From assembly GCF_000384395.1 (NCBI RefSeq), contig NZ_ARWE01000001.1, positions 1,700,894 through 1,764,893 on the forward strand: a stretch of DNA of 64,000 nucleotides, in the 5' to 3' direction. The DNA comes from Geopsychrobacter electrodiphilus DSM 16401. Its GTDB lineage: Bacteria > Desulfobacterota > Desulfuromonadia > Desulfuromonadales > Geopsychrobacteraceae. Below the pieces are notes generated by a model, which worked only from the letters and a program-made list of their open reading frames with translations, made no database searches and was not told the origin of the DNA. The position numbers and the translations under genes are program-made. Below are positions 1 to 64,000 of the stretch, piece by piece (the first letter of the stretch is position 1; each line of letters opens with the position of its first letter).

Positions 1-498
1 CAGAAGACCTCATCAGTTGACTCGGGGTTGGGCGCACCTGTTCCACAAGTCGTTTTACCAGAGCTTCTGACACCACCAGTCATCACTCGACCCTCAATTT
101 TCCTTGAGGGTGACCGGGTAGTGAAGGTCGGCAGTCATTTTGTGCTCTCCCTGTCGATTCAGGATGTAAAAAATCTTTTTAGTGCTCCACTTTATATCCG
201 GTTCGATCCAAATTTGGTTGAATTTGTCAAAGCCTCAGAAGGGTCTTTTTTACAACAGGGCGGAGAAAAAACCATTTTTACGAGTACACCGATGTCCGAT
301 TCTGGCCGGATTGTCGTCGGACTTAAACAGGGAGCTGGTGGGAAGGGCGCTTCTGGCGGTGGTCTTTTGGCTACCCTCGAATTTAAAGCGAAGGCCGCAG
401 GGAAGGTTTCTATCGCCCCGGAACGGATAAACTTTCGTAATCCCGCGGGAGAAAGATTGGCGGTTGATAGTCGCGGATTGATCGTCGAGGTGCAGTAG
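1..498 (+). CDS. C-terminal part of a secretin-like (GspD-type) protein with cohesin domain (5' partial)
   Basis: The frame is already open at base 1, so the true start lies outside the window and 165 residues are visible. A Pro-rich linker (residues about 14-35) is followed by a roughly 120-residue beta-rich domain with cohesin character: alternating hydrophobic strands, a YIRFDPNLVEF strand and a GLLATLEFKAKAAG segment. Family knowledge: cohesin-type domains occur at the C-terminus of GspD-like secretins in Desulfuromonadales, outside cellulosomes. Two pseudopilin genes follow at once (3 bp gap), which supports a type II secretion or pilus-like context. The secretin part itself is not visible, so that part of the name is inferred. 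Confidence 0.55.
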   Translation, partial: QKTSSVDSGLGAPVPQVVLPELLTPPVITRPSIFLEGDRVVKVGSHFVLSLSIQDVKNLFSAPLYIRFDPNLVEFVKASEGSFLQQGGEKTIFTSTPMSDSGRIVVGLKQGAGGKGASGGGLLATLEFKAKAAGKVSIAPERINFRNPAGERLAVDSRGLIVEVQ

Positions 499-501
499 AT
501 T

Positions 502-993
502 TTGAACTTATTCCTGAAAAGGCTCAGCTGTCGTCGCGGTCTGACTCTGCTTGAAATGGTCATTGCCATGGGGATACTTGCCATATTGGCCACTGCTATC
601 GTCCCCTATGCTGAAATTACCGTTCAGCGAACCAAGGAGATGGAATTACGTCGTGCGTTACGCACCATACGTACCGCTCTCGATGAATATAAAGCCGATT
701 ATGACAAGGCCGTTAAAGAAAAGAAAATAATTGCGACGGTTGGTGAATCCGGTTATCCACCAGACTTAATGTCTTTGGTTGAAGGGAATGACTGGGGTGG
801 TTTATACGAAAACAAACATAAATATCTGCGCCGCATACCGCAGGATCCATTTGATGACAATGACGAGGGTTGGGGCTTTCGCTCATATGCGGATGATTAT
901 GACTCAACGGTTTGGGGTGGAGAGGATATATACGATGTGCACTCTCAGAGTACCAAGATTGGTCTTGATGGCACCCCTTATAGTAGTTGGTAA
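502..993 (+). CDS. type II secretion/type IV pilus-like pseudopilin (GspG-like)
   Basis: A 163-residue protein with a TTG start 3 bp after the preceding stop. It carries a type III (prepilin) signal: a basic leader ending CRRG, then LTLLEMVIAMG with Glu at mature position 5 and a hydrophobic helix to about residue 35. The prepilin peptidase would cut after Gly. The C-terminal part is soluble and GspG-like, with RIPQDPF and a terminal GLDGTPYSSW segment. The next gene has the same layout and ending, so the two are likely paralogous pseudopilins of one secretion machine, working in the periplasm and anchored in the inner membrane. Confidence 0.8.
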   Translation: MNLFLKRLSCRRGLTLLEMVIAMGILAILATAIVPYAEITVQRTKEMELRRALRTIRTALDEYKADYDKAVKEKKIIATVGESGYPPDLMSLVEGNDWGGLYENKHKYLRRIPQDPFDDNDEGWGFRSYADDYDSTVWGGEDIYDVHSQSTKIGLDGTPYSSW

Positions 994-996
994 CAG

Positions 997-1410
997 ATGA
1001 TGAAATTTTTCAATAACAGGGGCCTTGGCCAGCATGGTTTCACCCTCATAGAACTCATGGTTGTTATGTCAATCATGGGAATTCTTGCCGCCATTGCTGT
1101 GCCGAGCTATCTCAAGCATCAATTGAAGGCTCGTGAGACTGTGCTTAGTGAAGATCTCTATCAGATGCGTCGTTCGCTTGATGGCTTTTATGCGGACAAG
1201 GGGCACTATCCCGATACTCTGGAAGACCTGATCTCTGGACATTATCTGCGAGGTTTGCCGCGTGATCCGTTTACCGGTGCTTCAGATACCTGGAAATGTG
1301 TACCACCCGAACCAACCGAAAACGGCGATTTTGTAGAGGGCGGTTGCTTTGATATTAAGAGTGGTAGTGATCAAATCGGCCAGAATGGGACCCCCTACAA
1401 CCAGTGGTAA
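997..1410 (+). CDS. type II secretion pseudopilin (GspG-like)
   Basis: A 137-residue protein starting 3 bp after the previous stop. The leader ends QHG and is followed by FTLIELMVVMSIMGI, the canonical class III signal with Glu+5 and a membrane helix. The soluble part shows GHYPDTLEDL, GLPRDPFTG and a C-terminal GQNGTPYNQW. These match the major pseudopilin GspG fold, in which the C-terminal loop often binds calcium. It is probably co-transcribed with the cohesin-domain secretin tail and the first pseudopilin. Two cysteines in the variable loop may form a disulfide. Confidence 0.82.
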   Translation: MMKFFNNRGLGQHGFTLIELMVVMSIMGILAAIAVPSYLKHQLKARETVLSEDLYQMRRSLDGFYADKGHYPDTLEDLISGHYLRGLPRDPFTGASDTWKCVPPEPTENGDFVEGGCFDIKSGSDQIGQNGTPYNQW

Positions 1411-1462
1411 TCGATGTTAGTGTTCTCCTTTATGTCTAGGCATGCGCCAGAGAAATTCTGTA

Positions 1463-2128
1463 ATGATTCAGTTATTCAATGTCACCAAATCTTACGGCAG
1501 GGAGAGTGTTGCTCTCCGTGAGATGTCTGTACACATCGAGAAGGGTGAATTTACCTATGTAACAGGGCCTTCCGGTGCCGGGAAAACGACATTTCTCAGT
1601 ATGTTATATGGTGCTTATCGTCCGACTCGTGGACAAATTCTGATTAATGGTCAAAATATTACGCGCATGCCAAGTCGTCAGATCCCTTTCTTGCGCCGTA
1701 AAATAGGGGTTGTTTTTCAGGACTTCAAATTACTGAGCAGTCGGACAGTCTACGAAAACGTCGCCTTTGCGCTCGAAGCGCAAGGGAAAAAACGTTATGA
1801 AGTGAGTAAAAAGGTCTATCAGGCGTTGAAGGAGGTGGGGTTGGAGCATCGTTTGCAAAGACGGCCTGTCGAACTTTCCGGCGGCGAACAACAGCGGATT
1901 GCTATAGCCCGGGCTCTGGTGGTGGACCCTCTGATCCTGCTGGCAGATGAGCCGAGCGGAAATCTCGATCAGGAGGTTACCCTCGAAATTATGGAGCTGT
2001 TCAAACGAGCCAACGCTCGTGGAACGACGGTTTTACTCGCAACACATGATCACAGCCTTTATAAAAGATTTCCTAAAAGGGTTCTGGGGCTTGAAGCTGG
2101 GCGATTGATTATGGATCATCAACCTTAA
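1463..2128 (+). CDS. ftsE: cell division ATP-binding protein FtsE
   Basis: ABC ATPase of the FtsEX complex, which couples ATP hydrolysis at the septum to activation of peptidoglycan hydrolases. From the ATG at 1463 it has 221 residues: Walker A GPSGAGKT (35-42), Q-loop in VVFQD, signature LSGGEQQR (138-145), Walker B LILLADEP (157-164) and switch His195. An in-frame ATG exists at 1442, but family members begin MIxLxxVxKxY, so 1463 is preferred. ftsX follows after an 85 bp gap, then an EnvC-like activator, which is the expected partner set. Confidence 0.95.
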
Positions 2129-2213
2129 AACATCACCAACTATCCGTGTAGTCGTGTTGATTTATTCAAACTGCCGAAAATACTGAGGTATTTAACCTCT
2201 AAAGGTTCAGGAC

Positions 2214-3110
2214 GTGTTGGAAAAGATTCGTTATTTTATCCTCCGAGCACTGCGTAACATGCGCCAGTGGCCGGTGTTGTGTACGGCAGCGATCTTAACA
2301 ATGGCCGTTGCGTTGGCTACCATGGCCACCTTTTTTCTGGTCGTGCTCAATATTCAGGGACTGGCAACACGCTGGAGTAAAGAGGTGCAGGTTGTCGCTT
2401 ATTTTGATGCCCCCCCCGCCCGTGATCTTATCGCCCCGTTGACAAGTAAGATCGAAAACCTACCGGATGTTAAACAGGTCGTCTTTGTTTCACAGGCTGA
2501 AGCGCTTAAGCGTTTTGAATCCCGCCTTGGTGATGATGCCAGTTTGCTTGAAGGAGTCAGTCAAAATGTCTTGCCCGCGTCCCTTGAGGTTACCCTTAAG
2601 GAAGGATCTCACACTCGGGAGGGGGTTGCTCGGGTTGTTGCTGAATTAAAAAAGGATAAACGCTTTAATGATTTACAATTTGGGCAGGAATGGCTGGAAC
2701 GTTTTGAAAACTTTGTTGACCTGCTGAAGTTTGTCGGGTTGATCCTTGGTAGCTTTTTTATGTTTGCGGCACTTTTTATTGTCTCCAATACGATCAAACT
2801 GACGCTTTATGCACGTCGTGATGAGCTTGAAATAATGGCTCTGGTCGGCGCGACAAAAAGATTTATCCAAATCCCCTTTTTACTTGAAGGCGCCATGCAA
2901 GGGTTTGCCAGCGGTCTTCTCGCCCTTGGATTTTTGGGTCTCAGCTATAAATTATTGCTCCAGAAAAGTTTGCAATCTTTCTGGCTGACACCGATTGGAT
3001 TTGACCCGGTTTTTCTTTCTGGGGACCAACAGCTTATTCTTGTCGTGTGCGGGGTATTTCTTGGGCTACTCGGGAGTCTGGCCTCTCTGCGCAAATTTGT
3101 CCGGCTATAG
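2214..3110 (+). CDS. ftsX: cell division protein FtsX
   Basis: A permease-like subunit of FtsEX, 298 residues with a GTG start. It has a short cytoplasmic N-terminus, a first transmembrane helix at about residues 20-44, and a periplasmic domain (about 45-165) that binds the hydrolase activator. Three more helices follow at about 173-193, 222-245 and 275-293. This four-helix plan with one large external loop is the FtsX family pattern. The RRDELEIMALVGAT segment between helices 2 and 3 is typical. It lies between ftsE and the EnvC-like gene, whose ATG is 5 bp downstream. Confidence 0.93.
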   Translation: MLEKIRYFILRALRNMRQWPVLCTAAILTMAVALATMATFFLVVLNIQGLATRWSKEVQVVAYFDAPPARDLIAPLTSKIENLPDVKQVVFVSQAEALKRFESRLGDDASLLEGVSQNVLPASLEVTLKEGSHTREGVARVVAELKKDKRFNDLQFGQEWLERFENFVDLLKFVGLILGSFFMFAALFIVSNTIKLTLYARRDELEIMALVGATKRFIQIPFLLEGAMQGFASGLLALGFLGLSYKLLLQKSLQSFWLTPIGFDPVFLSGDQQLILVVCGVFLGLLGSLASLRKFVRL

Positions 3111-3115
3111 TCTCT

Positions 3116-4246
3116 ATGCGTTTTCTGCTGTTGCTATCTCTCTTTTCCTGTTTTTTGTCCTTCCCCCGTTTGGTTTCGGCGGGGGAGCAGCAGGATAACC
3201 GTGCACGCCTTCAACAGATTCGGCAGCGAATCGACCAAGCTAACCAGTCGCTCAACGCTCAACATCAACAAGAACTTTCGTTGTTACGCGATCTTGTCGC
3301 CATTAATACAAGTCTGCAGGAAATTGATCGGCGCATCACCCAGCTAAAGACCGAAGGGCGACAGGCCCAAAAGAAAATTAACAATCTGCTGGAAGATATA
3401 AATCAGGGCCGACAGGCTCAGGGGGCACAAGAGGTACTACTGAAAAAACGCTTGGTTTCGCTTTATAAAGATAATAATTCAGGATTACTCAAGGTTCTGT
3501 TCTCTTCCAGCTCTCCGATGGAATTGGCCGAGCAATATACCTATCTCTCGCGTATTCTTGCCAATGACAAGGAACTGATGGCCACCTTTCGGCTGGTGTT
3601 AGAGCAGCAACAGAAGCGTTTGTCACAGCTGAAAACCTTGAAAAAGCAACAAGAGCAGCGACTCGTAGCCGAGAATAAAGAAGGTGAAGATGCACGCTCT
3701 GCTCGAAAACTGCAGGCGCAGGTTTTGCGTAAGGTTCGTCAGAATAAAACCCAGTTACACGCCGAGGTCCAGAAGTTACTGGAAAAAGCTGCGCGACTTG
3801 AGAATTTAGTCCGTGAACTGAAACCAAATCAGAGTAGTGGATCAGGCCCATTTGCTTCGCGGCAGGGGAAGCTGCCCTGGCCATTGTCTGGCGGCCTACT
3901 GGTTGGATTTGGTACCCAGAAAAATCCGGAATTCGGCACTTTGTATGAAAGTCATGGTATTGAAATATCGGCGGCTAAGGGGACCCAGGTGAAGGCTGTG
4001 GCCCCTGGTAAAGTTGCTTTTGCCAGTTGGTTCAAAGGATATGGTAACCTGTTGATCGTTTCACATCCCGGTGGCTTTCATACGCTATATGCACAGGCTG
4101 AAAAATTGCTTAAACAGGTTGGGGATTCAGTCGAACAGGGGGATGTTATCGCGGTAGCGGGTTTACCCGGGGAAGAGGGGATTTATTTTGAGATTCGCCA
4201 GAACGGTGCGCCGGTAAATCCTCTCAACTGGCTGACGCCCAGATAA
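3116..4246 (+). CDS. envC: EnvC-like murein hydrolase activator (coiled coil plus degenerate LytM/M23 domain)
   Basis: A 376-residue periplasmic protein. The ATG at 3116 gives a clear signal peptide (MRFLLLLSLF...SAG) and lies 5 bp after ftsX; an upstream in-frame start would overlap ftsX without giving a signal peptide. Residues about 25-240 are Gln/Leu/Lys-rich coiled coil, and residues about 265-374 form an M23/LytM domain. The domain has YFEIRQNG where active enzymes carry HxH, and HGIEI in place of HxxxD. The zinc site is therefore broken, as in EnvC, which activates amidases instead of cutting peptidoglycan. FtsEX adjacency supports this role. Confidence 0.88.
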   Translation: MRFLLLLSLFSCFLSFPRLVSAGEQQDNRARLQQIRQRIDQANQSLNAQHQQELSLLRDLVAINTSLQEIDRRITQLKTEGRQAQKKINNLLEDINQGRQAQGAQEVLLKKRLVSLYKDNNSGLLKVLFSSSSPMELAEQYTYLSRILANDKELMATFRLVLEQQQKRLSQLKTLKKQQEQRLVAENKEGEDARSARKLQAQVLRKVRQNKTQLHAEVQKLLEKAARLENLVRELKPNQSSGSGPFASRQGKLPWPLSGGLLVGFGTQKNPEFGTLYESHGIEISAAKGTQVKAVAPGKVAFASWFKGYGNLLIVSHPGGFHTLYAQAEKLLKQVGDSVEQGDVIAVAGLPGEEGIYFEIRQNGAPVNPLNWLTPR

Positions 4247-4285
4247 GATTATTATGCTGTTTGTAGTGAAGCGAATGAGGTGATT

Positions 4286-5596
4286 ATGACGAGCATGCGC
4301 AGATTGTTAATAGGTTTCATGTTCATGTCCTGTTTTTGGGTTCAGGTTGCGATAGCTGAACAGGTGGATTCAACTACAGCTCAGCCGGCGAGCAATGCCT
4401 ATGAAGATATTGAGCTCTTTACTGATGTGCTGGCTATCATTCATCGGAGTTACGTTGAAGAGGTTAATATCCGTGACCTGATATACGGAGGCATCCGTGG
4501 CATGCTGGCAACCCTGGATCCACACAGCAGTTTTTTAACGCCTGAGCTTTACGAAGAGATGCAGGCTGATACTCACGGTGAATTTGGCGGAGTCGGGATT
4601 GAGGTGACACTTGATCAGGGTATTTTGATTGTTGTCTCTCCAATCGAAGGAACACCAGCTTCGCGGGCGGGCATTAAAGCTCTGGATCAAATTGTCCGAA
4701 TTAACGGGAAATCGACCCAGGATATTGATCTGATGGATGCGGTGCGCATGATGCGTGGCGCCATTGGTGAGAAGATTTCCCTTCAGATCCGACGGGCGGG
4801 TGACGAAAAGCTTCTCAATTTTGACCTGATGCGTGAGGTCATACAGGTTCACAGTGTTAGCGGACGGACACTTGCTCCTGGTTACGGCTACGCCAGGATC
4901 AACCAGTTCCAGGAACGGACGGGGCAGGAATTAAAAGATCTGCTTGCGAAAATCAGGCTTGAAAATAAGGATCATTTTAAAGGATTAATTCTTGATCTGC
5001 GTAACAACCCTGGAGGGTTGCTGGACCAGGCTGTTGAGGTTTCGGATATGTTCTTAAGCAAGGGACTGATCGTTTACACCAAAGGGCGAGATAAAGAGAA
5101 CCAGTTGCGGTTTCAGGCCTCTGCCAGTGGGACCGAGCCAGACTATCCGTTGATTCTGCTAATCAATGAAGGGAGTGCCAGCGCCTCCGAAATTGTTGCT
5201 GGAGCACTCCATGATCACGGACGAGCTCTCCTTCTCGGGGAGAAGACCTTCGGTAAAGGTTCGGTTCAGACGATCATCCCCTTGAGCGATCATTCCGGTT
5301 TGCGGTTGACGACGGCTCTTTACTATACGCCAAGTGGGACATCAATTCAGGCGCGCGGAATTACTCCAGATATTGAAGTAGCACAAATCGAACTGCCTGC
5401 AGCACCAGCAGCCAAGGGGCACTACCGTGAAAAAGATCTTGAACACCATTTTAAGGCCGAGAGCATGAAATCAAAGCCGACCGAAAATATCTCGTCCGAT
5501 TCTGATCAAATCCACGATTATCAGTTAATGCGCGCCTTCGACCTGTTAAAAGGGGTAGGGTATTTTCAGCAGATCAAGGTGGGACAGACATTGTGA
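4286..5596 (+). CDS. ctpA: S41 family carboxy-terminal processing protease (CtpA)
   Basis: A periplasmic serine protease that trims C-termini of envelope proteins. The ATG at 4286 is placed 4 nt after a GAGGTG ribosome site; GTG 4280 is an alternative. It has 436 residues: signal peptide 1-26, PDZ domain about 95-185 (GGVGIEV...), and an S41 core with catalytic Ser299 in GSASASE, Lys324 and Gln328 in TFGKGSVQ. The C-terminal 70 residues are polar and variable. It sits 39 bp after the EnvC-like gene, and the ctpA-YibQ order after ftsEX-envC points to cell-wall hydrolase control. Confidence 0.93.
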   Translation: MTSMRRLLIGFMFMSCFWVQVAIAEQVDSTTAQPASNAYEDIELFTDVLAIIHRSYVEEVNIRDLIYGGIRGMLATLDPHSSFLTPELYEEMQADTHGEFGGVGIEVTLDQGILIVVSPIEGTPASRAGIKALDQIVRINGKSTQDIDLMDAVRMMRGAIGEKISLQIRRAGDEKLLNFDLMREVIQVHSVSGRTLAPGYGYARINQFQERTGQELKDLLAKIRLENKDHFKGLILDLRNNPGGLLDQAVEVSDMFLSKGLIVYTKGRDKENQLRFQASASGTEPDYPLILLINEGSASASEIVAGALHDHGRALLLGEKTFGKGSVQTIIPLSDHSGLRLTTALYYTPSGTSIQARGITPDIEVAQIELPAAPAAKGHYREKDLEHHFKAESMKSKPTENISSDSDQIHDYQLMRAFDLLKGVGYFQQIKVGQTL

Positions 5597-5668
5597 AGTG
5601 CTTTCTGTGTGTCGATAAATTTTTATCAGGGCGAGCAATGAGTCGTCCTGTTGTTTTGAGTAGGGGCC

Positions 5669-6805
5669 ATGGCAAGTAAAAAGAAACCAGTGAAGAAAAA
5701 AGCCAAATCTCGCCAATATTTTCAGGGCCATGGCTTGATGCTTGCGATTGCAGCTCTGGTCAGTGGAGCCTTAACCCTGGCAGGACTGATCGTCTACTTC
5801 AATCTCAAAATACCGCCGGGAGTGACTCCACCTGCACCCAAAATTCATATTTCAACCTACGCCGATGTTGATCAACTGGTCGAAAATGAACTCCTCATGA
5901 GTAGTCATTCTGAAGGCTGGCGGCGTCTCAATAGCCCTCAAGAACTCGTGTTATTGCAGATGTATGGAGACTATCCGGAACAAATTCGCTTGATGGAACT
6001 CTCAACCCGCATCGCTCTGACAAATAGCCCGGCTCAACTGGATCTTTCCCCGCGGCAGGGCATAGTTCGTGTCTACTGGCAGGGAATTCTGCGCATGGAG
6101 TTGCGCTATCATGTCCCCGAGGAGGTAAGGCAAAAACGCCCCCGTATTGCCATTATTATGGATGATATGGGGAGCAATCATGCGGTATTTGATGCGCTGC
6201 TGTCAGTTGATTTGCCGATTACTCCAGCTATCCTGCCACTGGCCAGCTATGCGACCCGTGGTGCCGGAATCATGCAAGAAAAAAAGCGTGAATACATGAT
6301 CCATCTGCCGATGGAGCCCAAAAACTACCCGTCAATCAGTCCCGGACCGGATGCGTTACTGGTTAACTTGACAACCGATGAAATCAAACAGCGCCTTCAG
6401 CAGTACATTAAATTGGTGCCAGGTGCCGTTGGTGGAAATAACCATATGGGTTCGCGATTTACGGAAGATCGACCTGCGATGCATACCGTGCTCGAAGGCC
6501 TGAAGGCTGCGGGACTCTTTTTTGTAGATAGTCGTACGATTGGAGACTCGGTCGCTTTTGACGAAGCCCGACTTATGGGTTTACAGACAGCTGAGCGCAA
6601 TATTTTTCTCGACAATGAGGAGAATGTTGATTATATCGCCAAACAATTACACAAAATGGTGAAAATTGCCGAAGCGAAGGGGACCGCGATTGCGATTTGC
6701 CACCCCTATCCGCAAACGTTTCAGGCCCTGCGGCAAAATACTGGCTGGCTACATGAGCAACAAGTTGATTTTGTTTTGGTTTCTCGATTAGTCAACCGTT
6801 ATTAA
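5669..6805 (+). CDS. divergent polysaccharide deacetylase family protein (YibQ-like)
   Basis: A 378-residue membrane-anchored protein: Lys-rich N-terminus, one transmembrane helix at about 22-44, a linker domain, then a divergent deacetylase domain from about residue 150. Key motifs are IAIIMDDMG, HLPMEPKNYP, NNHMGSRFT, FFVDSRT and AICHPYP, which define the YibQ/DUF610 family in a NodB-like fold. Its substrate is not established. In related genomes it follows envC and ctpA, as here (72 bp gap). The first ATG (5669) is used; it is directly followed by Lys-rich residues typical of an inside-positive anchor. Confidence 0.85.
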   Translation: MASKKKPVKKKAKSRQYFQGHGLMLAIAALVSGALTLAGLIVYFNLKIPPGVTPPAPKIHISTYADVDQLVENELLMSSHSEGWRRLNSPQELVLLQMYGDYPEQIRLMELSTRIALTNSPAQLDLSPRQGIVRVYWQGILRMELRYHVPEEVRQKRPRIAIIMDDMGSNHAVFDALLSVDLPITPAILPLASYATRGAGIMQEKKREYMIHLPMEPKNYPSISPGPDALLVNLTTDEIKQRLQQYIKLVPGAVGGNNHMGSRFTEDRPAMHTVLEGLKAAGLFFVDSRTIGDSVAFDEARLMGLQTAERNIFLDNEENVDYIAKQLHKMVKIAEAKGTAIAICHPYPQTFQALRQNTGWLHEQQVDFVLVSRLVNRY

Positions 6806-6811
6806 TGCTGA

Positions 6812-8218
6812 TCAGGGGAACACCGGGTTGCAATAAATTTCGTCTTCTGAATTTTCGGGTGTTTCGAAGTCGAGACGCGCTCGGCTGAAAACTGTCTGGA
6901 ACCGTGCATAGGCGGTTTCTTGCAGAATTTCATGTGCAGGGGCCGCACAATATTTGATGAGCAGCATCCGTTTTGGATTGTTGATTGGCAGGGCGAGATC
7001 CAAAAGATGGTGTAACAGGGGCGTCCCACGGCGCATAAAACTCCGAGTCGATTTTATATCACTAACCCTCTGAAAAAGCGTTTCTCCTTGTGGATCGAGC
7101 CGAGCCAGCGAGATACGGGTCGGTTCGGGCCGTTGCATTAAAAAATATGATCGCTGGGCGGTCTCTTCGAAAATTTCTTTGACCGCCACACTGACCTCGG
7201 CCTTTTGGCTGCCATACAGGTTACCGAAAATCATCTCATAGAAGCAGTGTTCTTCAATAAATCCACAAATATCCCGAGCTGAAGATTCAATATAAAAGGC
7301 AGCTGGTAACTCTTGTGATTCAAAAGAGCGATCGCAGCAGAGACATTTGGTGAAGAGCCGCTGGCGGCGTTGCCGTTCCCTTTGGTCGTGCAATTCAGAC
7401 CGGGATTCATGTACGGCCAATATTTCATTAATGCGATGTGGGCCTTTTTCCAGATATTCGAGATACGCCTGCCGTGCGAGGTGCCTGAATTGTAAATGAA
7501 CTTCGGTCGCACGACCATGGGTCAAAATCGGATAAACCTTGCCTTCAGGGTTGGTGCCTAACGACTCAACCTTGGGACTTTTGGCGATAAACCCTTCAAA
7601 ACAACGATACCCGCGGTTTATGGCGTAGGCCTTGAGCAGTTGGTATGAGTTTCCAAAAGGCCCTTTGTAACGGATACGTGTGTCGAGCAAGCAGGGGAGG
7701 AGGCGTAAGGGGCTATGTTTTATTCCGTGATCGCTGTAGAACCTTGCGAGATGCTGACAGTTTTCCAGGGACGGCGCGTCCTTGACTGGTACAATCACCC
7801 GATCCGCGGCAAACAGGGCATTCCGGGTATAGGGATCCAGAATTGGGCAGGTGTCGATGATCAGGATGCCACCCAGTTCTGACTGGCTGAGGATGCCAGC
7901 GAGGCTTTCATCAACCGGGGCTTCGGCATTGAAATAATTTAGATTGCTGCACGATGGGATAATCTGTACGCCGTATTCCCCCTGCACGATCAGGTCGGTC
8001 GGAGAGATCCCTTTAAAAAGATGCCCGACGTGATAGTCTGCCTGTTCGTGACTCAGACGAAACATGCGATCAACGGTAAAATGGTTATCAAAGCTGAGCA
8101 AGGTCACTTGCAGGTCTTTCGCCAGTGCTTTGAGATAGATTGCCAGGTTAGTGGCGAGAGTGGTTTTACCAACACCCCCTTTTTCACTCGATACTGTAAT
8201 GACGTAGGGTCGGGCCAT
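6812..8218 (-). CDS. ParA/MinD-like ATPase with long C-terminal Cys-containing extension
   Basis: A 468-residue protein. The N-terminal half (1 to about 255) is a deviant-Walker ATPase: EKGGVGKTT (12-20) and a switch/Walker B-like LIIDTCP (119-125). The C-terminal half (about 265-468) matches no family I can name. It begins with a strongly basic stretch (QRERQRRQR, 279-287), followed by KCLCCDRSF (291-299) and later Cys318 and Cys325, suggesting a metal-binding knot. No ParB or centromere-like repeats lie nearby. It is convergent with the YibQ gene (6 bp apart). A role in positioning of cell components is possible but not shown. Confidence 0.7.
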   Translation of the reverse strand: MARPYVITVSSEKGGVGKTTLATNLAIYLKALAKDLQVTLLSFDNHFTVDRMFRLSHEQADYHVGHLFKGISPTDLIVQGEYGVQIIPSCSNLNYFNAEAPVDESLAGILSQSELGGILIIDTCPILDPYTRNALFAADRVIVPVKDAPSLENCQHLARFYSDHGIKHSPLRLLPCLLDTRIRYKGPFGNSYQLLKAYAINRGYRCFEGFIAKSPKVESLGTNPEGKVYPILTHGRATEVHLQFRHLARQAYLEYLEKGPHRINEILAVHESRSELHDQRERQRRQRLFTKCLCCDRSFESQELPAAFYIESSARDICGFIEEHCFYEMIFGNLYGSQKAEVSVAVKEIFEETAQRSYFLMQRPEPTRISLARLDPQGETLFQRVSDIKSTRSFMRRGTPLLHHLLDLALPINNPKRMLLIKYCAAPAHEILQETAYARFQTVFSRARLDFETPENSEDEIYCNPVFP

Positions 8219-8446
8219 GTGTTTCCTCGTTGATGACCTGAAGAGCCATCTTGGTATACCATTTAAGACAGCAGATGTTTTTAAACGGGTGAAGCGGACG
8301 AGCCCCGAGGATTTCAGCTATTTTTACGGGCTCCAGCCGTCGTTGTTTATAGGGTAACGGTGAGTCCGTGTCAATGAAGCCTGACCCCTGAAGTTAAATC
8401 ATAATGTCAGGTATGAATTATCAAGCCACTATAAAATAAGGGAAAC

Positions 8447-9661
8447 ATGTCATTGCCAGTGATTTCAGTTTCAAGTTTGGTTGATCTGTTGAAAGACTTG
8501 ATCGAAGAGAATTTTGTAGAAGTTTTCGTCGAAGGGGAGATCTCCAATTTTTCTAAGCCAGGTTCCGGGCATTGCTATTTCACTCTTAAGGATGATCGTG
8601 GCCAGTTGCGTTGCGCGATGTTCCGCAGTCACAGTCGGCTGCTGAAATTTATACCCGAAAACGGTATGCAGGTCATTTGTCGTGGAAGGGCCTCGGTCTA
8701 TCCTCAAAGGGGCGAACTTCAGTTGATTGTCGAAAGTGTTGAGCCTTCTGGAATCGGTGGGATGCAGTTGGCTTTTGAACAATTAAAGCAGAAGCTGGCG
8801 GCCGAAGGGTTGTTTGCCCAGGAGCGGAAAAAGGTTCTTCCTGAATTTCCTCAGATCATTGGGGTTGTCACCTCCGCTACCGGAGCTGCGATCCATGATA
8901 TTTTGAATACTTTGCGGCGTCGTTCAAGTGGGGTGAGGGTGTTACTTCGTCCGGTCCGTGTCCAGGGGGCGGGGGCCGCAGCTGAGATCGCTGAGGCGAT
9001 CGCTGATTTAAACCAGGAAGGGAGCGCGGATGTTCTAATCATCGGACGTGGCGGAGGTTCCCTTGAAGATCTCTGGGCTTTCAGTGAGGAGGTGGTTGCT
9101 CGCGCGATTTCGGCTTCGATTCTGCCGGTTGTTTCCGCTGTTGGTCACGAGGTTGATTTCAGTATTGCCGATCTGGTCGCCGATCTGCGCGCACCAACAC
9201 CGACGGCAGCGGCCGAGATGGTGGTAAAAAACCGTGAAGAGGTGGAGAGTCACTGCGATCAGTTGCTGATGCGTCTTGGACGCATCATGCAAGGTCGGCT
9301 CAGCTTGATGCGCCTGCGTTTTGATGGTCTGACACGTCGTCTCGTGTCTCCAGTAGACACCCTTCATCAGCGACGGAGGCAACTGGATGAGTTCGAGCAA
9401 CGTTTCAAACGATCAATTTTGCTGCGCATGCAGCAGTCTGGCCAGATGCTGCAATCCCTGGTCGAGCGGCTCGACGCTCTTTCACCGTTGCGGGTATTGG
9501 CGCGCGGTTATGCTCTGGCACGCCTGCAGCCAATGGGAACCCCACTGTTACATGTCGACCAGGTTCAGGTGGGGGATCAGATTAGTGTCCAGTTGGCTCA
9601 GGGTGAGTTGGAGGCCAGCGTCTTGGGGATAAGCTTCGAAAAAAAACCGAAATTGACTTGA
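8447..9661 (+). CDS. xseA: exodeoxyribonuclease VII large subunit
   Basis: Catalytic subunit of ExoVII, which degrades single-stranded DNA from both ends. It has 404 residues, with an N-terminal OB fold (VEVFVEGEISNFS, GHCYFTLKD), a central nuclease domain (VVTSATGAAIHDI, IIGRGGGSLEDLW, SAVGHEVDFSIAD, RAPTPTAAAE) and a long coiled-coil C-terminus ending in a small domain (GYAL). The length is slightly below the usual 440-460. The start at 8447 follows a good AAGGGA site. xseB is 65 bp downstream, then isoprenoid genes, a common proteobacterial order. Confidence 0.96.
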   Translation: MSLPVISVSSLVDLLKDLIEENFVEVFVEGEISNFSKPGSGHCYFTLKDDRGQLRCAMFRSHSRLLKFIPENGMQVICRGRASVYPQRGELQLIVESVEPSGIGGMQLAFEQLKQKLAAEGLFAQERKKVLPEFPQIIGVVTSATGAAIHDILNTLRRRSSGVRVLLRPVRVQGAGAAAEIAEAIADLNQEGSADVLIIGRGGGSLEDLWAFSEEVVARAISASILPVVSAVGHEVDFSIADLVADLRAPTPTAAAEMVVKNREEVESHCDQLLMRLGRIMQGRLSLMRLRFDGLTRRLVSPVDTLHQRRRQLDEFEQRFKRSILLRMQQSGQMLQSLVERLDALSPLRVLARGYALARLQPMGTPLLHVDQVQVGDQISVQLAQGELEASVLGISFEKKPKLT

Positions 9662-9726
9662 CCCCGGCTTCTCCCGCTGGTGATAATTAAAATTTTTATG
9701 TGTTGCGAATTGAGAGATGAAGACTG

Positions 9727-9951
9727 ATGGCAAAAAAGAAAGGCTTTGAAACCTCGTTAAAGGCGCTGGAAGAAGCGGTATCACGCCTTGAAGAGGGTGA
9801 TCTAGAACTTGAGGAGTCCCTGAAAACTTTTGAACAGGGGGTTAAGTCAGCGGCTGAGTGCCGCATGGCGCTTGAAAAGGTCGAGCTGCAGGTTGATCTT
9901 CTCCTCAAACAACAGGATGGTCGTCTGACGCGGGAGCCCTTCGATGAGTGA
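9727..9951 (+). CDS. xseB: exodeoxyribonuclease VII small subunit
   Basis: A 74-residue helical protein with the XseB pattern: FETSLKALEEAV, RLEEGDLELEESL, FEQGVK and a final coiled segment. Several small subunits bind each XseA and are needed for activity. It follows xseA and overlaps the next gene (ispA) by 8 bp, so translation of the two is probably coupled. Confidence 0.95.
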   Translation: MAKKKGFETSLKALEEAVSRLEEGDLELEESLKTFEQGVKSAAECRMALEKVELQVDLLLKQQDGRLTREPFDE

Positions 9952-10846
9952 GGACTGGTCCCTCGACGTTTATTTGAAACACCGTCTGCAATTGGTTGAG
10001 TCAGCGCTTGACGTTTTTGTGCCGAAAACGGAAACCCTGCCGGGCAGTCTGCATGATTCGATGCGTTATTCCCTCTTTGCTGGAGGGAAGCGAATCCGCC
10101 CGGTGTTGATGTCTGCGGCTTGCGAAGCGGTAGGTGGCCAGGGCGAAGACGTATTGCCTGCGGCCGCAGCGATTGAAATGATCCACAGCTATTCACTGAT
10201 CCACGATGATCTGCCGGCGATGGATGATGACGATCTGCGGCGAGGGAAGCCGACCAATCATAAGGTCTATGGTGAGGCGATCGCGATTCTGGCGGGGGAT
10301 GGGCTTTTAACCGAAGCATTTATCCTGTTGTCGAATCCACAAGTTCTGCAGAACGTTACTGCACCGGCTCGGCTCGAGATTATCCACCAGCTTTCCCGTG
10401 CAGCTGGAAGCCTCGGTATGGTTGGCGGACAGGTGGTTGATATGGAGTCCGAAGGGCAGAGAATCGATCTTCCGACCCTTGAATATATCCATACACATAA
10501 AACCGGAGCGTTAATTCTCGCGGCTATAGAAATTGGTGCCATAATCGGGGGGGCAGATACCACCCAACGCTTCGCTCTGCATCGTTACGGCGAGGCGGCA
10601 GGACTGGCATTTCAGGTTGCAGATGATATCCTCGATATTATTGCTGACCAATCCCTGCTCGGCAAAAATGTTGGTAGTGATGAGGCACGCGGCAAGGCAA
10701 CATATCCGGCGATCCTCGGCCTGGAAGGAGCCCGTCAACGGGCGCGAGACCTGCGTGACATGGCTCTCGCCGCGCTTGATCCTTTTGGCGAAGAGGCACG
10801 TCCCTTGCGCGAGATAGCCGCTTATATAATAAATCGTTCTTTTTAA
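9944..10846 (+). CDS. ispA: farnesyl/polyprenyl diphosphate synthase
   Basis: Trans-prenyltransferase of 300 residues, which condenses IPP with DMAPP/GPP to make C15 (possibly longer) prenyl diphosphates. First Asp-rich motif in [16 protein letters not shown], second in VADDILDI; also GGKRIRP and the KTGAL segment. The length and motifs fit the IspA class of short-chain synthases. It overlaps xseB by 8 bp and precedes dxs by 35 bp; xseAB-ispA-dxs is a classical isoprenoid operon. Chain length cannot be settled by eye. Confidence 0.93.
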
Positions 10847-10881
10847 CAGGCGTTGTTTGCCTGATAGAGGTAATTGAATCT

Positions 10882-12777
10882 ATGCATGAATTGCTCACCA
10901 ATCTGACCTGTCCGGCTGATCTAAAAAAGATGGACCTTGCACAACTCGAGCAATTGGCGGCTGAACTGCGTGAGACGATTATTTCAACGGTTGCGTCCTG
11001 CGGAGGACACCTTGGGAGTTCTCTTGGGGTGGTTGAGCTGACCATTGCGATCCATAAGGTGTTTGATTCTCCCCGGGATCGGATTGTCTGGGATGTGGGT
11101 CATCAGGCCTACGTGCATAAACTGTTGACGGGGCGGCTCGAGAATTTCGGGTCACTGCGTCAACTTGATGGGCTGAGCGGTTTTCCCAAACGTAAAGAGA
11201 GTGAACACGACGCCTTTGACGTCGGACATTCAAGCACCTCGATTTCAGCGGCACTTGGAATGAGCGCTGGTATCGATATTATGGGAGGGGATGAACGGGT
11301 CATTGCCGTAATTGGCGATGGGTCGTTGACTGCCGGAATGGCCTTTGAGGCGCTGAACCACGCTGGGTCTCTGAAGAAGAAACTGATTGTCATTTTGAAC
11401 GACAACGAAATGTCGATCTCTCCAAACGTCGGCGCGCTCTCATCATTTTTAAGCCGTAAAATGTCGAGTGAGCTCTTTTTACGTTTCAAAAAAGAGACCG
11501 AAAACATTCTTAACCATGTTCCCGGTTTTGGTAAGGATCTGGTAAATCTCGCCCGGCGTGCGGAAGAATCTCTCAAGGGATTTATCACCCCGGGCATGCT
11601 GTTCGAAGCCTTCGGGTTCGATTATTTCGGGCTGCTTGACGGACATAATCTTCCAGAGATGATTGCAACCTTAAAAAATGTACGGAACATTCGTGGGCCG
11701 GTCCTGTTGCACGTCGCAACCCGCAAGGGGAAGGGCTATCTGCCGGCTGAAAAAGAGCCCGCCAAGTTCCATGGGGTCGGACCGTTCGATCGTGAAACCG
11801 GGCAACTTGTACCTGGCAAGCCAGGAGCTGTCAGCTACACTAGTGTTTTTGGTAAAACCCTGAGTGAGATGGCGGAAAAAGATGAACGGATTGTCGCCAT
11901 CACTGCTGCCATGCCTGCAGGGACCGGGCTCAGTGGCTTCGCCGAAGCCTTCCCCAAGCGATTCTTCGATGTGGGTATCGCCGAACAGCATGCAGTGACC
12001 TTCGCTGCGGGCCTGGCCTGCCGGGGGCTTCGGCCGGTGGTGGCGCTCTATTCGACCTTTTTGCAGCGGGCTTATGACAATGTGCTGCATGACGTCTGTT
12101 TGCAGAACCTCCCTGTCAGTTTTGCCCTTGACCGCGGAGGGCTGGTCGGAGCCGATGGTCCGACCCATCATGGCGTGTTTGACCTTTCATTTTTGCGACA
12201 CATACCCAATCTGGTGTTGATGGCACCGCGCAACGAATTTGAATTGAAACGTGCAATGCTGACCGCAATTGAGTTTGATGGACCTTTCGCCTATCGCTAC
12301 CCGCGGGGGAATGGTGAAGGGCTCTCTCTGGCGCAATCTGTAGAGCCTATTCCCATCGGCAAGGGGGAGATCTTGCGTGAGGGGAAAGAGGTCGCAATTA
12401 TTGCCGTCGGAAGTATGGTCGGTGAAGCCTTAAAGGCGGCAGAAATACTTTCCAGGCAGGGGGTCGATCTTCTGGTGGCCGACGCGCGCTATATCAAGCC
12501 GCTTGACGGCGAAATGATTCTCGATATTGCGAATCGGGTCTCAGTGCTGCTGACTGCCGAGGAGAATGCCCTGCAAGGCGGATTCGGCTCGGCCGTTCTG
12601 GAGCTTCTGTCTGATCATGGCGTCTGTCAGCCAGTGATTCGGGTCGGTATTGCTGATCATTTTGTTGAACAGGGTACCCAGGCGGAATTGCGAGAGCGGG
12701 TTGGGATTGACGCTGTGTCTATCTGCGAGCGGATTAACGAAGCCCTGACCCAAAAGGCCAAGTCGGTCCAGATTTGA
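10882..12777 (+). CDS. dxs: 1-deoxy-D-xylulose-5-phosphate synthase
   Basis: A ThDP-dependent enzyme that makes DXP from pyruvate and glyceraldehyde 3-phosphate, the first step of the MEP pathway. Its 631 residues match family length. Motifs: [14 protein letters not shown] near the N-terminus, [11 protein letters not shown], the ThDP/Mg motif [15 protein letters not shown], the Glu of the second domain in [10 protein letters not shown], and the transketolase C-domain ([13 protein letters not shown]). It is the last gene of the xseAB-ispA-dxs run, closed by a strong terminator at 12806. Confidence 0.97.
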
Positions 12778-12805
12778 GGTTTGTTCTGGACTGCAAATTA
12801 TAGAA

Positions 12806-12840
12806 GGGTCACCTCGCATGAGGTGACCCGTTTGTTTTTG
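12806..12840 (+). terminator. Rho-independent terminator after dxs
   Basis: A perfect 10 bp stem (GGGTCACCTC / GAGGTGACCC) with a GCAT loop, followed by a T-rich run (12831-12840). It lies 28 bp after the dxs stop and closes the isoprenoid operon. Confidence 0.93.
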
Positions 12841-12877
12841 TGAGGCATCCAGGAGTAATTTCCTTAATCGCCACAGG

Positions 12878-13501
12878 TTAAGTTTCGAATTTTAGTGAAC
12901 TGAAAAGCTTGTCGATCTGCTTCGATACGTCAGCCTTTGCCGGGTAGGAGGTGGCATAGATGAAGAACCATTCTCCTGTCAGGTAGCCGATCAGCCCATT
13001 AAAGAGCACCTCAACGTCCTGTTGCCTGTACCGCGCGTCAAGCCGTCTGGTTCCCTGGGTTCCCGGTAATAATTGAGCGCGTTGGGAACCGCTGGGATGC
13101 TGGAATTCGTCTTCCCTGGACAGGGATTCTAGCGCGTAGTGCGCCGACAGCTCGAGACTCGCAGCGCTCGGAGGATCTTCTCCTTGTCGTAATGGGCTGA
13201 AATCAAAACTGACCCATGCACCGCTCCGGGGGTGGTAGAGTAATAATTCGTTGACAGTCAGGCGCTGTTGAGCTGCTTGCACGAGTTGCCGGTGTGTTGG
13301 GTTCTTTCCGTTGAGCCGGGCTTCCTGGCCGAGCTGAAGCGCGATCTGGTCGAGTAAGGCTTGAGGCGGTTCCGTTGGTGCTATCCAGCCGGCAGGCAGT
13401 TGCCAGCTCAGGCGGTTGCCGGCCGGCGTATTGAGGGTGGCCGCCTGGGCCGGATTGAAGCTCAACAACAATATGAGTAAGAGAAATATCCTTTTCATCA
13501 A
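12878..13501 (-). CDS. secreted protein of unknown function, linked to znuA
   Basis: A 207-residue protein with a signal peptide (MMKRIFLLLILLLSF...AQA) and a soluble part containing LSWQLPAGW, WVSFDFSPLRQGE and a C-terminal YLTGEWFFIYATSYP strand pair. This resembles the small alpha/beta folds of periplasmic DcrB/PsbP-type proteins, but I cannot assign a family. Its ATG lies 2 bp after the znuA stop, so it is almost certainly co-transcribed with the metal-binding protein. A role in metal handling is inferred from context only. Confidence 0.75.
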   Translation of the reverse strand: MMKRIFLLLILLLSFNPAQAATLNTPAGNRLSWQLPAGWIAPTEPPQALLDQIALQLGQEARLNGKNPTHRQLVQAAQQRLTVNELLLYHPRSGAWVSFDFSPLRQGEDPPSAASLELSAHYALESLSREDEFQHPSGSQRAQLLPGTQGTRRLDARYRQQDVEVLFNGLIGYLTGEWFFIYATSYPAKADVSKQIDKLFSSLKFET

Positions 13502-13503
13502 GG

Positions 13504-14415
13504 TTATTTCTTGAGGCAGGACGTTAGATTATCCGCCAGCTTTTGCATGAGGTTAAACCAGTCATCCTGGCTGGAATTTGATCGATTCCCGAGCGGGTCA
13601 AGAACTCCAAGCTTCAGGTGGCCAGCGTCGGCCAATCTTTGTGCCGTGGCCGGGCTGAATTGTGGCTCACTGAAGAGACAGCGTGCTTTACTCTGGATTA
13701 TTTTTTCGCGAATCTGCTGGAGTCGACGGGCGCCAGGTGCGCGATCCGCCGAAACTCGGATGGACCCGATTGGGTTCAGCCCAAATGCGTTTTCAAAGTA
13801 GGCGTAAGCATCGTGAAAAACCAGATACGGTTCCTTCTGGAGGGGTTTGAGCTGTTGCTTCAGTTTGTTTGAGAGAGTTTGGATCCGGGCTTTTAAGGCC
13901 AGCAGATTTTTCTGGTAGATTGCTTGATGGCTCGGATCGAGCCTTGTCAGGCGAGCAGCTACCAGCACACAAATCTGGAGGGCATTGTCTGGTGAGAGCC
14001 AGATATGGGGGTTGAACAGCGATTCACTGTGTCCAGGTCCTGTGTCATGCTCATCGTCATCCGCCTCCCAGAACCCCCCATGGCGTTGTGGCAGTCGTTT
14101 CAAAGATTCAATGGGAAGAAGGCGCATCTCTGCCCCCGGTTTAACCAGGCGTGAAATCGGTTGAGTCAGAAAACTTTCCAGCTCAGGGCCGACCCAGATC
14201 AACAGATCAGCCTCGGCCAGCGCGCGCGCCTGTGAAGGACGCAAACTGGCACTGTGCGGACTTCCTCCCTGGTTCAGCAAGAGTTCGGGGGTGGTGACAC
14301 CTCTGGTCAGCGCGCTGACCAGAGAATAGATCGGGATGATGCTGACCACCACTTTTGGGGTCGCTAGTGCCGGGGTTGCCAGGCTGAGGAGAAGGAAAAT
14401 ACAAAGCAGACGCAT
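13504..14415 (-). CDS. znuA: zinc/metal ABC transporter substrate-binding protein (ZnuA-like)
   Basis: Periplasmic cluster A-I binding protein of 303 residues with a cleavable signal peptide (ATPALA). Ligand signatures: GGSPHSASLRP, an acidic/His loop (DDDEHDTGPGHSE), FNPHIWLSP, LVFHDAYAYFE and a C-terminal LDPLGN. The His/Asp-rich loop favours zinc over manganese by family comparison. Divergently placed from the ATPase and permease genes (243 bp between). The intergenic region should hold both promoters and the metal-regulated operator. Confidence 0.88.
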   Translation of the reverse strand: MRLLCIFLLLSLATPALATPKVVVSIIPIYSLVSALTRGVTTPELLLNQGGSPHSASLRPSQARALAEADLLIWVGPELESFLTQPISRLVKPGAEMRLLPIESLKRLPQRHGGFWEADDDEHDTGPGHSESLFNPHIWLSPDNALQICVLVAARLTRLDPSHQAIYQKNLLALKARIQTLSNKLKQQLKPLQKEPYLVFHDAYAYFENAFGLNPIGSIRVSADRAPGARRLQQIREKIIQSKARCLFSEPQFSPATAQRLADAGHLKLGVLDPLGNRSNSSQDDWFNLMQKLADNLTSCLKK

Positions 14416-14588
14416 CTGGTGAGAACTCCTGACTGAAATAGGTGCGGGACAAAGCTCAAACCTTGATGTACCCTTAACGCCAAACTTTCGTCAAGAGATG
14501 AGTAAGTCCAGCAGGTTAACAAGAGGTTATCGTATTGAAATCGATTTGTTCGCTCCCAAACCAGAGACATCCCCGCCGATTCTCTGCC

Positions 14589-14633
14589 ATGCTGCAGCAT
14601 AACAACATCACCCGCTTCGTAGATATGGGTGAT
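14589..14633. promoter_or_regulatory. inverted repeats in the znuA/znuCB divergent promoter region (candidate operator)
   Basis: Two inverted repeats lie in the 243 bp between the divergent genes. One is a perfect 12 bp palindrome, ATGCTGCAGCAT (14589-14600). The other is ATCACCC (14607-14613) with GGGTGAT (14627-14633), spaced by 13 bp. Either could be the binding site of a metal regulator such as Zur or Fur. Neither closely matches the Zur consensus of gamma-proteobacteria. Confidence 0.3.
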
Positions 14634-14658
14634 TTGCAGTTATCTAAGGTGATTAATA

Positions 14659-15429
14659 ATGGCTGAACCTCTGCTGGAGCTCGATGCCGTCTGCCTCGTA
14701 CGCAATGGCCGGCATATCCTTGAGAATATCAGTATCCATATCAACCCTGGTGAAATTCTGACCCTGATCGGTCCTAATGGCGCGGGGAAGACCAGTCTAC
14801 TGAAGGTCGCTCTCGGTTTGATCAGAGCCGACACCGGCCGCGTGCTTCGCAAAGCAGATCTGCGCATCGGATATGTCCCGCAAAAATTCCTTGTGCCTCG
14901 AAGTTTCCCGTTAAGTGTTGCGCGATTTATGCGTCTTCTCGGCCGTTATGATACACCTCAATTAGAAGCAGCGCTTGAGGATGTCGGGGCTGGCCATTTG
15001 CTCAACGCGAGTCTCGCCGATCTGTCGGGTGGGGAATTGCAACGTGTCCTGCTCGGGCGGGCCATATTGCGCAGACCCCATCTTATGGTTCTTGATGAAG
15101 CTGTCCAGGGGGTAGACGTCCAGGGCCAAGTCGATTTGTATCAACTGATTGGTCACCTGCGGGAACGCTATGACTGCTCTGTGTTGATGGTCTCGCATGA
15201 TCTGCATCTGGTTATGGCGGCGACAGACCGTGTCATCTGCCTTAACCAGCACGTCTGCTGTACCGGCAGTCCCGAAACCGTTCAGCGTGACGCACAGTTT
15301 CTTAAACTGTTTGGGCCGGCGATTCTTCCGCATATTGCGATTTACAGTCACGACCCGCAACACCAGCATAATCTTTGTACACATCAGGGTTGCAGTTGTC
15401 CGCTCGGGCAGGGGGATCCTCATGTTTAA
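14659..15429 (+). CDS. znuC: zinc/metal ABC transporter ATP-binding protein (ZnuC-like)
   Basis: A 256-residue ABC ATPase: Walker A GPNGAGKTS, signature LSGGELQRV, Walker B HLMVLDEAVQGVD and switch His in VSHDLHLV. Residues FLVPRSFPLSVARF match the Zn/Mn importer branch. The C-terminal tail is rich in His and Cys (HDPQHQHNLCTHQGC), a plausible metal-sensing or metal-buffering tail. It overlaps znuB by 8 bp and faces away from znuA. Confidence 0.92.
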   Translation: MAEPLLELDAVCLVRNGRHILENISIHINPGEILTLIGPNGAGKTSLLKVALGLIRADTGRVLRKADLRIGYVPQKFLVPRSFPLSVARFMRLLGRYDTPQLEAALEDVGAGHLLNASLADLSGGELQRVLLGRAILRRPHLMVLDEAVQGVDVQGQVDLYQLIGHLRERYDCSVLMVSHDLHLVMAATDRVICLNQHVCCTGSPETVQRDAQFLKLFGPAILPHIAIYSHDPQHQHNLCTHQGCSCPLGQGDPHV

Positions 15430-16213
15430 TGATTTTATGCTGCGTGCTTTGCTGGCCGGAATCGGAGTTGCTCTTGTAGCTGGCCCTTTCGGTACTTTCG
15501 TCGTTTGGCGTCGCATGGCCTACTTTGGCGACACCCTGGCTCATTCGGCTCTCCTCGGAGTCGCTCTCGGTTTTTTGCTGCAGGTCGATCCGACTCTGGC
15601 TGTCATGGCGGTTTGTCTCCTGGTGTCACTTTTACTCTTCTTTCTGCAACGACAGCAGCGGCTTCCTTCTGACACACTGCTCGGTATCCTGTCACACAGT
15701 GCTCTCTCGCTCGGGCTCGTCGCCATTGCCTTTATGGAGAAGGTGCGCATTGACTTGTTGGCCTACCTGTTTGGAGATATCCTTGCAGTCGGCAGACAGG
15801 ATCTGATGGTGATTTATGGCAGCGGATTACTAGCTCTTGTGCTGTTGCTCTTGCTTTGGAGGCCGTTACTTGCGATCACACTGCATGAAGATCTGGCACG
15901 CGTAGAAGGTGTTCGGGTTGATCTGGTTGAGCTGTCCTTTTCATGTTTGCTGGCCCTGGTTGTTGCAATCATGATGAAGGTAGTCGGGTTATTGTTAATC
16001 ACCTCGCTCTTCATCCTCCCTGCAGCAACGGTGAGACGTTTCTCCAGTTCGCCAGAACAGATGGCTGGCTTCGCGGCGTTGGCCGGAGTTATTTCAGTGG
16101 GTGTCGGTCTGTATGGTTCCTGGCAGCTGGATACTCCTGCTGGTCCATCAATTGTGGTCGCCGCCGCGCTTCTTTTCGCCTTGCTGCAATTGCTGCCAGC
16201 GCGCAGAAATTGA
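15422..16213 (+). CDS. znuB: zinc/metal ABC transporter permease (ZnuB-like)
   Basis: A polytopic inner-membrane permease of the ABC-3 family, 263 residues from the ATG at 15422, which lies inside the znuC 3' end. Eight or so hydrophobic helices are visible. Motifs include GPFGTFVVWRRMAYFGDTLAHSA near the N-terminus (first part quoted) and the coupling segment EGVRVDLVELSF. A longer in-frame reading exists upstream but runs through znuC and lacks membrane character, so it was not used. It forms the importer with ZnuC and ZnuA. Confidence 0.92.
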   Translation: MFNDFMLRALLAGIGVALVAGPFGTFVVWRRMAYFGDTLAHSALLGVALGFLLQVDPTLAVMAVCLLVSLLLFFLQRQQRLPSDTLLGILSHSALSLGLVAIAFMEKVRIDLLAYLFGDILAVGRQDLMVIYGSGLLALVLLLLLWRPLLAITLHEDLARVEGVRVDLVELSFSCLLALVVAIMMKVVGLLLITSLFILPAATVRRFSSSPEQMAGFAALAGVISVGVGLYGSWQLDTPAGPSIVVAAALLFALLQLLPARRN

Positions 16214-16328
16214 TTTTGTTATCAAGTCTTCTTTCCTCTTGCGACGGACTTGTATCCATGGCACCTTGCGCCGCAGAGGGGTTCTCACTTATGGTGAGCA
16301 GACGAGATCAACAGGGAGCTTGAAATAA

Positions 16329-17429
16329 ATGGCACGCAAGATATTTATCGCAGCAACGGGACAAAATAGTGGTAAAACCACGACCAGCCTCTCGTTGATG
16401 CATATGGCGAAAAAAAAATACGGCAAGGTTGGGTTTATTAAGCCGATTGGGCCAAAGCCTTCGGAGCATGACGGCATTATTGCCGATAAAGATGCGGTCT
16501 TGATCGCGAAAGTCTTTGGTCTTGAGGCTGATTTGTCTCTCATGTCACCCTTTGTCCTCCACCCTGGGGATACCAAACGCGTTCTTGATGGGCAGATTTC
16601 ACGGGACAAAATCCTTTTTCGCATCGCTGAAGCGATCGATAAACTTTCACGGCAGAATGACTTTTTGATTATCGAAGGAGCAGGGCACTCCGGCGTCGGC
16701 TCGGTCATCGGATGCAGCAATGCCCGTATTGCCAAACTGGCAGCGGCACCGGTCATGATGGTCACGGGTGGCGGGCTAGGCAATGTCGTCGATTCGGTGT
16801 GTATAAACATGGCGCTCTTTGAGAAGGAGCAGGTTAAAGTCAAATCGTTGCTGGTGAATAAAATTATTCCCTCTAAGCGCGATCAAACCCTGCATTATCT
16901 CAATATTGCTTTTGCTGATAGTGGTCTCGATATTATCGGGGGGTTTAACTATCAGCCTATTCTTGCCAATCCGACCTTGCGCCGAATCGCAAATGTTCTT
17001 GATATTGAACTTCACGGCGGTGATAGTGATGAAATCGGCAGTAAAATTGTTCACAATTTACAGATCGGGGCTGCTTCGACCCAGCGTGTGGCGGGCCTGC
17101 TTAAGGAATCAACGTTGTTGATCGTTAACAGCAGTCGCGATGAACTTCTGGTGACGATGGCCAATTTATATAAACTTCCGGAATATCGTGATAAACTCGC
17201 CGGGATTATCATTCCTGGTGTCGGCCCGATCAGTGCGATAACCCAGCGTATTATAGAAAATAGCGGTATTCCTTATATGCGTGCCGGGAGAACTTCCACT
17301 ACTGTATTTGAAATTGTCAAGGAAGACGTTTCAAAGGTTATCGCTGAAGATACTGAAAAAATTGATCTTATTAAGAAATTAGCTGAGCAGCGGTTCGATT
17401 TTGACAAAATTGACAGCTATCTGGATTGA
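16329..17429 (+). CDS. P-loop (BioD/CobQ-type) ATPase with C-terminal DRTGG domain
   Basis: A 366-residue protein. The N-terminal domain is a dethiobiotin-synthetase/CobQ-like P-loop ATPase (ATGQNSGKTT at about 9-18; LIIEGAGHSGVGS). Residues about 215-330 form a DRTGG domain (LIVNSSRDELL, GIIIPGVGPIS). This two-domain layout matches the N-terminal half of long phosphotransacetylases, here as a free-standing protein with no acetyltransferase domain. The function is unknown; a regulatory role in acyl-phosphate or nucleotide metabolism is possible. It follows znuB by 115 bp and may be separately transcribed. Confidence 0.8.
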   Translation: MARKIFIAATGQNSGKTTTSLSLMHMAKKKYGKVGFIKPIGPKPSEHDGIIADKDAVLIAKVFGLEADLSLMSPFVLHPGDTKRVLDGQISRDKILFRIAEAIDKLSRQNDFLIIEGAGHSGVGSVIGCSNARIAKLAAAPVMMVTGGGLGNVVDSVCINMALFEKEQVKVKSLLVNKIIPSKRDQTLHYLNIAFADSGLDIIGGFNYQPILANPTLRRIANVLDIELHGGDSDEIGSKIVHNLQIGAASTQRVAGLLKESTLLIVNSSRDELLVTMANLYKLPEYRDKLAGIIIPGVGPISAITQRIIENSGIPYMRAGRTSTTVFEIVKEDVSKVIAEDTEKIDLIKKLAEQRFDFDKIDSYLD

Positions 17430-17488
17430 AATACAACCCGACACTGAGTAAATGAAAAAAAACATATTAATTTTTTTTTGGGGTTGTT

Positions 17489-17686
17489 ATGCAGATAAAA
17501 GTTAAATTTATTGATGGGCGGATCGAGTTGGTACGGCCGAGAGAACTGCAGAACCTTATTGACGCCCGTCGAATTACCCAGTTCCGTCGTTCAGGTGGCT
17601 GGGTCGCAATTGGACAGGATTCTGTAAGAAGTACCTTGAGGGGGGTATATTCAGGGCCTGAGCGTCGTGATAATTTTGAGAACTGA
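17489..17686 (+). CDS. small conserved protein, GSU3473-like family
   Basis: A 65-residue protein with no signal peptide. Pattern: xVxFxDGxxExVRPxxLxxLI, ITQFRRSGGWVAIG, a Gly-Asp-Ser-Val-Arg turn and a terminal GPERR motif. It is clearly paralogous to the protein at 19926-20120. Small proteins of this type are frequent in Geobacter relatives; I know of no function. It lies 59 bp after the DRTGG ATPase, preceded by a long T-run (17471-17479). Confidence 0.75.
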   Translation: MQIKVKFIDGRIELVRPRELQNLIDARRITQFRRSGGWVAIGQDSVRSTLRGVYSGPERRDNFEN

Positions 17687-17710
17687 GTTTTATCTTCCCA
17701 GGGAATAAAT

Positions 17711-18382
17711 GTGATTTCTAGCTTTCAAGACAGTCTGTTTGCCACCCCCGAAAAACGTTCGGTGGTGGTTTTTGATTTTGAGACCACCGGAATGTCTCCT
17801 CAGCAGGGAGATCGGGTAATCGAAGTTGGTGCGGTGCGTCTTGAAGATGGTCAGATTGTTGATCAGTTTCAATCCTTGATTAACCCAGGTGCCTTGCTTG
17901 ATCCCTTTATCAGTGATCTGACAGGGATCAGCAACGCCATGCTGGCGGAGGCTCCTTCAGCCTCGAGCATTATCCGGGATTTTTATCACTTTATCGGGTC
18001 CGATCCCATGGTCGCGCATAACGCTTCCTTTGATAAACTCTTTCTTGACGCGGAATTTTCACGTCTCGGCTACCGGATTCCCACGGCGGTAGGGTGTTCC
18101 ATGTTGATTGCAAGACGCCTGTTTCCACACGCTCCGAATCACAAGTTAGGGACACTGGTCAGTTTTCTTGATTTGCCAACGACAGACCGTTTTCACCGTG
18201 CCTTGGCCGATGCCAGTATGACGGCCTTCCTCTGGACGCGCCTCGAAAGTGAACTGCGTCAACGCTACAATATTAATCCTGTCCCTTTTGATGTGTTGCA
18301 ACGCCTTGGACGGATCTCCTTGAGTAATGTTGAGAGTTTCCTGCTCAAAGAAGCCCGGAAACTTGGGCATGTTTCATGTTGA
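17711..18382 (+). CDS. 3'-5' exonuclease of the DnaQ/DEDDh family
   Basis: A 223-residue protein with a GTG start. Exo I motif VFDFETTGMSP, Exo II in VAHNASFDKLFL and Exo III with the catalytic His in FHRALADASMT give the complete DEDDh set. It has the size of a free-standing epsilon-like proofreading exonuclease or an RNase T-like enzyme; no polymerase-binding tail is obvious. It overlaps the following SprT-like gene by 7 bp, so the two are probably translated together. Confidence 0.87.
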   Translation: MISSFQDSLFATPEKRSVVVFDFETTGMSPQQGDRVIEVGAVRLEDGQIVDQFQSLINPGALLDPFISDLTGISNAMLAEAPSASSIIRDFYHFIGSDPMVAHNASFDKLFLDAEFSRLGYRIPTAVGCSMLIARRLFPHAPNHKLGTLVSFLDLPTTDRFHRALADASMTAFLWTRLESELRQRYNINPVPFDVLQRLGRISLSNVESFLLKEARKLGHVSC

Positions 18383-18900
18383 AATGCTCAACAGTTGGTC
18401 ATCTGATTGAACTTCTTGACCTTACATCTTCTCTTAAAAGACAAATCCAGGCTGAAATTGGTGAGGATCAAACTCCTACTTTGCTTGGCCAGCTCTGGGC
18501 TTTACCTCTTAAGCACAGTCATGCCGTGACGCGGCTGGGGTCTTATGCCTGTCGCGGTGAAAATCCCCTGGCGATTCGACTTCAGTTTGCCCAGGAGGAC
18601 ACTCCCCTGCGCCAAACCTTTTTGCATGAGATCGCGCATTTTCTCGATCATCAAACCAGGCAAGATCGCCGAAGCTATCACAACCCCCATGGCCCCAGTT
18701 GGCAGCGCTGGTTGACGGTGATTGCAGGGGACACAAAGAACACAGAATCCTTAGCGATGAGGACTCTCTATGCCCAGAAGCTTAAACCCGTAGCACGTTG
18801 TTTAAAATGCGGTTTTCTGCTGTATAGATTGCGTTCTTTACCAAAAGGACGGCACTGGCTTCATCGACAGTGCGGTGGTCGTCTTGAGCGGCTCTGTTAA
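18376..18900 (+). CDS. SprT-like zinc metalloprotein
   Basis: A 174-residue protein. Motif HEIAHFLDH plus a downstream HGPSW supplies the three His ligands of a SprT/Spartan-type zinc protease. The C-terminus has a zinc ribbon (ARCLKCGFLLYR ... HRQCGGRL). Spartan homologues in eukaryotes digest DNA-protein crosslinks; the bacterial role is not established. Coupling with a DEDDh exonuclease upstream is suggestive of DNA repair, but this is inference. Confidence 0.82.
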   Translation: MLKCSTVGHLIELLDLTSSLKRQIQAEIGEDQTPTLLGQLWALPLKHSHAVTRLGSYACRGENPLAIRLQFAQEDTPLRQTFLHEIAHFLDHQTRQDRRSYHNPHGPSWQRWLTVIAGDTKNTESLAMRTLYAQKLKPVARCLKCGFLLYRLRSLPKGRHWLHRQCGGRLERLC

Positions 18901-18929
18901 TTGAAGGTCGCCTTTCGGCAGGTAAAAAT

Positions 18930-19835
18930 ATGCAGGCTTTGATCGATGAAGTAAAAAAACATCTTCCCCGCGACCGTGAATCGCGGCGCATCTTTCATGG
19001 TCGCGGACGGGTCTTCCCCGGTTATCAGGATCTAGTAATTGATGCGTACGGTGGCTTACTTTTTGTGACCTTGTTCGCCTCACGAGCGCCTGAATGGTTG
19101 GCCGAACTGGCAGAGGTGCTGCTGGGTCAGTTCCCCAAGGTTAAATGCATTGCGGTTCAACGTCGTAACCTGAAATTGACTCCGGTCGAAATTCTATATG
19201 GGGTTTGGCCCGCTGACCCTATGGCGCATGAAGCAGGTTTGAATTTTTATCTCCGGCCACTGACAGGGCAGAATATCGGGTTTTTTATCGACATGGCGGT
19301 CGGAAGAAATCTGGTGCGAAAGACCTGTGAAGGGAAAAGAGTGCTCAATCTCTTTGCTTACAGCTGCAGCTTCTCAGTTGCTGCGATTGCCGGAGGAGCA
19401 CAACAGGTCGTCAATGTTGATATGAATCGTAGCGCACTTGAGCTGGGTCGCCGCAATCATCAATTGAATGCACAAGATTTGCGTGACGTCAGTTTTTTGC
19501 CTCTTGAAATTTTTCGCAGCTTCAGCCGACTGAATAAGCTCGGACCTTTTGACCTTATAATTTGCGATCCTCCTTTCGCTCAAGGTAAAAACTTTACTGC
19601 TGAAACGCATTGGCCCAAATTGGTATCCCGTCTGGAAACATTGCTGACTCCTGGCGGTGAGGTCTTCGCCTGCCTAAACGCCCCACAACTTTCGACGGAG
19701 TATTTACGTAACATTTTCACGCGGAACCTGCCTCGGCTTACTGAAAAACACTGCCTGTATTCTGGCGAAGATTTCCCCGAATCTGACCCGGAAAGAGGGT
19801 TATCTCTGCAGTATTTTGTGTCAGAAACGGGTTGA
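18930..19835 (+). CDS. class I SAM-dependent rRNA methyltransferase (RlmI/RlmK-like)
   Basis: A 301-residue protein. An N-terminal PUA-like/EEHEE region (GRVFPGYQDLVIDAYG) is followed by NIGFFIDM, the SAM motif VLNLFAYSCSFSV, NVDMNRSALE and motif IV ICDPPFAQGK. The order matches RlmI/RlmKL-type 23S rRNA cytosine/guanine methyltransferases, though it is shorter than RlmI (about 396). The exact target base cannot be told from sequence alone. Confidence 0.83.
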   Translation: MQALIDEVKKHLPRDRESRRIFHGRGRVFPGYQDLVIDAYGGLLFVTLFASRAPEWLAELAEVLLGQFPKVKCIAVQRRNLKLTPVEILYGVWPADPMAHEAGLNFYLRPLTGQNIGFFIDMAVGRNLVRKTCEGKRVLNLFAYSCSFSVAAIAGGAQQVVNVDMNRSALELGRRNHQLNAQDLRDVSFLPLEIFRSFSRLNKLGPFDLIICDPPFAQGKNFTAETHWPKLVSRLETLLTPGGEVFACLNAPQLSTEYLRNIFTRNLPRLTEKHCLYSGEDFPESDPERGLSLQYFVSETG

Positions 19836-19925
19836 AATGGAACTTTCCCCCTTTACCCATAAGTTTCTTCTTTATTATCAAAATAGCCATTATTGTGATA
19901 TTGTTGAATGATAAAGGGGCATTTT

Positions 19926-20120
19926 ATGGAAGAAATTGAAGTAATCTACAACGATGGGATGTTCGGTTTTGTAAAACCTGCGGAGCTCAATCACCTGATT
20001 GAGACCGCTGGCATTGTCAAATTTATGCGCGGAGACTCCTGGATTTATTTAGGGGTTGATGCGACGCGATCAGGACAGCCATCGAGACCTCAATTCAGGG
20101 ACCGTCGTGCTGGTCTCTAA
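19926..20120 (+). CDS. small conserved protein, GSU3473-like family (second copy)
   Basis: A 64-residue protein. The ATG at 19926 is used because AAAGGGG (19912-19918) precedes it at good spacing; an upstream ATG at 19908 would place that ribosome site inside the gene. It shares the pattern of the 17489 protein: a DG turn, LNHLI, IVKF, a Trp-containing strand (SWIYLGVDATR) and a terminal arginine pair (RDRRAG). Function unknown. It lies about 90 bp after the methyltransferase gene. Confidence 0.72.
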   Translation: MEEIEVIYNDGMFGFVKPAELNHLIETAGIVKFMRGDSWIYLGVDATRSGQPSRPQFRDRRAGL

Positions 20121-20155
20121 CCCTGTGTCCCGCATCGACGCACTTTTCACGGGTA

Positions 20156-21409
20156 TCAGTGCTCGGGAAATGAATGGTTGAACGCTGTTAACATATTTTC
20201 AACTCCGCCATCTTCTAGAATAGTATAACGATCAGGCTTGATCCTCTCAGCTGCCTTAATCGCCGCAATCAGGATGTCTCGTTTAATTCCACACGCAAGC
20301 AAACCTGCCGTATCACAAGGCAGTCCGACCGTTGCGTAGGTTTGACGTAAGCTCTCCTGATATTCGTCATGCGCGTAACTTGAAATAAGCGCACCGACCG
20401 CGACCAGTTCTCCGTGAGTCGCTGCGGATTGAAAGCCTGTCAGCTCGTTGTAGGCATGGTATAGTTTATGCTCGAACCCGCTGGCTGGGCGGCTTGAGCC
20501 GTAACGACTCATCGCTTCGGCACTTGCCATCAAAGAGCAGGCCAGAACTTCAAGAAAATGGTCATCGTAAAAGAAATCCCGCCCCGATTGTAGCTCTTTA
20601 ATGACCAGCTTTGCTCCACAAACCGCCTGGAACCCCAGGTAACTTTCATAGCGTTCCATCTTCTTTCTGTCTGCCAGCTGCCAGTCAAGCACTGCCGTCA
20701 GATTCGACAGCAGATCTCCGATTCCACTGCGGATTCTTCGCTGGTATCCCGGGTCATCGGACTTGACAAGATTAATATCTACCACTACCGCCAGGGGGGT
20801 GTTGGCGCAGAGTGTCATCGTGCCATCCAGACCAAGATTCAGTACCGCAAAGGGCGAGGCAAATCCATCGTTAGCCAGAGAAGTAGGGATTGAGACAAAA
20901 GGGAGATTTAATTTATATGCGGCATATTTTGCGACATCAATGACGCTTCCCCCACCAACTCCATAAATAATGTCGAACCTTTTTTCACCGCATTTAACCC
21001 CCCCAAACTTTTGGTCATATCGGCCGGCAGAAATCTCACAATCAAATTCGAGACAGTTGAATCGTTTTAGCCCAAGATCAAGAATCCTCTCAATTTCACT
21101 AAAACTGTTACTTGAAACTGTCAGGGGGGTGGTTTGTATCCCGATCTTTTTAAAGTCACTGACAATCTGATCTCCTGCTATGTTGCGGGTGATTTTATCA
21201 AAGATGATCAGGGGGGTGCTGAACGAGAGTCCTGGGATATCGCGTTGAAGGCGCTGGCCGATGAAAGAGGGAAGTGAGCCAATGTCGTTGCCGACCTCCT
21301 CAATGACCGGGATCGTAAATTGTTTAGGTATTTTGGGGGAGAGGTACCCTTTATATACGCCGTTAACACGGTTAAGGCATTGGTCAATCGTTTTATAGAG
21401 AAATTTCAT
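20156..21409 (-). CDS. glycerol-1-phosphate dehydrogenase-like protein (AraM/EgsA family)
   Basis: A 417-residue member of the iron/zinc alcohol dehydrogenase superfamily. NAD-binding GVGGGSVIDVAKYAA and SIPTSLANDGFASP are hallmark G1PDH segments. The metal ligands lie in SGIGDLLSN, ASGFEHKLYHA and THGELVAVG. The protein is longer than typical members (about 350), with an N-terminal extension of some 30 residues. Family activity: DHAP to sn-glycerol 1-phosphate, the archaeal lipid backbone; bacterial AraM homologues do this too. It lies on the same strand 102 bp after a cardiolipin synthase. Confidence 0.78.
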   Translation of the reverse strand: MKFLYKTIDQCLNRVNGVYKGYLSPKIPKQFTIPVIEEVGNDIGSLPSFIGQRLQRDIPGLSFSTPLIIFDKITRNIAGDQIVSDFKKIGIQTTPLTVSSNSFSEIERILDLGLKRFNCLEFDCEISAGRYDQKFGGVKCGEKRFDIIYGVGGGSVIDVAKYAAYKLNLPFVSIPTSLANDGFASPFAVLNLGLDGTMTLCANTPLAVVVDINLVKSDDPGYQRRIRSGIGDLLSNLTAVLDWQLADRKKMERYESYLGFQAVCGAKLVIKELQSGRDFFYDDHFLEVLACSLMASAEAMSRYGSSRPASGFEHKLYHAYNELTGFQSAATHGELVAVGALISSYAHDEYQESLRQTYATVGLPCDTAGLLACGIKRDILIAAIKAAERIKPDRYTILEDGGVENMLTAFNHSFPEH

Positions 21410-21511
21410 TACATACGATCCTGGTCTCCCAGTGTTCGTCTACTGGGTGAAGTGATCAAGCGCTGCGGCAGGGTGAATTATCTACAAGGGATTAAATAAT
21501 ACCTGATTATT

Positions 21512-22942
21512 TTAGAGAAAAGGGGAGAAAAGTTTGGCTGCGGCGTCCAGTAATTTGATGCCCAGGCTGCGGTCTTGAATCTCGTTCAGGGTGAGGGGCC
21601 TCGATATTTTACGAGCTAAATCAAAATGTTGGCAGAGGCTTCCGACTAACTCCGGATCATAGACTTCCAGGTTAAATTCGAAATTCAACCTGAAACTGCG
21701 TGGGTCGAGGTTGGTAGATCCCACCAGCGCGTAGACGTTATCGACGATCAGCAATTTGCTGTGGACAAAGGGTGGGGGCTGATAATAGATCTTGACCTTA
21801 TATTGCAGTAATTCGGCGAGGTAGGCGCGCGTTGCCCAGCCGACATAAGGGAGATTATTATCAATCGGAAGAAAAAGTTCTACCTCTACGCCGCGCAAGA
21901 CGGCAGTGTTAATTGCATAAACTAGTGGACGTTCAGGGATAAAATACGGGGTCATGATGCGGAGACTTTTGCGCGAACAACTGATCGCACCGTTGATGAT
22001 CCATCTGAGCTTTTCGAAATCTTCATTCGGCCCGGCACTGATGCCGCGACAAAAAGCGTTCCCATGGGTCAGAAGCAAGCCTGGAGTCAGGGTTGCCGGA
22101 AGTTGTTCGCCGGTCGAAAAGCTCCAATCTTCAGCAAAGGCATCTTCAAGATGACTGACCGTTGGGCCTTCAAGTTTAAAGTGAACATCGGTGACCTTTT
22201 TTTTCCGCTTCAGATCTTCCGCGAGGTGTCGATCTCCGATATTCATCCCCCCGGTAAATCCGATGCGTCCGTCGACAGTCAGGATCTTGCGATGTCCACG
22301 CAGGTTCAGATGAAACCCGCGCGCCAGCAGAGAAAAGGGGAGAAAGCGCGCCACCCTTATCCCCTTTTGCCGCATCAGTCGTCGTGCCAAAGGAAAAGAA
22401 TACCTTTCCCCCAGGGCATCAATCAGGACTCTGACCCTTACACCACGATTATTGGCGTCTGCCAGCGCGGCAATAAAGCTCCTTCCTGTTTTGTTGGAAT
22501 CGAAGATATAAGTGGAGAGATAGATGGATTCTTGGGCTTGACGTATTGCCTCGAGCATAACTGGATAGGCCTGCTCACCGTTGTAGAGGGGGGTGATCTG
22601 GTTACCAGGCAGCAGCGCCCTGCGTGTCACGTTGTCTGACAATGTCAGGAGGGACGCAAAGTTTTCCTGAGAGAAGGGGCTCGCTTGTGAAAGAGGTGCC
22701 GACCAATTGCAGAGCTCCGGTGACAAGGAGCTATCACGTTCAAGAATTTGCCAGGTCTGATTACGGGTCCTGATACGATTGACCCCGAAAATCCAGTAAA
22801 TCAACGGCCCGAGGCCCGGAATGGTGATACTGACCATCATCCAGCCGAAAGTTGAACGCGGGTCGCGTTTATTCAACATGGCATGCCCGGCAGCAAGCAA
22901 GGCGACGATGGAAAGGAGCAATGTTAAAACGGGTACGTACAT
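21512..22942 (-). CDS. cls: cardiolipin synthase (phospholipase D superfamily)
   Basis: A 476-residue membrane enzyme that makes cardiolipin from phosphatidylglycerol. Two N-terminal transmembrane helices (about 2-20 and 33-52, ending in GPLIYWIFG) are followed by two HKD motifs: HRKILTVDGRIGFTGG and HSKLLIVDNVYALVGS. Length and layout match the ClsA type. It is transcribed toward the G1P-dehydrogenase-like gene, so the two may form a phospholipid operon. Confidence 0.93.
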   Translation of the reverse strand: MYVPVLTLLLSIVALLAAGHAMLNKRDPRSTFGWMMVSITIPGLGPLIYWIFGVNRIRTRNQTWQILERDSSLSPELCNWSAPLSQASPFSQENFASLLTLSDNVTRRALLPGNQITPLYNGEQAYPVMLEAIRQAQESIYLSTYIFDSNKTGRSFIAALADANNRGVRVRVLIDALGERYSFPLARRLMRQKGIRVARFLPFSLLARGFHLNLRGHRKILTVDGRIGFTGGMNIGDRHLAEDLKRKKKVTDVHFKLEGPTVSHLEDAFAEDWSFSTGEQLPATLTPGLLLTHGNAFCRGISAGPNEDFEKLRWIINGAISCSRKSLRIMTPYFIPERPLVYAINTAVLRGVEVELFLPIDNNLPYVGWATRAYLAELLQYKVKIYYQPPPFVHSKLLIVDNVYALVGSTNLDPRSFRLNFEFNLEVYDPELVGSLCQHFDLARKISRPLTLNEIQDRSLGIKLLDAAAKLFSPFL

Positions 22943-23203
22943 GGAATCCCAATGCAGGATTAACTTAAATATTTCTCCAATGATACTTGATAGCGCTTAA
23001 AAGTAAAGTCGGTTTAATTGAATGGTTTTTGTTTTGAATAGAAAGCTGTTTTATGGTATCGAAGTGTAAATATATGTAGAAATATGCGTTATAGTTTGCT
23101 GGCGATGGTCAGGTAACCATCTGGCTATCAATACAAAAAGAAATAATGGTTTATTGGATTGTGGGTAAGTGAAGAACACCAACAGAGGGAAGGAGAATTA
23201 ACT
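22943..23203. other. divergent intergenic region between cls and the FadL-like gene
   Basis: A 261 bp AT-rich stretch with no credible gene. It must hold the promoters of cls (leftward) and the FadL-like gene (rightward). An inverted repeat, GATGGT (23104-23109) and ACCATC (23116-23121) with a 6 bp centre, lies about 83 bp before the FadL-like start and is a weak operator candidate. Confidence 0.4.
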
Positions 23204-24577
23204 ATGTGCAGGTCTGTTCTTAAGGTTTTTTTGACGGGTATGTGCTGCAGTCTGGTGATGTTGATTTTGGCGACAGGTACGGTTCAGGCTGCTGGTTTTG
23301 CCCTGATGGAGCAGACCGTCAAGGGTCTGGGTAATGCCTTTGCTGGGGGGGCGGCATCCGCCGAAGATGCCACAACGGTTTATTTAAATCCTGCAGGAAT
23401 GACACTCTTGAGCGGGCAGCAAATCAGTACCGGGCTGCATGTCATTAAAACAAGTTTTAAATTTTCCAACAGTGGATCGACGCATGCGTTACAGCCAATT
23501 ACCGGAGAAGGATTGACCGGATATAATGGTGGAAATGCCGGGACCTGGAACTTTGTTCCCAACCTGTATTATGTCAATAAACTGAATGATTCCTGGGCCG
23601 TCGGGCTGGGGATTAATGTCCCGTTCGGTTTGACCACCGATTGGGGTGAGGGCTGGGTTGGGCGCTACTACGCCGTCAAATCATCGATTATGACCCTCAA
23701 CATCAACCCAAGTGTTGCGTACCAGGTCAATGAAAAACTCAGTATCGGTGCTGGTGTAAGTGTCATGTACATGAAAGGAGAGTTCTCTCAGGCCGTCGAT
23801 TACGGGACAATCTTTAACCTGCTAGGTGGTAACCCGCAGCGCGATGACGGCAAGGTGACTCTGAACGCCGATGACTGGGGCTATGGTTATAATCTTGGCG
23901 TGCTCTATCAGTTTAACCATACGACGCGCGTGGGGATCAGTTATCGTTCCCAGGTTGATCAAAATCTGACCGGCGACGCCAACTATACCTTCAACAACGA
24001 AGTAACCAAAAATAAGGTGGCCGCTATGATTGCTGCCAGTCCATACTCCACCTGGTTTCAGGATGGCGGCGCCGGGTCAAGTGTCACTCTGCCGGATTCG
24101 GCCACCATCAGTCTTTTCCATCAACTCAATCCGAAGCTTGCTTTAATGGCGGATATTGGGTGGGCCGGATGGTCATCCTTGCCGGAACTGCGCATTGTCT
24201 TTGATTCGAGTCAGCCTGATAGTACCACGACTCTCAACTGGAAAGATGCCTGGCGTTTCGGTGCCGGTGCGACCTACCAGTATTCAGATAAGCTCAAGTT
24301 GCGCTGCGGGGCCATGTACGATCAGACTCCGATCCCTGGCCCGGAATATCGCACCCCACGGTTACCTGACCAGGATCGTCTCTGGACAAATCTTGGCGCG
24401 AGCTATGCGATGACCAAACAGATGAGCTTTGATTTTGGTTATTCTCATCTGTTTATGCTGGGCAATGGCGATATCAATCAAGCTGCCACCGGCGAAAATG
24501 CGACACGCGGTGGGTTGACGGGCACATTTGATAATACCGGAAACATCTTCAGCGCCCAAATTAACTACAACTGGTGA
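23204..24577 (+). CDS. outer-membrane long-chain fatty acid/hydrocarbon transporter (FadL/TodX family)
   Basis: A 457-residue outer-membrane beta-barrel. The ATG at 23204 follows AAGGAGAA and gives a signal peptide ending VQA. The mature N-terminus AGFALMEQTVKGLGNAFAGGAASAEDATTVYLNPAG (quoted in part) is the FadL hatch signature: GLGNAFAGG, NPAGM. The C-terminus ends in an aromatic beta-strand (QINYNW). FadL proteins move hydrophobic ligands across the outer membrane. A lipase lipoprotein gene starts 48 bp downstream, suggesting coupled lipid hydrolysis and uptake. Confidence 0.9.
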   Translation: MCRSVLKVFLTGMCCSLVMLILATGTVQAAGFALMEQTVKGLGNAFAGGAASAEDATTVYLNPAGMTLLSGQQISTGLHVIKTSFKFSNSGSTHALQPITGEGLTGYNGGNAGTWNFVPNLYYVNKLNDSWAVGLGINVPFGLTTDWGEGWVGRYYAVKSSIMTLNINPSVAYQVNEKLSIGAGVSVMYMKGEFSQAVDYGTIFNLLGGNPQRDDGKVTLNADDWGYGYNLGVLYQFNHTTRVGISYRSQVDQNLTGDANYTFNNEVTKNKVAAMIAASPYSTWFQDGGAGSSVTLPDSATISLFHQLNPKLALMADIGWAGWSSLPELRIVFDSSQPDSTTTLNWKDAWRFGAGATYQYSDKLKLRCGAMYDQTPIPGPEYRTPRLPDQDRLWTNLGASYAMTKQMSFDFGYSHLFMLGNGDINQAATGENATRGGLTGTFDNTGNIFSAQINYNW

Positions 24578-24624
24578 GTTTACTGAAAATTAAATTTTTG
24601 TGGATCGACAATAAGGAGCAGAAA

Positions 24625-26703
24625 ATGAATGTACGTATCTCACATCTGTGGTTGTTGGTTGTCTTTGGCCTGTTGTTGCTGGGCGGTTGCGGTAGTGATA
24701 ACAATGCAACAAACACTGCGGGGAGCGACCCCCGTATAACCAATGGCGGCACGGCGACCGTTTTTGCGCGCTTCGATGCTTCCACCCTGCCTTTGCCAAA
24801 TGATGTTGCCTGGGCGGCCAATAACCCCGCTTACTGTCCAAATGGCCAAGTTTGTTTACCGCCAGCTGTTGGTGATTCAGCAGAGATGGCTGGATTAAAA
24901 CAATTAGTCAACGCCCAGGCGATACCAGGACTTTCGCCGAACATGTTTCTCACCTTGCCACTGACTGGGGCCGTTGACAGTTCGACTTTGAATCTTCTGG
25001 TTTTCCGGATTGATGACTCAGCTCTACTGACTGATTTGTTTGCTGCGGCTCAGGCTCAGCCGCCAAACCCTGCCGCAATAGGCGCTGCTCTGGCGGCCCT
25101 TGATTATCGGACTCAGACTGATTTTGTCATTGTTAACGATCTTACTTCCGGAGTCGTTAAGCTGCTACCCAAAACTCCTTTTGTCCCGGGTGCGGGGTAC
25201 GCAGTTGTTGCAAAACAGGGTCTGATGGATAGTAATGGCTATGAGGCGGTTTCCTCATTCACGATGACCGCACTTAAGTCGCAAACTCCCTTCGCGGCGG
25301 ATTCCCCCTATGCCAGCTTTGAAGCACTGCGTGCAGCCTTTAACGATGGTCCCACTGCACTTTTCACTATTGTCGGCGGGGTAACGAATGTTCTCTCCGG
25401 GGGGGCGGCTCCCTGGACGCGTTCCGACGTGTTGGTAATGTGGACCTTTCATACCGCAGCCGACACCCTCTCCCTGACCCCGACAACTCCGGGTGCAGAT
25501 ACCGTCGCTTATCCAGACGGTGTTATCGACCCCTTTAACCTGACCACGGCAGCCTTGAAAGCGGGTAGCGTCGGGTTTACTACCAACGCACTGGCCTGGA
25601 CTAACCCGACAACGGGTGCCTCCTCTGTAACCCCGGTCGGAATTCCCGCTGCGGCGATGTTGACCGGAACCGGTATCCCGACGGATGCCGGCTGGAACAT
25701 CTATGCCGGTAACTTTCAGAGTCCTCTGCTGGATGGAAGCGGGACGACGACTGTTACCTTCCGCCTCACTGTTCCAACTTCCGGAACGGCGCCTTATCCG
25801 GTCGTTGTTTTTCAGCACGGGATTACTTCCAGCAAGGATGCTGCCTTGCCAATTGCTAACACCCTCGCAGCCGCTGGCTATGCGACCTTGGCGATTGATG
25901 CCATCTATCATGGGGAGCGGACAACCCCAGGGGCTGCCTCAGGCGACGGATTCTTCACCTCTAACCTGTTGGAAGATAGAGCCAATATTTACCAGGCAGC
26001 TATCGATTTATGGGAGACGGTCGACGTGATTACGGCCGGGATTGATATCGATCCAGGTACCAACCCCGGGTTTGATTTGGATTCTACAGAAATTGAATTT
26101 GTCGCTCATTCGCTCGGGTCAATCATCGGGTCTGCTTTCCTGTCTCAGGAAACACGGGTCAATAAGATGGTTCTTTCCAGTCCCTCGGCGATGCTGGTAA
26201 GCGTATTGGATGAAACTTCACTGCAGAGCATGCAGGCACTGGTTTCTTCTCTTGGTTACACTCCGGGAACAACGTCGTATTATGTGTTCCTCAATCTGGC
26301 TCAGTGGCTGCTTGATCCAGCTGATGGGACCTATATGGGGATCGGGGCTAATTCAACAGATAACCTTTTAGCCCTTTCTGCTTATGCAGATCCGATTGTT
26401 TCAAACGCATCAACCCAGGTTTTTCTGACTAATTTGGGGCTAACCGGTACTTCAATTGGTGTTGATCCTGATGCAGCCCTGACCCCTTCGATTTTAAGCG
26501 GTGTTCCGGGTGCCTATCAATATGGTCTCGATCCAGCAGGTCTTGTGAATAAACCCGTTGTGCACAGTTTCCTTCTTAGTCCCTTATTTAATACTACTGA
26601 GGACCCTTATTACACTGGTTATGATCAGTCGGTGCAGGTTAATGCGACCACCAGTTCACAAGCACAGGTCTTCTATTTTATGCAGCAACCTACGCCTTTA
26701 TAA
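24625..26703 (+). CDS. VolA/Pla-1-like lipase lipoprotein (alpha/beta hydrolase)
   Basis: A 692-residue protein from the ATG at 24625, preceded by AAGGAG. It has a lipoprotein signal with lipobox LLLGGC (Cys about 23). An N-terminal beta-rich region (Asp/Thr/Pro-rich) precedes the hydrolase domain: oxyanion region VFQHGITSSKD, YHGERT, and nucleophile elbow FVAHSLGSIIG (AHSLG in place of GHSLG). This layout matches extracellular lipases of the Pla-1/cef and VolA type. In Vibrio, VolA is encoded with fadL and releases fatty acids from lysophospholipid at the cell surface. The FadL-like neighbour fits that model. Confidence 0.75.
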   Translation: MNVRISHLWLLVVFGLLLLGGCGSDNNATNTAGSDPRITNGGTATVFARFDASTLPLPNDVAWAANNPAYCPNGQVCLPPAVGDSAEMAGLKQLVNAQAIPGLSPNMFLTLPLTGAVDSSTLNLLVFRIDDSALLTDLFAAAQAQPPNPAAIGAALAALDYRTQTDFVIVNDLTSGVVKLLPKTPFVPGAGYAVVAKQGLMDSNGYEAVSSFTMTALKSQTPFAADSPYASFEALRAAFNDGPTALFTIVGGVTNVLSGGAAPWTRSDVLVMWTFHTAADTLSLTPTTPGADTVAYPDGVIDPFNLTTAALKAGSVGFTTNALAWTNPTTGASSVTPVGIPAAAMLTGTGIPTDAGWNIYAGNFQSPLLDGSGTTTVTFRLTVPTSGTAPYPVVVFQHGITSSKDAALPIANTLAAAGYATLAIDAIYHGERTTPGAASGDGFFTSNLLEDRANIYQAAIDLWETVDVITAGIDIDPGTNPGFDLDSTEIEFVAHSLGSIIGSAFLSQETRVNKMVLSSPSAMLVSVLDETSLQSMQALVSSLGYTPGTTSYYVFLNLAQWLLDPADGTYMGIGANSTDNLLALSAYADPIVSNASTQVFLTNLGLTGTSIGVDPDAALTPSILSGVPGAYQYGLDPAGLVNKPVVHSFLLSPLFNTTEDPYYTGYDQSVQVNATTSSQAQVFYFMQQPTPL

Positions 26704-26731
26704 ATAAGGTCTCAGGTTATAGGATTAAAGT

Positions 26732-26762
26732 GCCCCGGCAGATTCACTGTCGGGGCTTTTTT
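26732..26762 (+). terminator. Rho-independent terminator after the lipase gene
   Basis: A 10 bp stem GCCCCGGCAG / CTGTCGGGGC with one G-T pair and an ATTCA loop, followed by six T. It lies 29 bp after the lipase stop and ends the FadL-like/lipase unit. Confidence 0.92.
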
Positions 26763-26828
26763 CTGGTGGGTTGTCATTGTTATCCGGATATCTGTTATCT
26801 TGATAGTTATCCCGTATGGAGGCCATAT

Positions 26829-27656
26829 ATGAAACTTACTAACAAAACCATATTTATAACCGGCGGCAGCCGCGGCATCGGGCTTGAAATAGCCTTGGCG
26901 GCAGCTCGTGAAGGTGCAAATATCGTCATCGCTGCACGCAGCAATAAACCCCAACCAAAACTCCCTGGCACAATCCATACCGCAGCTAAGGCTATTGAGT
27001 CTGCCGGCGGTAAGTGCTTGCCGCTGGTAATGGATGTGCGCGATGAAACACGGGTGGCGGAATGTGCGACCGAAGCCGCAGCGCATTTCGGTGGGATCGA
27101 TATTCTGGTCAATAATGCCAGCGCCATCTACCTGGCTGGTTCACTTGATGTACCCGCCAAGCGTTTTGATTTGATGCAGCAGGTCAATATGCGTGGCACC
27201 TTCATGGCCAGCCAGGCTTGCTTGCCGTACCTGTTGAAGTCGGAAAATCCGCATATCCTGACCCTGTCGCCGCCGATTAATCTCGACCCCAAATGGTTTA
27301 TACGTCACACGGCATACACCATCTCAAAGTATTCCATGAGTATGTGCGTGTTTGGACTTGCCGCTGAATTTGGACCACAGGGTGTTGGGGTCAATGCACT
27401 CTGGCCGAAGACCGTGATTGATACAGCGGCCCTGGCGATGCTGAAGGGGATGGTTGATCCCAAAAACTGTCGCCTGCCAAAAATAGTTGCAGATGCTGCC
27501 GTCGCGATCTTCAAGCGTGATGCTAAGCGATGCAGTGGAAATTTCTTTATCGATGAAGAGGTGCTTCGCGAAGAGGGGGTGTCAGATTTTTCAGGTTACG
27601 CTGTGCGGGCAGGTGAATTCTTGATGCCCGATTTATTTTTAAGCGAAGTCAGATAA
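26829..27656 (+). CDS. short-chain dehydrogenase/reductase (HSDL2-like)
   Basis: A 275-residue NAD(P)-dependent oxidoreductase. Cofactor motif TGGSRGIGLEIA, NNAS, and the active-site segment TAYTISKYSM with the Tyr-x-x-x-Lys pair. ATG 26829 directly follows GGAGGCC and removes an unlikely upstream extension that would read through the terminator. Residues WPKTVIDTAA and GNFFIDEEVLREEGV match the HSDL2/PRK08278-like subgroup. The substrate is unknown; proximity to lipid-uptake genes suggests acyl or sterol-like substrates, but weakly. Confidence 0.83.
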   Translation: MKLTNKTIFITGGSRGIGLEIALAAAREGANIVIAARSNKPQPKLPGTIHTAAKAIESAGGKCLPLVMDVRDETRVAECATEAAAHFGGIDILVNNASAIYLAGSLDVPAKRFDLMQQVNMRGTFMASQACLPYLLKSENPHILTLSPPINLDPKWFIRHTAYTISKYSMSMCVFGLAAEFGPQGVGVNALWPKTVIDTAALAMLKGMVDPKNCRLPKIVADAAVAIFKRDAKRCSGNFFIDEEVLREEGVSDFSGYAVRAGEFLMPDLFLSEVR

Positions 27657-27767
27657 ATACTCTCTGGGTGGAATAACTTTAAAAATTTTACCTTGGCCTG
27701 TTTTAATGGGAGGCTAATTCGTAAGTTTTCTTGCCTGATTACGTGTGAAAATAGATAGTTTCACGAA

Positions 27768-27794
27768 AGAGGTGTTCTGCACCTCTCTTTTTTT
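27768..27794 (+). terminator. Rho-independent terminator after the SDR gene
   Basis: A 7 bp stem AGAGGTG / CACCTCT with a TTCTG loop, followed by C and seven T. It separates the SDR gene from tlyA. Confidence 0.88.
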
Positions 27795-27845
27795 GTCTCA
27801 TTGATTCAGCTATATTGAATGAAATATGAATTGTGGAGTGCCAAT

Positions 27846-28592
27846 GTGATCAAGGAACGTCTAGACAAACTGCTTGTCGATCAAGGTTTGGTCCAGTCCC
27901 GCGAGCGAGCCAGGGCGTTGATATTAGCCGGGCAAGTGATAGTGGATGATCATCGCGTAGATAAGGCTGGATCTCGTTTTTCACTCGATGCCGAGTTGCG
28001 ACTCAAGGGAACAGATATCCCTTACGTTTCCCGGGGAGGATTGAAGCTGCAGAAAGGACTAGATTCTTTTCCGGTTGACCCTCAAGACTGTATCGTCCTT
28101 GATGTTGGGGCGAGTACCGGCGGTTTTACTGATTGTCTGCTTCAACGTGGGGCGGCAAAGGTTTATGCCGTAGATGTTGGTTATGGTCAACTTGCCTGGA
28201 AGTTGCGTGAAGATCCTCGCGTTATCAATCTTGAACGCTGCAACATCCGGGATATAACCCCGGAGCATCTCGATCAAACTCCTTCGGTCGCTGTTATTGA
28301 TGCCAGTTTTATTTCACTGACCAAAGTTTTGCCCCCAACGCTTTCTCTGTTGACCGAATCTGGCTGGGTGATCGCCCTGATAAAACCTCAATTTGAGGTT
28401 GGTCGTGGACAGGTTGGTAAGGGGGGGGTGGTGCGCGATGAAAAACTTCATTTGCAGGTAGTTGATGATATCCGCGCGCTGGCGGTCGAGTTGCACTGCG
28501 AGGTGATTGGTATCGAAGAATCCCCAATTCTCGGCCCCAAGGGGAACCGTGAATTTTTAATTTGTCTGCAAAAAGGGGTGTTAAATGAATAA
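27846..28592 (+). CDS. tlyA: TlyA family rRNA 2'-O-methyltransferase (S4 plus FtsJ domains)
   Basis: A 248-residue protein from GTG 27846, which has GGAG seven bases upstream; an ATG at 27819 is possible but lacks a site. The N-terminal S4 RNA-binding domain (ERLDKLLVDQGLVQSRE) is followed by an FtsJ/RrmJ-type SAM domain (LDVGASTGGFTDCLL, DVGYGQLAW) and catalytic Lys in IKPQFEVGR. TlyA methylates 16S/23S rRNA cytidines; some homologues are called haemolysins. It overlaps the next gene by 8 bp. Confidence 0.9.
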   Translation: MIKERLDKLLVDQGLVQSRERARALILAGQVIVDDHRVDKAGSRFSLDAELRLKGTDIPYVSRGGLKLQKGLDSFPVDPQDCIVLDVGASTGGFTDCLLQRGAAKVYAVDVGYGQLAWKLREDPRVINLERCNIRDITPEHLDQTPSVAVIDASFISLTKVLPPTLSLLTESGWVIALIKPQFEVGRGQVGKGGVVRDEKLHLQVVDDIRALAVELHCEVIGIEESPILGPKGNREFLICLQKGVLNE

Positions 28593-29358
28593 GGTGTATT
28601 TTATTGGCGCTGGACCAGGCGACCCGATGCTACTGACTCTTCAGGGGGCAGATGCGCTGAAACGTGTTGCAATGGTCTTTGCTCCTGAACCCTTTGAGGA
28701 GACCTTTGCAACAGTTCTTAACGGAAAGGAGGTAGTCAGCCCTTTCGATTTTGACTTCGTTGAATTGGTCGATAAGGTCAGCACTTGTCTCGAAAATGCC
28801 GAGGTTGCTTTTTTGATTCCTGGAGACCTCACTTTTTATGCTCCTTTTCAAGCATTGATCAACCATTTCGCTGACCGCTCAGAAGTTCTGGCGGGGGTCG
28901 GGGTCGCAAACGCGGCTTCGGCACGTCTGAAACGGACTCTTGACCTCCCCGGAGTCTGTAATCGAGCTATTATCGTTTCGCCCAAGACTCTCGGGAAAGA
29001 AGAAGGGATGCCTGGTCTGGACGATCTGGCGGGTAAGGGGGCTTCTTTACTGATCTACATGAATAACCTTCCACTTGTCGACCTATGTACCACCTTGCGC
29101 CGCGGTTATCAGGCTGATGTTCCGATCACGCTTCTTCATAGGCTTGGATTGCCCGGAGAAGAGATCATCAGTGGGCATCTTGATACTATCGTTGCCAAGA
29201 CCAGCGGTCGGGATTATTTTAATCTCGAAGATCCTACCGGTAAGCCTGCTTTAACGCTGGTGGTTGTGGGGGAAACCCTTGATGCCGAGGTGGATGGTTC
29301 CTGGTGGGATTATCGGCGTGAGCATATCTGGAAAAAACGTCATCAGGTTAAATTATGA
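28585..29358 (+). CDS. SAM-dependent tetrapyrrole methylase-like protein (CobM/CbiF fold)
   Basis: A 257-residue protein. The N-terminal GAGPGDPMLLTLQG is the SAM-binding signature of uroporphyrin/precorrin methylases. Further matches to the CbiF plan are FLIPGDLTFYAP, GVGVANAASARL (in place of GVSS) and TLLHRLGLPGEEII. No other cobalamin or siroheme genes are near. It overlaps tlyA by 8 bp and the U32 peptidase by 4 bp, so all three are translationally linked. The substrate is unknown; several catalytic-loop residues differ from CbiF, so it may not act on corrinoids. Confidence 0.72.
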   Translation: MNKVYFIGAGPGDPMLLTLQGADALKRVAMVFAPEPFEETFATVLNGKEVVSPFDFDFVELVDKVSTCLENAEVAFLIPGDLTFYAPFQALINHFADRSEVLAGVGVANAASARLKRTLDLPGVCNRAIIVSPKTLGKEEGMPGLDDLAGKGASLLIYMNNLPLVDLCTTLRRGYQADVPITLLHRLGLPGEEIISGHLDTIVAKTSGRDYFNLEDPTGKPALTLVVVGETLDAEVDGSWWDYRREHIWKKRHQVKL

Positions 29359-30314
29359 GAATTATTTCTCCAGTTGATCATGCCCGGGAAGCCGTCTCTC
29401 TGCTTCAGGCCGGTGCCGATGAGCTCTACGGTGGTTATGTCCCCCATGCATGGCAACAACGGTTTGGTTTGTTGGCATCAATCAATCAACGCACCTTCGA
29501 TGGCGCTCAGATTGACAGCTATGGCGGGCTCTGTACCGTGGCGCAAGCCTGTAAGGACTCAGGTGGACAATTTGCGTTGACGCTGAATACCTCCTTTTAT
29601 ACCGATGCGCAGCTTCCTTTGTTGCTCGATTATGTTGGTGAAGCGCTTGAGGCCGGAGTCACTAGCGTTATTTTGGCAGATCTTGGTCTGTTACGGACGT
29701 TAAAAGCTGAATTCCCCCGGCTCTTGTTTCATGCCAGTACGCTGGCGCATTTGACTAATTCCGCCGCAATTCGTTTTTATCAGGCCCAGGGGATCGGTCG
29801 GGTTATTCTGCCGCGTCATCTGAGTCTTGCCGAAATGGTTGAGATTCGTCGTCAGGTCCCTGATATCCCTTGTGATGCCTTTCTTCTCGTGGGCAAATGT
29901 CCCAATACGGAAGGCCTCTGTTCATTTCATCACAGCAGTGCCGACAAAATCTGGCCTTGCGAAATACCCTATCAGATAGAGCCGGTAGCTGAGCCGGTGT
30001 CTTTACCTCTGAAGCAGGCAATGAAAGCTCAAGCGAGCTGGGCGACGACCAACCGCCGTCACGGTTGTGGACTCTGTGCGATTCCGCAACTCATGCATGC
30101 TGGCTTCGACGGCTTGAAACTGGTCGGGCGTGGAGCGCCGACACAGAGAAAACTGATGAATATTTCCACGGCCGTCGAATATTCAAAGCTGGCGCTGGAA
30201 ATCAAAGATTTTTCGACCTATCGGGAGGCAGCAATTTCTTCCCATAAGCGTATTTTCGGAGTATCCTGCAGCGAAAATGTCTGTTATTACCCGGAACTAT
30301 TTGAACATTGTTGA
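29355..30314 (+). CDS. peptidase U32 family protein
   Basis: A 319-residue TIM-barrel protein with U32 features: AGADELYGGY near the N-terminus, HASTLAHLTN, GIGRVILPRHLSLAEM and then Cys clusters KCPNTEGLC, HGCGLC and SCSENVCYYPE. Members of this family (RlhA, TrhP, UbiU/UbiV) are mostly RNA or quinone hydroxylation factors, some holding a 4Fe-4S cluster, and few are real peptidases. The many cysteines favour a cluster-binding role here. It overlaps the methylase-like gene by ATGA. Confidence 0.8.
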   Translation: MRIISPVDHAREAVSLLQAGADELYGGYVPHAWQQRFGLLASINQRTFDGAQIDSYGGLCTVAQACKDSGGQFALTLNTSFYTDAQLPLLLDYVGEALEAGVTSVILADLGLLRTLKAEFPRLLFHASTLAHLTNSAAIRFYQAQGIGRVILPRHLSLAEMVEIRRQVPDIPCDAFLLVGKCPNTEGLCSFHHSSADKIWPCEIPYQIEPVAEPVSLPLKQAMKAQASWATTNRRHGCGLCAIPQLMHAGFDGLKLVGRGAPTQRKLMNISTAVEYSKLALEIKDFSTYREAAISSHKRIFGVSCSENVCYYPELFEHC

Positions 30315-30341
30315 TTCAATCTTTTGCCCAGGGTGAAACCG

Positions 30342-30689
30342 ATGCCAACTGACTGTCTTTTTTGTAAAATAGCTGAAGGGGAGATCCCGGTCACGTTTGT
30401 ATACGAAGATGACCAGATCGTTGCATTTAATGATATCGAACCTCAGGCACCGCATCACATTTTAATTATCCCGCGTCAACATATCTGCACAACTCTCGAT
30501 TTGACCAATGACGAGAGCTCTCTCGTTGGCCATATTTATTTTGTTGCCGGTGAAATTGCCCGTCAACTCGGATTTGCCGACGACGGTTTTCGCCTGGTGA
30601 ATAATTGCAATAAGGCCGGAGGGCAGGTCATCTGGCATTTGCATTTTCATCTCCTGGCGGGCCGGCAGATGCTTTGGCCACCGGGTTGA
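30342..30689 (+). CDS. HIT family nucleotide-binding protein (HinT-like)
   Basis: A 115-residue protein from ATG 30342, preceded by AGGGTG. CLFCKIAEGEIP with a Cys pair and the triad motif HLHFHLLAGR are diagnostic of HinT/PKCI-type histidine-triad hydrolases, which cleave purine nucleoside phosphoramidates such as aminoacyl-AMP. It begins 27 bp after the U32 gene. Confidence 0.93.
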   Translation: MPTDCLFCKIAEGEIPVTFVYEDDQIVAFNDIEPQAPHHILIIPRQHICTTLDLTNDESSLVGHIYFVAGEIARQLGFADDGFRLVNNCNKAGGQVIWHLHFHLLAGRQMLWPPG

Positions 30690-30757
30690 CACTGAAATAA
30701 ACTTATAATTTACTAAGTTAATGACTAAAGCTAAACTTCTACATAAAGTTTAATTTC

Positions 30758-32191
30758 ATGATGACTTTTGATGAAAAAACCGTTCAACGCATGACAACAG
30801 ACATTTTGGAGCTGCTCGCGACTCACTACGGTGGTGGTATGTCCGAAGAGCTGTTTGAGGATGGACTCGATGCCGTCCAGCGTGCCCTCGATGTCGCACG
30901 TATATGTCATGCTGGACAGGTGCGTAAGTCAGGTGAGCCCTACATGTTTCACCCGCTGCGTGTTTCCCATCTAGCGGCAAGACACTGGATGGATTTTTCA
31001 TCTGTTATTGCCGCACTCTTGCATGACGTTGTTGAAGATACTCCTGTAACAATCGAAGATATTCGCGCTGATTTCGGAGACGAAGTTGCCCTTTTGGTCG
31101 ATGGCCTCACCAAGGTCGAATCGACCGAATTAAGTCGTGAAGAAACTAAAATGGAGTCTTATCGTAAACAGATACTGGCTGCCATTGCTGATGTACGTGT
31201 TCTGTGTCTGAAGTTCTGGGATCGCATCGATAATCTGCAAACAATTTCAGCTTTACCCCCCATCAAACAAAAACGTATTGCTGAAGAAACCCGCGAGATT
31301 TACGTCCCTCTGGCAAACCATCTGGGGATGGGTTATGTCGCAAACACTCTGGATTCGCTTTCACTCTACCTGCTTTATCCGCGTCGCGGTGTCAGTTTTG
31401 ATCAACGTGTAGAGATGACACGCGATGAAAAAGCCAGTTTTTTACGCCGTGAAAGAGCTCTTATTATCAATGCATGTGAGCATCAAAAAGTTGGGGTACT
31501 GCTTAAAGACCGCTGGCGTCCTTTCTCGATTCTGGCGGCCCGGCAGTCCACACGTGGGTTTTCCGCCCTCTATACTCTGGAGGCGCAGGTTGATAGCACC
31601 ATGGATGCTTATATATTTCTAGGTGTCCTGCATAGCCTTTATTCGCCGATCCCAGGAAAACTGCGTGATCACCTGGTCGTGCCTTCACAGCATGGCTATC
31701 AGTCACTCAAAACGACGGTTCAGGCGGGGGAGCAGAGGATGCGGGTTGAAATAACAACGCGCAAGCTGGCTCGTTTTAATGAATCCGGCGTTTTGGCGCC
31801 CGGGTTTGAATTCAGGCGGCAAAATTTTCGCAATCTTATGAAATCCCTGACTGAAGGCGAATCGGCTTTTGATACCCAAGCGCTGATTCTGGCCTCGAAG
31901 ACGATACAGGTTTACACTCCGCTTGGGGAAAGCCTGGTCCTGCCTGAGGGGAGCAGTGCCCTTGACTTCGCATTCGACATTCATGAAACAGTAGGGATTC
32001 ATGCGGTGAGAGCCCGGATTAACGGTCAGACTCGACTCTTGAAAACCCGATTGCTTGATGGTGATCAGATTGAAATTGAAACTTCGAAACAGGCCGAAGT
32101 TTTACCGAAATGGCTCGAGTGGGCGGTTACACCAAAAGCGCGGAACACCATCCGCCGTTATTTGCGGAAAAAGGTCAAAAAGCCTGATTAA
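30758..32191 (+). CDS. RelA/SpoT homologue with intact hydrolase and degenerate synthetase domain
   Basis: A 477-residue protein. HD hydrolase domain: RKSGEPYMFHP (Arg56, His65), LLHDVVEDT (His89, Asp90, Glu93, Asp94) and FWDRIDN (Asp155, Asn159), all expected ligands present. The synthetase domain is recognisable (RWRPFSILAARQ, PSQHGYQSLKTTV) but lacks the lysines and the Asp of the canonical R-x-K/YDL segments. A TGS domain follows (IQVYTPLGESLVLP), and the protein ends before any ACT domain. It probably hydrolyses (p)ppGpp only. It is a second or divergent RSH; a full-length one would be expected elsewhere in the genome. Confidence 0.82.
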   Translation: MMTFDEKTVQRMTTDILELLATHYGGGMSEELFEDGLDAVQRALDVARICHAGQVRKSGEPYMFHPLRVSHLAARHWMDFSSVIAALLHDVVEDTPVTIEDIRADFGDEVALLVDGLTKVESTELSREETKMESYRKQILAAIADVRVLCLKFWDRIDNLQTISALPPIKQKRIAEETREIYVPLANHLGMGYVANTLDSLSLYLLYPRRGVSFDQRVEMTRDEKASFLRRERALIINACEHQKVGVLLKDRWRPFSILAARQSTRGFSALYTLEAQVDSTMDAYIFLGVLHSLYSPIPGKLRDHLVVPSQHGYQSLKTTVQAGEQRMRVEITTRKLARFNESGVLAPGFEFRRQNFRNLMKSLTEGESAFDTQALILASKTIQVYTPLGESLVLPEGSSALDFAFDIHETVGIHAVRARINGQTRLLKTRLLDGDQIEIETSKQAEVLPKWLEWAVTPKARNTIRRYLRKKVKKPD

Positions 32192-32204
32192 TTGAAAGTT
32201 ATTT

Positions 32205-33263
32205 ATGTTCAAGTGCGGGTTCTGTCTTTTGTTTTTGTTGGTATTTAGTGCGATCCCTTCCCCGGCCGATGTTCATGTTTTTATCTATCACCGGTTTAAT
32301 GAATCCATCTATCCGTCGACTAATATTTCCACAGACGTTTTTGCTGCACAACTCGCTTACCTTAAAAAGGGTGGTTTCCAGGTTTTACCGCTCTCGCGTA
32401 TTGCCCAATTGGTGGTTGACGGGGAGCCTCTTCCCGAAAAGGTCGTTGGCCTCAGCATTGATGATGCCTTCACCTCTTTTTCCAGCCAGGCATTGCCTTT
32501 ACTGGAAGAATACGGTTTCCCGGCGACTCTGTTTGTCAATACGGCTGCTGTTGGGGACCACGGTTATCTCGATTGGTCTCAGTTGCAGGATGCCATGTCC
32601 CACGGAGTGGAAATAGGCAATCATACGGAGAGTCACGCCTATCTTGTCGAAATGAAAGCTGGTGAAACTGTGTCCCAGTGGCAGGAACGTATTCGAGCGG
32701 ACATCGAACGGTCACAGCAATCATTAAAAGCCCATTTGGGGATCACTCCTGATATTTTCGCTTACACCTATGGCGAGTATACCCCTGCAGTGATTGGGCT
32801 TGTGCGGCAACTTGGATTTAAAGCCGCCTTTGCTCAGCAATCGGGCGTCATTTGCCGGCATTCAGATATTTGGACTCTACCGCGATTTCCCATGGGAGGA
32901 CCTTATGCGACCCTTGAAGGATTCATTTCAAAACTCAATATGAGGCCCCTTAAAGTACTTGAGATTTCCCCAAATGATCCGGTTATTCGTCTGCAGAATC
33001 CTCCGGTTATGAAGCTAAGACTGGCCGACCCCGCTGTTGCTCAGGGGAAGATAAACTGTTTCGTGCAGGGGGATAATGTTTGCCACGCTGAAAAGGATCC
33101 TGAACGCATAAATGAAATTTTGGTACGCGCAGATAAGCCGCTCAGCGGCCGGCGGAACAAATATACTTTAACGGCTCTGGGAGATGACGGACGCTGGAAG
33201 TGGTTTAGTAAACTCTGGATTAATGCTCACCGGCCAGTACCCGCAATAAGTGATCAGCCTTGA
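32205..33263 (+). CDS. secreted polysaccharide deacetylase (NodB-like)
   Basis: A 352-residue protein with a signal peptide (MFKCGFCLLFLLVFSAIPSP). NodB domain motifs: VFIYHRF, metal Asp in LSIDDAFTSF and the His pair in GNHTESHA; the catalytic TFDDG is changed to SIDDA. The C-terminal 100 residues are beta-rich and may be a binding module. It likely removes acetyl groups from cell-surface polysaccharide in the periplasm. It begins 14 bp after the RSH gene and overlaps the convergent Bax-like gene by 10 bp. Confidence 0.85.
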   Translation: MFKCGFCLLFLLVFSAIPSPADVHVFIYHRFNESIYPSTNISTDVFAAQLAYLKKGGFQVLPLSRIAQLVVDGEPLPEKVVGLSIDDAFTSFSSQALPLLEEYGFPATLFVNTAAVGDHGYLDWSQLQDAMSHGVEIGNHTESHAYLVEMKAGETVSQWQERIRADIERSQQSLKAHLGITPDIFAYTYGEYTPAVIGLVRQLGFKAAFAQQSGVICRHSDIWTLPRFPMGGPYATLEGFISKLNMRPLKVLEISPNDPVIRLQNPPVMKLRLADPAVAQGKINCFVQGDNVCHAEKDPERINEILVRADKPLSGRRNKYTLTALGDDGRWKWFSKLWINAHRPVPAISDQP

Positions 33264-34159
33264 CGCAGTTTTGCGAAAGCAAAGCGTTGCAGATTGTTTT
33301 GCCGAATCAGATTTTGCAGATCGAGGACGTACTCTTCGCGGCGAGTCGAGTATTTTGACAGGCCCGCTGCGAGGGTCAGACCATTCAGCTTTTCCCCACG
33401 CTTCCGTGCTTCAAATCGGAGTTCTCTGAACTCAGCATAGGCACTGTGGGTATTGAGGTTGCGCAGGTAAGACCTGATCGAATCATAAAGGGTAGCAAAA
33501 CGGCGTACCTCGTATGTCGCCCCTTCAGGGCGGTCCTCCGGTATGATGCCGGTCCCCGGGTTAAAGGTCCACTCGCCAAAGAGATTGTTCCCGAGTTGTG
33601 AAAAACGTGATGTTCCCCAGGCAGATTCATTGGCAGCCTGAGCAAGGGCCAGGCCGGGGGGGACCAGATCAATTCGGCGCTCCAGTAATGTCAGGGCCTC
33701 TGCTTCAGAGACGTCATTTTGTACGGAGTAACGTTTTTTCAGGGTTAAGAGAATGCTCTGCTGGTCACTGCTCAAAGGGGTGTTCTCGTTGATAAGCGTC
33801 TTCAGTTTAAACAGTTCGGTGCGCTCCTTGGAAATTTCCTGATTAGCCAGCAGGACCATTGGCAACATGGTCTGTAAGAACAGAGTTTTTCTCCGTGCCA
33901 GAGAGTTGACGTCAGAGATTTCAGCGGGCAGGGATTCAAAAATAATAGGTGGCACGCCGGCATTTAATCGTTTCATGTCATAACTGAAACGGATAAAGAT
34001 ATCTTCGAGGTCAACGACAGTCTTGGGATCAATAATGCGGATAGGTGTTCCGACGTAGGTTGGGGCAACGCTGTCAGTGCAACTTGCCAGAAGCAACGTT
34101 GTCGCACAGAAGAATAAAAGAAGTTGACCTGATTTTCGTGATAAATTGGCCATAGGCAT
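33254..34159 (-). CDS. Bax-like glucosaminidase-domain lipoprotein
   Basis: A 301-residue protein with lipobox LLASC (Cys about 27). The C-terminal half has the N-acetyl-beta-D-glucosaminidase/Bax signature: LALAQAANESAWGTSRFSQ, GNNLFGEWTF, RFATLYDSIRSYLRNL. The Glu in ANESAWG is the expected catalytic acid. The domain cuts peptidoglycan glycan strands in FlgJ-like enzymes; the lipid anchor places it at a membrane facing the periplasm. It is convergent with the deacetylase gene. Confidence 0.85.
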   Translation of the reverse strand: MPMANLSRKSGQLLLFFCATTLLLASCTDSVAPTYVGTPIRIIDPKTVVDLEDIFIRFSYDMKRLNAGVPPIIFESLPAEISDVNSLARRKTLFLQTMLPMVLLANQEISKERTELFKLKTLINENTPLSSDQQSILLTLKKRYSVQNDVSEAEALTLLERRIDLVPPGLALAQAANESAWGTSRFSQLGNNLFGEWTFNPGTGIIPEDRPEGATYEVRRFATLYDSIRSYLRNLNTHSAYAEFRELRFEARKRGEKLNGLTLAAGLSKYSTRREEYVLDLQNLIRQNNLQRFAFAKLRQG

Positions 34160-34341
34160 TGATGCTCAATGGGTTAAGTTTTTCTTTTCGCGTTCAGAGA
34201 ACAGAATAAGGACGGTATATATATAGCCGGTAACAGTCCACTGTCAATATGTGGAACAGTTATAAATCAGATCTTTAGCTTGATCTGTCTGTAACTAGCC
34301 AATATTTTATGAATTTCTGATTATAAACGGAGAGATTAATA

Positions 34342-34761
34342 ATGAGATCCTACCGAAAGGAATTATGGTTTGAAATTCAAACGCGAAGAGGATTTCGTAA
34401 TATCACTTCTGATGTTGAAGATTGTCTACGTAAGAGTGGGATAAAAGAAGGATTAGTCCTGGTGAATGCGATGCATATTACAGCGTCTGTGTTTGTTAAC
34501 GATGATGAGCCCGGGCTGCACCGGGATTTTGAACGCTGGCTCGAAGAATTGGCCCCTCACTTACCGTTGTCCAGTTATCAGCATAATCGAACCGGCGAGG
34601 ATAACGGCGATGCGCATATCAAGCGCACCCTGATGGGGAGAGAAGTTGTCGTCGCAGTAACGGCGGGGGCTCTCGATTTTGGGCCCTGGGAACAGATTTT
34701 TTACGGGGAATTTGACGGCCAGAGAGCCAAGCGGGTTCTGGTTAAAATTATTGGGGAGTAA
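34342..34761 (+). CDS. YjbQ family protein (UPF0047, secondary thiamine-phosphate synthase type)
   Basis: A 139-residue protein with the UPF0047 pattern: [45 protein letters not shown] and [13 protein letters not shown]. Family members form trimers with conserved His, and some show weak thiamine-phosphate synthase activity. The physiological role is uncertain. The next genes on the strand are a 55-residue protein and a ferritin-like protein. Confidence 0.92.
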
Positions 34762-34834
34762 CATGCTTTGAGCCCGGGATAAGAGGATGGTGGCCACTCT
34801 TTCGGGTACAATGTTGACAGAAGGATTTTAAGTT

Positions 34835-35002
34835 ATGAGTGAAACAATCAAAACTGCCAGCTTTGAGTATCTGATTCATCTAGCCAAAGAGAACCCTGAT
34901 GGTGGATTCACCTTTGTTCTGGACGGTGAGACTTATCTGATCAAGGATGTGCTGGAAATCTCTGCCATTGCCAGTAAAAAGGGCTATATCGTTATCTACT
35001 GA
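34835..35002 (+). CDS. small 55-residue protein of unknown function
   Basis: ATG at 34835 with AAGGA upstream (34821-34825), stop TGA at 35000-35002. The product is compact and well balanced: SFEYLIHLAKENPDGGFTF, VLDGETYLIKDVLEI and a C-terminal KKGYIVIY strand. No signal peptide. It lies 73 bp after the YjbQ gene and 13 bp before the ferritin-like gene. The site, spacing and normal codon use support a real gene; the family is not recognised. Confidence 0.6.
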   Translation: MSETIKTASFEYLIHLAKENPDGGFTFVLDGETYLIKDVLEISAIASKKGYIVIY

Positions 35003-35015
35003 AAAGAGGTGCTGT

Positions 35016-35486
35016 ATGTCAGAAGGGGTCTGCTACACCTTTGAGGCGGCCATCGAAAAAGCGATAGAAATGGAAGAGAACGGCTTTCGTTCGTATTTGC
35101 GTGCGATCTCGATTCTAAAAAACAAACATGCACGTGAGGTTCTGCGCGATGCTGCCCTGGATGAAATGCGGCATAAGCAGGAGCTCGAAAAAGCTTTATT
35201 GAATGGCACGATGGAGGGAAGAGGTCAGATGCAGACGAGGGTGCAAACCATGAATCTCAACTACATGCTCGGACAGCAGACACTTAAGCCCGATGCCGAT
35301 GTGCGTCAGGCTCTTGCTTATGCGATTCATATCGAAAAAGAAGCGATCGATTTTTATCAGCGCATGATTGAGGGCTGCGCAGGGGCACCAATGGTGCCTG
35401 TATTTCAACTCCTTTTGAATGATGAAGCACGGCACCTACAGCAATTGGAAAATATATACGAGGATCACTTTTTGACGGAAAATTGA
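35016..35486 (+). CDS. ferritin-like (rubrerythrin-type) diiron protein
   Basis: A 156-residue four-helix bundle from ATG 35016, preceded by AAAGAGGTG. Two ExxH-type metal motifs are visible in helices: EMEENGFRSY with DEMRHKQELE, and HIEKEAIDFY with NDEARHLQQLE. This is the ferritin-like fold of rubrerythrins without the rubredoxin domain. It is likely a peroxide-reducing or iron-handling protein in the cytoplasm of an anaerobe. Confidence 0.85.
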   Translation: MSEGVCYTFEAAIEKAIEMEENGFRSYLRAISILKNKHAREVLRDAALDEMRHKQELEKALLNGTMEGRGQMQTRVQTMNLNYMLGQQTLKPDADVRQALAYAIHIEKEAIDFYQRMIEGCAGAPMVPVFQLLLNDEARHLQQLENIYEDHFLTEN

Positions 35487-35610
35487 GGCCAGAGCTAAGC
35501 GTGAGAGAATGCGTGGTGGTCGTCAGCAATTCTCTGGCAATATCAAACCAGCACTTAACAATTTGATGTTATCTTTGGCCGTCGGCCATGGTCTGAAAAA
35601 ATCTCACGGG

Positions 35611-35639
35611 TTGACAAAGAGGCTCGACATCCTTAATTT
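35611..35639 (+). promoter_or_regulatory. sigma-70-type promoter of htpG
   Basis: TTGACA (35611-35616), a 17 bp spacer and TAATTT (35634-35639), about 50 bp before the htpG start. No clear sigma-32 consensus or CIRCE element is seen in this 201 bp gap. Confidence 0.55.
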
Positions 35640-35687
35640 AGCTTGCCACAAATCATTAACGAGGTAAGTGCTTAAAGGAGAAGGCCG

Positions 35688-37532
35688 ATGTCTGCAAAAG
35701 TCAAAACTGAAACCGGTGAAATTTCAATCCACACTGAAAATATCTTTCCGATCATCAAAAAATGGCTCTACAGCGAAAAAGAGATTTTTCTGCGCGAGCT
35801 GGTCTCTAACGCCGTCGATGCGATCAATAAGCTGCGGAATATCGATCTCATCGAAGGGCTCAAGTTAAGCGATGAGTTTGCCGTCGATATTAAAATTGAT
35901 GAGACGAAGGGCACTCTCAGTGTGTCTGACAACGGCCTGGGGATGACGGCCGACGAGGTGCGCAAGTATATTAATCAGGTCGCTTTTAGTTCGGCCGAGG
36001 ATTTTATCGAGAAATTCAAAAGTCTCGAAGACAAGAACGAAATTATCGGACATTTCGGTCTTGGATTTTATTCGACATTTATGGTCGCGAGCCAGGTCGA
36101 GATTAAAACACTGTCCTATCAGCAGGATGCCGAACCTGCAGATTGGTCATGCAATGGGACCACATCCTATAAGCTGACCGCTGGCAAACGCAAAACACGT
36201 GGCTCCGAAATCATATTGCATCTAAATGATGATGAAAAAGAATTTTTAAACAAGGACAGGGTGAGGGAGGTTCTGGTTAAATTCTGCAACTTTATGCCGG
36301 TCACCATCCGTCTTGATGGCGAACAGATCAATGACAGTAAGCCTCTCTGGACTCAAGTCGCTGCAGAGCTTAAAGAGGATGATTATCGCGAGTTTTATCG
36401 CAAGCTTTATCCCATGTCGGGCGAACCTCTCTTCTGGATCCACCTGAATATCGACTTTCCCTTTAACTTGAAGGGTGTGCTCTATTTCCCTCGCTTGAAT
36501 AATGAGTTTGATATCACCAAGAGTCATATCAAACTCTTCTGCAACCAGGTCTTTGTCACCGATAACTGCCCTGAGTTAATCCCTGAATTCCTGACGCCGC
36601 TGCAGGGCTGTCTCGATGCGCCTGACCTGCCGCTCAATGTGTCACGCAGTTATCTGCAAAACGAACCGCAGGTCCGTAAAATCCGTGAAGTTATAAGTTC
36701 ACGCGTTGCCGCCAAGGTAGTTGAGCTTGCCAAATTGGGGACCGACGACTTCGCGCCGATCTGGAAGGATATTCATACCTTCGTTAAATACGGCATGATG
36801 CGCGAGGATAAATTCTTCAACAAGGTGAAGGATCATGTCATCTACCGCACGACTGATGCGGCGAAATACACGACTCTGCCGGATTACCTGGAGCGGGCCA
36901 AGGACTCACATGCTGGCAAGATTTATTACGCCAACGACGAGGGGACCCAGGCTACCTACCTCAAGATGTTTGCCGCTCAGGGGATCGAAGTCCTGATTCT
37001 CGATGCCATGATTGACAATCACTTTATCCAGTTTTTGGAGTCAAAAGGGGAGGAGACCAAGTTTGAGCGGGTCGACTCGGATATTACCGAAAATCTGCTG
37101 GAGATGGATGCTGACAGTAAAGTCGTCGATGCGGACAATAAAACGCGCGGCGACAGAATTGAAGAAATTTTCAAGGCAGGTCTTGAGATCAAGGGTTTGT
37201 CAATCCGGATTGAAACCTTGAAGGATGCCTCTGTCCCGGGTGTGATTTTGCTCAATGAACAATCGCGTCGTTTTAAAGAGATGATGCGAAATATGGGGCA
37301 GGGGGGCGACATGGGCGAGCTCGATATGTTCTCCGAGCACACCCTGATGGTCAACAGCGCCTGTCCGGTTATCGATAAGCTTCTCGAATTGAAGGCTGCA
37401 GGCAACGACGAGAAGGTCGGATTGTTGACCGAACAGATTTACGATCTGGCGATGCTGTCGCACCTGGCCCTGACAAAAGAGCGGATGGCCGCTTTTCTGG
37501 AGCGGAGCAGCAAACTACTCGGACTTATTTAG
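35688..37532 (+). CDS. htpG: molecular chaperone HtpG (Hsp90)
   Basis: A 614-residue Hsp90 protein. Bergerat ATP-binding motifs: FLRELVSNAVDAI (with NAxDA), SVSDNGLGMTADEV and GHFGLGFYSTFMV. Middle domain with LPLNVSRSYLQNEP. ATG 35688 follows AAAGGAGAAGG. It refolds or holds client proteins and is usually stress induced. Single-gene unit with its own promoter; a long inverted repeat lies between it and trmL. Confidence 0.97.
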   Translation: MSAKVKTETGEISIHTENIFPIIKKWLYSEKEIFLRELVSNAVDAINKLRNIDLIEGLKLSDEFAVDIKIDETKGTLSVSDNGLGMTADEVRKYINQVAFSSAEDFIEKFKSLEDKNEIIGHFGLGFYSTFMVASQVEIKTLSYQQDAEPADWSCNGTTSYKLTAGKRKTRGSEIILHLNDDEKEFLNKDRVREVLVKFCNFMPVTIRLDGEQINDSKPLWTQVAAELKEDDYREFYRKLYPMSGEPLFWIHLNIDFPFNLKGVLYFPRLNNEFDITKSHIKLFCNQVFVTDNCPELIPEFLTPLQGCLDAPDLPLNVSRSYLQNEPQVRKIREVISSRVAAKVVELAKLGTDDFAPIWKDIHTFVKYGMMREDKFFNKVKDHVIYRTTDAAKYTTLPDYLERAKDSHAGKIYYANDEGTQATYLKMFAAQGIEVLILDAMIDNHFIQFLESKGEETKFERVDSDITENLLEMDADSKVVDADNKTRGDRIEEIFKAGLEIKGLSIRIETLKDASVPGVILLNEQSRRFKEMMRNMGQGGDMGELDMFSEHTLMVNSACPVIDKLLELKAAGNDEKVGLLTEQIYDLAMLSHLALTKERMAAFLERSSKLLGLI

Positions 37533-37537
37533 AACAT

Positions 37538-37603
37538 CGTGAGGGGTGAGGGGTGAGAGGTTGAAGACTTAAACACCTCACTCCTCACGCTTTACGCCTC
37601 ACG
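37538..37603. repeat. GTGAGG-type imperfect inverted repeat between htpG and trmL
   Basis: Left arm 37538-37562 consists of CGTGAGG units (GTGAGGGGTGAGGGGTGAG). Right arm 37572-37603 is its approximate reverse complement (CTCACTCCTCACGC ... GCCTCACG). It can form a long hairpin and lies between the convergent ends of htpG and trmL, so it may act as a bidirectional terminator or be a REP-like dispersed repeat. Confidence 0.7.
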
Positions 37604-37609
37604 GGTTTA

Positions 37610-38083
37610 CTATCCCTCAAGTTGTCCCGTCTGGCGCAATCCCTCATAGAGGATTATCGATGCTGAGTTTGCCAGGTTTAAACTGCGGACGGTCTTCGAG
37701 AAGATCGGAATTCTGAGCGCCATCTCTCCCGCTGTGTTCAGCAATTCCTCTGGCAATCCCTTGGTTTCCTTGCCGAAAACCAGAAAATCACCCTCCGTAA
37801 AGGCGACCTGAGTGTAGTTTTTTGCTGCCTTCTTCGACATGTACCAGAAGCGTCCTTCGGGGAACTGCAGTTGCAGTTCGGTCAATGTCTCCCAGCGTTG
37901 CAGTTTGACTTCAGGCCAGTAATCAAGACCGGCCCGCTTGAGATGTTTGTCATCAAGCGAGAAGCCGAGCTTACCAACCAGATGCAAAAAGGTTCCGGTG
38001 GCGGCGCAGAGTCGGCCGATATTTCCAGTGTTGGGTGGGATCTCAGGTTCGATCAGGACAATATGGAAGGGGATATTTTTCAT
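37610..38083 (-). CDS. trmL: tRNA (cytidine(34)-2'-O)-methyltransferase TrmL
   Basis: A 157-residue SPOUT methyltransferase that modifies the wobble base of tRNA-Leu. Motifs: EPEIPPNTGNIGRLCAATG at the N-terminus, FLVFGKETKGLPEELL and the C-terminal knot RSLNLANSASIILYE. Length and motifs match TrmL/YibK. Convergent with htpG; an IS30 element is inserted upstream (between trmL and the sensor kinase). Confidence 0.95.
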   Translation of the reverse strand: MKNIPFHIVLIEPEIPPNTGNIGRLCAATGTFLHLVGKLGFSLDDKHLKRAGLDYWPEVKLQRWETLTELQLQFPEGRFWYMSKKAAKNYTQVAFTEGDFLVFGKETKGLPEELLNTAGEMALRIPIFSKTVRSLNLANSASIILYEGLRQTGQLEG

Positions 38084-38201
38084 GGATAGGGACTATATCA
38101 TAAAATCATTTTACCTAAACATATGAGATTCTGGCCTCTTCAATTCCAAGATGGTTTTACACCCCAAAGGGAACGTGAAATAACAGATTTATTTAATAAG
38201 G

Positions 38202-38224
38202 CGGATTCAATTCGCTAGTGCAAC
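38202..38224 (+). repeat. IS30 left terminal inverted repeat
   Basis: 23 bp repeat beginning CGGATTCAATTCG. It pairs with 39251-39273 at 19 of 23 positions and overlaps the last codons of the transposase. Confidence 0.85.
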
Positions 38225-39175
38225 CGGTGGATTGATTCCAAAAAATACCTGATTGGGGGTTTTAAATCCAAGGCATTTTCTGGGGCGGTTGTTGAGTTTG
38301 TTCATCACTCTCTGAATCTCTTCGTCAGTCACTTCAGCGAGATCCTTGCCTTTTGGGAAGAACTGGCGAATAAGGCCATTGGTGTTCTCGTTTAAGCCGC
38401 GTTCCCACGAATGATAAGGGTGCGCAAAATAACCGCTAGACTGAAGCATCTCGTCAATGTCCAGATGCAAGGCAAACTCTTTCCCGTTGTCGTAAGTCAA
38501 CGTTTTCACGTGTGAGGCCAGCGGTAGTAATCGTTTCACTATGACAGCCCGAACCTTTTTTGCTGTCCGATCGGGTGCCTTGCCAATCATGCTCCAACGG
38601 GTCTTGCGTTCCACGAGGGTGACCAAAACAGCGCTGCCTTGTTTGCCAATGACCGTATCGGCTTCCCAATCACCGACTCGACTCCGTTCGTTGACCACCT
38701 CTGGTCGTTCGTCGATCGAAACGCGCCCTTTGAGCTGGCCACGACGATCTGGCGCACCGTAACGCTTTTTACGTTGTTTCTGACAGCGCAGATATCGGTA
38801 GATGTCACCACCAGCCCGCTTGTCACGAAGAACATATTGATAAATCCACTCGGGACTAACATGGAGACATTCTTCCTGCCGCAGCCAATAGCTGACCTGC
38901 TCTGGACTCCAGTATTCGCGGGTCAACTGCTCGACGCGCGCCCAGGACTCGCGAGTGATACGGCAAGTGACCTTTTCCTGACGACGACTTACAGCAAGAC
39001 CATCAGCCTGCTTGGGTCTGTAGCCTCTCAACCCACAATTGCGTGCCATCTCCCGGCCAATGGTGGATTTATGGCGGCCAAGAACCTTGGCCATTTGCGC
39101 CTTCGATTGACCGGCTGTTTTCAAGGCGGAAATCTGATATCTTTCTTCTCGGGTAAGCTGTGTGTAGTGCATCAT
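38207..39175 (-). CDS. IS30 family transposase
   Basis: A 322-residue DDE transposase. N-terminal HTH (LTREERYQISALKTAGQS, HKSTIGREMARN). Catalytic core: GDWEADTVIGK (first Asp), TYDNGKEFALH (second Asp) and the Glu in RGLNENTNGLIRQFFPKG. The product moves the element by copy-out/paste-in. Full length with both repeats present. Confidence 0.97.
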   Translation of the reverse strand: MMHYTQLTREERYQISALKTAGQSKAQMAKVLGRHKSTIGREMARNCGLRGYRPKQADGLAVSRRQEKVTCRITRESWARVEQLTREYWSPEQVSYWLRQEECLHVSPEWIYQYVLRDKRAGGDIYRYLRCQKQRKKRYGAPDRRGQLKGRVSIDERPEVVNERSRVGDWEADTVIGKQGSAVLVTLVERKTRWSMIGKAPDRTAKKVRAVIVKRLLPLASHVKTLTYDNGKEFALHLDIDEMLQSSGYFAHPYHSWERGLNENTNGLIRQFFPKGKDLAEVTDEEIQRVMNKLNNRPRKCLGFKTPNQVFFGINPPVALAN

Positions 39176-39250
39176 CGCGCTCCTCTAACTTTGGTCGGTG
39201 AAAGAAGCCGTGAGCCTACCGCAGCTTATCCTTCAAACCAAACTATTAGA

Positions 39251-39273
39251 GTTGCACTTACAACTTGAATCCG
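39251..39273 (-). repeat. IS30 right terminal inverted repeat
   Basis: 23 bp repeat ending in TTGAATCCG, complementary to 38202-38224. It lies 58 bp before the start of the sensor kinase gene. Confidence 0.85.
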
Positions 39274-39331
39274 GGTAATCAATAAGTCGTAAAATTCGCG
39301 CAATATTTTTTTGCCACGGGGGGAATTGCTA

Positions 39332-41644
39332 ATGACTGTGCCGCTGGTCAAGATTAGATCAATTGCGTTGTTCTTTTTTGCTGTTCTACTGCTTACAGCA
39401 ACTTCGACAGTTGGTGAGTCCGCACAGATCAGGGAAATTCTGATTCTTCATTCTTATCATCCTGGTTTCCCATGGACCGATGAAACCATGAAAGGGATGC
39501 AGAAAGTCCTTGCCAATTCTGAAGATCCGATCCACTTACATGTCGAATATCTCGACACAAAACGCCAGCCTGATCCTGAATATTTCACCCATGTTCTTGA
39601 TTCTATCCTGCATTATAAATTGAAAAACAAAAAATTTGACCTTATTCTTGTCTCTGACAATGAGGCATTAAATTTTGTTATTGAACACAAAAGAGATCTT
39701 TTCGCTGCAACTCCAATCGTTTTCTGCGGTATCGAAAAAATTCTTCCAGAACTTTATCAGGATGGAGCAATTATCACGGGAGTTGTTGAGAGTCCTGATT
39801 ACCACGAATTATTGAATACAATTATTTCTCTACAACCAGATACGAGAGAGGTTGTTGTTATTGGAAACCGACGTGATCTTTCCGGGCGTATCAGTTCAGA
39901 TATGTTTAAAGAGGCGGCGTTGAGTTATACGGGAACCCTCACCTTTACCTATTGGGACGATATCCCTGCAGATGAACTTGGCATTAAAATCGAAAATTTA
40001 AAGTCGGGACAGGTTATTTTTATTAATGGGCAGGTTATCGATAGCTCGGGGCAACTCATTAATGCTAATGCCAGAAACAGTATCCTGAGAAACAACAGTC
40101 CCGTCGCCCTTTATGGAGGCTGCGACCTCTGCCTTGGTCATGGAATCATCGGTGGTCCATTGGTTAGTCCTTTTATTCAGGGCCAACTTGCAGCGAAACT
40201 TGCGGTGGAGATTTTATCCGGCAATGTCCCTGAAAAGGGTTTTGTTGTTTTACCCGATAAACCTGTGCCTGCATTCGACTATATCCAGTTGAAACGATTT
40301 AATATTAAGTTTTCGAGTTTGCCAAAAGGCGCCAGACTGATCAATCAGCCCCAACAGTTTTCCATGTTGCCGCCAAAATTGTTCTGGGCAATTATTTTTG
40401 GATTTGTAGTGGCATTGGCCGTCATATCTTTTCTTATCAATAACATACTGCAAAGACGTAAAGCTGAGGCTCGTACCCTTGAAAGCAAACAACAGTACAA
40501 ATACTTGAATCAGCAATTTCAGATCATTCTGGATGGCATTCCTGAGGGCTTAACGCTGATTTCACGCGAGATGATGGTGATCTGGTCAAATAAGGGGGCC
40601 GGAACCGACCAATTCAACAACAGGCCTGGCACCGTTCCGGGCAAATATTGTTGTGAGATGCTCTATAACCGGGCTGAAATTTGTGACAATTGTCCTGCAA
40701 CTCTTGCCTTTGAAAGCGGTCGGGCCAGCGAAGCCGCTATCACAACACCAGATAATCGAATATTGGAAGTTAAGGCTTTCCCTATCCGAAATGAAATTGG
40801 TGAAGTGGCTAATGTTATTGTGTTAGCCAGTGATATTACCGAAAAGAATCGACTCAGAGAAGAAGGTATGCAAAACAGCCGTCTCGCTTCATTAGGAGAG
40901 TTGGCTGCTGGTGTGGCACATGAAATTAATAATCCAAATGCTCTGATTTTACTGAATGCTGAACTGATTCAAAAGACATATGCTGCTGCGGCACCAATTT
41001 TAATGGATCATTTTGTACGGGAAGGGGACTTTCTCCTTGGTTCATTGAACTACTCTGAGATGAGTCAGGAGTTGCCGTTTCTGTTTAAGGAAATGCTCGA
41101 TAGCGCCAGTCATATAAAAAACATTGTTCATGATCTGAAAGATTTTGCCCGCAACGATACGGCAGATCTTACTGAAAACGTTGACTTTAATGAAGCCGTA
41201 CAGGCAGCTGTGCGTTTGGTCAATAATACAATCAAGAATTCAACAGATAATTTTCAAACGAATTATACTTCGGATCTGCCGATAGTCTGTGGCAACTTTC
41301 AACGTGTTGAACAGGTTGTTATTAACTTGATTGTCAATTCCTGTCAGTCTCTGAAAAACAAAAATGCCAGTCTTAAACTCAGCACCTTCTATGATCCCGA
41401 AACGAAACGGAACTGCTTGATTGTTCAGGATGAAGGGTCCGGAATTAACCCTGATGTTTTGCCACATATTACTGATCCATTTTTCACGACCAAGCGTGAG
41501 CAAGGAGGGACCGGGCTCGGACTATCAGTAACGTCCCGTATTGTTCAAGAACATGGAGGCTCGTTGGTTTTCAGTTCGCTACCAGGAGCGGGGACGACAG
41601 CGACAGTTTCAATCCCGGTACAGGGACAGGAGGCAAAATGCTAA
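39332..41644 (+). CDS. hybrid sensor histidine kinase with periplasmic ABC-type substrate-binding domain
   Basis: A 770-residue kinase from ATG 39332 (site GGGGGGA upstream). Layout: signal/first helix about 5-27; periplasmic ABC-substrate-binding domain about 33-330 (ILILHSYHPGFPW, VSDNEAL, GGCDLCLGHGIIGGPL); transmembrane helix about 350-372; PAS-like domain about 385-510 with YCCEM and ICDNCP cysteines; HisKA H-box LAAGVAHEINNPNALI; HATPase with N-box VINLIVNSCQSL, DEGSGI and GGTGLGLSV. It senses a periplasmic ligand and phosphorylates the regulator encoded next (7 bp overlap). Confidence 0.9.
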   Translation: MTVPLVKIRSIALFFFAVLLLTATSTVGESAQIREILILHSYHPGFPWTDETMKGMQKVLANSEDPIHLHVEYLDTKRQPDPEYFTHVLDSILHYKLKNKKFDLILVSDNEALNFVIEHKRDLFAATPIVFCGIEKILPELYQDGAIITGVVESPDYHELLNTIISLQPDTREVVVIGNRRDLSGRISSDMFKEAALSYTGTLTFTYWDDIPADELGIKIENLKSGQVIFINGQVIDSSGQLINANARNSILRNNSPVALYGGCDLCLGHGIIGGPLVSPFIQGQLAAKLAVEILSGNVPEKGFVVLPDKPVPAFDYIQLKRFNIKFSSLPKGARLINQPQQFSMLPPKLFWAIIFGFVVALAVISFLINNILQRRKAEARTLESKQQYKYLNQQFQIILDGIPEGLTLISREMMVIWSNKGAGTDQFNNRPGTVPGKYCCEMLYNRAEICDNCPATLAFESGRASEAAITTPDNRILEVKAFPIRNEIGEVANVIVLASDITEKNRLREEGMQNSRLASLGELAAGVAHEINNPNALILLNAELIQKTYAAAAPILMDHFVREGDFLLGSLNYSEMSQELPFLFKEMLDSASHIKNIVHDLKDFARNDTADLTENVDFNEAVQAAVRLVNNTIKNSTDNFQTNYTSDLPIVCGNFQRVEQVVINLIVNSCQSLKNKNASLKLSTFYDPETKRNCLIVQDEGSGINPDVLPHITDPFFTTKREQGGTGLGLSVTSRIVQEHGGSLVFSSLPGAGTTATVSIPVQGQEAKC

Positions 41645-43059
41645 AAGATTCGCTCTATCCGGCGTTGCCGATACTGCTGGTTGATGATGAAAAGCCCTGG
41701 CTTAGGAGCCTTGGTCTGACACTCAAAGAAATGGCAGGAATCAGTAATTTTATAAAGTGCAGCGACATCCGCGAGGTCATGTCAATTTTGGCGTCCAATG
41801 ATATCAGTATGATCCTGCTCGATCTAACTATGCCCTATATCTCTGGTGAAGACCTGCTGACCATGATCAGCAAGGAATACCCCCACATCCCGGTCATTAT
41901 ACTGAGTGGCATGAATCAGGTTGAGACGGCGGTCAAATGTATGCGAAAGGGGGCCTTTGACTATTTTGTCAAAACGGTTGATAAGGAACGGTTGTTGAAC
42001 GGCATCCAACGGGCATTCGCCATGCGGGAGCTGCAACAAGAAAATCTTCGGCTCAAACGCAGATTTCTCGACCCACTTGAAAATCCGGATATTTTCAGCC
42101 GTTTTCAAACCCGCAGTCATAAAATGCGTGCACTTTTTCAGTATATCGAGGCGATTGCAGGAACCAGTGAGCCACTCTTGATTACTGGAGAAAGTGGCGT
42201 CGGCAAGGAATTATTCGCGCGTGCGATCCATCAGTCCCATTGTCCAGAGGGCACGCTGGTTTCGGTGAATGTCGCCGGCCTGGATGATGAGCACTTTAGC
42301 GATACCCTGTTCGGTCATATGCGGGGGGCATTTACCGGGGCGGAAAAAGATCGCCCGGGGATGGTCGAAAAAGCGGCGGACGGAACACTGTTCCTCGATG
42401 AAATTGGCGATCTCAGCCTTCCTTCACAAATTAAATTGTTAAGACTGTTGCAGGAAAGGGAGTATTTCCCGTTGGGAAGCGATACGCCAAGAATGGCAAA
42501 ATGTTCCTTTATTTTTGCCACAAATCATGATTTGGCCATCAGCCATCAGGAGGGATATTTCCGCAAAGATTTGTATTATCGACTTATGGCACATCATCTT
42601 GAAATCCCGGCATTGCGTGATCGCAAAGAGGATCTGCCGTTGCTTCTGGAAACATTTTTTGAAGAAGCTGCGAAGAATTTCAATAAACCACAGCCTGCAG
42701 TCCCTCGGGAACTTTCAGGCTTACTCGCCAGCTATCATTTCCCGGGGAATGTGCGTGAATTGAGAGCGATTGTGTTTAATGCTATCGGTTTACATAAATC
42801 CCATAAGCTGTCGTTTGAGCATTTTAAAAGTGCCATAGGTCAAGACAGGATCGAAAAGTCTCTCTCGCGAGCAGGTATCCAGGAGGTTTCATTTCCTAAA
42901 ATTCTGCCGACTCTTGAGGAGATCGGAGTGCAGGCAGTCAAAGAGGCGATGCGGCGTGCTGGTGGAAATATTACTGTTGCTGCAAATCTCCTTGGGATCT
43001 CTCGCCAGGGTCTGAGTAAGCGACTAAAAAAGCATCCCTTCGAATTCCAGCCAACATAA
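41638..43059 (+). CDS. sigma-54-dependent response regulator (NtrC family)
   Basis: A 473-residue regulator. Receiver domain 10-125 with Asp62 in LLDLTMP and Lys in FVK. AAA+ domain: Walker A GESGVGKELFARA, GAFTGAEKD (sigma-54 contact loop) and LFLDEIGDLS. C-terminal Fis-type HTH (GGNITVAANLLGISRQGLSK). Complete and co-transcribed with the kinase. Three palindromes and a sigma-54 promoter lie directly after its stop codon, so the next gene is its likely target. Confidence 0.93.
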   Translation: MLKDSLYPALPILLVDDEKPWLRSLGLTLKEMAGISNFIKCSDIREVMSILASNDISMILLDLTMPYISGEDLLTMISKEYPHIPVIILSGMNQVETAVKCMRKGAFDYFVKTVDKERLLNGIQRAFAMRELQQENLRLKRRFLDPLENPDIFSRFQTRSHKMRALFQYIEAIAGTSEPLLITGESGVGKELFARAIHQSHCPEGTLVSVNVAGLDDEHFSDTLFGHMRGAFTGAEKDRPGMVEKAADGTLFLDEIGDLSLPSQIKLLRLLQEREYFPLGSDTPRMAKCSFIFATNHDLAISHQEGYFRKDLYYRLMAHHLEIPALRDRKEDLPLLLETFFEEAAKNFNKPQPAVPRELSGLLASYHFPGNVRELRAIVFNAIGLHKSHKLSFEHFKSAIGQDRIEKSLSRAGIQEVSFPKILPTLEEIGVQAVKEAMRRAGGNITVAANLLGISRQGLSKRLKKHPFEFQPT

Positions 43060-43063
43060 ACCG

Positions 43064-43079
43064 CGCAACTTTGGTTGCG
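43064..43079. promoter_or_regulatory. candidate regulator-binding palindrome 1 (enhancer site)
   Basis: CGCAACTTTGGTTGCG, a near-perfect palindrome 5 bp after the regulator stop. It shares the core GCAAC-nnn-GGTTGC with sites 2 and 3 and lies about 190 bp upstream of the -24 element, a usual distance for NtrC-type enhancers. Confidence 0.6.
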
Positions 43080-43083
43080 TTTG

Positions 43084-43097
43084 ACAACCAGAGTTGC
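43084..43097. promoter_or_regulatory. candidate regulator-binding palindrome 2 (enhancer site)
   Basis: ACAACCAGAGTTGC, which on the other strand reads GCAACTCTGGTTGT. It matches site 1 at 12 of 14 positions and lies 5 bp after it. Confidence 0.58.
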
Positions 43098-43148
43098 ATC
43101 CCCGCCATACTGCACTTTCTGCAATCTATTCATTAGAATCACCATTAT

Positions 43149-43170
43149 GCCCGTAACCCTGGTTGCGGGC
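43149..43170. promoter_or_regulatory. candidate regulator-binding palindrome 3 (enhancer site)
   Basis: An extended palindrome with arms GCCCGTAACC and GGTTGCGGGC around CT. The core GTAACCCTGGTTGC matches the consensus of sites 1 and 2. No T-run follows, so it is not a terminator. A weaker related half (AACCAGGGTGTTG) is at 43215-43227. Confidence 0.55.
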
Positions 43171-43253
43171 ATAATTAACGTTTGTGATGGTTAATATTGA
43201 CAAAAATAACGTAAAACCAGGGTGTTGTGTGAGTTATGAGGATTTGATTGTCC

Positions 43254-43270
43254 TTGGCACCTCCATTGCT
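43254..43270 (+). promoter_or_regulatory. sigma-54 (-24/-12) promoter
   Basis: TTGGCAC (43254-43260), a 5 bp spacer and TTGCT (43266-43270): an exact match to the conserved TGGCAC-N5-TTGC core. The transcription start would be near 43281, leaving a 5' leader of about 125 bases. It lies between a sigma-54 response regulator and the secreted-protein gene. Confidence 0.8.
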
Positions 43271-43406
43271 ATTACCCATGACCTGTAACTGCCACGATGG
43301 ATATCACATGTAACATGCTTGATGTGGCATTTGATGGGCTGATGGTCAGCCCAACTGCGAAGGTGCGGTTCTCAATTTGGAAAGAGACAAATCAGGAGGC
43401 AAGCAA

Positions 43407-44849
43407 ATGGAAAATCGTAAAAGGTTCACCAAACTAATCTGGGCCCTGGCGGTCCTCATGGTGACAGCTGGAATCTCCCAGGCCGCTGTGATTACGGAAT
43501 GGGATCAGTCCAACGTCACCCCAATGGCTCCCACCAACGTGGCCAACCCAGGATTGGTCTTCGACCAGTACAACTACATCGAGCCTGGTTCGCTGCTTGA
43601 TCCCAACACCGGCGCCGTCGCCACCGGCGGATTCATGCCGAGTGGCTACTCTAAATACGCCGGCGGCATCAACTACCTGCCGAACGGTGCCATGACCTGG
43701 AAAGAGCGCGACACTCAAGGCCCTGGCCTGAGCATCGTGACTGACGATGATACTACTCACATCAACTGCATCATGTCCGCTGGCTGGAACCCTGATTCCA
43801 CTCCAACCGCGACCCAGATGAGCGACTGGTGGGGCGTTGATAAAAAGCAGTGTTCTGATCCTTTTCAATCGAGCAAGCGTTTCAAAGTTGTCAGCTACAT
43901 GATCGACGCACCTATCGATCTGGACTTCACTGTCAGCGCCAACGGCGCAGATGATATCTACCGGCTCCTGCAGAAGTATGGCAACCAGACTGGTCATCGC
44001 GTCAGCGGCTATACTCAGCAACTCGGTTTTACCGTCAACGGTGTCTTCACCGAAGCGCAGCCTGGCCAAGGTTTGGCCTTTACCCTGAAGAACGGTACCA
44101 AGCACAGCAACGATGCCCCGACTCCGAGCACCATGGCCAACCAGGGTGAACTCGACTCGCTGCTGGCTCACGGCCTGTTCGGCGCTCCAGACAAGCACCA
44201 CACCGCCTCTGGATACTTCAACCCCAACGTCCGCGCTAGTTTCGGCGTGGAAGCTGGGGAAACCTTCATTCGCACCACCGGTATGGCCCCTGTTCACACT
44301 GACCTGTTCGGCGAGTGGATGCCTTCCCAACAGCCGAAGGGCGCTTACTACTTCGATATGGATGGCATCGTTTATACCGACAACGCTCTGGTTGCATCCT
44401 GCGAAGGCGCATTTGACGCAGCCGCAGGTCAGGCCGACCCCGTAAACACGAATGCCGGTTGCGATGGTACCTGGGTGACTTATCGTTCGTCCTACGTTCC
44501 GGTTCAAAACGCTGACGGCACCTATACTATTCCAACTTCGTACGGCATTGATCCAACAAACCGCGATCTTAACCGGACTGAGATTGACAGCGCAACACTC
44601 GCCGCCTGGGCTGCTGATTCACTCTGGATTCCTGGCAACATCGACGATTTTGCTAACGTCAATATCAACGCATATATCGCTGTTGGTAACGCTGCCAACT
44701 GGCCGACCGCTGATACTGATGGCAACGCCAGCTTCACCATCCGGATGACCCCGACCTTTGACCTTGCCACGGCAACAACTGAGCCGGGTACTGATGGACC
44801 TGCTGACTTCATTGTCTCTATCGATGCGCCGACCACGGTCGTAAAGTAA
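43407..44849 (+). CDS. large secreted protein, choice-of-anchor F-like
   Basis: A 480-residue protein from ATG 43407, after a strong AGGAGG site. Signal peptide LAVLMVTAGISQA. The mature part begins VITEWDQSNV and contains TWKERDTQGPG, FDMDGIVYTDNAL and repeated beta-strand segments. This resembles the 'choice-of-anchor F' surface-protein family, whose members end in various sorting signals; none is visible here. Four or more Cys (NCIMS, QCSDP, SCEGAF, GCDGTW) could form disulfides. Codons are rich in third-position C, unlike the neighbours, suggesting high expression or a different history. Confidence 0.68.
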   Translation: MENRKRFTKLIWALAVLMVTAGISQAAVITEWDQSNVTPMAPTNVANPGLVFDQYNYIEPGSLLDPNTGAVATGGFMPSGYSKYAGGINYLPNGAMTWKERDTQGPGLSIVTDDDTTHINCIMSAGWNPDSTPTATQMSDWWGVDKKQCSDPFQSSKRFKVVSYMIDAPIDLDFTVSANGADDIYRLLQKYGNQTGHRVSGYTQQLGFTVNGVFTEAQPGQGLAFTLKNGTKHSNDAPTPSTMANQGELDSLLAHGLFGAPDKHHTASGYFNPNVRASFGVEAGETFIRTTGMAPVHTDLFGEWMPSQQPKGAYYFDMDGIVYTDNALVASCEGAFDAAAGQADPVNTNAGCDGTWVTYRSSYVPVQNADGTYTIPTSYGIDPTNRDLNRTEIDSATLAAWAADSLWIPGNIDDFANVNINAYIAVGNAANWPTADTDGNASFTIRMTPTFDLATATTEPGTDGPADFIVSIDAPTTVVK

Positions 44850-44897
44850 GCGATCAAGTTAACGAACATAAACTGGATAAGATATCTGGAGGATAAA

Positions 44898-45320
44898 ATG
44901 AGAACAACGAAACTTATTTTAATGGCAATGCTCTTTGCCTTTGTCAGCGTCACAATGGCTCACGCGGGCGCTCAGGTCCAAATCAACCAGGCTGCAACAG
45001 TCAAAGCTTCGGTTCAGAACAACAGTCACGACAGCGTTCGTGCTGCTGTCAAAATGACCGGCTACGATGATGCCAATGTCAAAGTTGGCCAGCTTTGCAA
45101 GGAAGCTTGGCTAGGTGAAGGGCGCACCACCGCAATTGAGTACGCCTGGAACGCTCCGGCCTACGCCACCGGCGTCTACTGGCAGGCCAAAGTTGAAGTG
45201 AACGGTGACTGCCCGAACGCAGAAATCACGATGGTTGATTATCATGACTACCACGACAGCGACAGCGACGACAGTGACGATGGTGGTGGTGATAGTGATG
45301 GTGGTCATGGTCATTACTAA
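44898..45320 (+). CDS. small secreted protein with Asp/His-rich C-terminal tail
   Basis: A 140-residue protein with a signal peptide ending AHA and a GGAGG site upstream. Residues about 24-112 look beta-rich with two Cys (QLCKEAW, GDCPNAE). The last 27 residues are almost only Asp, His, Ser, Gly and Tyr (YHDYHDSDSDD ... GGHGHY), a likely metal-binding tail. It lies 48 bp after the large secreted protein and shares its sigma-54 transcript by context. No family is recognised. Confidence 0.7.
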   Translation: MRTTKLILMAMLFAFVSVTMAHAGAQVQINQAATVKASVQNNSHDSVRAAVKMTGYDDANVKVGQLCKEAWLGEGRTTAIEYAWNAPAYATGVYWQAKVEVNGDCPNAEITMVDYHDYHDSDSDDSDDGGGDSDGGHGHY

Positions 45321-45344
45321 TATCTAAGCTGTAACGAAAAAAAA

Positions 45345-45373
45345 ACGGCTGCCGGGTGATTTCGGCAGCCGTT
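45345..45373. terminator. hairpin terminator after the secreted-protein pair
   Basis: An 11 bp perfect stem AACGGCTGCCG / CGGCAGCCGTT with a 7 bp loop. A run of A precedes it (45338-45346), so it would be strongest on the minus strand, but it also closes the 43407-45320 unit. Confidence 0.75.
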
Positions 45374-45445
45374 ATCGTGACGATAGTGCAACACAAGTCC
45401 CTTTCGATTTAGTCGTATTATACAACCCGTCTTCTAGAGGTCGCC

Positions 45446-46798
45446 ATGAAACAGGAGAACACGCATAAGCTTGTAGCCTGGGGATTCTTTTTCGCCATTG
45501 GCGGTGGCTATTTTCTCATGGCGGCACAGTTTCCTTTGGCTTATATCGTTGCAACCTATGAAGATATGGTTGGGGAGTGGGCCCAGGTTTTTCTCTTTGC
45601 AGCAACCATGCTTCTTTCCATCCGTGTAGCCTGCTACAAATCGAGTTACCGACTCTTCTTCGCGATTCTGGCTCTGGCCTGTTTCTATGTCGTCGGCGAG
45701 GAGATCTCCTGGGGGCAAAGAATCTTCAACCTGACGACTCCTGAGTTTTTTAAAACACACAATCTGCAAAACGAAACCAACCTGCATAATTTTTTCACCG
45801 GGCCCATTACAACGACATTGAAACAGACACTCGAATACCTGATCGCTTTGGGTCTGGTTGTTTATGGCCTGCTCTACCCTTTGCTTGTGGCAGCCCGCTG
45901 GAAAATCGCCCTCTGGTTCGACAAAAAAGGGTTAGCGCACCCACCGCTTTATCTTTGGCCGTTTTTTGTTTTAAGTGCCTATCTTGAGCTCGGGTTCATC
46001 AGCTTCAATGAAGCCGAGATCGCCGAGATTCTGATCCCTTTGGCGCTGGCAATCATGGCAGCCAATTACCTGCTGGCTTTACGTAATCCGCAGGCTCTGA
46101 AAGATATCAACCGCTGGAAAATGATTGAATCGAAACGACTCGCCTACCAAACCACAACACTGGCCCTTACGGTCACCTTACTCGCCTTTGCAACTTCTGC
46201 TGCCAGCTATTCGTCAGACTTGGGGGGAAAAATCGATTCCCGCTATTTAAAGGGATTGGAAAAGTTTGCCGACCGTTACAAGCGTTTTGAACAATGGGAG
46301 AGTGCAGCGCAACTCTATCTGCTGGCATCCGCCAATGAACCTCAAAAGGCTGCAATCCTGCGGAATCTGTTCATCTGCTACTCCAATCTGAAAGATGAAC
46401 AGGCGGCCTTATTTTTTCTCACTAAAGCAGAGCAAGCGGATATTGATTTTCTGGCCAGTGAGCCATTGAGTGTTGGGTCCCACCTGTCCCTGGTGGAAAC
46501 CTATGAACTGATGAAAGATAAGGACCGCGCCGCTGATCATTTGCGAGGAAGTCTGGACATTGCCAGACTTAATGCCCAAAGGTTTCCCGATAGTGCCTCG
46601 GCGGCCTATTGGCTCGGCAGGGCAGAAGAAAAAACTGGTAACTTAAGCAAAGCATCGAAGGAATATCAACGTGCTGCGCAGATACGTCCTGGCGTTCTCA
46701 GGTATCAAAAAGCGATTCTGTATTTGAATCGGCAACTGGAGATCTCTGGCCATGCCGGTTCAGCGGCGGTGATGGCGTTAACGCTCAATGTCAAATAG
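45446..46798 (+). CDS. polytopic membrane protein with C-terminal TPR region
   Basis: A 450-residue protein. Hydrophobic helices span residues about 10-30, 45-62, 68-88, 128-150, 170-192, 195-212 and 232-254. Between helices 3 and 4 is the conserved-looking segment GEEISWGQRIF with NLQNETNLHNFF. After residue 265 come TPR-like helical pairs (WESAAQLYLLASANEP, AAYWLGRAEEKTGNLSKASKEYQRAAQIRPG). No named family is assigned. It starts 125 bp after the small secreted protein, beyond a hairpin, and may belong to the same surface system. Confidence 0.75.
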   Translation: MKQENTHKLVAWGFFFAIGGGYFLMAAQFPLAYIVATYEDMVGEWAQVFLFAATMLLSIRVACYKSSYRLFFAILALACFYVVGEEISWGQRIFNLTTPEFFKTHNLQNETNLHNFFTGPITTTLKQTLEYLIALGLVVYGLLYPLLVAARWKIALWFDKKGLAHPPLYLWPFFVLSAYLELGFISFNEAEIAEILIPLALAIMAANYLLALRNPQALKDINRWKMIESKRLAYQTTTLALTVTLLAFATSAASYSSDLGGKIDSRYLKGLEKFADRYKRFEQWESAAQLYLLASANEPQKAAILRNLFICYSNLKDEQAALFFLTKAEQADIDFLASEPLSVGSHLSLVETYELMKDKDRAADHLRGSLDIARLNAQRFPDSASAAYWLGRAEEKTGNLSKASKEYQRAAQIRPGVLRYQKAILYLNRQLEISGHAGSAAVMALTLNVK

Positions 46799-46803
46799 GC
46801 TAT

Positions 46804-46837
46804 AAAAAAGGGTTCCGACAGTCTGACTGTCGGAACC
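46804..46837 (-). terminator. terminator of metY
   Basis: A perfect 12 bp stem GGTTCCGACAGT / ACTGTCGGAACC with a 3 bp loop, flanked by six A on the plus strand, i.e. a T-run for leftward transcription. It lies between convergent genes and may work in both directions. Confidence 0.88.
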
Positions 46838-46889
46838 CCGGTAATACCTATCTGATGTAATTTGTCACCTGTGAAAACAGGGGCATTTT

Positions 46890-48176
46890 TTAGCTGGCGG
46901 CCGTTAGTGCCTGATCCAAATCAGCGATAATGTCCTTTATATCTTCGATTCCCACCGAGATGCGGATGTAATCTGACGTTACGCCTGCCGCTTCCTGCTC
47001 AGCTGCGTTTAGTTGCTGGTGAGTCGTCGAAGCCGGGTGGATGACCAGAGTCTTGGCGTCACCGATATTTGCCAGGTGGCTGGCAAGTTTGACATTGTCG
47101 ATGAATTTCGTCCCTGCTGCTGCGCCTCCCTTAATCCCGAACCCGATGATCGCCCCCTGGCCTTTGGGCAGGTAGCGCTGGGCGTTTTTGTAATCCTTGT
47201 GGCTCTCCAGACCTGGATAGTTTACCCAGGCGACCTGAGGGTGCTTTTCGAGAAACTGAGCAACCTTAAGGGCGTTCTCACAGTGACGCGGCATACGCAC
47301 GTGCAGGGTCTCGAGACCTTGCAGGAAATAGAAGGCGTTGGTCGGCGACAAGCAGGGGCCCAGGTCGCGCAGCAGGGTGAGGCGCATCTTGAGGATGTAG
47401 GCCAGATTGCCGAGTGCTTCGTGATAAACCAGCCCGTGATAGCTCGGATCGGGCGTGGTGTATTCGTCAAAGCGACCGCTTGACCAGTCGAAGTTTCCAC
47501 TGTCGACCACCGCGCCACCGATACTGGTGCCGTGACCGCCGATAAATTTGGTGAGCGAATAACAGACGATATCTGCGCCGTGCTCAATCGGCTTGAACAG
47601 CATTGGTGTCGCGACGGTATTGTCGACAATGAACGGCAGCTTGTTGTCGTGGGCAAGCTTAGCGAGGGCCTCAAAATCATCGACATTGTTTTTGGGGTTA
47701 CCGATGGTTTCGGTGTAGACCGCCTTGGTGTTTTCATCGATCGCTGCTGAGACTTTCGCCAGATCCGAGGTGTCGACAAATTTAACCGTGATCCCCATCC
47801 GTTTGAAGGTGTGGTGAAACAGGTTGTAGGTGCCACCGTAGAGATTGTTGCCGGCGATAATATTATCCCCGCACTTGGCCAGATTTAAAATAGCCAGAGC
47901 GATCGCCGAAGATCCGGAGGCCAGGGCCAGGGCGCCGACACCACCATCAAGTTCGGCCAGGCGCTTCTCAAGCACATCTGTCGTCGGATTCATCAAGCGG
48001 GTGTAGATATTCCCCATCTCTTTCAAAGAAAAAAGGTTGGCCGCATGTTCTGCCGAATTAAAGGTATAAGATGTTGTCTGGTAGATTGGCACGGCGCGCG
48101 AGTTGGTGGTCGGGTCAGGGATCTGACCAGCATGCAGGGTAAGAGTGCCATCCTGATATTTGATTTCCTCAGACAT
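46890..48176 (-). CDS. metY: O-acetylhomoserine sulfhydrylase (MetY, Cys/Met PLP enzyme)
   Basis: A 428-residue PLP enzyme that makes homocysteine from O-acetylhomoserine and sulfide. Motifs: [31 protein letters not shown] (first part quoted), substrate loop, and the PLP lysine Lys210 in [10 protein letters not shown]. Length (428) and [10 protein letters not shown] match the sulfhydrylase branch over cystathionine gamma-synthase. Single-gene unit with its own promoter and terminator. Confidence 0.93.
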
Positions 48177-48473
48177 TTGTTTGACTCCTTTGCGTGGGGT
48201 AATATTATTCTATGTAAACAAGCAGAACACTCAAGAATAGATTTTAAACATCTATACCAGCCAGCCGATCATTGTGCAAGCCCTTTGATACAAGTCCTGT
48301 GTAAAAATGTCTGTCCTGATTTCTCTCTGGGGAAAATCTATGTTTCTAACTCAACGAACAAGAAAAGCGTTGCAGTTTTTATGAAATCGAATCATACCAG
48401 AACCGCCCTGGCTAACATAGCCTCAGTGACTGTTTGATTGCAGTTGTCCGCTCGCTGTACGAGAATGTTGATT
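48177..48473. other. intergenic region between divergent metY and the NFACT gene
   Basis: About 297 bp without a gene. It holds a likely metY promoter (listed separately). No SAM riboswitch core or S-box sequence is visible on the metY strand, and no RNA gene is recognised. Confidence 0.5.
48207..48234 (-). promoter_or_regulatory. candidate sigma-70 promoter of metY
   Basis: On the minus strand TTGAGT, a 16 bp spacer and TAGAAT, about 31 bp before the metY ATG, followed by an AAAGGAG ribosome site. Confidence 0.4.
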
Positions 48474-50165
48474 ATGCTGAAAATTGATTATTTCCTGCTT
48501 GAACTCATTGTTGCGGAACTGAGAGCTAAACTTTCAGGCGCCAGTCTGGCCAAGGTTCATCAACCCGGTGACGACAGTCTGGTGCTACGCCTCTGGAATG
48601 GCAGGCAGACGCTGAAACTTCTGCTGCAGGTCGGGTCCGAGTCCCGGCTTCATCTGACCCGACAGGAGTTCAATAACCCTTTCCAGCCCCCGCGGTTCTG
48701 CCAATTACTTCGTTCACGGCTGAAGCGTCTTGAAACGATTAGACTGCTCGGCTACGAGCGAGTGGTTGAACTCTGCTTTGATGGTGTCGATCAGCGTTAC
48801 CGACTGGTCTGTGAACTGATCGGAAACAGGGGCAATCTTTATCTGTTTGATGCTGCCGACTTGTTGATCGACGCCCTGCATAAACCGCAAATGGTTGGAG
48901 ATCGCCTGTTACGACGTGGTGAGCCCTATATCCCCTTAACCCAGACTGTTCGACTGAATCTTGCTGACCCGAATCTCGTCCCTCCGGAGAACCTGTATGA
49001 TGCGCCACAGCTTGAGCAATGGCTGATGCAGGAGGTCTCTCCCATGTCAAAAGGGCAAGCTGCCGTGCTTGGAGCGGCAGTTCACCAAAAATCGGATATT
49101 CTCAAGGTCTTTTCGCAATTTAAGGAGGATTGGCTACGGCAGAGAGGCCAGGTGTCTCTGATCGAATCTGAAAGTCAACCGCGTCTGGTTGCCTATTCAG
49201 GCGTTGGGGCGCGGGTATTAAAATCCGCCACCGATGGTTTGTCTCAATTTCTCGATCAGTGTTTTTCTCCTTCTGAAGAAGTTGTCTCTGAAATTGGTGA
49301 GCGCGCCAGGTTTCGTCACATTGTTAAAACTCAAATTTCGCGGCTGCAAAAACGCCAAAAAAATATTGTGGTAGAGCAGCAAAAGAGCGAAAGTTTTACC
49401 GAGCGTCGTCATCAGGGCGAGCTGCTCCTCGCCAATTTGCCTCTTGTAAAAAAGGGGATGCGATCGGTTGAGGTAACAGACTGGGGTGTTGATCCTCCAC
49501 AAGCGGTAACCATTGAACTGCAGGCCGAGCTCAACCCGCAGGAGAATGCGGCCCGTCTTTTTAAACGTTACAAAAAGGAGAAGCGCGGGGTTGACCACGT
49601 TGAGCGACGTCAGCAGGAAACCGCTGAAGAACTGGAGTGGCTTGAATCCTTATTGTTGGCGCTTGATGAGGCGCAGGAAGCCAGTGATGTAATTGAAGTC
49701 GGGCTAGAGTTGCTGGCCGCCGGCTTGATTTCAGTTAAAAAAAGTGAACCGGTCAGCCGTCGCAAGGTCAGCGCTGAACCACGCCTCAACCAGACCCTGT
49801 CGCCGGGTGGTTTAAGAATCTTCTGGGGACGGAATAACCGGAGCAACGATCATTTGTCCGCGCATATGACCGCAGCTGATGATCTGTGGTTTCACGCCTA
49901 CCAGATGCCGGGTTGCCATCTGGTCTTGAAACGGGATGGGATCAAGGGTGATTTCTCCGCCGCAGACATTGAATATGCCGCGCGCATTGCTGCGGGTTTT
50001 AGTCGGGGAAAAGATGAACCCAGGGTTGACGTTATCGTCACCGAGGGCCGCCATGTCAAACGGCCCAAGGGGGCTAAACCGGGGTTGGTTACCCTCACCG
50101 AACATCGAACCTTGCGGGTCTTTCCACTGCGGGTGAGAACTGATGAAAATCCGCTAGATAACTAG
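48474..50165 (+). CDS. NFACT family protein (Rqc2/FbpA-like)
   Basis: A 563-residue protein from ATG 48474 (GAGA nine bases upstream; in-frame ATG 48465 is an alternative). N-terminal NFACT-N domain (KIDYFLLELIVAEL, HLTRQEF), a central coiled coil (about 270-430) and the C-terminal NFACT-R motif NNRSNDHLSAHMTAADDLW (partly quoted) with HLVLKRDG. Bacterial RqcH homologues bind stalled 50S subunits and add Ala tails; others bind fibronectin. Full length. Confidence 0.9.
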   Translation: MLKIDYFLLELIVAELRAKLSGASLAKVHQPGDDSLVLRLWNGRQTLKLLLQVGSESRLHLTRQEFNNPFQPPRFCQLLRSRLKRLETIRLLGYERVVELCFDGVDQRYRLVCELIGNRGNLYLFDAADLLIDALHKPQMVGDRLLRRGEPYIPLTQTVRLNLADPNLVPPENLYDAPQLEQWLMQEVSPMSKGQAAVLGAAVHQKSDILKVFSQFKEDWLRQRGQVSLIESESQPRLVAYSGVGARVLKSATDGLSQFLDQCFSPSEEVVSEIGERARFRHIVKTQISRLQKRQKNIVVEQQKSESFTERRHQGELLLANLPLVKKGMRSVEVTDWGVDPPQAVTIELQAELNPQENAARLFKRYKKEKRGVDHVERRQQETAEELEWLESLLLALDEAQEASDVIEVGLELLAAGLISVKKSEPVSRRKVSAEPRLNQTLSPGGLRIFWGRNNRSNDHLSAHMTAADDLWFHAYQMPGCHLVLKRDGIKGDFSAADIEYAARIAAGFSRGKDEPRVDVIVTEGRHVKRPKGAKPGLVTLTEHRTLRVFPLRVRTDENPLDN

Positions 50166-50174
50166 AATTTTTTG

Positions 50175-50203
50175 TTGCAATCGGAAAATCCCTTTGGTAT
50201 AAA
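50175..50203 (+). promoter_or_regulatory. sigma-70 promoter of tRNA-Leu
   Basis: TTGCAA (50175-50180), a 17 bp spacer and TATAAA (50198-50203), ending 14 bp before the mature tRNA 5' end. Confidence 0.65.
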
Positions 50204-50217
50204 CATGCTCGCTTCAA

Positions 50218-50304
50218 GCCGCGGTGGTGGAATTGGTAGACACGCTGGTTTCAGGGACCAGTTTTCGCAAGGAAGTGGGAGTTCGAGTCTCCCCCGCGGC
50301 ACCA
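50218..50304 (+). tRNA. tRNA-Leu (anticodon CAG)
   Basis: Acceptor stem GCCGCGG (50218-50224) pairs with CCGCGGC (50294-50300), followed by A and CCA encoded in the gene. The anticodon stem CTGGT/ACCAG encloses loop TTCAGGG, so the anticodon is CAG. A long variable arm and GTTCGAGTC T-arm are class II features of tRNA-Leu. Length 87 bases with CCA. Confidence 0.96.
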
Positions 50305-50315
50305 AACAAGATCAA

Positions 50316-50346
50316 AGCCCGATCACGAAAGTGGTCGGGCTTTTTT
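50316..50346 (+). terminator. Rho-independent terminator after tRNA-Leu
   Basis: Stem AGCCCGATCAC / GTGGTCGGGCT (one G-T pair) with a GAAA loop, then a run of T to 50346. It starts 11 bp after the tRNA. Confidence 0.92.
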
Positions 50347-50423
50347 GTTTCTGCTGATAAGAGATCCAGCTCAGGAAGGGCCGCCCGCACGGAAAAAGGT
50401 GAATCTCTCCGGCGGAACCTCAT

Positions 50424-50453
50424 AAAAAAAGTCTGATCCCGCAATTGGTCAGG
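50424..50453 (-). terminator. probable terminator of the AMMECR1-MTHFR-rubredoxin unit
   Basis: On the minus strand CTGACC and GGATCAG can pair (one bulge), followed by ACTTTTTTT. It lies just after the rubredoxin stop. Confidence 0.5.
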
Positions 50454-50457
50454 TTTT

Positions 50458-50616
50458 CTAGTCGAGGGGATCGAAAACGTCTTTGCCTAGATAACAGAGC
50501 GGACAGCACCAGTCTTGGGGCAGATCCTCGAATCGAGTGCCTGGCGGAATATTCGCTGACGGGTCTCCGATCGCCGGGTCGTAGGTATATCCGCAGTTTG
50601 TACAGATGTAACGCAT
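50458..50616 (-). CDS. rubredoxin
   Basis: A 52-residue protein from the ATG at 50616 (GGAGAAACC site just upstream; a longer in-frame reading has no rubredoxin features before this Met). Fe(Cys)4 knuckles [12 protein letters not shown] and [13 protein letters not shown], plus [14 protein letters not shown] small electron carrier of anaerobes. It starts 22 bp after the MTHFR gene on the same strand and may supply it with electrons, which is inference. Confidence 0.96.
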
Positions 50617-50638
50617 GGTTTCTCCGTGTTGAAATTTG

Positions 50639-51379
50639 TTATAGAAGGCCACCCAGATACTTCTGGATATCGGTTCTGATCGGCATGAAGTAGATGTTTC
50701 CTTTCCCATTGCGGACAAAATTCAGCGCATCAATGGCGAAATGTCGGTTCCATTCGAGGGTTGGTTTAAAATCGGGGGGGAAAACTGCATTGTTTTTGTT
50801 CTCCCAGTAGTGCTGGCTATTTAAGCTCATGACTGGTGAAACGCCCCACCAGACCTCAATCTCTGGAAGTTGATCGCGATAAAGATCCATCAGCCGCAGA
50901 TCGAAAAACGGCTGTGTGAAAAAACCATCGGCGCCAGCATCAATTTTTGTCCGAACATAATCAATTTCAGCTTTAATTCCGCTACGGTACGGGTCGATTC
51001 CGGCATAAATCTTGAGCGACGGCAGGTCGCGTTTAAGGCGCGAGATGAAATCGATGCAGCTGGTGCGGTAGCTGCGCCGGGACATGTCTTGTGGGGGATC
51101 CCCGGTTATTACCAGCACCGCCTCAATCCCTTTTCCGGTTAAATCATTCAGGATGGGCAGGGGCTTTGACAGATCAAAATCGATCGCCCGCAGATGCGGA
51201 ATAGTGTGAGAGAAATTTTCAGCAGCCAAACGGCATCCTTCCCAGCTGCGCAGATCAAAACGCAGAATATCCGGGATATTGATCCGGTCGATGACGGGTA
51301 GATGTTGCTTGACCAGGGCCAGCTCTTTACAGAGCGCTTCGGCGGTTCTGGGGACGAGCTCCAGTGATATTTCAGTCAT
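50639..51379 (-). CDS. methylenetetrahydrofolate reductase (MetF-like, short form)
   Basis: A 246-residue TIM-barrel flavoprotein family member. Matches: SLELVPR (catalytic Glu segment), [22 protein letters not shown] and a C-terminal [12 protein letters not shown] helix. It is about 40 residues shorter than E. coli MetF (296) and has a divergent N-terminus. It reduces methylene-THF to methyl-THF for methionine synthesis or runs in the Wood-Ljungdahl direction. It overlaps the AMMECR1 gene by 8 bp and precedes rubredoxin. Confidence 0.85.
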
Positions 51380-51941
51380 GCCTGCTTTCCTGATTGTCGT
51401 TTTCAGAAATAATTTGAGCGGAAAAAATATAGATTTCGGTTTGCGGGGATTGCCAGGCGTTCTGCGGTAATCCGGCCTTAATACAGGTCTGTTTGAGAAA
51501 GGTCAGGCGATCCCATTTATGTTCCAGGGCAACCTGTGGCAGAAGGACCCCGCGGCTGTAGCCGTTAGTGAGGTAGATGCCATGTGTGCCGACGTTAATA
51601 AGGGTGGTATCTGCAATCTTTTCGAGCGGGGAAAGTATAGATATTTCGAGTTTGTAATGTGCAATGTCTGCCGCTCCCATCGGGTGAAAGCGTGGGTCCG
51701 CCGTCGCTGCGGCCACCGCCATCTCGGCGACTTCAATGTAAATCGGTTTCTCGCTGACAAAATGGCCGATGCAGCCCCGCAGGCAATCGTTGATTGTGAT
51801 CGTTACAAAGCATCCAACGGCCTGGTTCAGGAGCTCCCCGGTCAAATTTACGCTGGGGAGGGGTTTTTTGCTGAGACGGGCATCGATTGCATCACGCGCA
51901 ACCTTCAGCAATATTTCACCTGATTTTTTGTCAAGCAGCAT
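51372..51941 (-). CDS. AmmeMemoRadiSam system protein A (AMMECR1 domain)
   Basis: A 189-residue AMMECR1-domain protein: LRGCIGHF, DPRFHPMG, LEISILSPLEKI, HGIYLTNGYSRGVLLPQV. In many anaerobes it is encoded with a Memo-like dioxygenase homologue and a radical SAM protein; neither lies in this window. Function unknown. First gene of the minus-strand unit with MTHFR and rubredoxin. Confidence 0.9.
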   Translation of the reverse strand: MLLDKKSGEILLKVARDAIDARLSKKPLPSVNLTGELLNQAVGCFVTITINDCLRGCIGHFVSEKPIYIEVAEMAVAAATADPRFHPMGAADIAHYKLEISILSPLEKIADTTLINVGTHGIYLTNGYSRGVLLPQVALEHKWDRLTFLKQTCIKAGLPQNAWQSPQTEIYIFSAQIISENDNQESRHD

Positions 51942-52107
51942 AGCAGAAGTCTCTTTGTGAATCGCGCTGGCCAGTTTGGTCTATACTCTGCGATAATAGA
52001 AGCTTAAGGGTAAGACTGGCAAGGAATTATCCAGGTCAGTCTATAGCCGTTCTCTGCTAAGCAGACGATATTTTTAACCCTAACCTTGTATTTAGAGGGA
52101 TTCACTC

Positions 52108-53391
52108 TTGAAAAATAGTTCATCTTCACTTTTGGTACGCTTAGGTTGCTGGCCCAGCGTTTTTGTTTTTTTGCTAACTCTTGCCCTTGTCTCAGGATGC
52201 GCATTTTCTCCCCCTACAGAGCCTGTGCCAGGTGGGGATGGAATTATTTCGGGCGAGGACGTCGCATTAGAACAACTGGCCTTTGAGCGAATGCTTCAGA
52301 AGGGAGGAGGCCGTTTCGGTGACCCCATCCTGACCAATTTCGTTAATACTGTTGGGCAAAGACTGGCTAAATTGAGTCAACGGACCGACATTAAGTTCCA
52401 GTTCGCAGTCAATAACGATTCAACTCCCACTGCATTCGATCTGCCGGGCGGGTATATCGCCCTGTCGCGCGGTTTATTGGTCAATCTTGGGAATGAAACG
52501 CAGCTCGCGGCCATTCTGAGTCATGAAATTGGTCATGTCACGGCGGGGCACTCTGCAGGTCGAATGAAAGGTTGGTCAGGTTCTGCAAACACCCCGGAGA
52601 TGACCAATGCGCTTAGTGATGATGCGGCCAGCCTGTCTGTAAAGCCTTATTCCATAGATCAGGAGCTTGAAGCTGATCGACTCGGGATTGATTTGATGGT
52701 CAGAGCCGGTTATGCCCCCGTCAGCGCGGCATTTGTGGAGGAAGATATTTTTCATTCTGCTGGACAGGCTGCTAAATCACAAAGGCTGAATGGACTGATA
52801 CTTGACCACCCCCTTTCGACTCGGCGGATTACTGAAAATCGTCATGATATCCAACAAAAATATCCGCAAATCGTCGGTGGTGTCGGGGATAGGGCGGTGT
52901 TTTCTTTAGCCTTCGACAGGTTAATTCGCACCAGACAAGGTTTTGATCTTTTTGACCAGGCGCGACAATTAGAGCGACAGGGTGAACGTTCAGAGGCGAT
53001 TAAGGTCTATCATCAGGCTTTAATGGAAGCTCCAGATGAGCCTGCCATTTTATGCAGTCTGGGCTTGGCCTATCTCCGCAGCGATGATCTGATTCCGGCA
53101 AGGCGTTATCTGATTAAAGCGGTAAATCTTCAGGCCGATTATTATCAGTCGCGGCTGGCCCTCGGCTACATATATCGACAGAAGCATCAATATTGGCAGG
53201 CCCTGGAGGACCTTGAGGCCGGATATCAACTGTTGCCGACCATTGAAGGGGCGTATCTGCTCGCGGAAGTGCGCGAGCTGGTGGGCGATAAACAGGGCTC
53301 CAGCAAGCTCTATGCGGCGGTCGCCGAGGCGGATGCTACGGGGAAGCTGGGTTTAAGTGCCGCGGCAAAATTGAAACAGATGGAAAAGTAA
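52108..53391 (+). CDS. M48 family metalloprotease lipoprotein with TPR domain (BepA-like)
   Basis: A 427-residue protein with a TTG start (GAGGG upstream). Lipoprotein signal with Cys31 in LVSGC. M48 motif HEIGHVTAGH (139-148) and third ligand Glu in ELEADRLGIDLM. From about residue 280 TPR repeats (AIKVYHQALMEAPDEPA...). The architecture equals BepA (YfgC), which supervises outer-membrane protein assembly from the periplasm. It overlaps the next gene by 1 bp (TAATG). Confidence 0.9.
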   Translation: MKNSSSSLLVRLGCWPSVFVFLLTLALVSGCAFSPPTEPVPGGDGIISGEDVALEQLAFERMLQKGGGRFGDPILTNFVNTVGQRLAKLSQRTDIKFQFAVNNDSTPTAFDLPGGYIALSRGLLVNLGNETQLAAILSHEIGHVTAGHSAGRMKGWSGSANTPEMTNALSDDAASLSVKPYSIDQELEADRLGIDLMVRAGYAPVSAAFVEEDIFHSAGQAAKSQRLNGLILDHPLSTRRITENRHDIQQKYPQIVGGVGDRAVFSLAFDRLIRTRQGFDLFDQARQLERQGERSEAIKVYHQALMEAPDEPAILCSLGLAYLRSDDLIPARRYLIKAVNLQADYYQSRLALGYIYRQKHQYWQALEDLEAGYQLLPTIEGAYLLAEVRELVGDKQGSSKLYAAVAEADATGKLGLSAAAKLKQMEK

Positions 53392-53873
53392 TGGGTCAGC
53401 ACAGAATCGATACAGACGAAAAAGTTCTTTGGCAGGGACGCCCGGCGCCACGTTGTTACACCTTTCGACTCTGGAAACAAGCTCTCGCCGGGAGCGCCCT
53501 GTTTCTGATCAGCAGCTTCTGGCTGATGCTCGCGCTTCAGCTGAGAGGGGATGGTTATCCCTTCTGGCTGGTGATGCTGCCAATCCCTCTTCTTCTGGTC
53601 AGTTTTATTTTGGGGCCGCTACAGATTCCTGTCGCGCGCTGGCGCTGGGCCAAAATTTTTTATCAATTAACCGAGACGCGAATAATTTTTTCCAACACCC
53701 GGAGTGTCAGACTTATCGACATCGAAGGTCTTAAAACCAGGAAGTTTGGCGCACAGCTGGCCAGTTTTCGGGTGGAGAACAATCAGGGGAAGGCAATTGT
53801 CCTCCACTGCATAGAGTATCCCGATATGCTTCTCGCACTGCTGACGCAGCACTGCCCAAATCTCAAGGTTTGA
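53391..53873 (+). CDS. bacterial PH domain membrane protein
   Basis: A 160-residue protein with two transmembrane helices (about 29-50 and 58-80) and a C-terminal PH-like domain with YQLTETRIIFSN and VRLIDIEGLKTRKFG. The helices-plus-PH layout is typical of YdbS/DUF304-type proteins of unknown role. Translationally coupled to the M48 protease. Confidence 0.78.
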   Translation: MGQHRIDTDEKVLWQGRPAPRCYTFRLWKQALAGSALFLISSFWLMLALQLRGDGYPFWLVMLPIPLLLVSFILGPLQIPVARWRWAKIFYQLTETRIIFSNTRSVRLIDIEGLKTRKFGAQLASFRVENNQGKAIVLHCIEYPDMLLALLTQHCPNLKV

Positions 53874-53934
53874 CGGCCGTCCCCCTCAAAGGTACTATGC
53901 GCCAATTTTAACCCTACTGGCAGGATGTGTCATC

Positions 53935-55260
53935 ATGCAAAAATGCTTTTACCTTGAAACTTTCGGCTGTCAGATGAATGTGGTCGATTCCGAACGGATC
54001 GTCAGCATGTTGGTCGAAATTGGTTATCAACGCGTTAACTCAGCTGAAGCTGCCGATCTGGTGCTGCTCAACACCTGTAGTGTGCGCGATAAAGCAGAGC
54101 GCAAGGTTTATGGCCATCTGGGCCGATTCAAGCCGATCAAGGATGCGCGCCCCGAACTGATTATCGGCGTCGGCGGCTGCGTCGCCGAGCAGGAAGGGGA
54201 GAAGATGCTTGCCGAAGTCCCTTATCTCGACCTGGTCTTCGGGACGCACAATGTGCACCGCCTGCCAGAACTTGTGCAGCAGGCCGAAGCCGGACATCGA
54301 CGGCTGAGCGTCACCGGCTTTCTTGATCGCGAAACCCGGCTTAATCTCTTTCCGCAGCGCAGTGAACTTGATGGCGTCACCCGTTTTGTTACGGTAATGC
54401 AGGGTTGCGATAATTTCTGCTCGTACTGCATCGTTCCGCATGTGCGCGGCCGTGAAATCAGTCGACCCAGTAAAGATATTCTGGCTGAAGTTGAATTATT
54501 GGTCGCGCAAGGTGTGCGCGAAGTGACGCTCTTGGGACAAAATGTTAACTCTTACGGGAATAAAGAGCCGGGTGAACTCAATTTTGCTCAATTGGTGCGC
54601 AAGGTCGCTGCGATCAGAGGCCTGTCACGTTTGCGCTTTACCACCAGTCATCCCAAGGATCTTTCGGACGAGTTGATTGCCTGTTTTGCCGAGTTGGAGA
54701 ATTTGTGTCACCATCTGCATCTCCCGGTACAATGTGGTTCCAACGAAATTCTGAAGCAGATGAATCGTGGCTATACACGCGAAGAGTATCTTGAAACAGT
54801 TAAAAAGTTGAAACTGGCCTGCCCTGATATCCGTTTGACCACCGATGTTATAGTCGGGTTTCCAGGTGAGACAGAAGAAGATTTTCAGCAGACTCTCGAT
54901 CTGGTGACCGAGGTTGGTTATGCTGACGCGTTCACCTTTCTTTATTCCAGGCGCAGCGGAACTGCGGCGGCAGAACTGGAGGACAAGGTCGGTGCGCGGG
55001 TGAAACAGCAACAATTTGATCGACTCCTCGCGCTCCAACAGGAGAACAGCCGCCGCATCTGGGCTTCAGATTTGGGCCGCAGTGTGTCTGTTTTGGTTGA
55101 AGGGGAAAGCCGACAAGGGGAAGGTCAGATGTTCGGGCGCTCAACCTGGAACAGGATCGTCAATTTTGCCGGCTCGCCGGAGCTTCTTGGTCAAACCGTA
55201 ACCGTTAAAATTACCAAGGTGTTTCGTAATTCAAGCCTGGGTGAGTTATTGCCCGGGTAA
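53935..55260 (+). CDS. miaB: tRNA-2-methylthio-N6-isopentenyladenosine synthase MiaB
   Basis: A 441-residue radical SAM methylthiotransferase acting on A37 of tRNA. N-terminal cluster cysteines in FGCQMNVVDSE, NTCSVRDKAE and GVGGCVAEQEG; radical SAM motif CDNFCSYCIVPHVRG; C-terminal TRAM domain (VSVLVEGESRQGEGQMFG). Canonical length. A related enzyme, MtaB, begins at 63433. Confidence 0.97.
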   Translation: MQKCFYLETFGCQMNVVDSERIVSMLVEIGYQRVNSAEAADLVLLNTCSVRDKAERKVYGHLGRFKPIKDARPELIIGVGGCVAEQEGEKMLAEVPYLDLVFGTHNVHRLPELVQQAEAGHRRLSVTGFLDRETRLNLFPQRSELDGVTRFVTVMQGCDNFCSYCIVPHVRGREISRPSKDILAEVELLVAQGVREVTLLGQNVNSYGNKEPGELNFAQLVRKVAAIRGLSRLRFTTSHPKDLSDELIACFAELENLCHHLHLPVQCGSNEILKQMNRGYTREEYLETVKKLKLACPDIRLTTDVIVGFPGETEEDFQQTLDLVTEVGYADAFTFLYSRRSGTAAAELEDKVGARVKQQQFDRLLALQQENSRRIWASDLGRSVSVLVEGESRQGEGQMFGRSTWNRIVNFAGSPELLGQTVTVKITKVFRNSSLGELLPG

Positions 55261-55286
55261 TCACATTTTAACTATGGAGATTGACC

Positions 55287-55943
55287 ATGATCGATCTGCA
55301 CTCCCATACATTTTTTAGTGACGGTGAACTCGGGCCTGCCGAGCTGGTGCGTCGCGCGGCGGTTGCCGGGTATCGTGCCCTCGCGATCACGGATCACGCC
55401 GATCAGAGCAACATCTGTTCACTCCTGACTCGCCTGCGGCCTGTGGTTGACGAACTCGGCGCGGCCAATGGCTTAATCCTGCTGGCCGGAGCAGAATTGA
55501 CTCACGTGCCGCCGAAGATGATTGCAGATGTTGTGAAAATGGGCCGCGACCATGGTGCACAGATCATCTCTGTTCATGGTGAAACCATTGTCGAGCCGGT
55601 GATTGAAGGGACCAACCGCGCTGCGATTGAGGCCGGAGTCGACATCCTGGCTCATCCCGGGCTGATCACTGCTGAAGATGTGCAGCTGGCTGCGGACCGA
55701 GGTGTTTTCCTCGAGATTACAACCCGGAAGGGCCATTCGCTGACCAACGGGCATGTCGCTAAGCTCGCCCTTCAGTATGGGGCGCGACTTGTTATCAATA
55801 ATGACGCCCACGCTCCAGGCGACCTGGTCTCACTTGAACTGGCGCGTAAGATCGCCTTGGGTGCAGGGATGACAGTTGCCCAGTTTGAACAGGCGCAAAT
55901 AAACTCTCTTGAGCTGGTCAAACGAGGCCAACATGCTGCCTGA
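55287..55943 (+). CDS. PHP-domain phosphatase (histidinol-phosphatase-type)
   Basis: A 218-residue PHP metallo-phosphoesterase from ATG 55287. Metal ligands: DLHSHTFFSDGE, AITDHADQ, HGETIVEP, LAHPGLIT and INNDAHAP. The class includes histidinol phosphatase and nucleases; the substrate is unknown. It overlaps the M42 peptidase start by 11 bp. Confidence 0.85.
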   Translation: MIDLHSHTFFSDGELGPAELVRRAAVAGYRALAITDHADQSNICSLLTRLRPVVDELGAANGLILLAGAELTHVPPKMIADVVKMGRDHGAQIISVHGETIVEPVIEGTNRAAIEAGVDILAHPGLITAEDVQLAADRGVFLEITTRKGHSLTNGHVAKLALQYGARLVINNDAHAPGDLVSLELARKIALGAGMTVAQFEQAQINSLELVKRGQHAA

Positions 55944-57009
55944 TACAGAATTTAAGCTGTTAAAAGAGTTAGTTGAGGCCCCGAGCCCCTCAGGCTTTGA
56001 AACTCCGGCGCAAAGAGTAATTCAGCACTATTTAGCCCCGCTGGCGGATCAGATGACCTCCGATGTCATGGGAAATTTAATGGCAACACTTGAGGGCCGC
56101 GGTGGGCCACGCGTGATGTTGGCTGGTCATTGTGATGAAATCGGCTTCATGGCGCAGTACGTCACCGATGAAGGCTTTATCTATTTTGGCGCCATCGGCG
56201 GCGTTGATCCTCATCTGTCTCCCGGGCAGCGGATTAACATTCAAACAAAAAACGGTCCAGTAAAAGGAATCATCGGTAAAAAGGCGATCCATCTGATCGA
56301 AACCAAGGATCGAGATACGGTCATTAAACTGAAGGATCAGTATATTGATATCGGATGCAGCAGCCGCGAGGAGGTTGAGAAGCTGGTGCAAATTGGCGAT
56401 CCAATTACTTTTTCAGTCGGACTTGAGCGCTTACAGAACGGACGCCTGACCTCCAGGGCTCTTGATGACAAGATGGGGGTTTTTATTGTAACCCAGGTTT
56501 TGGCAGGAGTTAAGGCCGCTGGCGGCGCTGAAGCTGAGTTAATCTGTGTGAGTACCGTGCAGGAGGAAGTCGGCCTGCGAGGAGGAACTACCAGTGGTTA
56601 TGGGGTAAATCCAGATTTGGCAATAGTTGTCGAGGTTACCCATGCTACTGATACCCCCGATGTTGAAGCCCGAGGAATTGGCCGGGTTCAGGTTGGAAAG
56701 GGGCCGGTGCTCTCCCGTGGGGCGAATATTAATCCGGTGCTCTTTAATCTGCTGGTTGAAACCGCCGCAAAAGAGCAGATTCCGTTGCAGATAATTGGTG
56801 CGCCGCGGGCTACCGGGACCGATGCCAATGCCTTGCAACTCTCCCGTGGGGGAGTCGCTACGGCCCTGCTCGGTATTCCGCTGCGTTATATGCACACACC
56901 CGTAGAATTGCTTGCCGAAAGTGACTTGCAGGCTGCCAGCAGATTGTTGACGGCCTTTGTCCTCAGGCTCGAAAAAAACCAGTCTTTTTTGCCACTTTGC
57001 CTAGAATAA
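55933..57009 (+). CDS. M42 family aminopeptidase
   Basis: A 358-residue dinuclear zinc peptidase from ATG 55933. Ligands: GHCDEIGFM, RALDDKMG, QEEVGLRG and VVEVTHATDTPD; C-terminal HTPVELL. M42 enzymes form dodecameric aminopeptidases or endoglucanase-like proteins. The 3' end overlaps the convergent VanZ-like gene by 47 bp. Confidence 0.9.
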   Translation: MLPDTEFKLLKELVEAPSPSGFETPAQRVIQHYLAPLADQMTSDVMGNLMATLEGRGGPRVMLAGHCDEIGFMAQYVTDEGFIYFGAIGGVDPHLSPGQRINIQTKNGPVKGIIGKKAIHLIETKDRDTVIKLKDQYIDIGCSSREEVEKLVQIGDPITFSVGLERLQNGRLTSRALDDKMGVFIVTQVLAGVKAAGGAEAELICVSTVQEEVGLRGGTTSGYGVNPDLAIVVEVTHATDTPDVEARGIGRVQVGKGPVLSRGANINPVLFNLLVETAAKEQIPLQIIGAPRATGTDANALQLSRGGVATALLGIPLRYMHTPVELLAESDLQAASRLLTAFVLRLEKNQSFLPLCLE

Positions 57010-57322
57010 AGCTGAGTCCCAATCCAAGGGTCAAGCCGAAAGCATTGGCCAGAATGTCGAGCAGGGAAAATTGGCGGTGGGGAATGAAATGTTGAATGAC
57101 TTCGATCATCACTGAATAACCGAGCAGCGCCGCAAAAATAAGCTTCCAGGAAAATCTTTGGTGGTACGCCAGCGAGCAGGAGAGGAACAAGGCCAGATAT
57201 CCAAGGCTGTGCAGGGCTTTGTCTGAATATCCCTCAAGGGCCTGGGGCAGGGATGGAATCAGCCCCAGATAACTGCAGAAGAGCAGAAAACCCCAGAATT
57301 GGAAGTGATAGATTTTTTTCAT
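56963..57322 (-). CDS. VanZ-like membrane protein
   Basis: A 119-residue protein from the ATG at 57322. Four hydrophobic helices and the VanZ pattern SDKALHSLGYLALF, IEVIQHFIPHRQFSLLDILANAFG. Role unknown outside teicoplanin resistance. It is downstream of fumarase on the same strand, separated by a hairpin terminator. Confidence 0.82.
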   Translation of the reverse strand: MKKIYHFQFWGFLLFCSYLGLIPSLPQALEGYSDKALHSLGYLALFLSCSLAYHQRFSWKLIFAALLGYSVMIEVIQHFIPHRQFSLLDILANAFGLTLGLGLSFILGKVAKKTGFFRA

Positions 57323-57343
57323 AGGTGTCGTTAAATTCACAAA

Positions 57344-57375
57344 AGCCCCCGGCTGAATGGCCGGGGGCTTTCTTT
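57344..57375. terminator. terminator between fumarase and the VanZ-like gene
   Basis: A perfect 10 bp stem AGCCCCCGGC / GCCGGGGGCT with a TGAATG loop; T-rich on the plus side and A-run on the minus side, so it can act in both directions. Confidence 0.88.
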
Positions 57376-57396
57376 ATAAAGAGGGTTCGTAACCTG

Positions 57397-59019
57397 TTAT
57401 AGCCCGAGCTGCTTGAAAAAGTCATTTCCTTTATCGTCAACCAGAACGAACGCAGGAAAGTTAACGACGTCGATCTTCCAGACAGCCTCCATTCCCAGTT
57501 CGGGGAAATCAAGACATTCGACTTTTTTGATATTTTCATCGGCTAACAAAGCCGCGGGGCCACCGATGGACCCGAGATAAAACCCGCCGAATTTCTTGCA
57601 GGCATCTGTAACCTGCTGACTGCGGTTACCTTTGGCGATCATGACCATTGACCCGCCATTTTCCTGTAACAGTCCGACGTAGCTGTCCATCCGACCCGCG
57701 GTGGTTGGTCCAAATGAGCCAGAGGGCCGTCCTGCAGGAGTTTTAGCCGGTCCGGCATAATAGATCGGGTGTTTCTTCAGGTAGTCGGGGAGGGGTTTGC
57801 CAGCGTCAAGAATCTCCTTAAATTTGGCGTGGGCAATGTCGCGGCCGACAACGATAGTGCCGTTAAGAAGCAGGGCGTCTCCGCACTTGAGTTTGGTCAG
57901 CTGCGCAAGGATCTCACCCATTGGCTGATTCAAATCGATTTTGGTGCCATGTTCATGTTTGGCAAGACGCATCTCTTCAGGAAGCAGACGACCCGGATTC
58001 TTGTCCATCTCTTCGACAAATAAACCCTCACGCGTGATTTTGGCTTTGATGTTACGGTCGGCCGAACAGGAGACCGCCATACCGACGGGGCAAGAAGCAC
58101 CGTGTCGGGGCAGGCGGACGATGCGTACATCGTGCGCAAAGTATTTGCCGCCGAACTGAGCGCCGATCCCGAGCTTGTGAGCGGCCTCAAGAATTTTGGC
58201 TTCAAGTGCAATGTCGCGAAAGGCCTGACCATGTTTATTGCCCTCGGTCGGCAGGCCGTCGAGATATTTGGCGGTGGCGAGTTTGACGGTCTTCATGCAG
58301 GCGTCGGCCGAAGTCCCGCCGATGACAAACGCAATATGATAGGGAGGGCAGGCCGCCGTGCCGAGATATTTCATTTTTTCGATCAGGAATTTTTCTAGGG
58401 TTGCCGGGTTCAGCAACGCTTTGGTTTCTTGATAGAGCATCGTTTTATTAGCGCTGCCGCCGCCCTTGGCGACAAATAGAAATTTGTAGGCGTCACCTTC
58501 GGTGGCATAAAGATCAATCTGAGCCGGCAGGTTGGTCCCGGTATTCACTTCTGTGTACATGTCGAGTGCCACTGTCTGACTGTAACGCAGGCTGTTCTCG
58601 GTATAGGTCTGATAAACACCTTTCGAGAGCATCTCTTCGTCGTTCGCTCCTGTCCAGACCTGTTGGCCCTTCTTTGCAACTATGGTGGCGGTCCCGGTAT
58701 CCTGGCAGGTCGGTAATTCGAACTGGGCGGCGACCATCGCATTGCGCAGGAAGGCCATGGCGACCCCCTTGTCATTATTGGAAGCTTCAGGATCTTGTAA
58801 AATTCTGGCGACACTTTCATTGTGCTCTGGGCGCAAAAGATAGGACACATCACGCATTGCCGTATTGCTCAGAACAGTCAAGGCTTCGGGTGCCACCTTG
58901 AGAATTTCCTTGCCATCAAAGTCAGCGACACTGACAAACTTTTCAGAACCTTCAATTTTGTAGTAACGGGTCTTGTCTTTAGCCAGGGGGAATGGCTCCT
59001 GGTAGAAGAAATCGGGCAT
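57397..59019 (-). CDS. fumarate hydratase class I (Fe-S, two domains fused)
   Basis: A 540-residue iron-sulfur fumarase interconverting fumarate and malate. Cluster cysteines in [18 protein letters not shown] and [15 protein letters not shown]; also GNKHGQ and the C-terminal domain [18 protein letters not shown] (quoted in part). Oxygen-sensitive class I type, usual in anaerobes. The single-chain form (both alpha and beta parts) equals FumA/FumB. Confidence 0.95.
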
Positions 59020-59086
59020 AATTCTGACTCCTTATCGAATGAAAGGTCATTATGAATAAAAGCAAACAGCGCTAAAACAGATTTGC

Positions 59087-59115
59087 ATTATATGTATATT
59101 GTATACACTTGTCGA
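59087..59115 (-). promoter_or_regulatory. sigma-70 promoter of fumarase with internal palindrome
   Basis: On the minus strand TCGACA, a 17 bp spacer and TATAAT, 68 bp before the fumarase start. The spacer holds an inverted repeat TGTATA-TTG-TATACA (59093-59107), a possible operator for a repressor that would block RNA polymerase. Confidence 0.55.
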
Positions 59116-59271
59116 TAGAAGGTCAGCATATTTTAGCTGCTTTGATCCAACCTGTTGGGGATCAGTTTTGACATTATATAATGCCGCCAGTAGCGAATTA
59201 ACTCCGAGGCCCACCTGCTTAAGCAGTATCCTTGGGCGTTCCTGAGCAGCAACCAGCTGATAATAATATAT

Positions 59272-59737
59272 ATGATAAGGTCATGCGAGACCTGTAACAA
59301 ATTACCTGTCGAAAAGCTGTTCCAGGCTGAAGACCCTTTCCTGGCGAGGATCTTAAATCTGCTAAATTCTGACCTTGATACTTCGCAGGTTGTGCAAAGA
59401 GTTGTTGCGGCGATCAGGCAGGTTATGGAGGTTCATTGTTGCTCAATCACCATGGTGCGCGAGGACAATAGAGTCGGCTCCGTCATGGCATCAAGCGCCG
59501 ACATTGATCTTGTCGGTTACTGATACGGGCCCCGGGATTTCTGCAAATTTACTGCCACGACTGTTCGAAGAATTCAGCCATGGTCGTAGCCCTGATGATC
59601 AGTCTGGCAGCGGATTCGGCCTTTCCATCTGTCAACGGATTGTAGAAGCATATCATTGGCGCATCTGGGTCGAAAACGTCATTGGCCAAGGGGATACGCC
59701 TCACCATTTGTTTGCCGACCAGGGTTCGTTGACTTAA
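59272..59737 (+). pseudogene. decayed histidine kinase (GAF remnant joined to HATPase C-terminus)
   Basis: Two out-of-frame pieces. The first (59272-59523) reads CETCNKLPVEKLF and a GAF-like start (DTSQVVQRVVAAIRQVME) and stops after LVGY. The second, one frame over, runs from about 59510 to 59737 with the kinase G1/G2 boxes TDTGPGIS and SGSGFGLSICQRIVEAYH. The HisKA part, the N-box and most of GAF are missing. An internal deletion plus frameshift explains this. The product would be non-functional. Confidence 0.7.
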
Positions 59738-59917
59738 CTTCCTGACTAACCTGTCCATCGCCGCCAGGTTCCATTCCTCCAGCGTTTGGTTTCTTTAATA
59801 CGCGTCCAGGGTAACCCCGTTATAATTGACAATAATACTCAGGTATGCTAACCGTTACGCAATTTTTGGGAGTGTATGAATAACCATCTTTGAAATCGGT
59901 TCGGTGAAAGGACAGCT

Positions 59918-60613
59918 ATGTTTTCTAACGTTAAAGAGGATCTGAAAGCGGTTTTTGAGCGTGACCCTGCAGTGCGCAATGTTTTTGAAATAGTACTCTG
60001 CTACCCAGGGTTTCACGCGATGCTTTTTTATCGTCTTTCCCACAAGCTCTGGACACATAAGTTTTTTCTTTTAGGACGGTTTATTTCTCATCTCGGGCGA
60101 TTTTTTACCGGCATTGAGATTCATCCGGGGGCGCTGATCGGTCACGGATTCTTTATTGACCATGGCATGGGGGTTGTCATCGGTGAAACGGCTGAAATTG
60201 GCGATAACTGCACGCTCTACCATCAAGTTACCCTTGGTGGGACCTCCTGGGCCAAAGAAAAGCGGCATCCGACCCTGGGCAATAATGTTGTAGTCGGTTC
60301 GGGTGCAAAGATTCTTGGTCCTTTCAAGGTTGGTGATAACGCCAAAATTGGTTCTAATTCAGTGGTCGTTAAAGAGGTTCCCAAAAACGCCACGGTTGTT
60401 GGCGTCCCCGGCCGCATGGTCGCTTCCGGGGAGAAACCAGCCGGGGTCGATCTGCAACACGGAGATTTACCTGATCCAGTGGCCAAAGCGGTCAGCTGCA
60501 TGCTGGATCAACTCCACAGCCTTGAAGCCAAGGTCGCATCGCTGACGTCTGAGCAACATCGCCTGCAGACAGAACTTGAAGTTCTGCGCCAGCCAGAAGC
60601 GGTCGAAGAATGA
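59918..60613 (+). CDS. cysE: serine O-acetyltransferase
   Basis: A 231-residue left-handed beta-helix acyltransferase. N-terminal helical domain ([14 protein letters not shown]), hexapeptide repeats ([18 protein letters not shown], catalytic His/Asp) and GGTSW. It makes O-acetylserine for cysteine synthesis. A C-terminal coiled coil (about 190-225) extends past the usual end. It overlaps the Rrf2 regulator gene by 4 bp (ATGA). Confidence 0.94.
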
Positions 60614-61032
60614 GGCTATCAACCAAGGCACAATATGCGGTCCGCGCATTGGTGAGCCTTGCCATAAACGGGGATGGAACACCGGTTTCGATTAAATCTA
60701 TTTCGGCTTGGGAAAATATTTCACTGACCTACCTCGAACAGCTTTTCGTAAAACTGCGGCGCGGGGAGATTGTTCAGAGCAGCCGTGGTCCGGGAGGGGG
60801 GTATGTGCTTGCCCGCCCGGCGGCAGATATCCGGGTCGACCAGATTATCGATACGGTTGAAGAGACATTGGTGCCGGTTTCCTGTATGGATGAGGACGGA
60901 ACCTGCGGTTGCGACTCACAGTGCGTAACTCACGCCATCTGGCAAGGCCTGGGTGAGCAGATACGGACCTTTCTCGCCTCCAAAACCCTCGAAGATCTTG
61001 CCGTTGAAGGACGTAAACGTCTCGACCGTTGA
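60610..61032 (+). CDS. Rrf2 family transcriptional regulator (IscR-like)
   Basis: A 140-residue wHTH regulator: [32 protein letters not shown] and the cluster cysteines [14 protein letters not shown]. Spacing is close to IscR (C-x5-C-x7-C), with an extra Cys, so it probably binds a Fe-S cluster and senses Fe-S or cysteine status. It lies between cysE and a cysteine desulfurase and likely controls this operon. Confidence 0.9.
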
Positions 61033-61083
61033 GTTGAGGATTCTCTTTCAACTGCTCCCTAAATTTAAGGATTCAGTCTGACC

Positions 61084-62244
61084 GTGAACCAGATATACCT
61101 TGATCACAATGCCACTACCCCGGTTTCTCCTGCAGTTTTGGCCCAGATGCTGCCCTTTTTTTCACAGCACTTTGGTAATCCTTCGAGTGTTCACTGGGCG
61201 GGTCGTGCCGTAAGTGGTGCGCTTGAAACGGCACGGGAACGGGTTGCCGCCCTGATTAATGCTTCACCTAACGAGATCGTTTTCACTTCTTGCGGCAGCG
61301 AAGCCGATAATTTGGCGATCAAAGGGACGGCTCTCGCGCATCAGGACCGAGGGCGGCATATTATTACGACGGTCGTCGAGCACCCCGCCGTGCTTGAAAG
61401 TTGTCGCTTTCTTGAACGTCAGGGCTGGCGGGTTAGTTATCTGCCGGTGGACAGTGAAGGGGCCCTGAACCTTGATCTTCTGGAAGAGTCAATCACCGCT
61501 CAGACCGTGCTTATTTCGGTGATGTGGGCCAACAATGAAACAGGCAACCTGTTCCCGATTGCCAAAATCGGTGAAATCGCCCGCCGCCACAACATCTGCT
61601 TTCATTCTGATATGGTGCAGGCGGTCGGGCGAACTGCCCTGGATGTGAAGGCCGCCGGGCTTGATCTCGCTGCTATTTCAGGGCATAAATTCGGCGCACC
61701 CAAGGGGGTCGGCGCACTCTACGTTCGAGCTGAAACCCGGCTTGAGGCTTTGATTCATGGCGGGCATCAGGAACGTCATCGACGCGGTGGAACCTCCAAT
61801 GTCGCCGGGATTATCGGGCTTGGAGCGGCGAGTGAGATCGTCTCGCGGGATCTGGATCAGAGCATTGACCAGCTCAAGCGTTTGCGTGATCGGCTGGAAG
61901 ACGGACTTTTTTCTGCTCTGACCGGGATTCACTTAAATGGTTCGGTGGATCGGCGTCAGCGTTTACCAAATACGCTCAATCTCAGTTTTGCAGGTGTCGC
62001 CGGGGAATCTTTGCTTCTGAACCTCGACCTTAAAGGGATTGCGGTCTCCTCCGGCTCTGCCTGTAGCTCGGGGACTCTCGAGCCATCACATGTTATTGCG
62101 GCGCTAGGGGTTGATCCGACCCTGGCACAGTCAAGCCTCAGGTTTAGTTTCGGTTTGGAAAACACCGAGGCTGAGGTTGATTATGTTCTGGAACAACTTC
62201 CGCCCATCGTTCAGCGGTTGCGCAAGATGAGCCCCCTTATTTAA
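61084..62244 (+). CDS. cysteine desulfurase (NifS/IscS type)
   Basis: A 386-residue PLP enzyme with a GTG start that removes sulfur from cysteine as persulfide. Motifs: YLDHNATTPV, VEHPAVLE, PLP lysine in AISGHKFGAPKGVG and the catalytic Cys in SGSACSSGTLEPSHV. No iscU follows, so its main partner may be MnmA downstream or an IscU elsewhere. Same operon as cysE and Rrf2. Confidence 0.94.
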   Translation: MNQIYLDHNATTPVSPAVLAQMLPFFSQHFGNPSSVHWAGRAVSGALETARERVAALINASPNEIVFTSCGSEADNLAIKGTALAHQDRGRHIITTVVEHPAVLESCRFLERQGWRVSYLPVDSEGALNLDLLEESITAQTVLISVMWANNETGNLFPIAKIGEIARRHNICFHSDMVQAVGRTALDVKAAGLDLAAISGHKFGAPKGVGALYVRAETRLEALIHGGHQERHRRGGTSNVAGIIGLGAASEIVSRDLDQSIDQLKRLRDRLEDGLFSALTGIHLNGSVDRRQRLPNTLNLSFAGVAGESLLLNLDLKGIAVSSGSACSSGTLEPSHVIAALGVDPTLAQSSLRFSFGLENTEAEVDYVLEQLPPIVQRLRKMSPLI

Positions 62245-62309
62245 GATAGTAATATAGCTATAAAACATATAGTTAGATACAGTTTGTTCATCTTTAACTT
62301 ATATTTACG

Positions 62310-62338
62310 GGGAGGGCTTTTTACCAGAAAGCTCTCCC
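62310..62338 (+). promoter_or_regulatory. hairpin in the mnmA leader
   Basis: An 11 bp stem GGGAGGGCTTT / AAAGCTCTCCC (one G-T pair) with a TTACCAG loop, between the desulfurase stop and mnmA. Only TT follows, so it is a poor terminator and may be a processing or attenuation structure. Confidence 0.5.
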
Positions 62339-62362
62339 TTGATGCATGATAGGATGTCTGTT

Positions 62363-63436
62363 GTGAAAAAAAGAGTAGTCGTCGCTATGAGCGGCGGTGT
62401 CGATTCATCGGTTACGGCGGCCCTGCTGCAGGAGCAGGGTTATGAAGTGATCGGCATGACCATGCAGATCTGGGATTACACCAGTTTCACCGCTGAAAAC
62501 GGCGAGACCTTTGGCAGCTGCTGCAGCCTCGATGATGTCTACGACGCGCGCCGGGTCGCTGAGAGTCTCGGGATCCCATTTTATGTGGTCAATTTTGAAA
62601 AAGACTTCCAGCGACATGTTATTGATAATTTTTGCGATGAATACTTTGGCGGACGGACTCCCAACCCCTGTGTGCTCTGCAATCAGGTGCTTAAATTTGA
62701 ACTCCTGATGCGTAAGGCCCTCGAGTTGGAGGCTGATTATCTGGCCACTGGTCATTATGCCCAAATCCTTGAGCGTGATGGCAGACCGGCTCTGGTCAAG
62801 GGGATTGATGAGAGCAAGGATCAAAGTTATTTCCTGTTTACCCTGACCCCCGCGCAGATGTCCATGACCCTCTTCCCCCTGGGAGGGATGACCAAAAGCG
62901 AAGTGCGGGACCATGCCGTGCGCTTCAATTTACGGGTTGCGGATAAGGCGGAAAGTCAGGATATCTGTTTTGTCCCTGATGGTGATTATGTGCGTTTTCT
63001 GGAAGAAGAACGCGGGGCCGGACATAAAAACGGCGAAATCATTCATCACAGTGGTCAAGTTTTGGGTCAGCATAACGGAATTTATCGTTATACGATCGGC
63101 CAGCGTAAAGGCCTTGGGCTTAGTTGGCCTCAGCCCCTCTATGTTGTCGGGATTGACGCTGAACATTGCCGGGTGATTGTTGGAGAGAAAGAGCTGCTGA
63201 GTCGGGCGAGTTTTAATCTGCATCGCACCCTGTGGTCTATCGCGCAACCGGTTCAGCCCATTGAGGTTGAATGCCGTATCCGCTATCGTCATCGCCCGGT
63301 TGCTGCGACAGTGACGCCGAGTGAGGGTGGCGGCGCACTCATTGAATTTCATCAGCCTCAAAAGGGAGTGACCCCCGGCCAGGCAGCGGTCTTTTACCAG
63401 GATGACCGTGTTATCGGTGGGGGCTGGATCGCGTGA
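62363..63436 (+). CDS. mnmA: tRNA-specific 2-thiouridylase MnmA
   Basis: A 357-residue enzyme that thiolates U34 of Lys/Glu/Gln tRNAs with desulfurase-derived sulfur. PP-loop [19 protein letters not shown] (start), catalytic Cys in [12 protein letters not shown] and [17 protein letters not shown] 62363 has AGGA eight bases upstream; ATG 62354 and 62342 are in-frame alternatives. It overlaps mtaB (GTGA). Confidence 0.95.
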
Positions 63437-64000
63437 AGCCAACCTTTGCCATAGTCACCCTGGGTTGCAAGACGAACCAGTTTGAATCTGCAGCGATGTC
63501 TGAGAAGTTGATCGTTGCGGGTTATTTGCCATGCAACTTTGAAGAGGGAGCCGATCTGGTTCTGATCAATACCTGCACTGTAACCTCGAATACTGATGCC
63601 CAGTCGCGCAATCTGATTCGTCGCGCAAAACGTTTTAATCCGCTCTCAAGGGTGGTTGTGACCGGTTGCTACGCTCAGGTCGACGCCAAGTCTCTGGCGG
63701 AGATGCCAGGGGTATCGCTTGTTCTGGGCAATCAGGAGAAAGGGGAGCTGCTGGCGTATCTGGCCCAGAGTAATGCCGAAGGGACCTTTGCGGTGGCTGC
63801 GATACGTGGTGAAAACGTCGAGGTCGCGCTTGAGGTCGCCAGCGAAGCGAAACGGAGTCGGGCTTTTTTACAGATTCAGAACGGTTGTGATGCTTTCTGC
63901 TCCTACTGCATCATCCCTTATGCACGCGGACGCAGTCGTTCCGTTGAGCCCATCGCGGTGTTAAAACAGGTCGATTCTCTGGTTGCTGCCGGTCATCAGG
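63433..64000 (+). CDS. mtaB: tRNA (t6A37) methylthiotransferase MtaB (3' partial)
   Basis: GTG start overlapping the mnmA stop. The frame is open to the window end (189 codons visible). N-terminal cluster Cys: [24 protein letters not shown]; radical [19 protein letters not shown]. The NTNQ-type first motif separates it from MiaB (53935). It converts t6A37 to ms2t6A37. Confidence 0.92.

Follow-up and report, generated by a model that had tools for sequence, protein, structure and literature searches.

Does the pair of histidine kinase and NtrC-type regulator genes at this locus of Geopsychrobacter electrodiphilus control the secreted-protein gene that follows it, and through which DNA sites? 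We addressed this in the window, the whole 64,000-nucleotide stretch that was analysed, with positions 43060-43406, between regulator and secreted-protein gene, at the centre of the analysis. The features concerned are listed here.

38205..39271, minus strand: IS30-family insertion sequence (transposase NF033563, 297 bits)
39332..41644, plus strand: sensor histidine kinase (Pfam: HisKA, HATPase, PAS)
41638..43059, plus strand: NtrC-type response regulator (Pfam: receiver, AAA+ with GAFTGA, Fis-type HTH)
43003..43008, plus strand: codons of Arg456-Gln457, the X1X2 residues of recognition helix ISRQGLSKRLKK that covary with the half-site
43065-43078, unstranded: putative regulator site 1, GCAACTTTGGTTGC, exact GCAAC-N4-GTTGC
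43084-43097, unstranded: putative regulator site 2, ACAACCAGAGTTGC, one mismatch, 19 bp from site 1
43153-43166, unstranded: putative regulator site 3, GTAACCCTGGTTGC, one mismatch, within a longer inverted repeat ATTATGCCCG...CGGGCATAAT
43255-43269, plus strand: predicted sigma-54 promoter, TGGCACCTCCATTGC, exact TGGCAC-N5-TTGC, predicted transcript start near 43281
43282..43406, plus strand: leader, about 125 nt long, containing a GGGCTGATGGTCAGCCC stem-loop at 43335-43360
43407..44849, plus strand: choice-of-anchor F family (NF033657) secreted protein, 480 aa, signal peptide
44898..45320, plus strand: small secreted protein, 140 aa, Asp/Ser/His-rich tail
45344..45373, unstranded: GC-rich hairpin separating the small gene from the TPR gene, with a T run confined to the minus strand
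45446..46798, plus strand: membrane protein with a C-terminal TPR domain and invariant GEEISWGQR/ETNLHNF/FNEAE motifs ahead of the TPRs

A sequence-only reading of this DNA had placed three palindromes between the NtrC-type regulator and the secreted-protein gene, and their positions (43065, 43084 and 43153) were borne out to within a base. The three dyads also stood, but the core given for them, GCAAC-nnn-GGTTGC, is better written GCAAC-N4-GTTGC, since site 2 has GGTTG on the minus strand only. The promoter sequence was likewise as described; it starts at 43255, one base after the 43254 originally given. A 'weaker half' at 43215, read earlier as a further site, lies more than two mismatches from the palindrome and has no counterpart in the arrays of relatives, so we dropped this fourth site. 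None of 5000 first-order Markov shuffles of the 347-bp region reached three sites at one mismatch or fewer (shuffle mean 0.024). The promoter is the sole exact TGGCAC-N5-TTGC match in the 64-kb window, and the 4.24 Mb genome contains 20 such matches, compared with 9 for its reversed control. The genome has 10 exact GCAAC-N4-GTTGC palindromes; of three others that we inspected, two lie inside genes and the third lies 20 bp from a sigma-54-like match, without an array. A composite search of the window's genome for a second palindrome-plus-promoter array stayed at chance level (23 hits versus 22 in the reversed control), and a looser composite pattern was too permissive to use.

The gene pair has the make-up of a two-component sigma-54 activation system. 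The regulator combines a receiver, an AAA+ domain with GAFTGA and a Fis-type HTH, adjoins a histidine kinase, and is 63-75% identical to regulators from the same type of locus in genomes G057, G074 and G135. The kinase, for which the ATG at 39332 (behind GGGGGG) is favoured over the TTG at 39311 as start, runs from a signal peptide/TM segment through a periplasmic ABC_sub_bind-like (PF04392) domain, a second TM segment and PAS to HisKA and HATPase. The periplasmic ligand-binding domain proposed earlier is real, but its family is only weakly assignable (PF04392 at E 5e-4, below the cut-off of that model), and the sensor domain had no match among PDB sequences. The genome holds one rpoN and about 35 proteins that match the sigma-54 activator model over their AAA+ part, so that cross-regulation is possible.

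We then surveyed 136 genomes of the order, to which named MAGs added further homologues. A homologue of the target was present in 15 of the 136. The sequence-only reading had proposed scanning related genomes for the GCAAC palindrome next to regulator homologues, and had counted a lack of conservation against itself; the array proved conserved upstream of homologous choice-of-anchor F genes. Array and promoter together preceded 12 further such genes (L052, L055, L056, L061, L062, L063, L064, L067, L071, L073, L109 and L017, with L063 and L064 belonging to G074, L061 and L109 to G125, L067 to G100 and L017 to G127). Their layout is a palindrome pair or single palindrome, a further palindrome and then the sigma-54 promoter. 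The tandem pair lies 17-19 bp apart and the first site 86-89 bp (or 99) from the third, which in most relatives falls about 70 bp past the pair, with the promoter about 90 bp beyond; L071 and L073 have a longer middle gap. From third site to promoter the distance is 87-95 bp in relatives and 102 bp in the window, where this spacing, site 2 and site 3 depart slightly from the modal pattern. Conservation among relatives of dyad sites placed before a -24/-12 promoter is what an NtrC-type system presents.

Kinase and regulator genes are adjacent to or near the target in L052, L055, L056, L062, L071 and L073. The array is also kept where these genes are divergent, distant or replaced, which indicates that it tracks the target gene. 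Choice-of-anchor F genes without such a regulator alongside (L053, L057, L058, L060, L074 and L075) have no palindromes, and most have a sigma-54-like motif. In L054, tandem c-di-GMP-I-GGC riboswitches (8196-8274 and 8315-8393) replace the array before a choice-of-anchor F gene starting near 8520. Because these genes lack palindromes and L054 has riboswitches instead, the regulatory input of these genes appears to have been swapped more than once.

The most specific evidence comes from the regulators themselves, whose family is expanded in this order (99 of 136 genomes at E <= 1e-120). Within 350 bp around the stop codons of 112 non-redundant family regulators, we found 116 exact AAC-N4-GTT cores, against 9.6 in shuffles (maximum 18) and 13 in reversed sequence. 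The recognition helix follows the pattern G-[IV]-[ST]-X1-X2-[AG]-L-S-K-R, and the two outermost half-site bases vary with X1X2: GC with RQ regulators (66/78 half-sites), AT with QP (94/110), TC or AC with PQ (11/16) and GT with RP (13/24), a less clean class with an exact core in 7/18. Counted per locus, G accompanied X1 = R in 24/26 versus 1/39 otherwise, C accompanied X2 = Q in 21/21 versus 5/44, and T accompanied X2 = P in 37/42 versus 0/23. Across the family, sites 1 and 2 are 18 bp apart in 33 of 41 arrays, and site 3 lies mostly 91-95 bp from the promoter. The window pair is consistent with these classes, combining an RQ helix with GCAAC (GC) sites. The helix aligns residue by residue with that of E. 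coli Fis, so that X1 (Arg456) corresponds to Arg85, the Fis residue in contact with the conserved G at +/-7 (PMC4784862). Counted from the centre of the 14-bp dyad, position seven is taken by the outer G of GCAAC. Fis differs from this family in lacking a counterpart of X2 as a second specificity residue, and in recognising chiefly the shape of the DNA.

On a tree of 75 regulators built without the helix, the helix classes were clustered. The best tree gave five changes of X1 and four of X2, with equally many independent pairs, and strongly supported branches gave one pair each; a single origin of QP is not rejected (p 0.56), whereas the test speaks weakly against a single origin of RQ (p 0.028). 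As an association across these loci, the match between helix and site is therefore firm, and it is structurally sensible for X1, while its repeated independent evolution is less supported. QP siblings, among them the one in the window's genome at G000:C1:2706288, precede TAXI-TRAP transporters, and other siblings precede chemotaxis, molybdopterin or thioredoxin-reductase operons (all targets named by eye from sequence). At the locus of the sibling in the window's genome (L107, G000:C1:2698000-2714000), three ATAAC-type palindromes come after the kinase/regulator pair, then a sigma-54 promoter and the TAXI-TRAP transporter. We consider it probable, at a level well short of confidence, that a two-residue/two-base code (X1: R = G, Q/P = A/T; X2: Q = C, P = T) operates in a stereotyped three-site array, and that duplicated pairs gain targets by joint change of helix and site.

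Could the palindromes instead be RNA hairpins that terminate or insulate the kinase/regulator operon and bind no protein? As RNA, sites 1 and 2 jointly and site 3 by itself do give good folds (z -4.7 in both cases), site 3 carries additional long arms, and a T-rich stretch follows such a hairpin in L052 and L116. However, no T run follows the hairpins on the plus strand of the window, which leaves them short of the GC-rich stem plus U run of a Rho-independent terminator. The array also persists at loci that have no regulator gene ending ahead of it, namely L062, where the gene is divergent, and L061, L063, L064 and L052. In L052, whose target is 81% identical to that of the window, the intact array is directly preceded by the decayed 3' end of a regulator gene (approximately 6990-7160; E 8e-13), some 60 codons long, interrupted by an in-frame stop and changed in its recognition helix; the kinase/regulator pair found there in divergent orientation is a different one, of the same class. 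This array has outlived its first regulator, which ties its conservation to the target and not to ending a regulator transcript. Moreover, the palindrome letters track the recognition helix, which a terminator would not need. On these grounds we reject the terminator reading, and regard hairpins without protein sites as a very improbable account.

It is also very improbable, on our assessment, that the sites serve another activator of the genome and that the adjoining pair is a mere neighbour. The many activator-like proteins noted above would allow this, as would L061 and L067, targets with no such pair beside them. Yet the genomes of these two loci carry RQ members of the window regulator's clade elsewhere (L080 and L086), and the window regulator's own RQ helix is of the class that predicts GC. 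All nine regulators of the clade stem from loci or genomes in which a choice-of-anchor F gene bears the array; G127, a genome 79% complete, has such a target (L017) and yielded no clade member. In G074 and G100, GCAAC sites and a sigma-54 promoter also come after the regulator gene itself. Beyond these arrays lie two long secreted proteins (L055 10356-12017, minus strand, and L114 3652-5355, plus strand) that look alike by eye and belong to no curated family; these genomes have them besides their choice-of-anchor F genes. The module is plural in G074, G100 and G125; it seems to be local in the window's genome and to form a small secreted-protein regulon in some relatives.

Together, the conserved array, the covariation of helix and site and the fit of the window's RQ helix to GC indicate that the regulator very probably binds the three palindromes and activates 43407-45320. 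The link between regulator, sites and promoter made in the sequence-only reading is supported by the conservation of array and promoter, by the covariation, and by arrays that survive although the regulator gene is elsewhere or replaced. Under the mechanism that we propose, a periplasmic signal would be sensed by the binding-protein-like domain of the kinase, which would phosphorylate the adjacent NtrC-type regulator. Its Arg456-Gln457 helix would bind the tandem GCAAC-N4-GTTGC pair and the third palindrome about 70 bp downstream, and its AAA+ domain would contact sigma-54 polymerase at TGGCAC-N5-TTGC, about 100 bp beyond site 3, by looping. Transcription from about 43281 would then supply the choice-of-anchor F protein together with its partner, the small protein with the Asp/His tail, and the transcript may read past the hairpin at 45344-45373 into the TPR membrane protein gene. 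We hold this scheme, from kinase/regulator pair through three sites and sigma-54 promoter to secreted protein, to be highly probable as a whole: comparative evidence supports the sites, their conservation and the regulator-site covariation, while phosphotransfer, looping and activation we infer from knowledge of the family.

The IS30 element bears on how the module behaves in this strain. On its right it ends some 60 bp short of the kinase ATG, the genome has five near-identical copies, and its terminal inverted repeats, read by eye, are imperfect. The insertion is recent, and this copy may have altered kinase expression, so that the strain may differ from the ancestral state. The module could be intact yet quiet or rewired here, with kinase and regulator cut off from their promoter or supplied with a new one; we judge this unlikely, though clearly less so than either alternative above. 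The kinase and regulator frames are intact, promoters are often supplied by insertion sequences, and disruption of a putative native promoter is a possibility only. Such quieting or rewiring is compatible with the proposed mechanism as the ancestral design.

The target is a clear choice-of-anchor F protein (NF033657, 292 bits versus a cut-off of 50) and the only one in the 4.24 Mb genome. The C-terminal sorting signal implied by the family name is not visible: the C terminus, TEPGTDGPADFIVSIDAPTTVVK, has no recognisable anchor and matches no PEP-CTERM model. The protein's predicted fold is of middling quality (pLDDT 73) and had no PDB match at E <= 0.001. Our guess is that it is a surface or matrix protein, since one relative's gene sits behind tandem c-di-GMP riboswitches; this c-di-GMP control, the secretion signals and the acidic disulfide repeats on one paralogue would all fit such a role, as would the broad tie of sigma-54 to the cell exterior (PMC3162934). 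The leader stem-loop, GGGCTGATGGTCAGCCC, resembles the leaders of L052 and L053, and the leader matched no Rfam family at a meaningful E-value.

The earlier proposal that the promoter serves 43407-45320 and perhaps the TPR gene held unevenly. It is supported for 43407, and likely for 44898-45320, which follows after 48 bp in an adjacency conserved among relatives. The tail of the small protein (45235-45317), kept among relatives in its Asp/Ser/His-rich composition and not in sequence, possibly binds metal. The TPR gene is less certain, with the hairpin at 45344-45373 ahead of it; it follows the small gene in seven relatives and is absent beside others, and its membership of the module is probable but unproven. 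Similarity searches with the TPR protein returned generic TPR matches only. The family with its invariant GEEISWGQR, ETNLHNF and FNEAE motifs may represent an enzyme or an export factor.

The nearest analogue in logic, not in membership, is PrsK/PrsR. That system, described together with the PEP-CTERM promoter element (Haft et al. 2006, PMC1569441), also has a tandem histidine kinase and NtrC-type regulator, an associated TPR protein and, in long intergenic regions, a repeated upstream element and sigma-54 promoter before exported-protein genes. The PEP-CTERM element, however, is a 17-nt motif ending in TTTACA about 63 nt before the promoter, compared with GCAAC-N4-GTTGC at about 90 bp here, and PrsK/PrsR targets carry a PEP-CTERM sorting signal that the window target lacks. 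Membership is further contradicted by the window regulator's score against the PrsR model TIGR02915 (271.8 bits, cut-off 502.6) and by the genome's own PrsR, another gene, which scores 620 bits and lies near an exosortase gene. The regulator resembles NtrC/AtoC-type activators (group I bacterial enhancer-binding proteins) in its receiver-AAA+ (GAFTGA)-Fis HTH order and in paired palindromes lying some 100 bp or farther upstream of a -24/-12 promoter, but its scores with the best curated models (AtoC 294 bits, NtrC 276 bits) fall far below their cut-offs, and it differs in its third conserved site and family-specific helix-to-site classes. The earlier statement that no system with this gene set had been described agrees with our literature search, which found no description of choice-of-anchor F regulation or of the helix-site code; since the search reached few subscription papers, this is weak evidence. 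Sigma-54/two-component control of secreted PEP-CTERM proteins has been described (PMC1569441, PMC9850573); in Aquincola, a PEP-CTERM gene depends on RpoN (PMC9850573). Two-component sigma-54 activation is itself a known kind, but the target, the array and the helix-to-site code were not found described.

For choice-of-anchor F proteins, so far a sequence family, the module predicts a specific regulator and an inducible promoter, which give a handle on their function. The DNA specificity of this sigma-54 activator family appears readable from two residues; if so, many orphan regulators in the order could be assigned to targets from sequence, and the targets gained by duplicated pairs would include transporters, chemotaxis operons, oxidoreductases and secreted proteins. 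The sister systems amount to a natural swap experiment, and the insulation of duplicated enhancer-binding proteins, a long-standing question, becomes directly testable.
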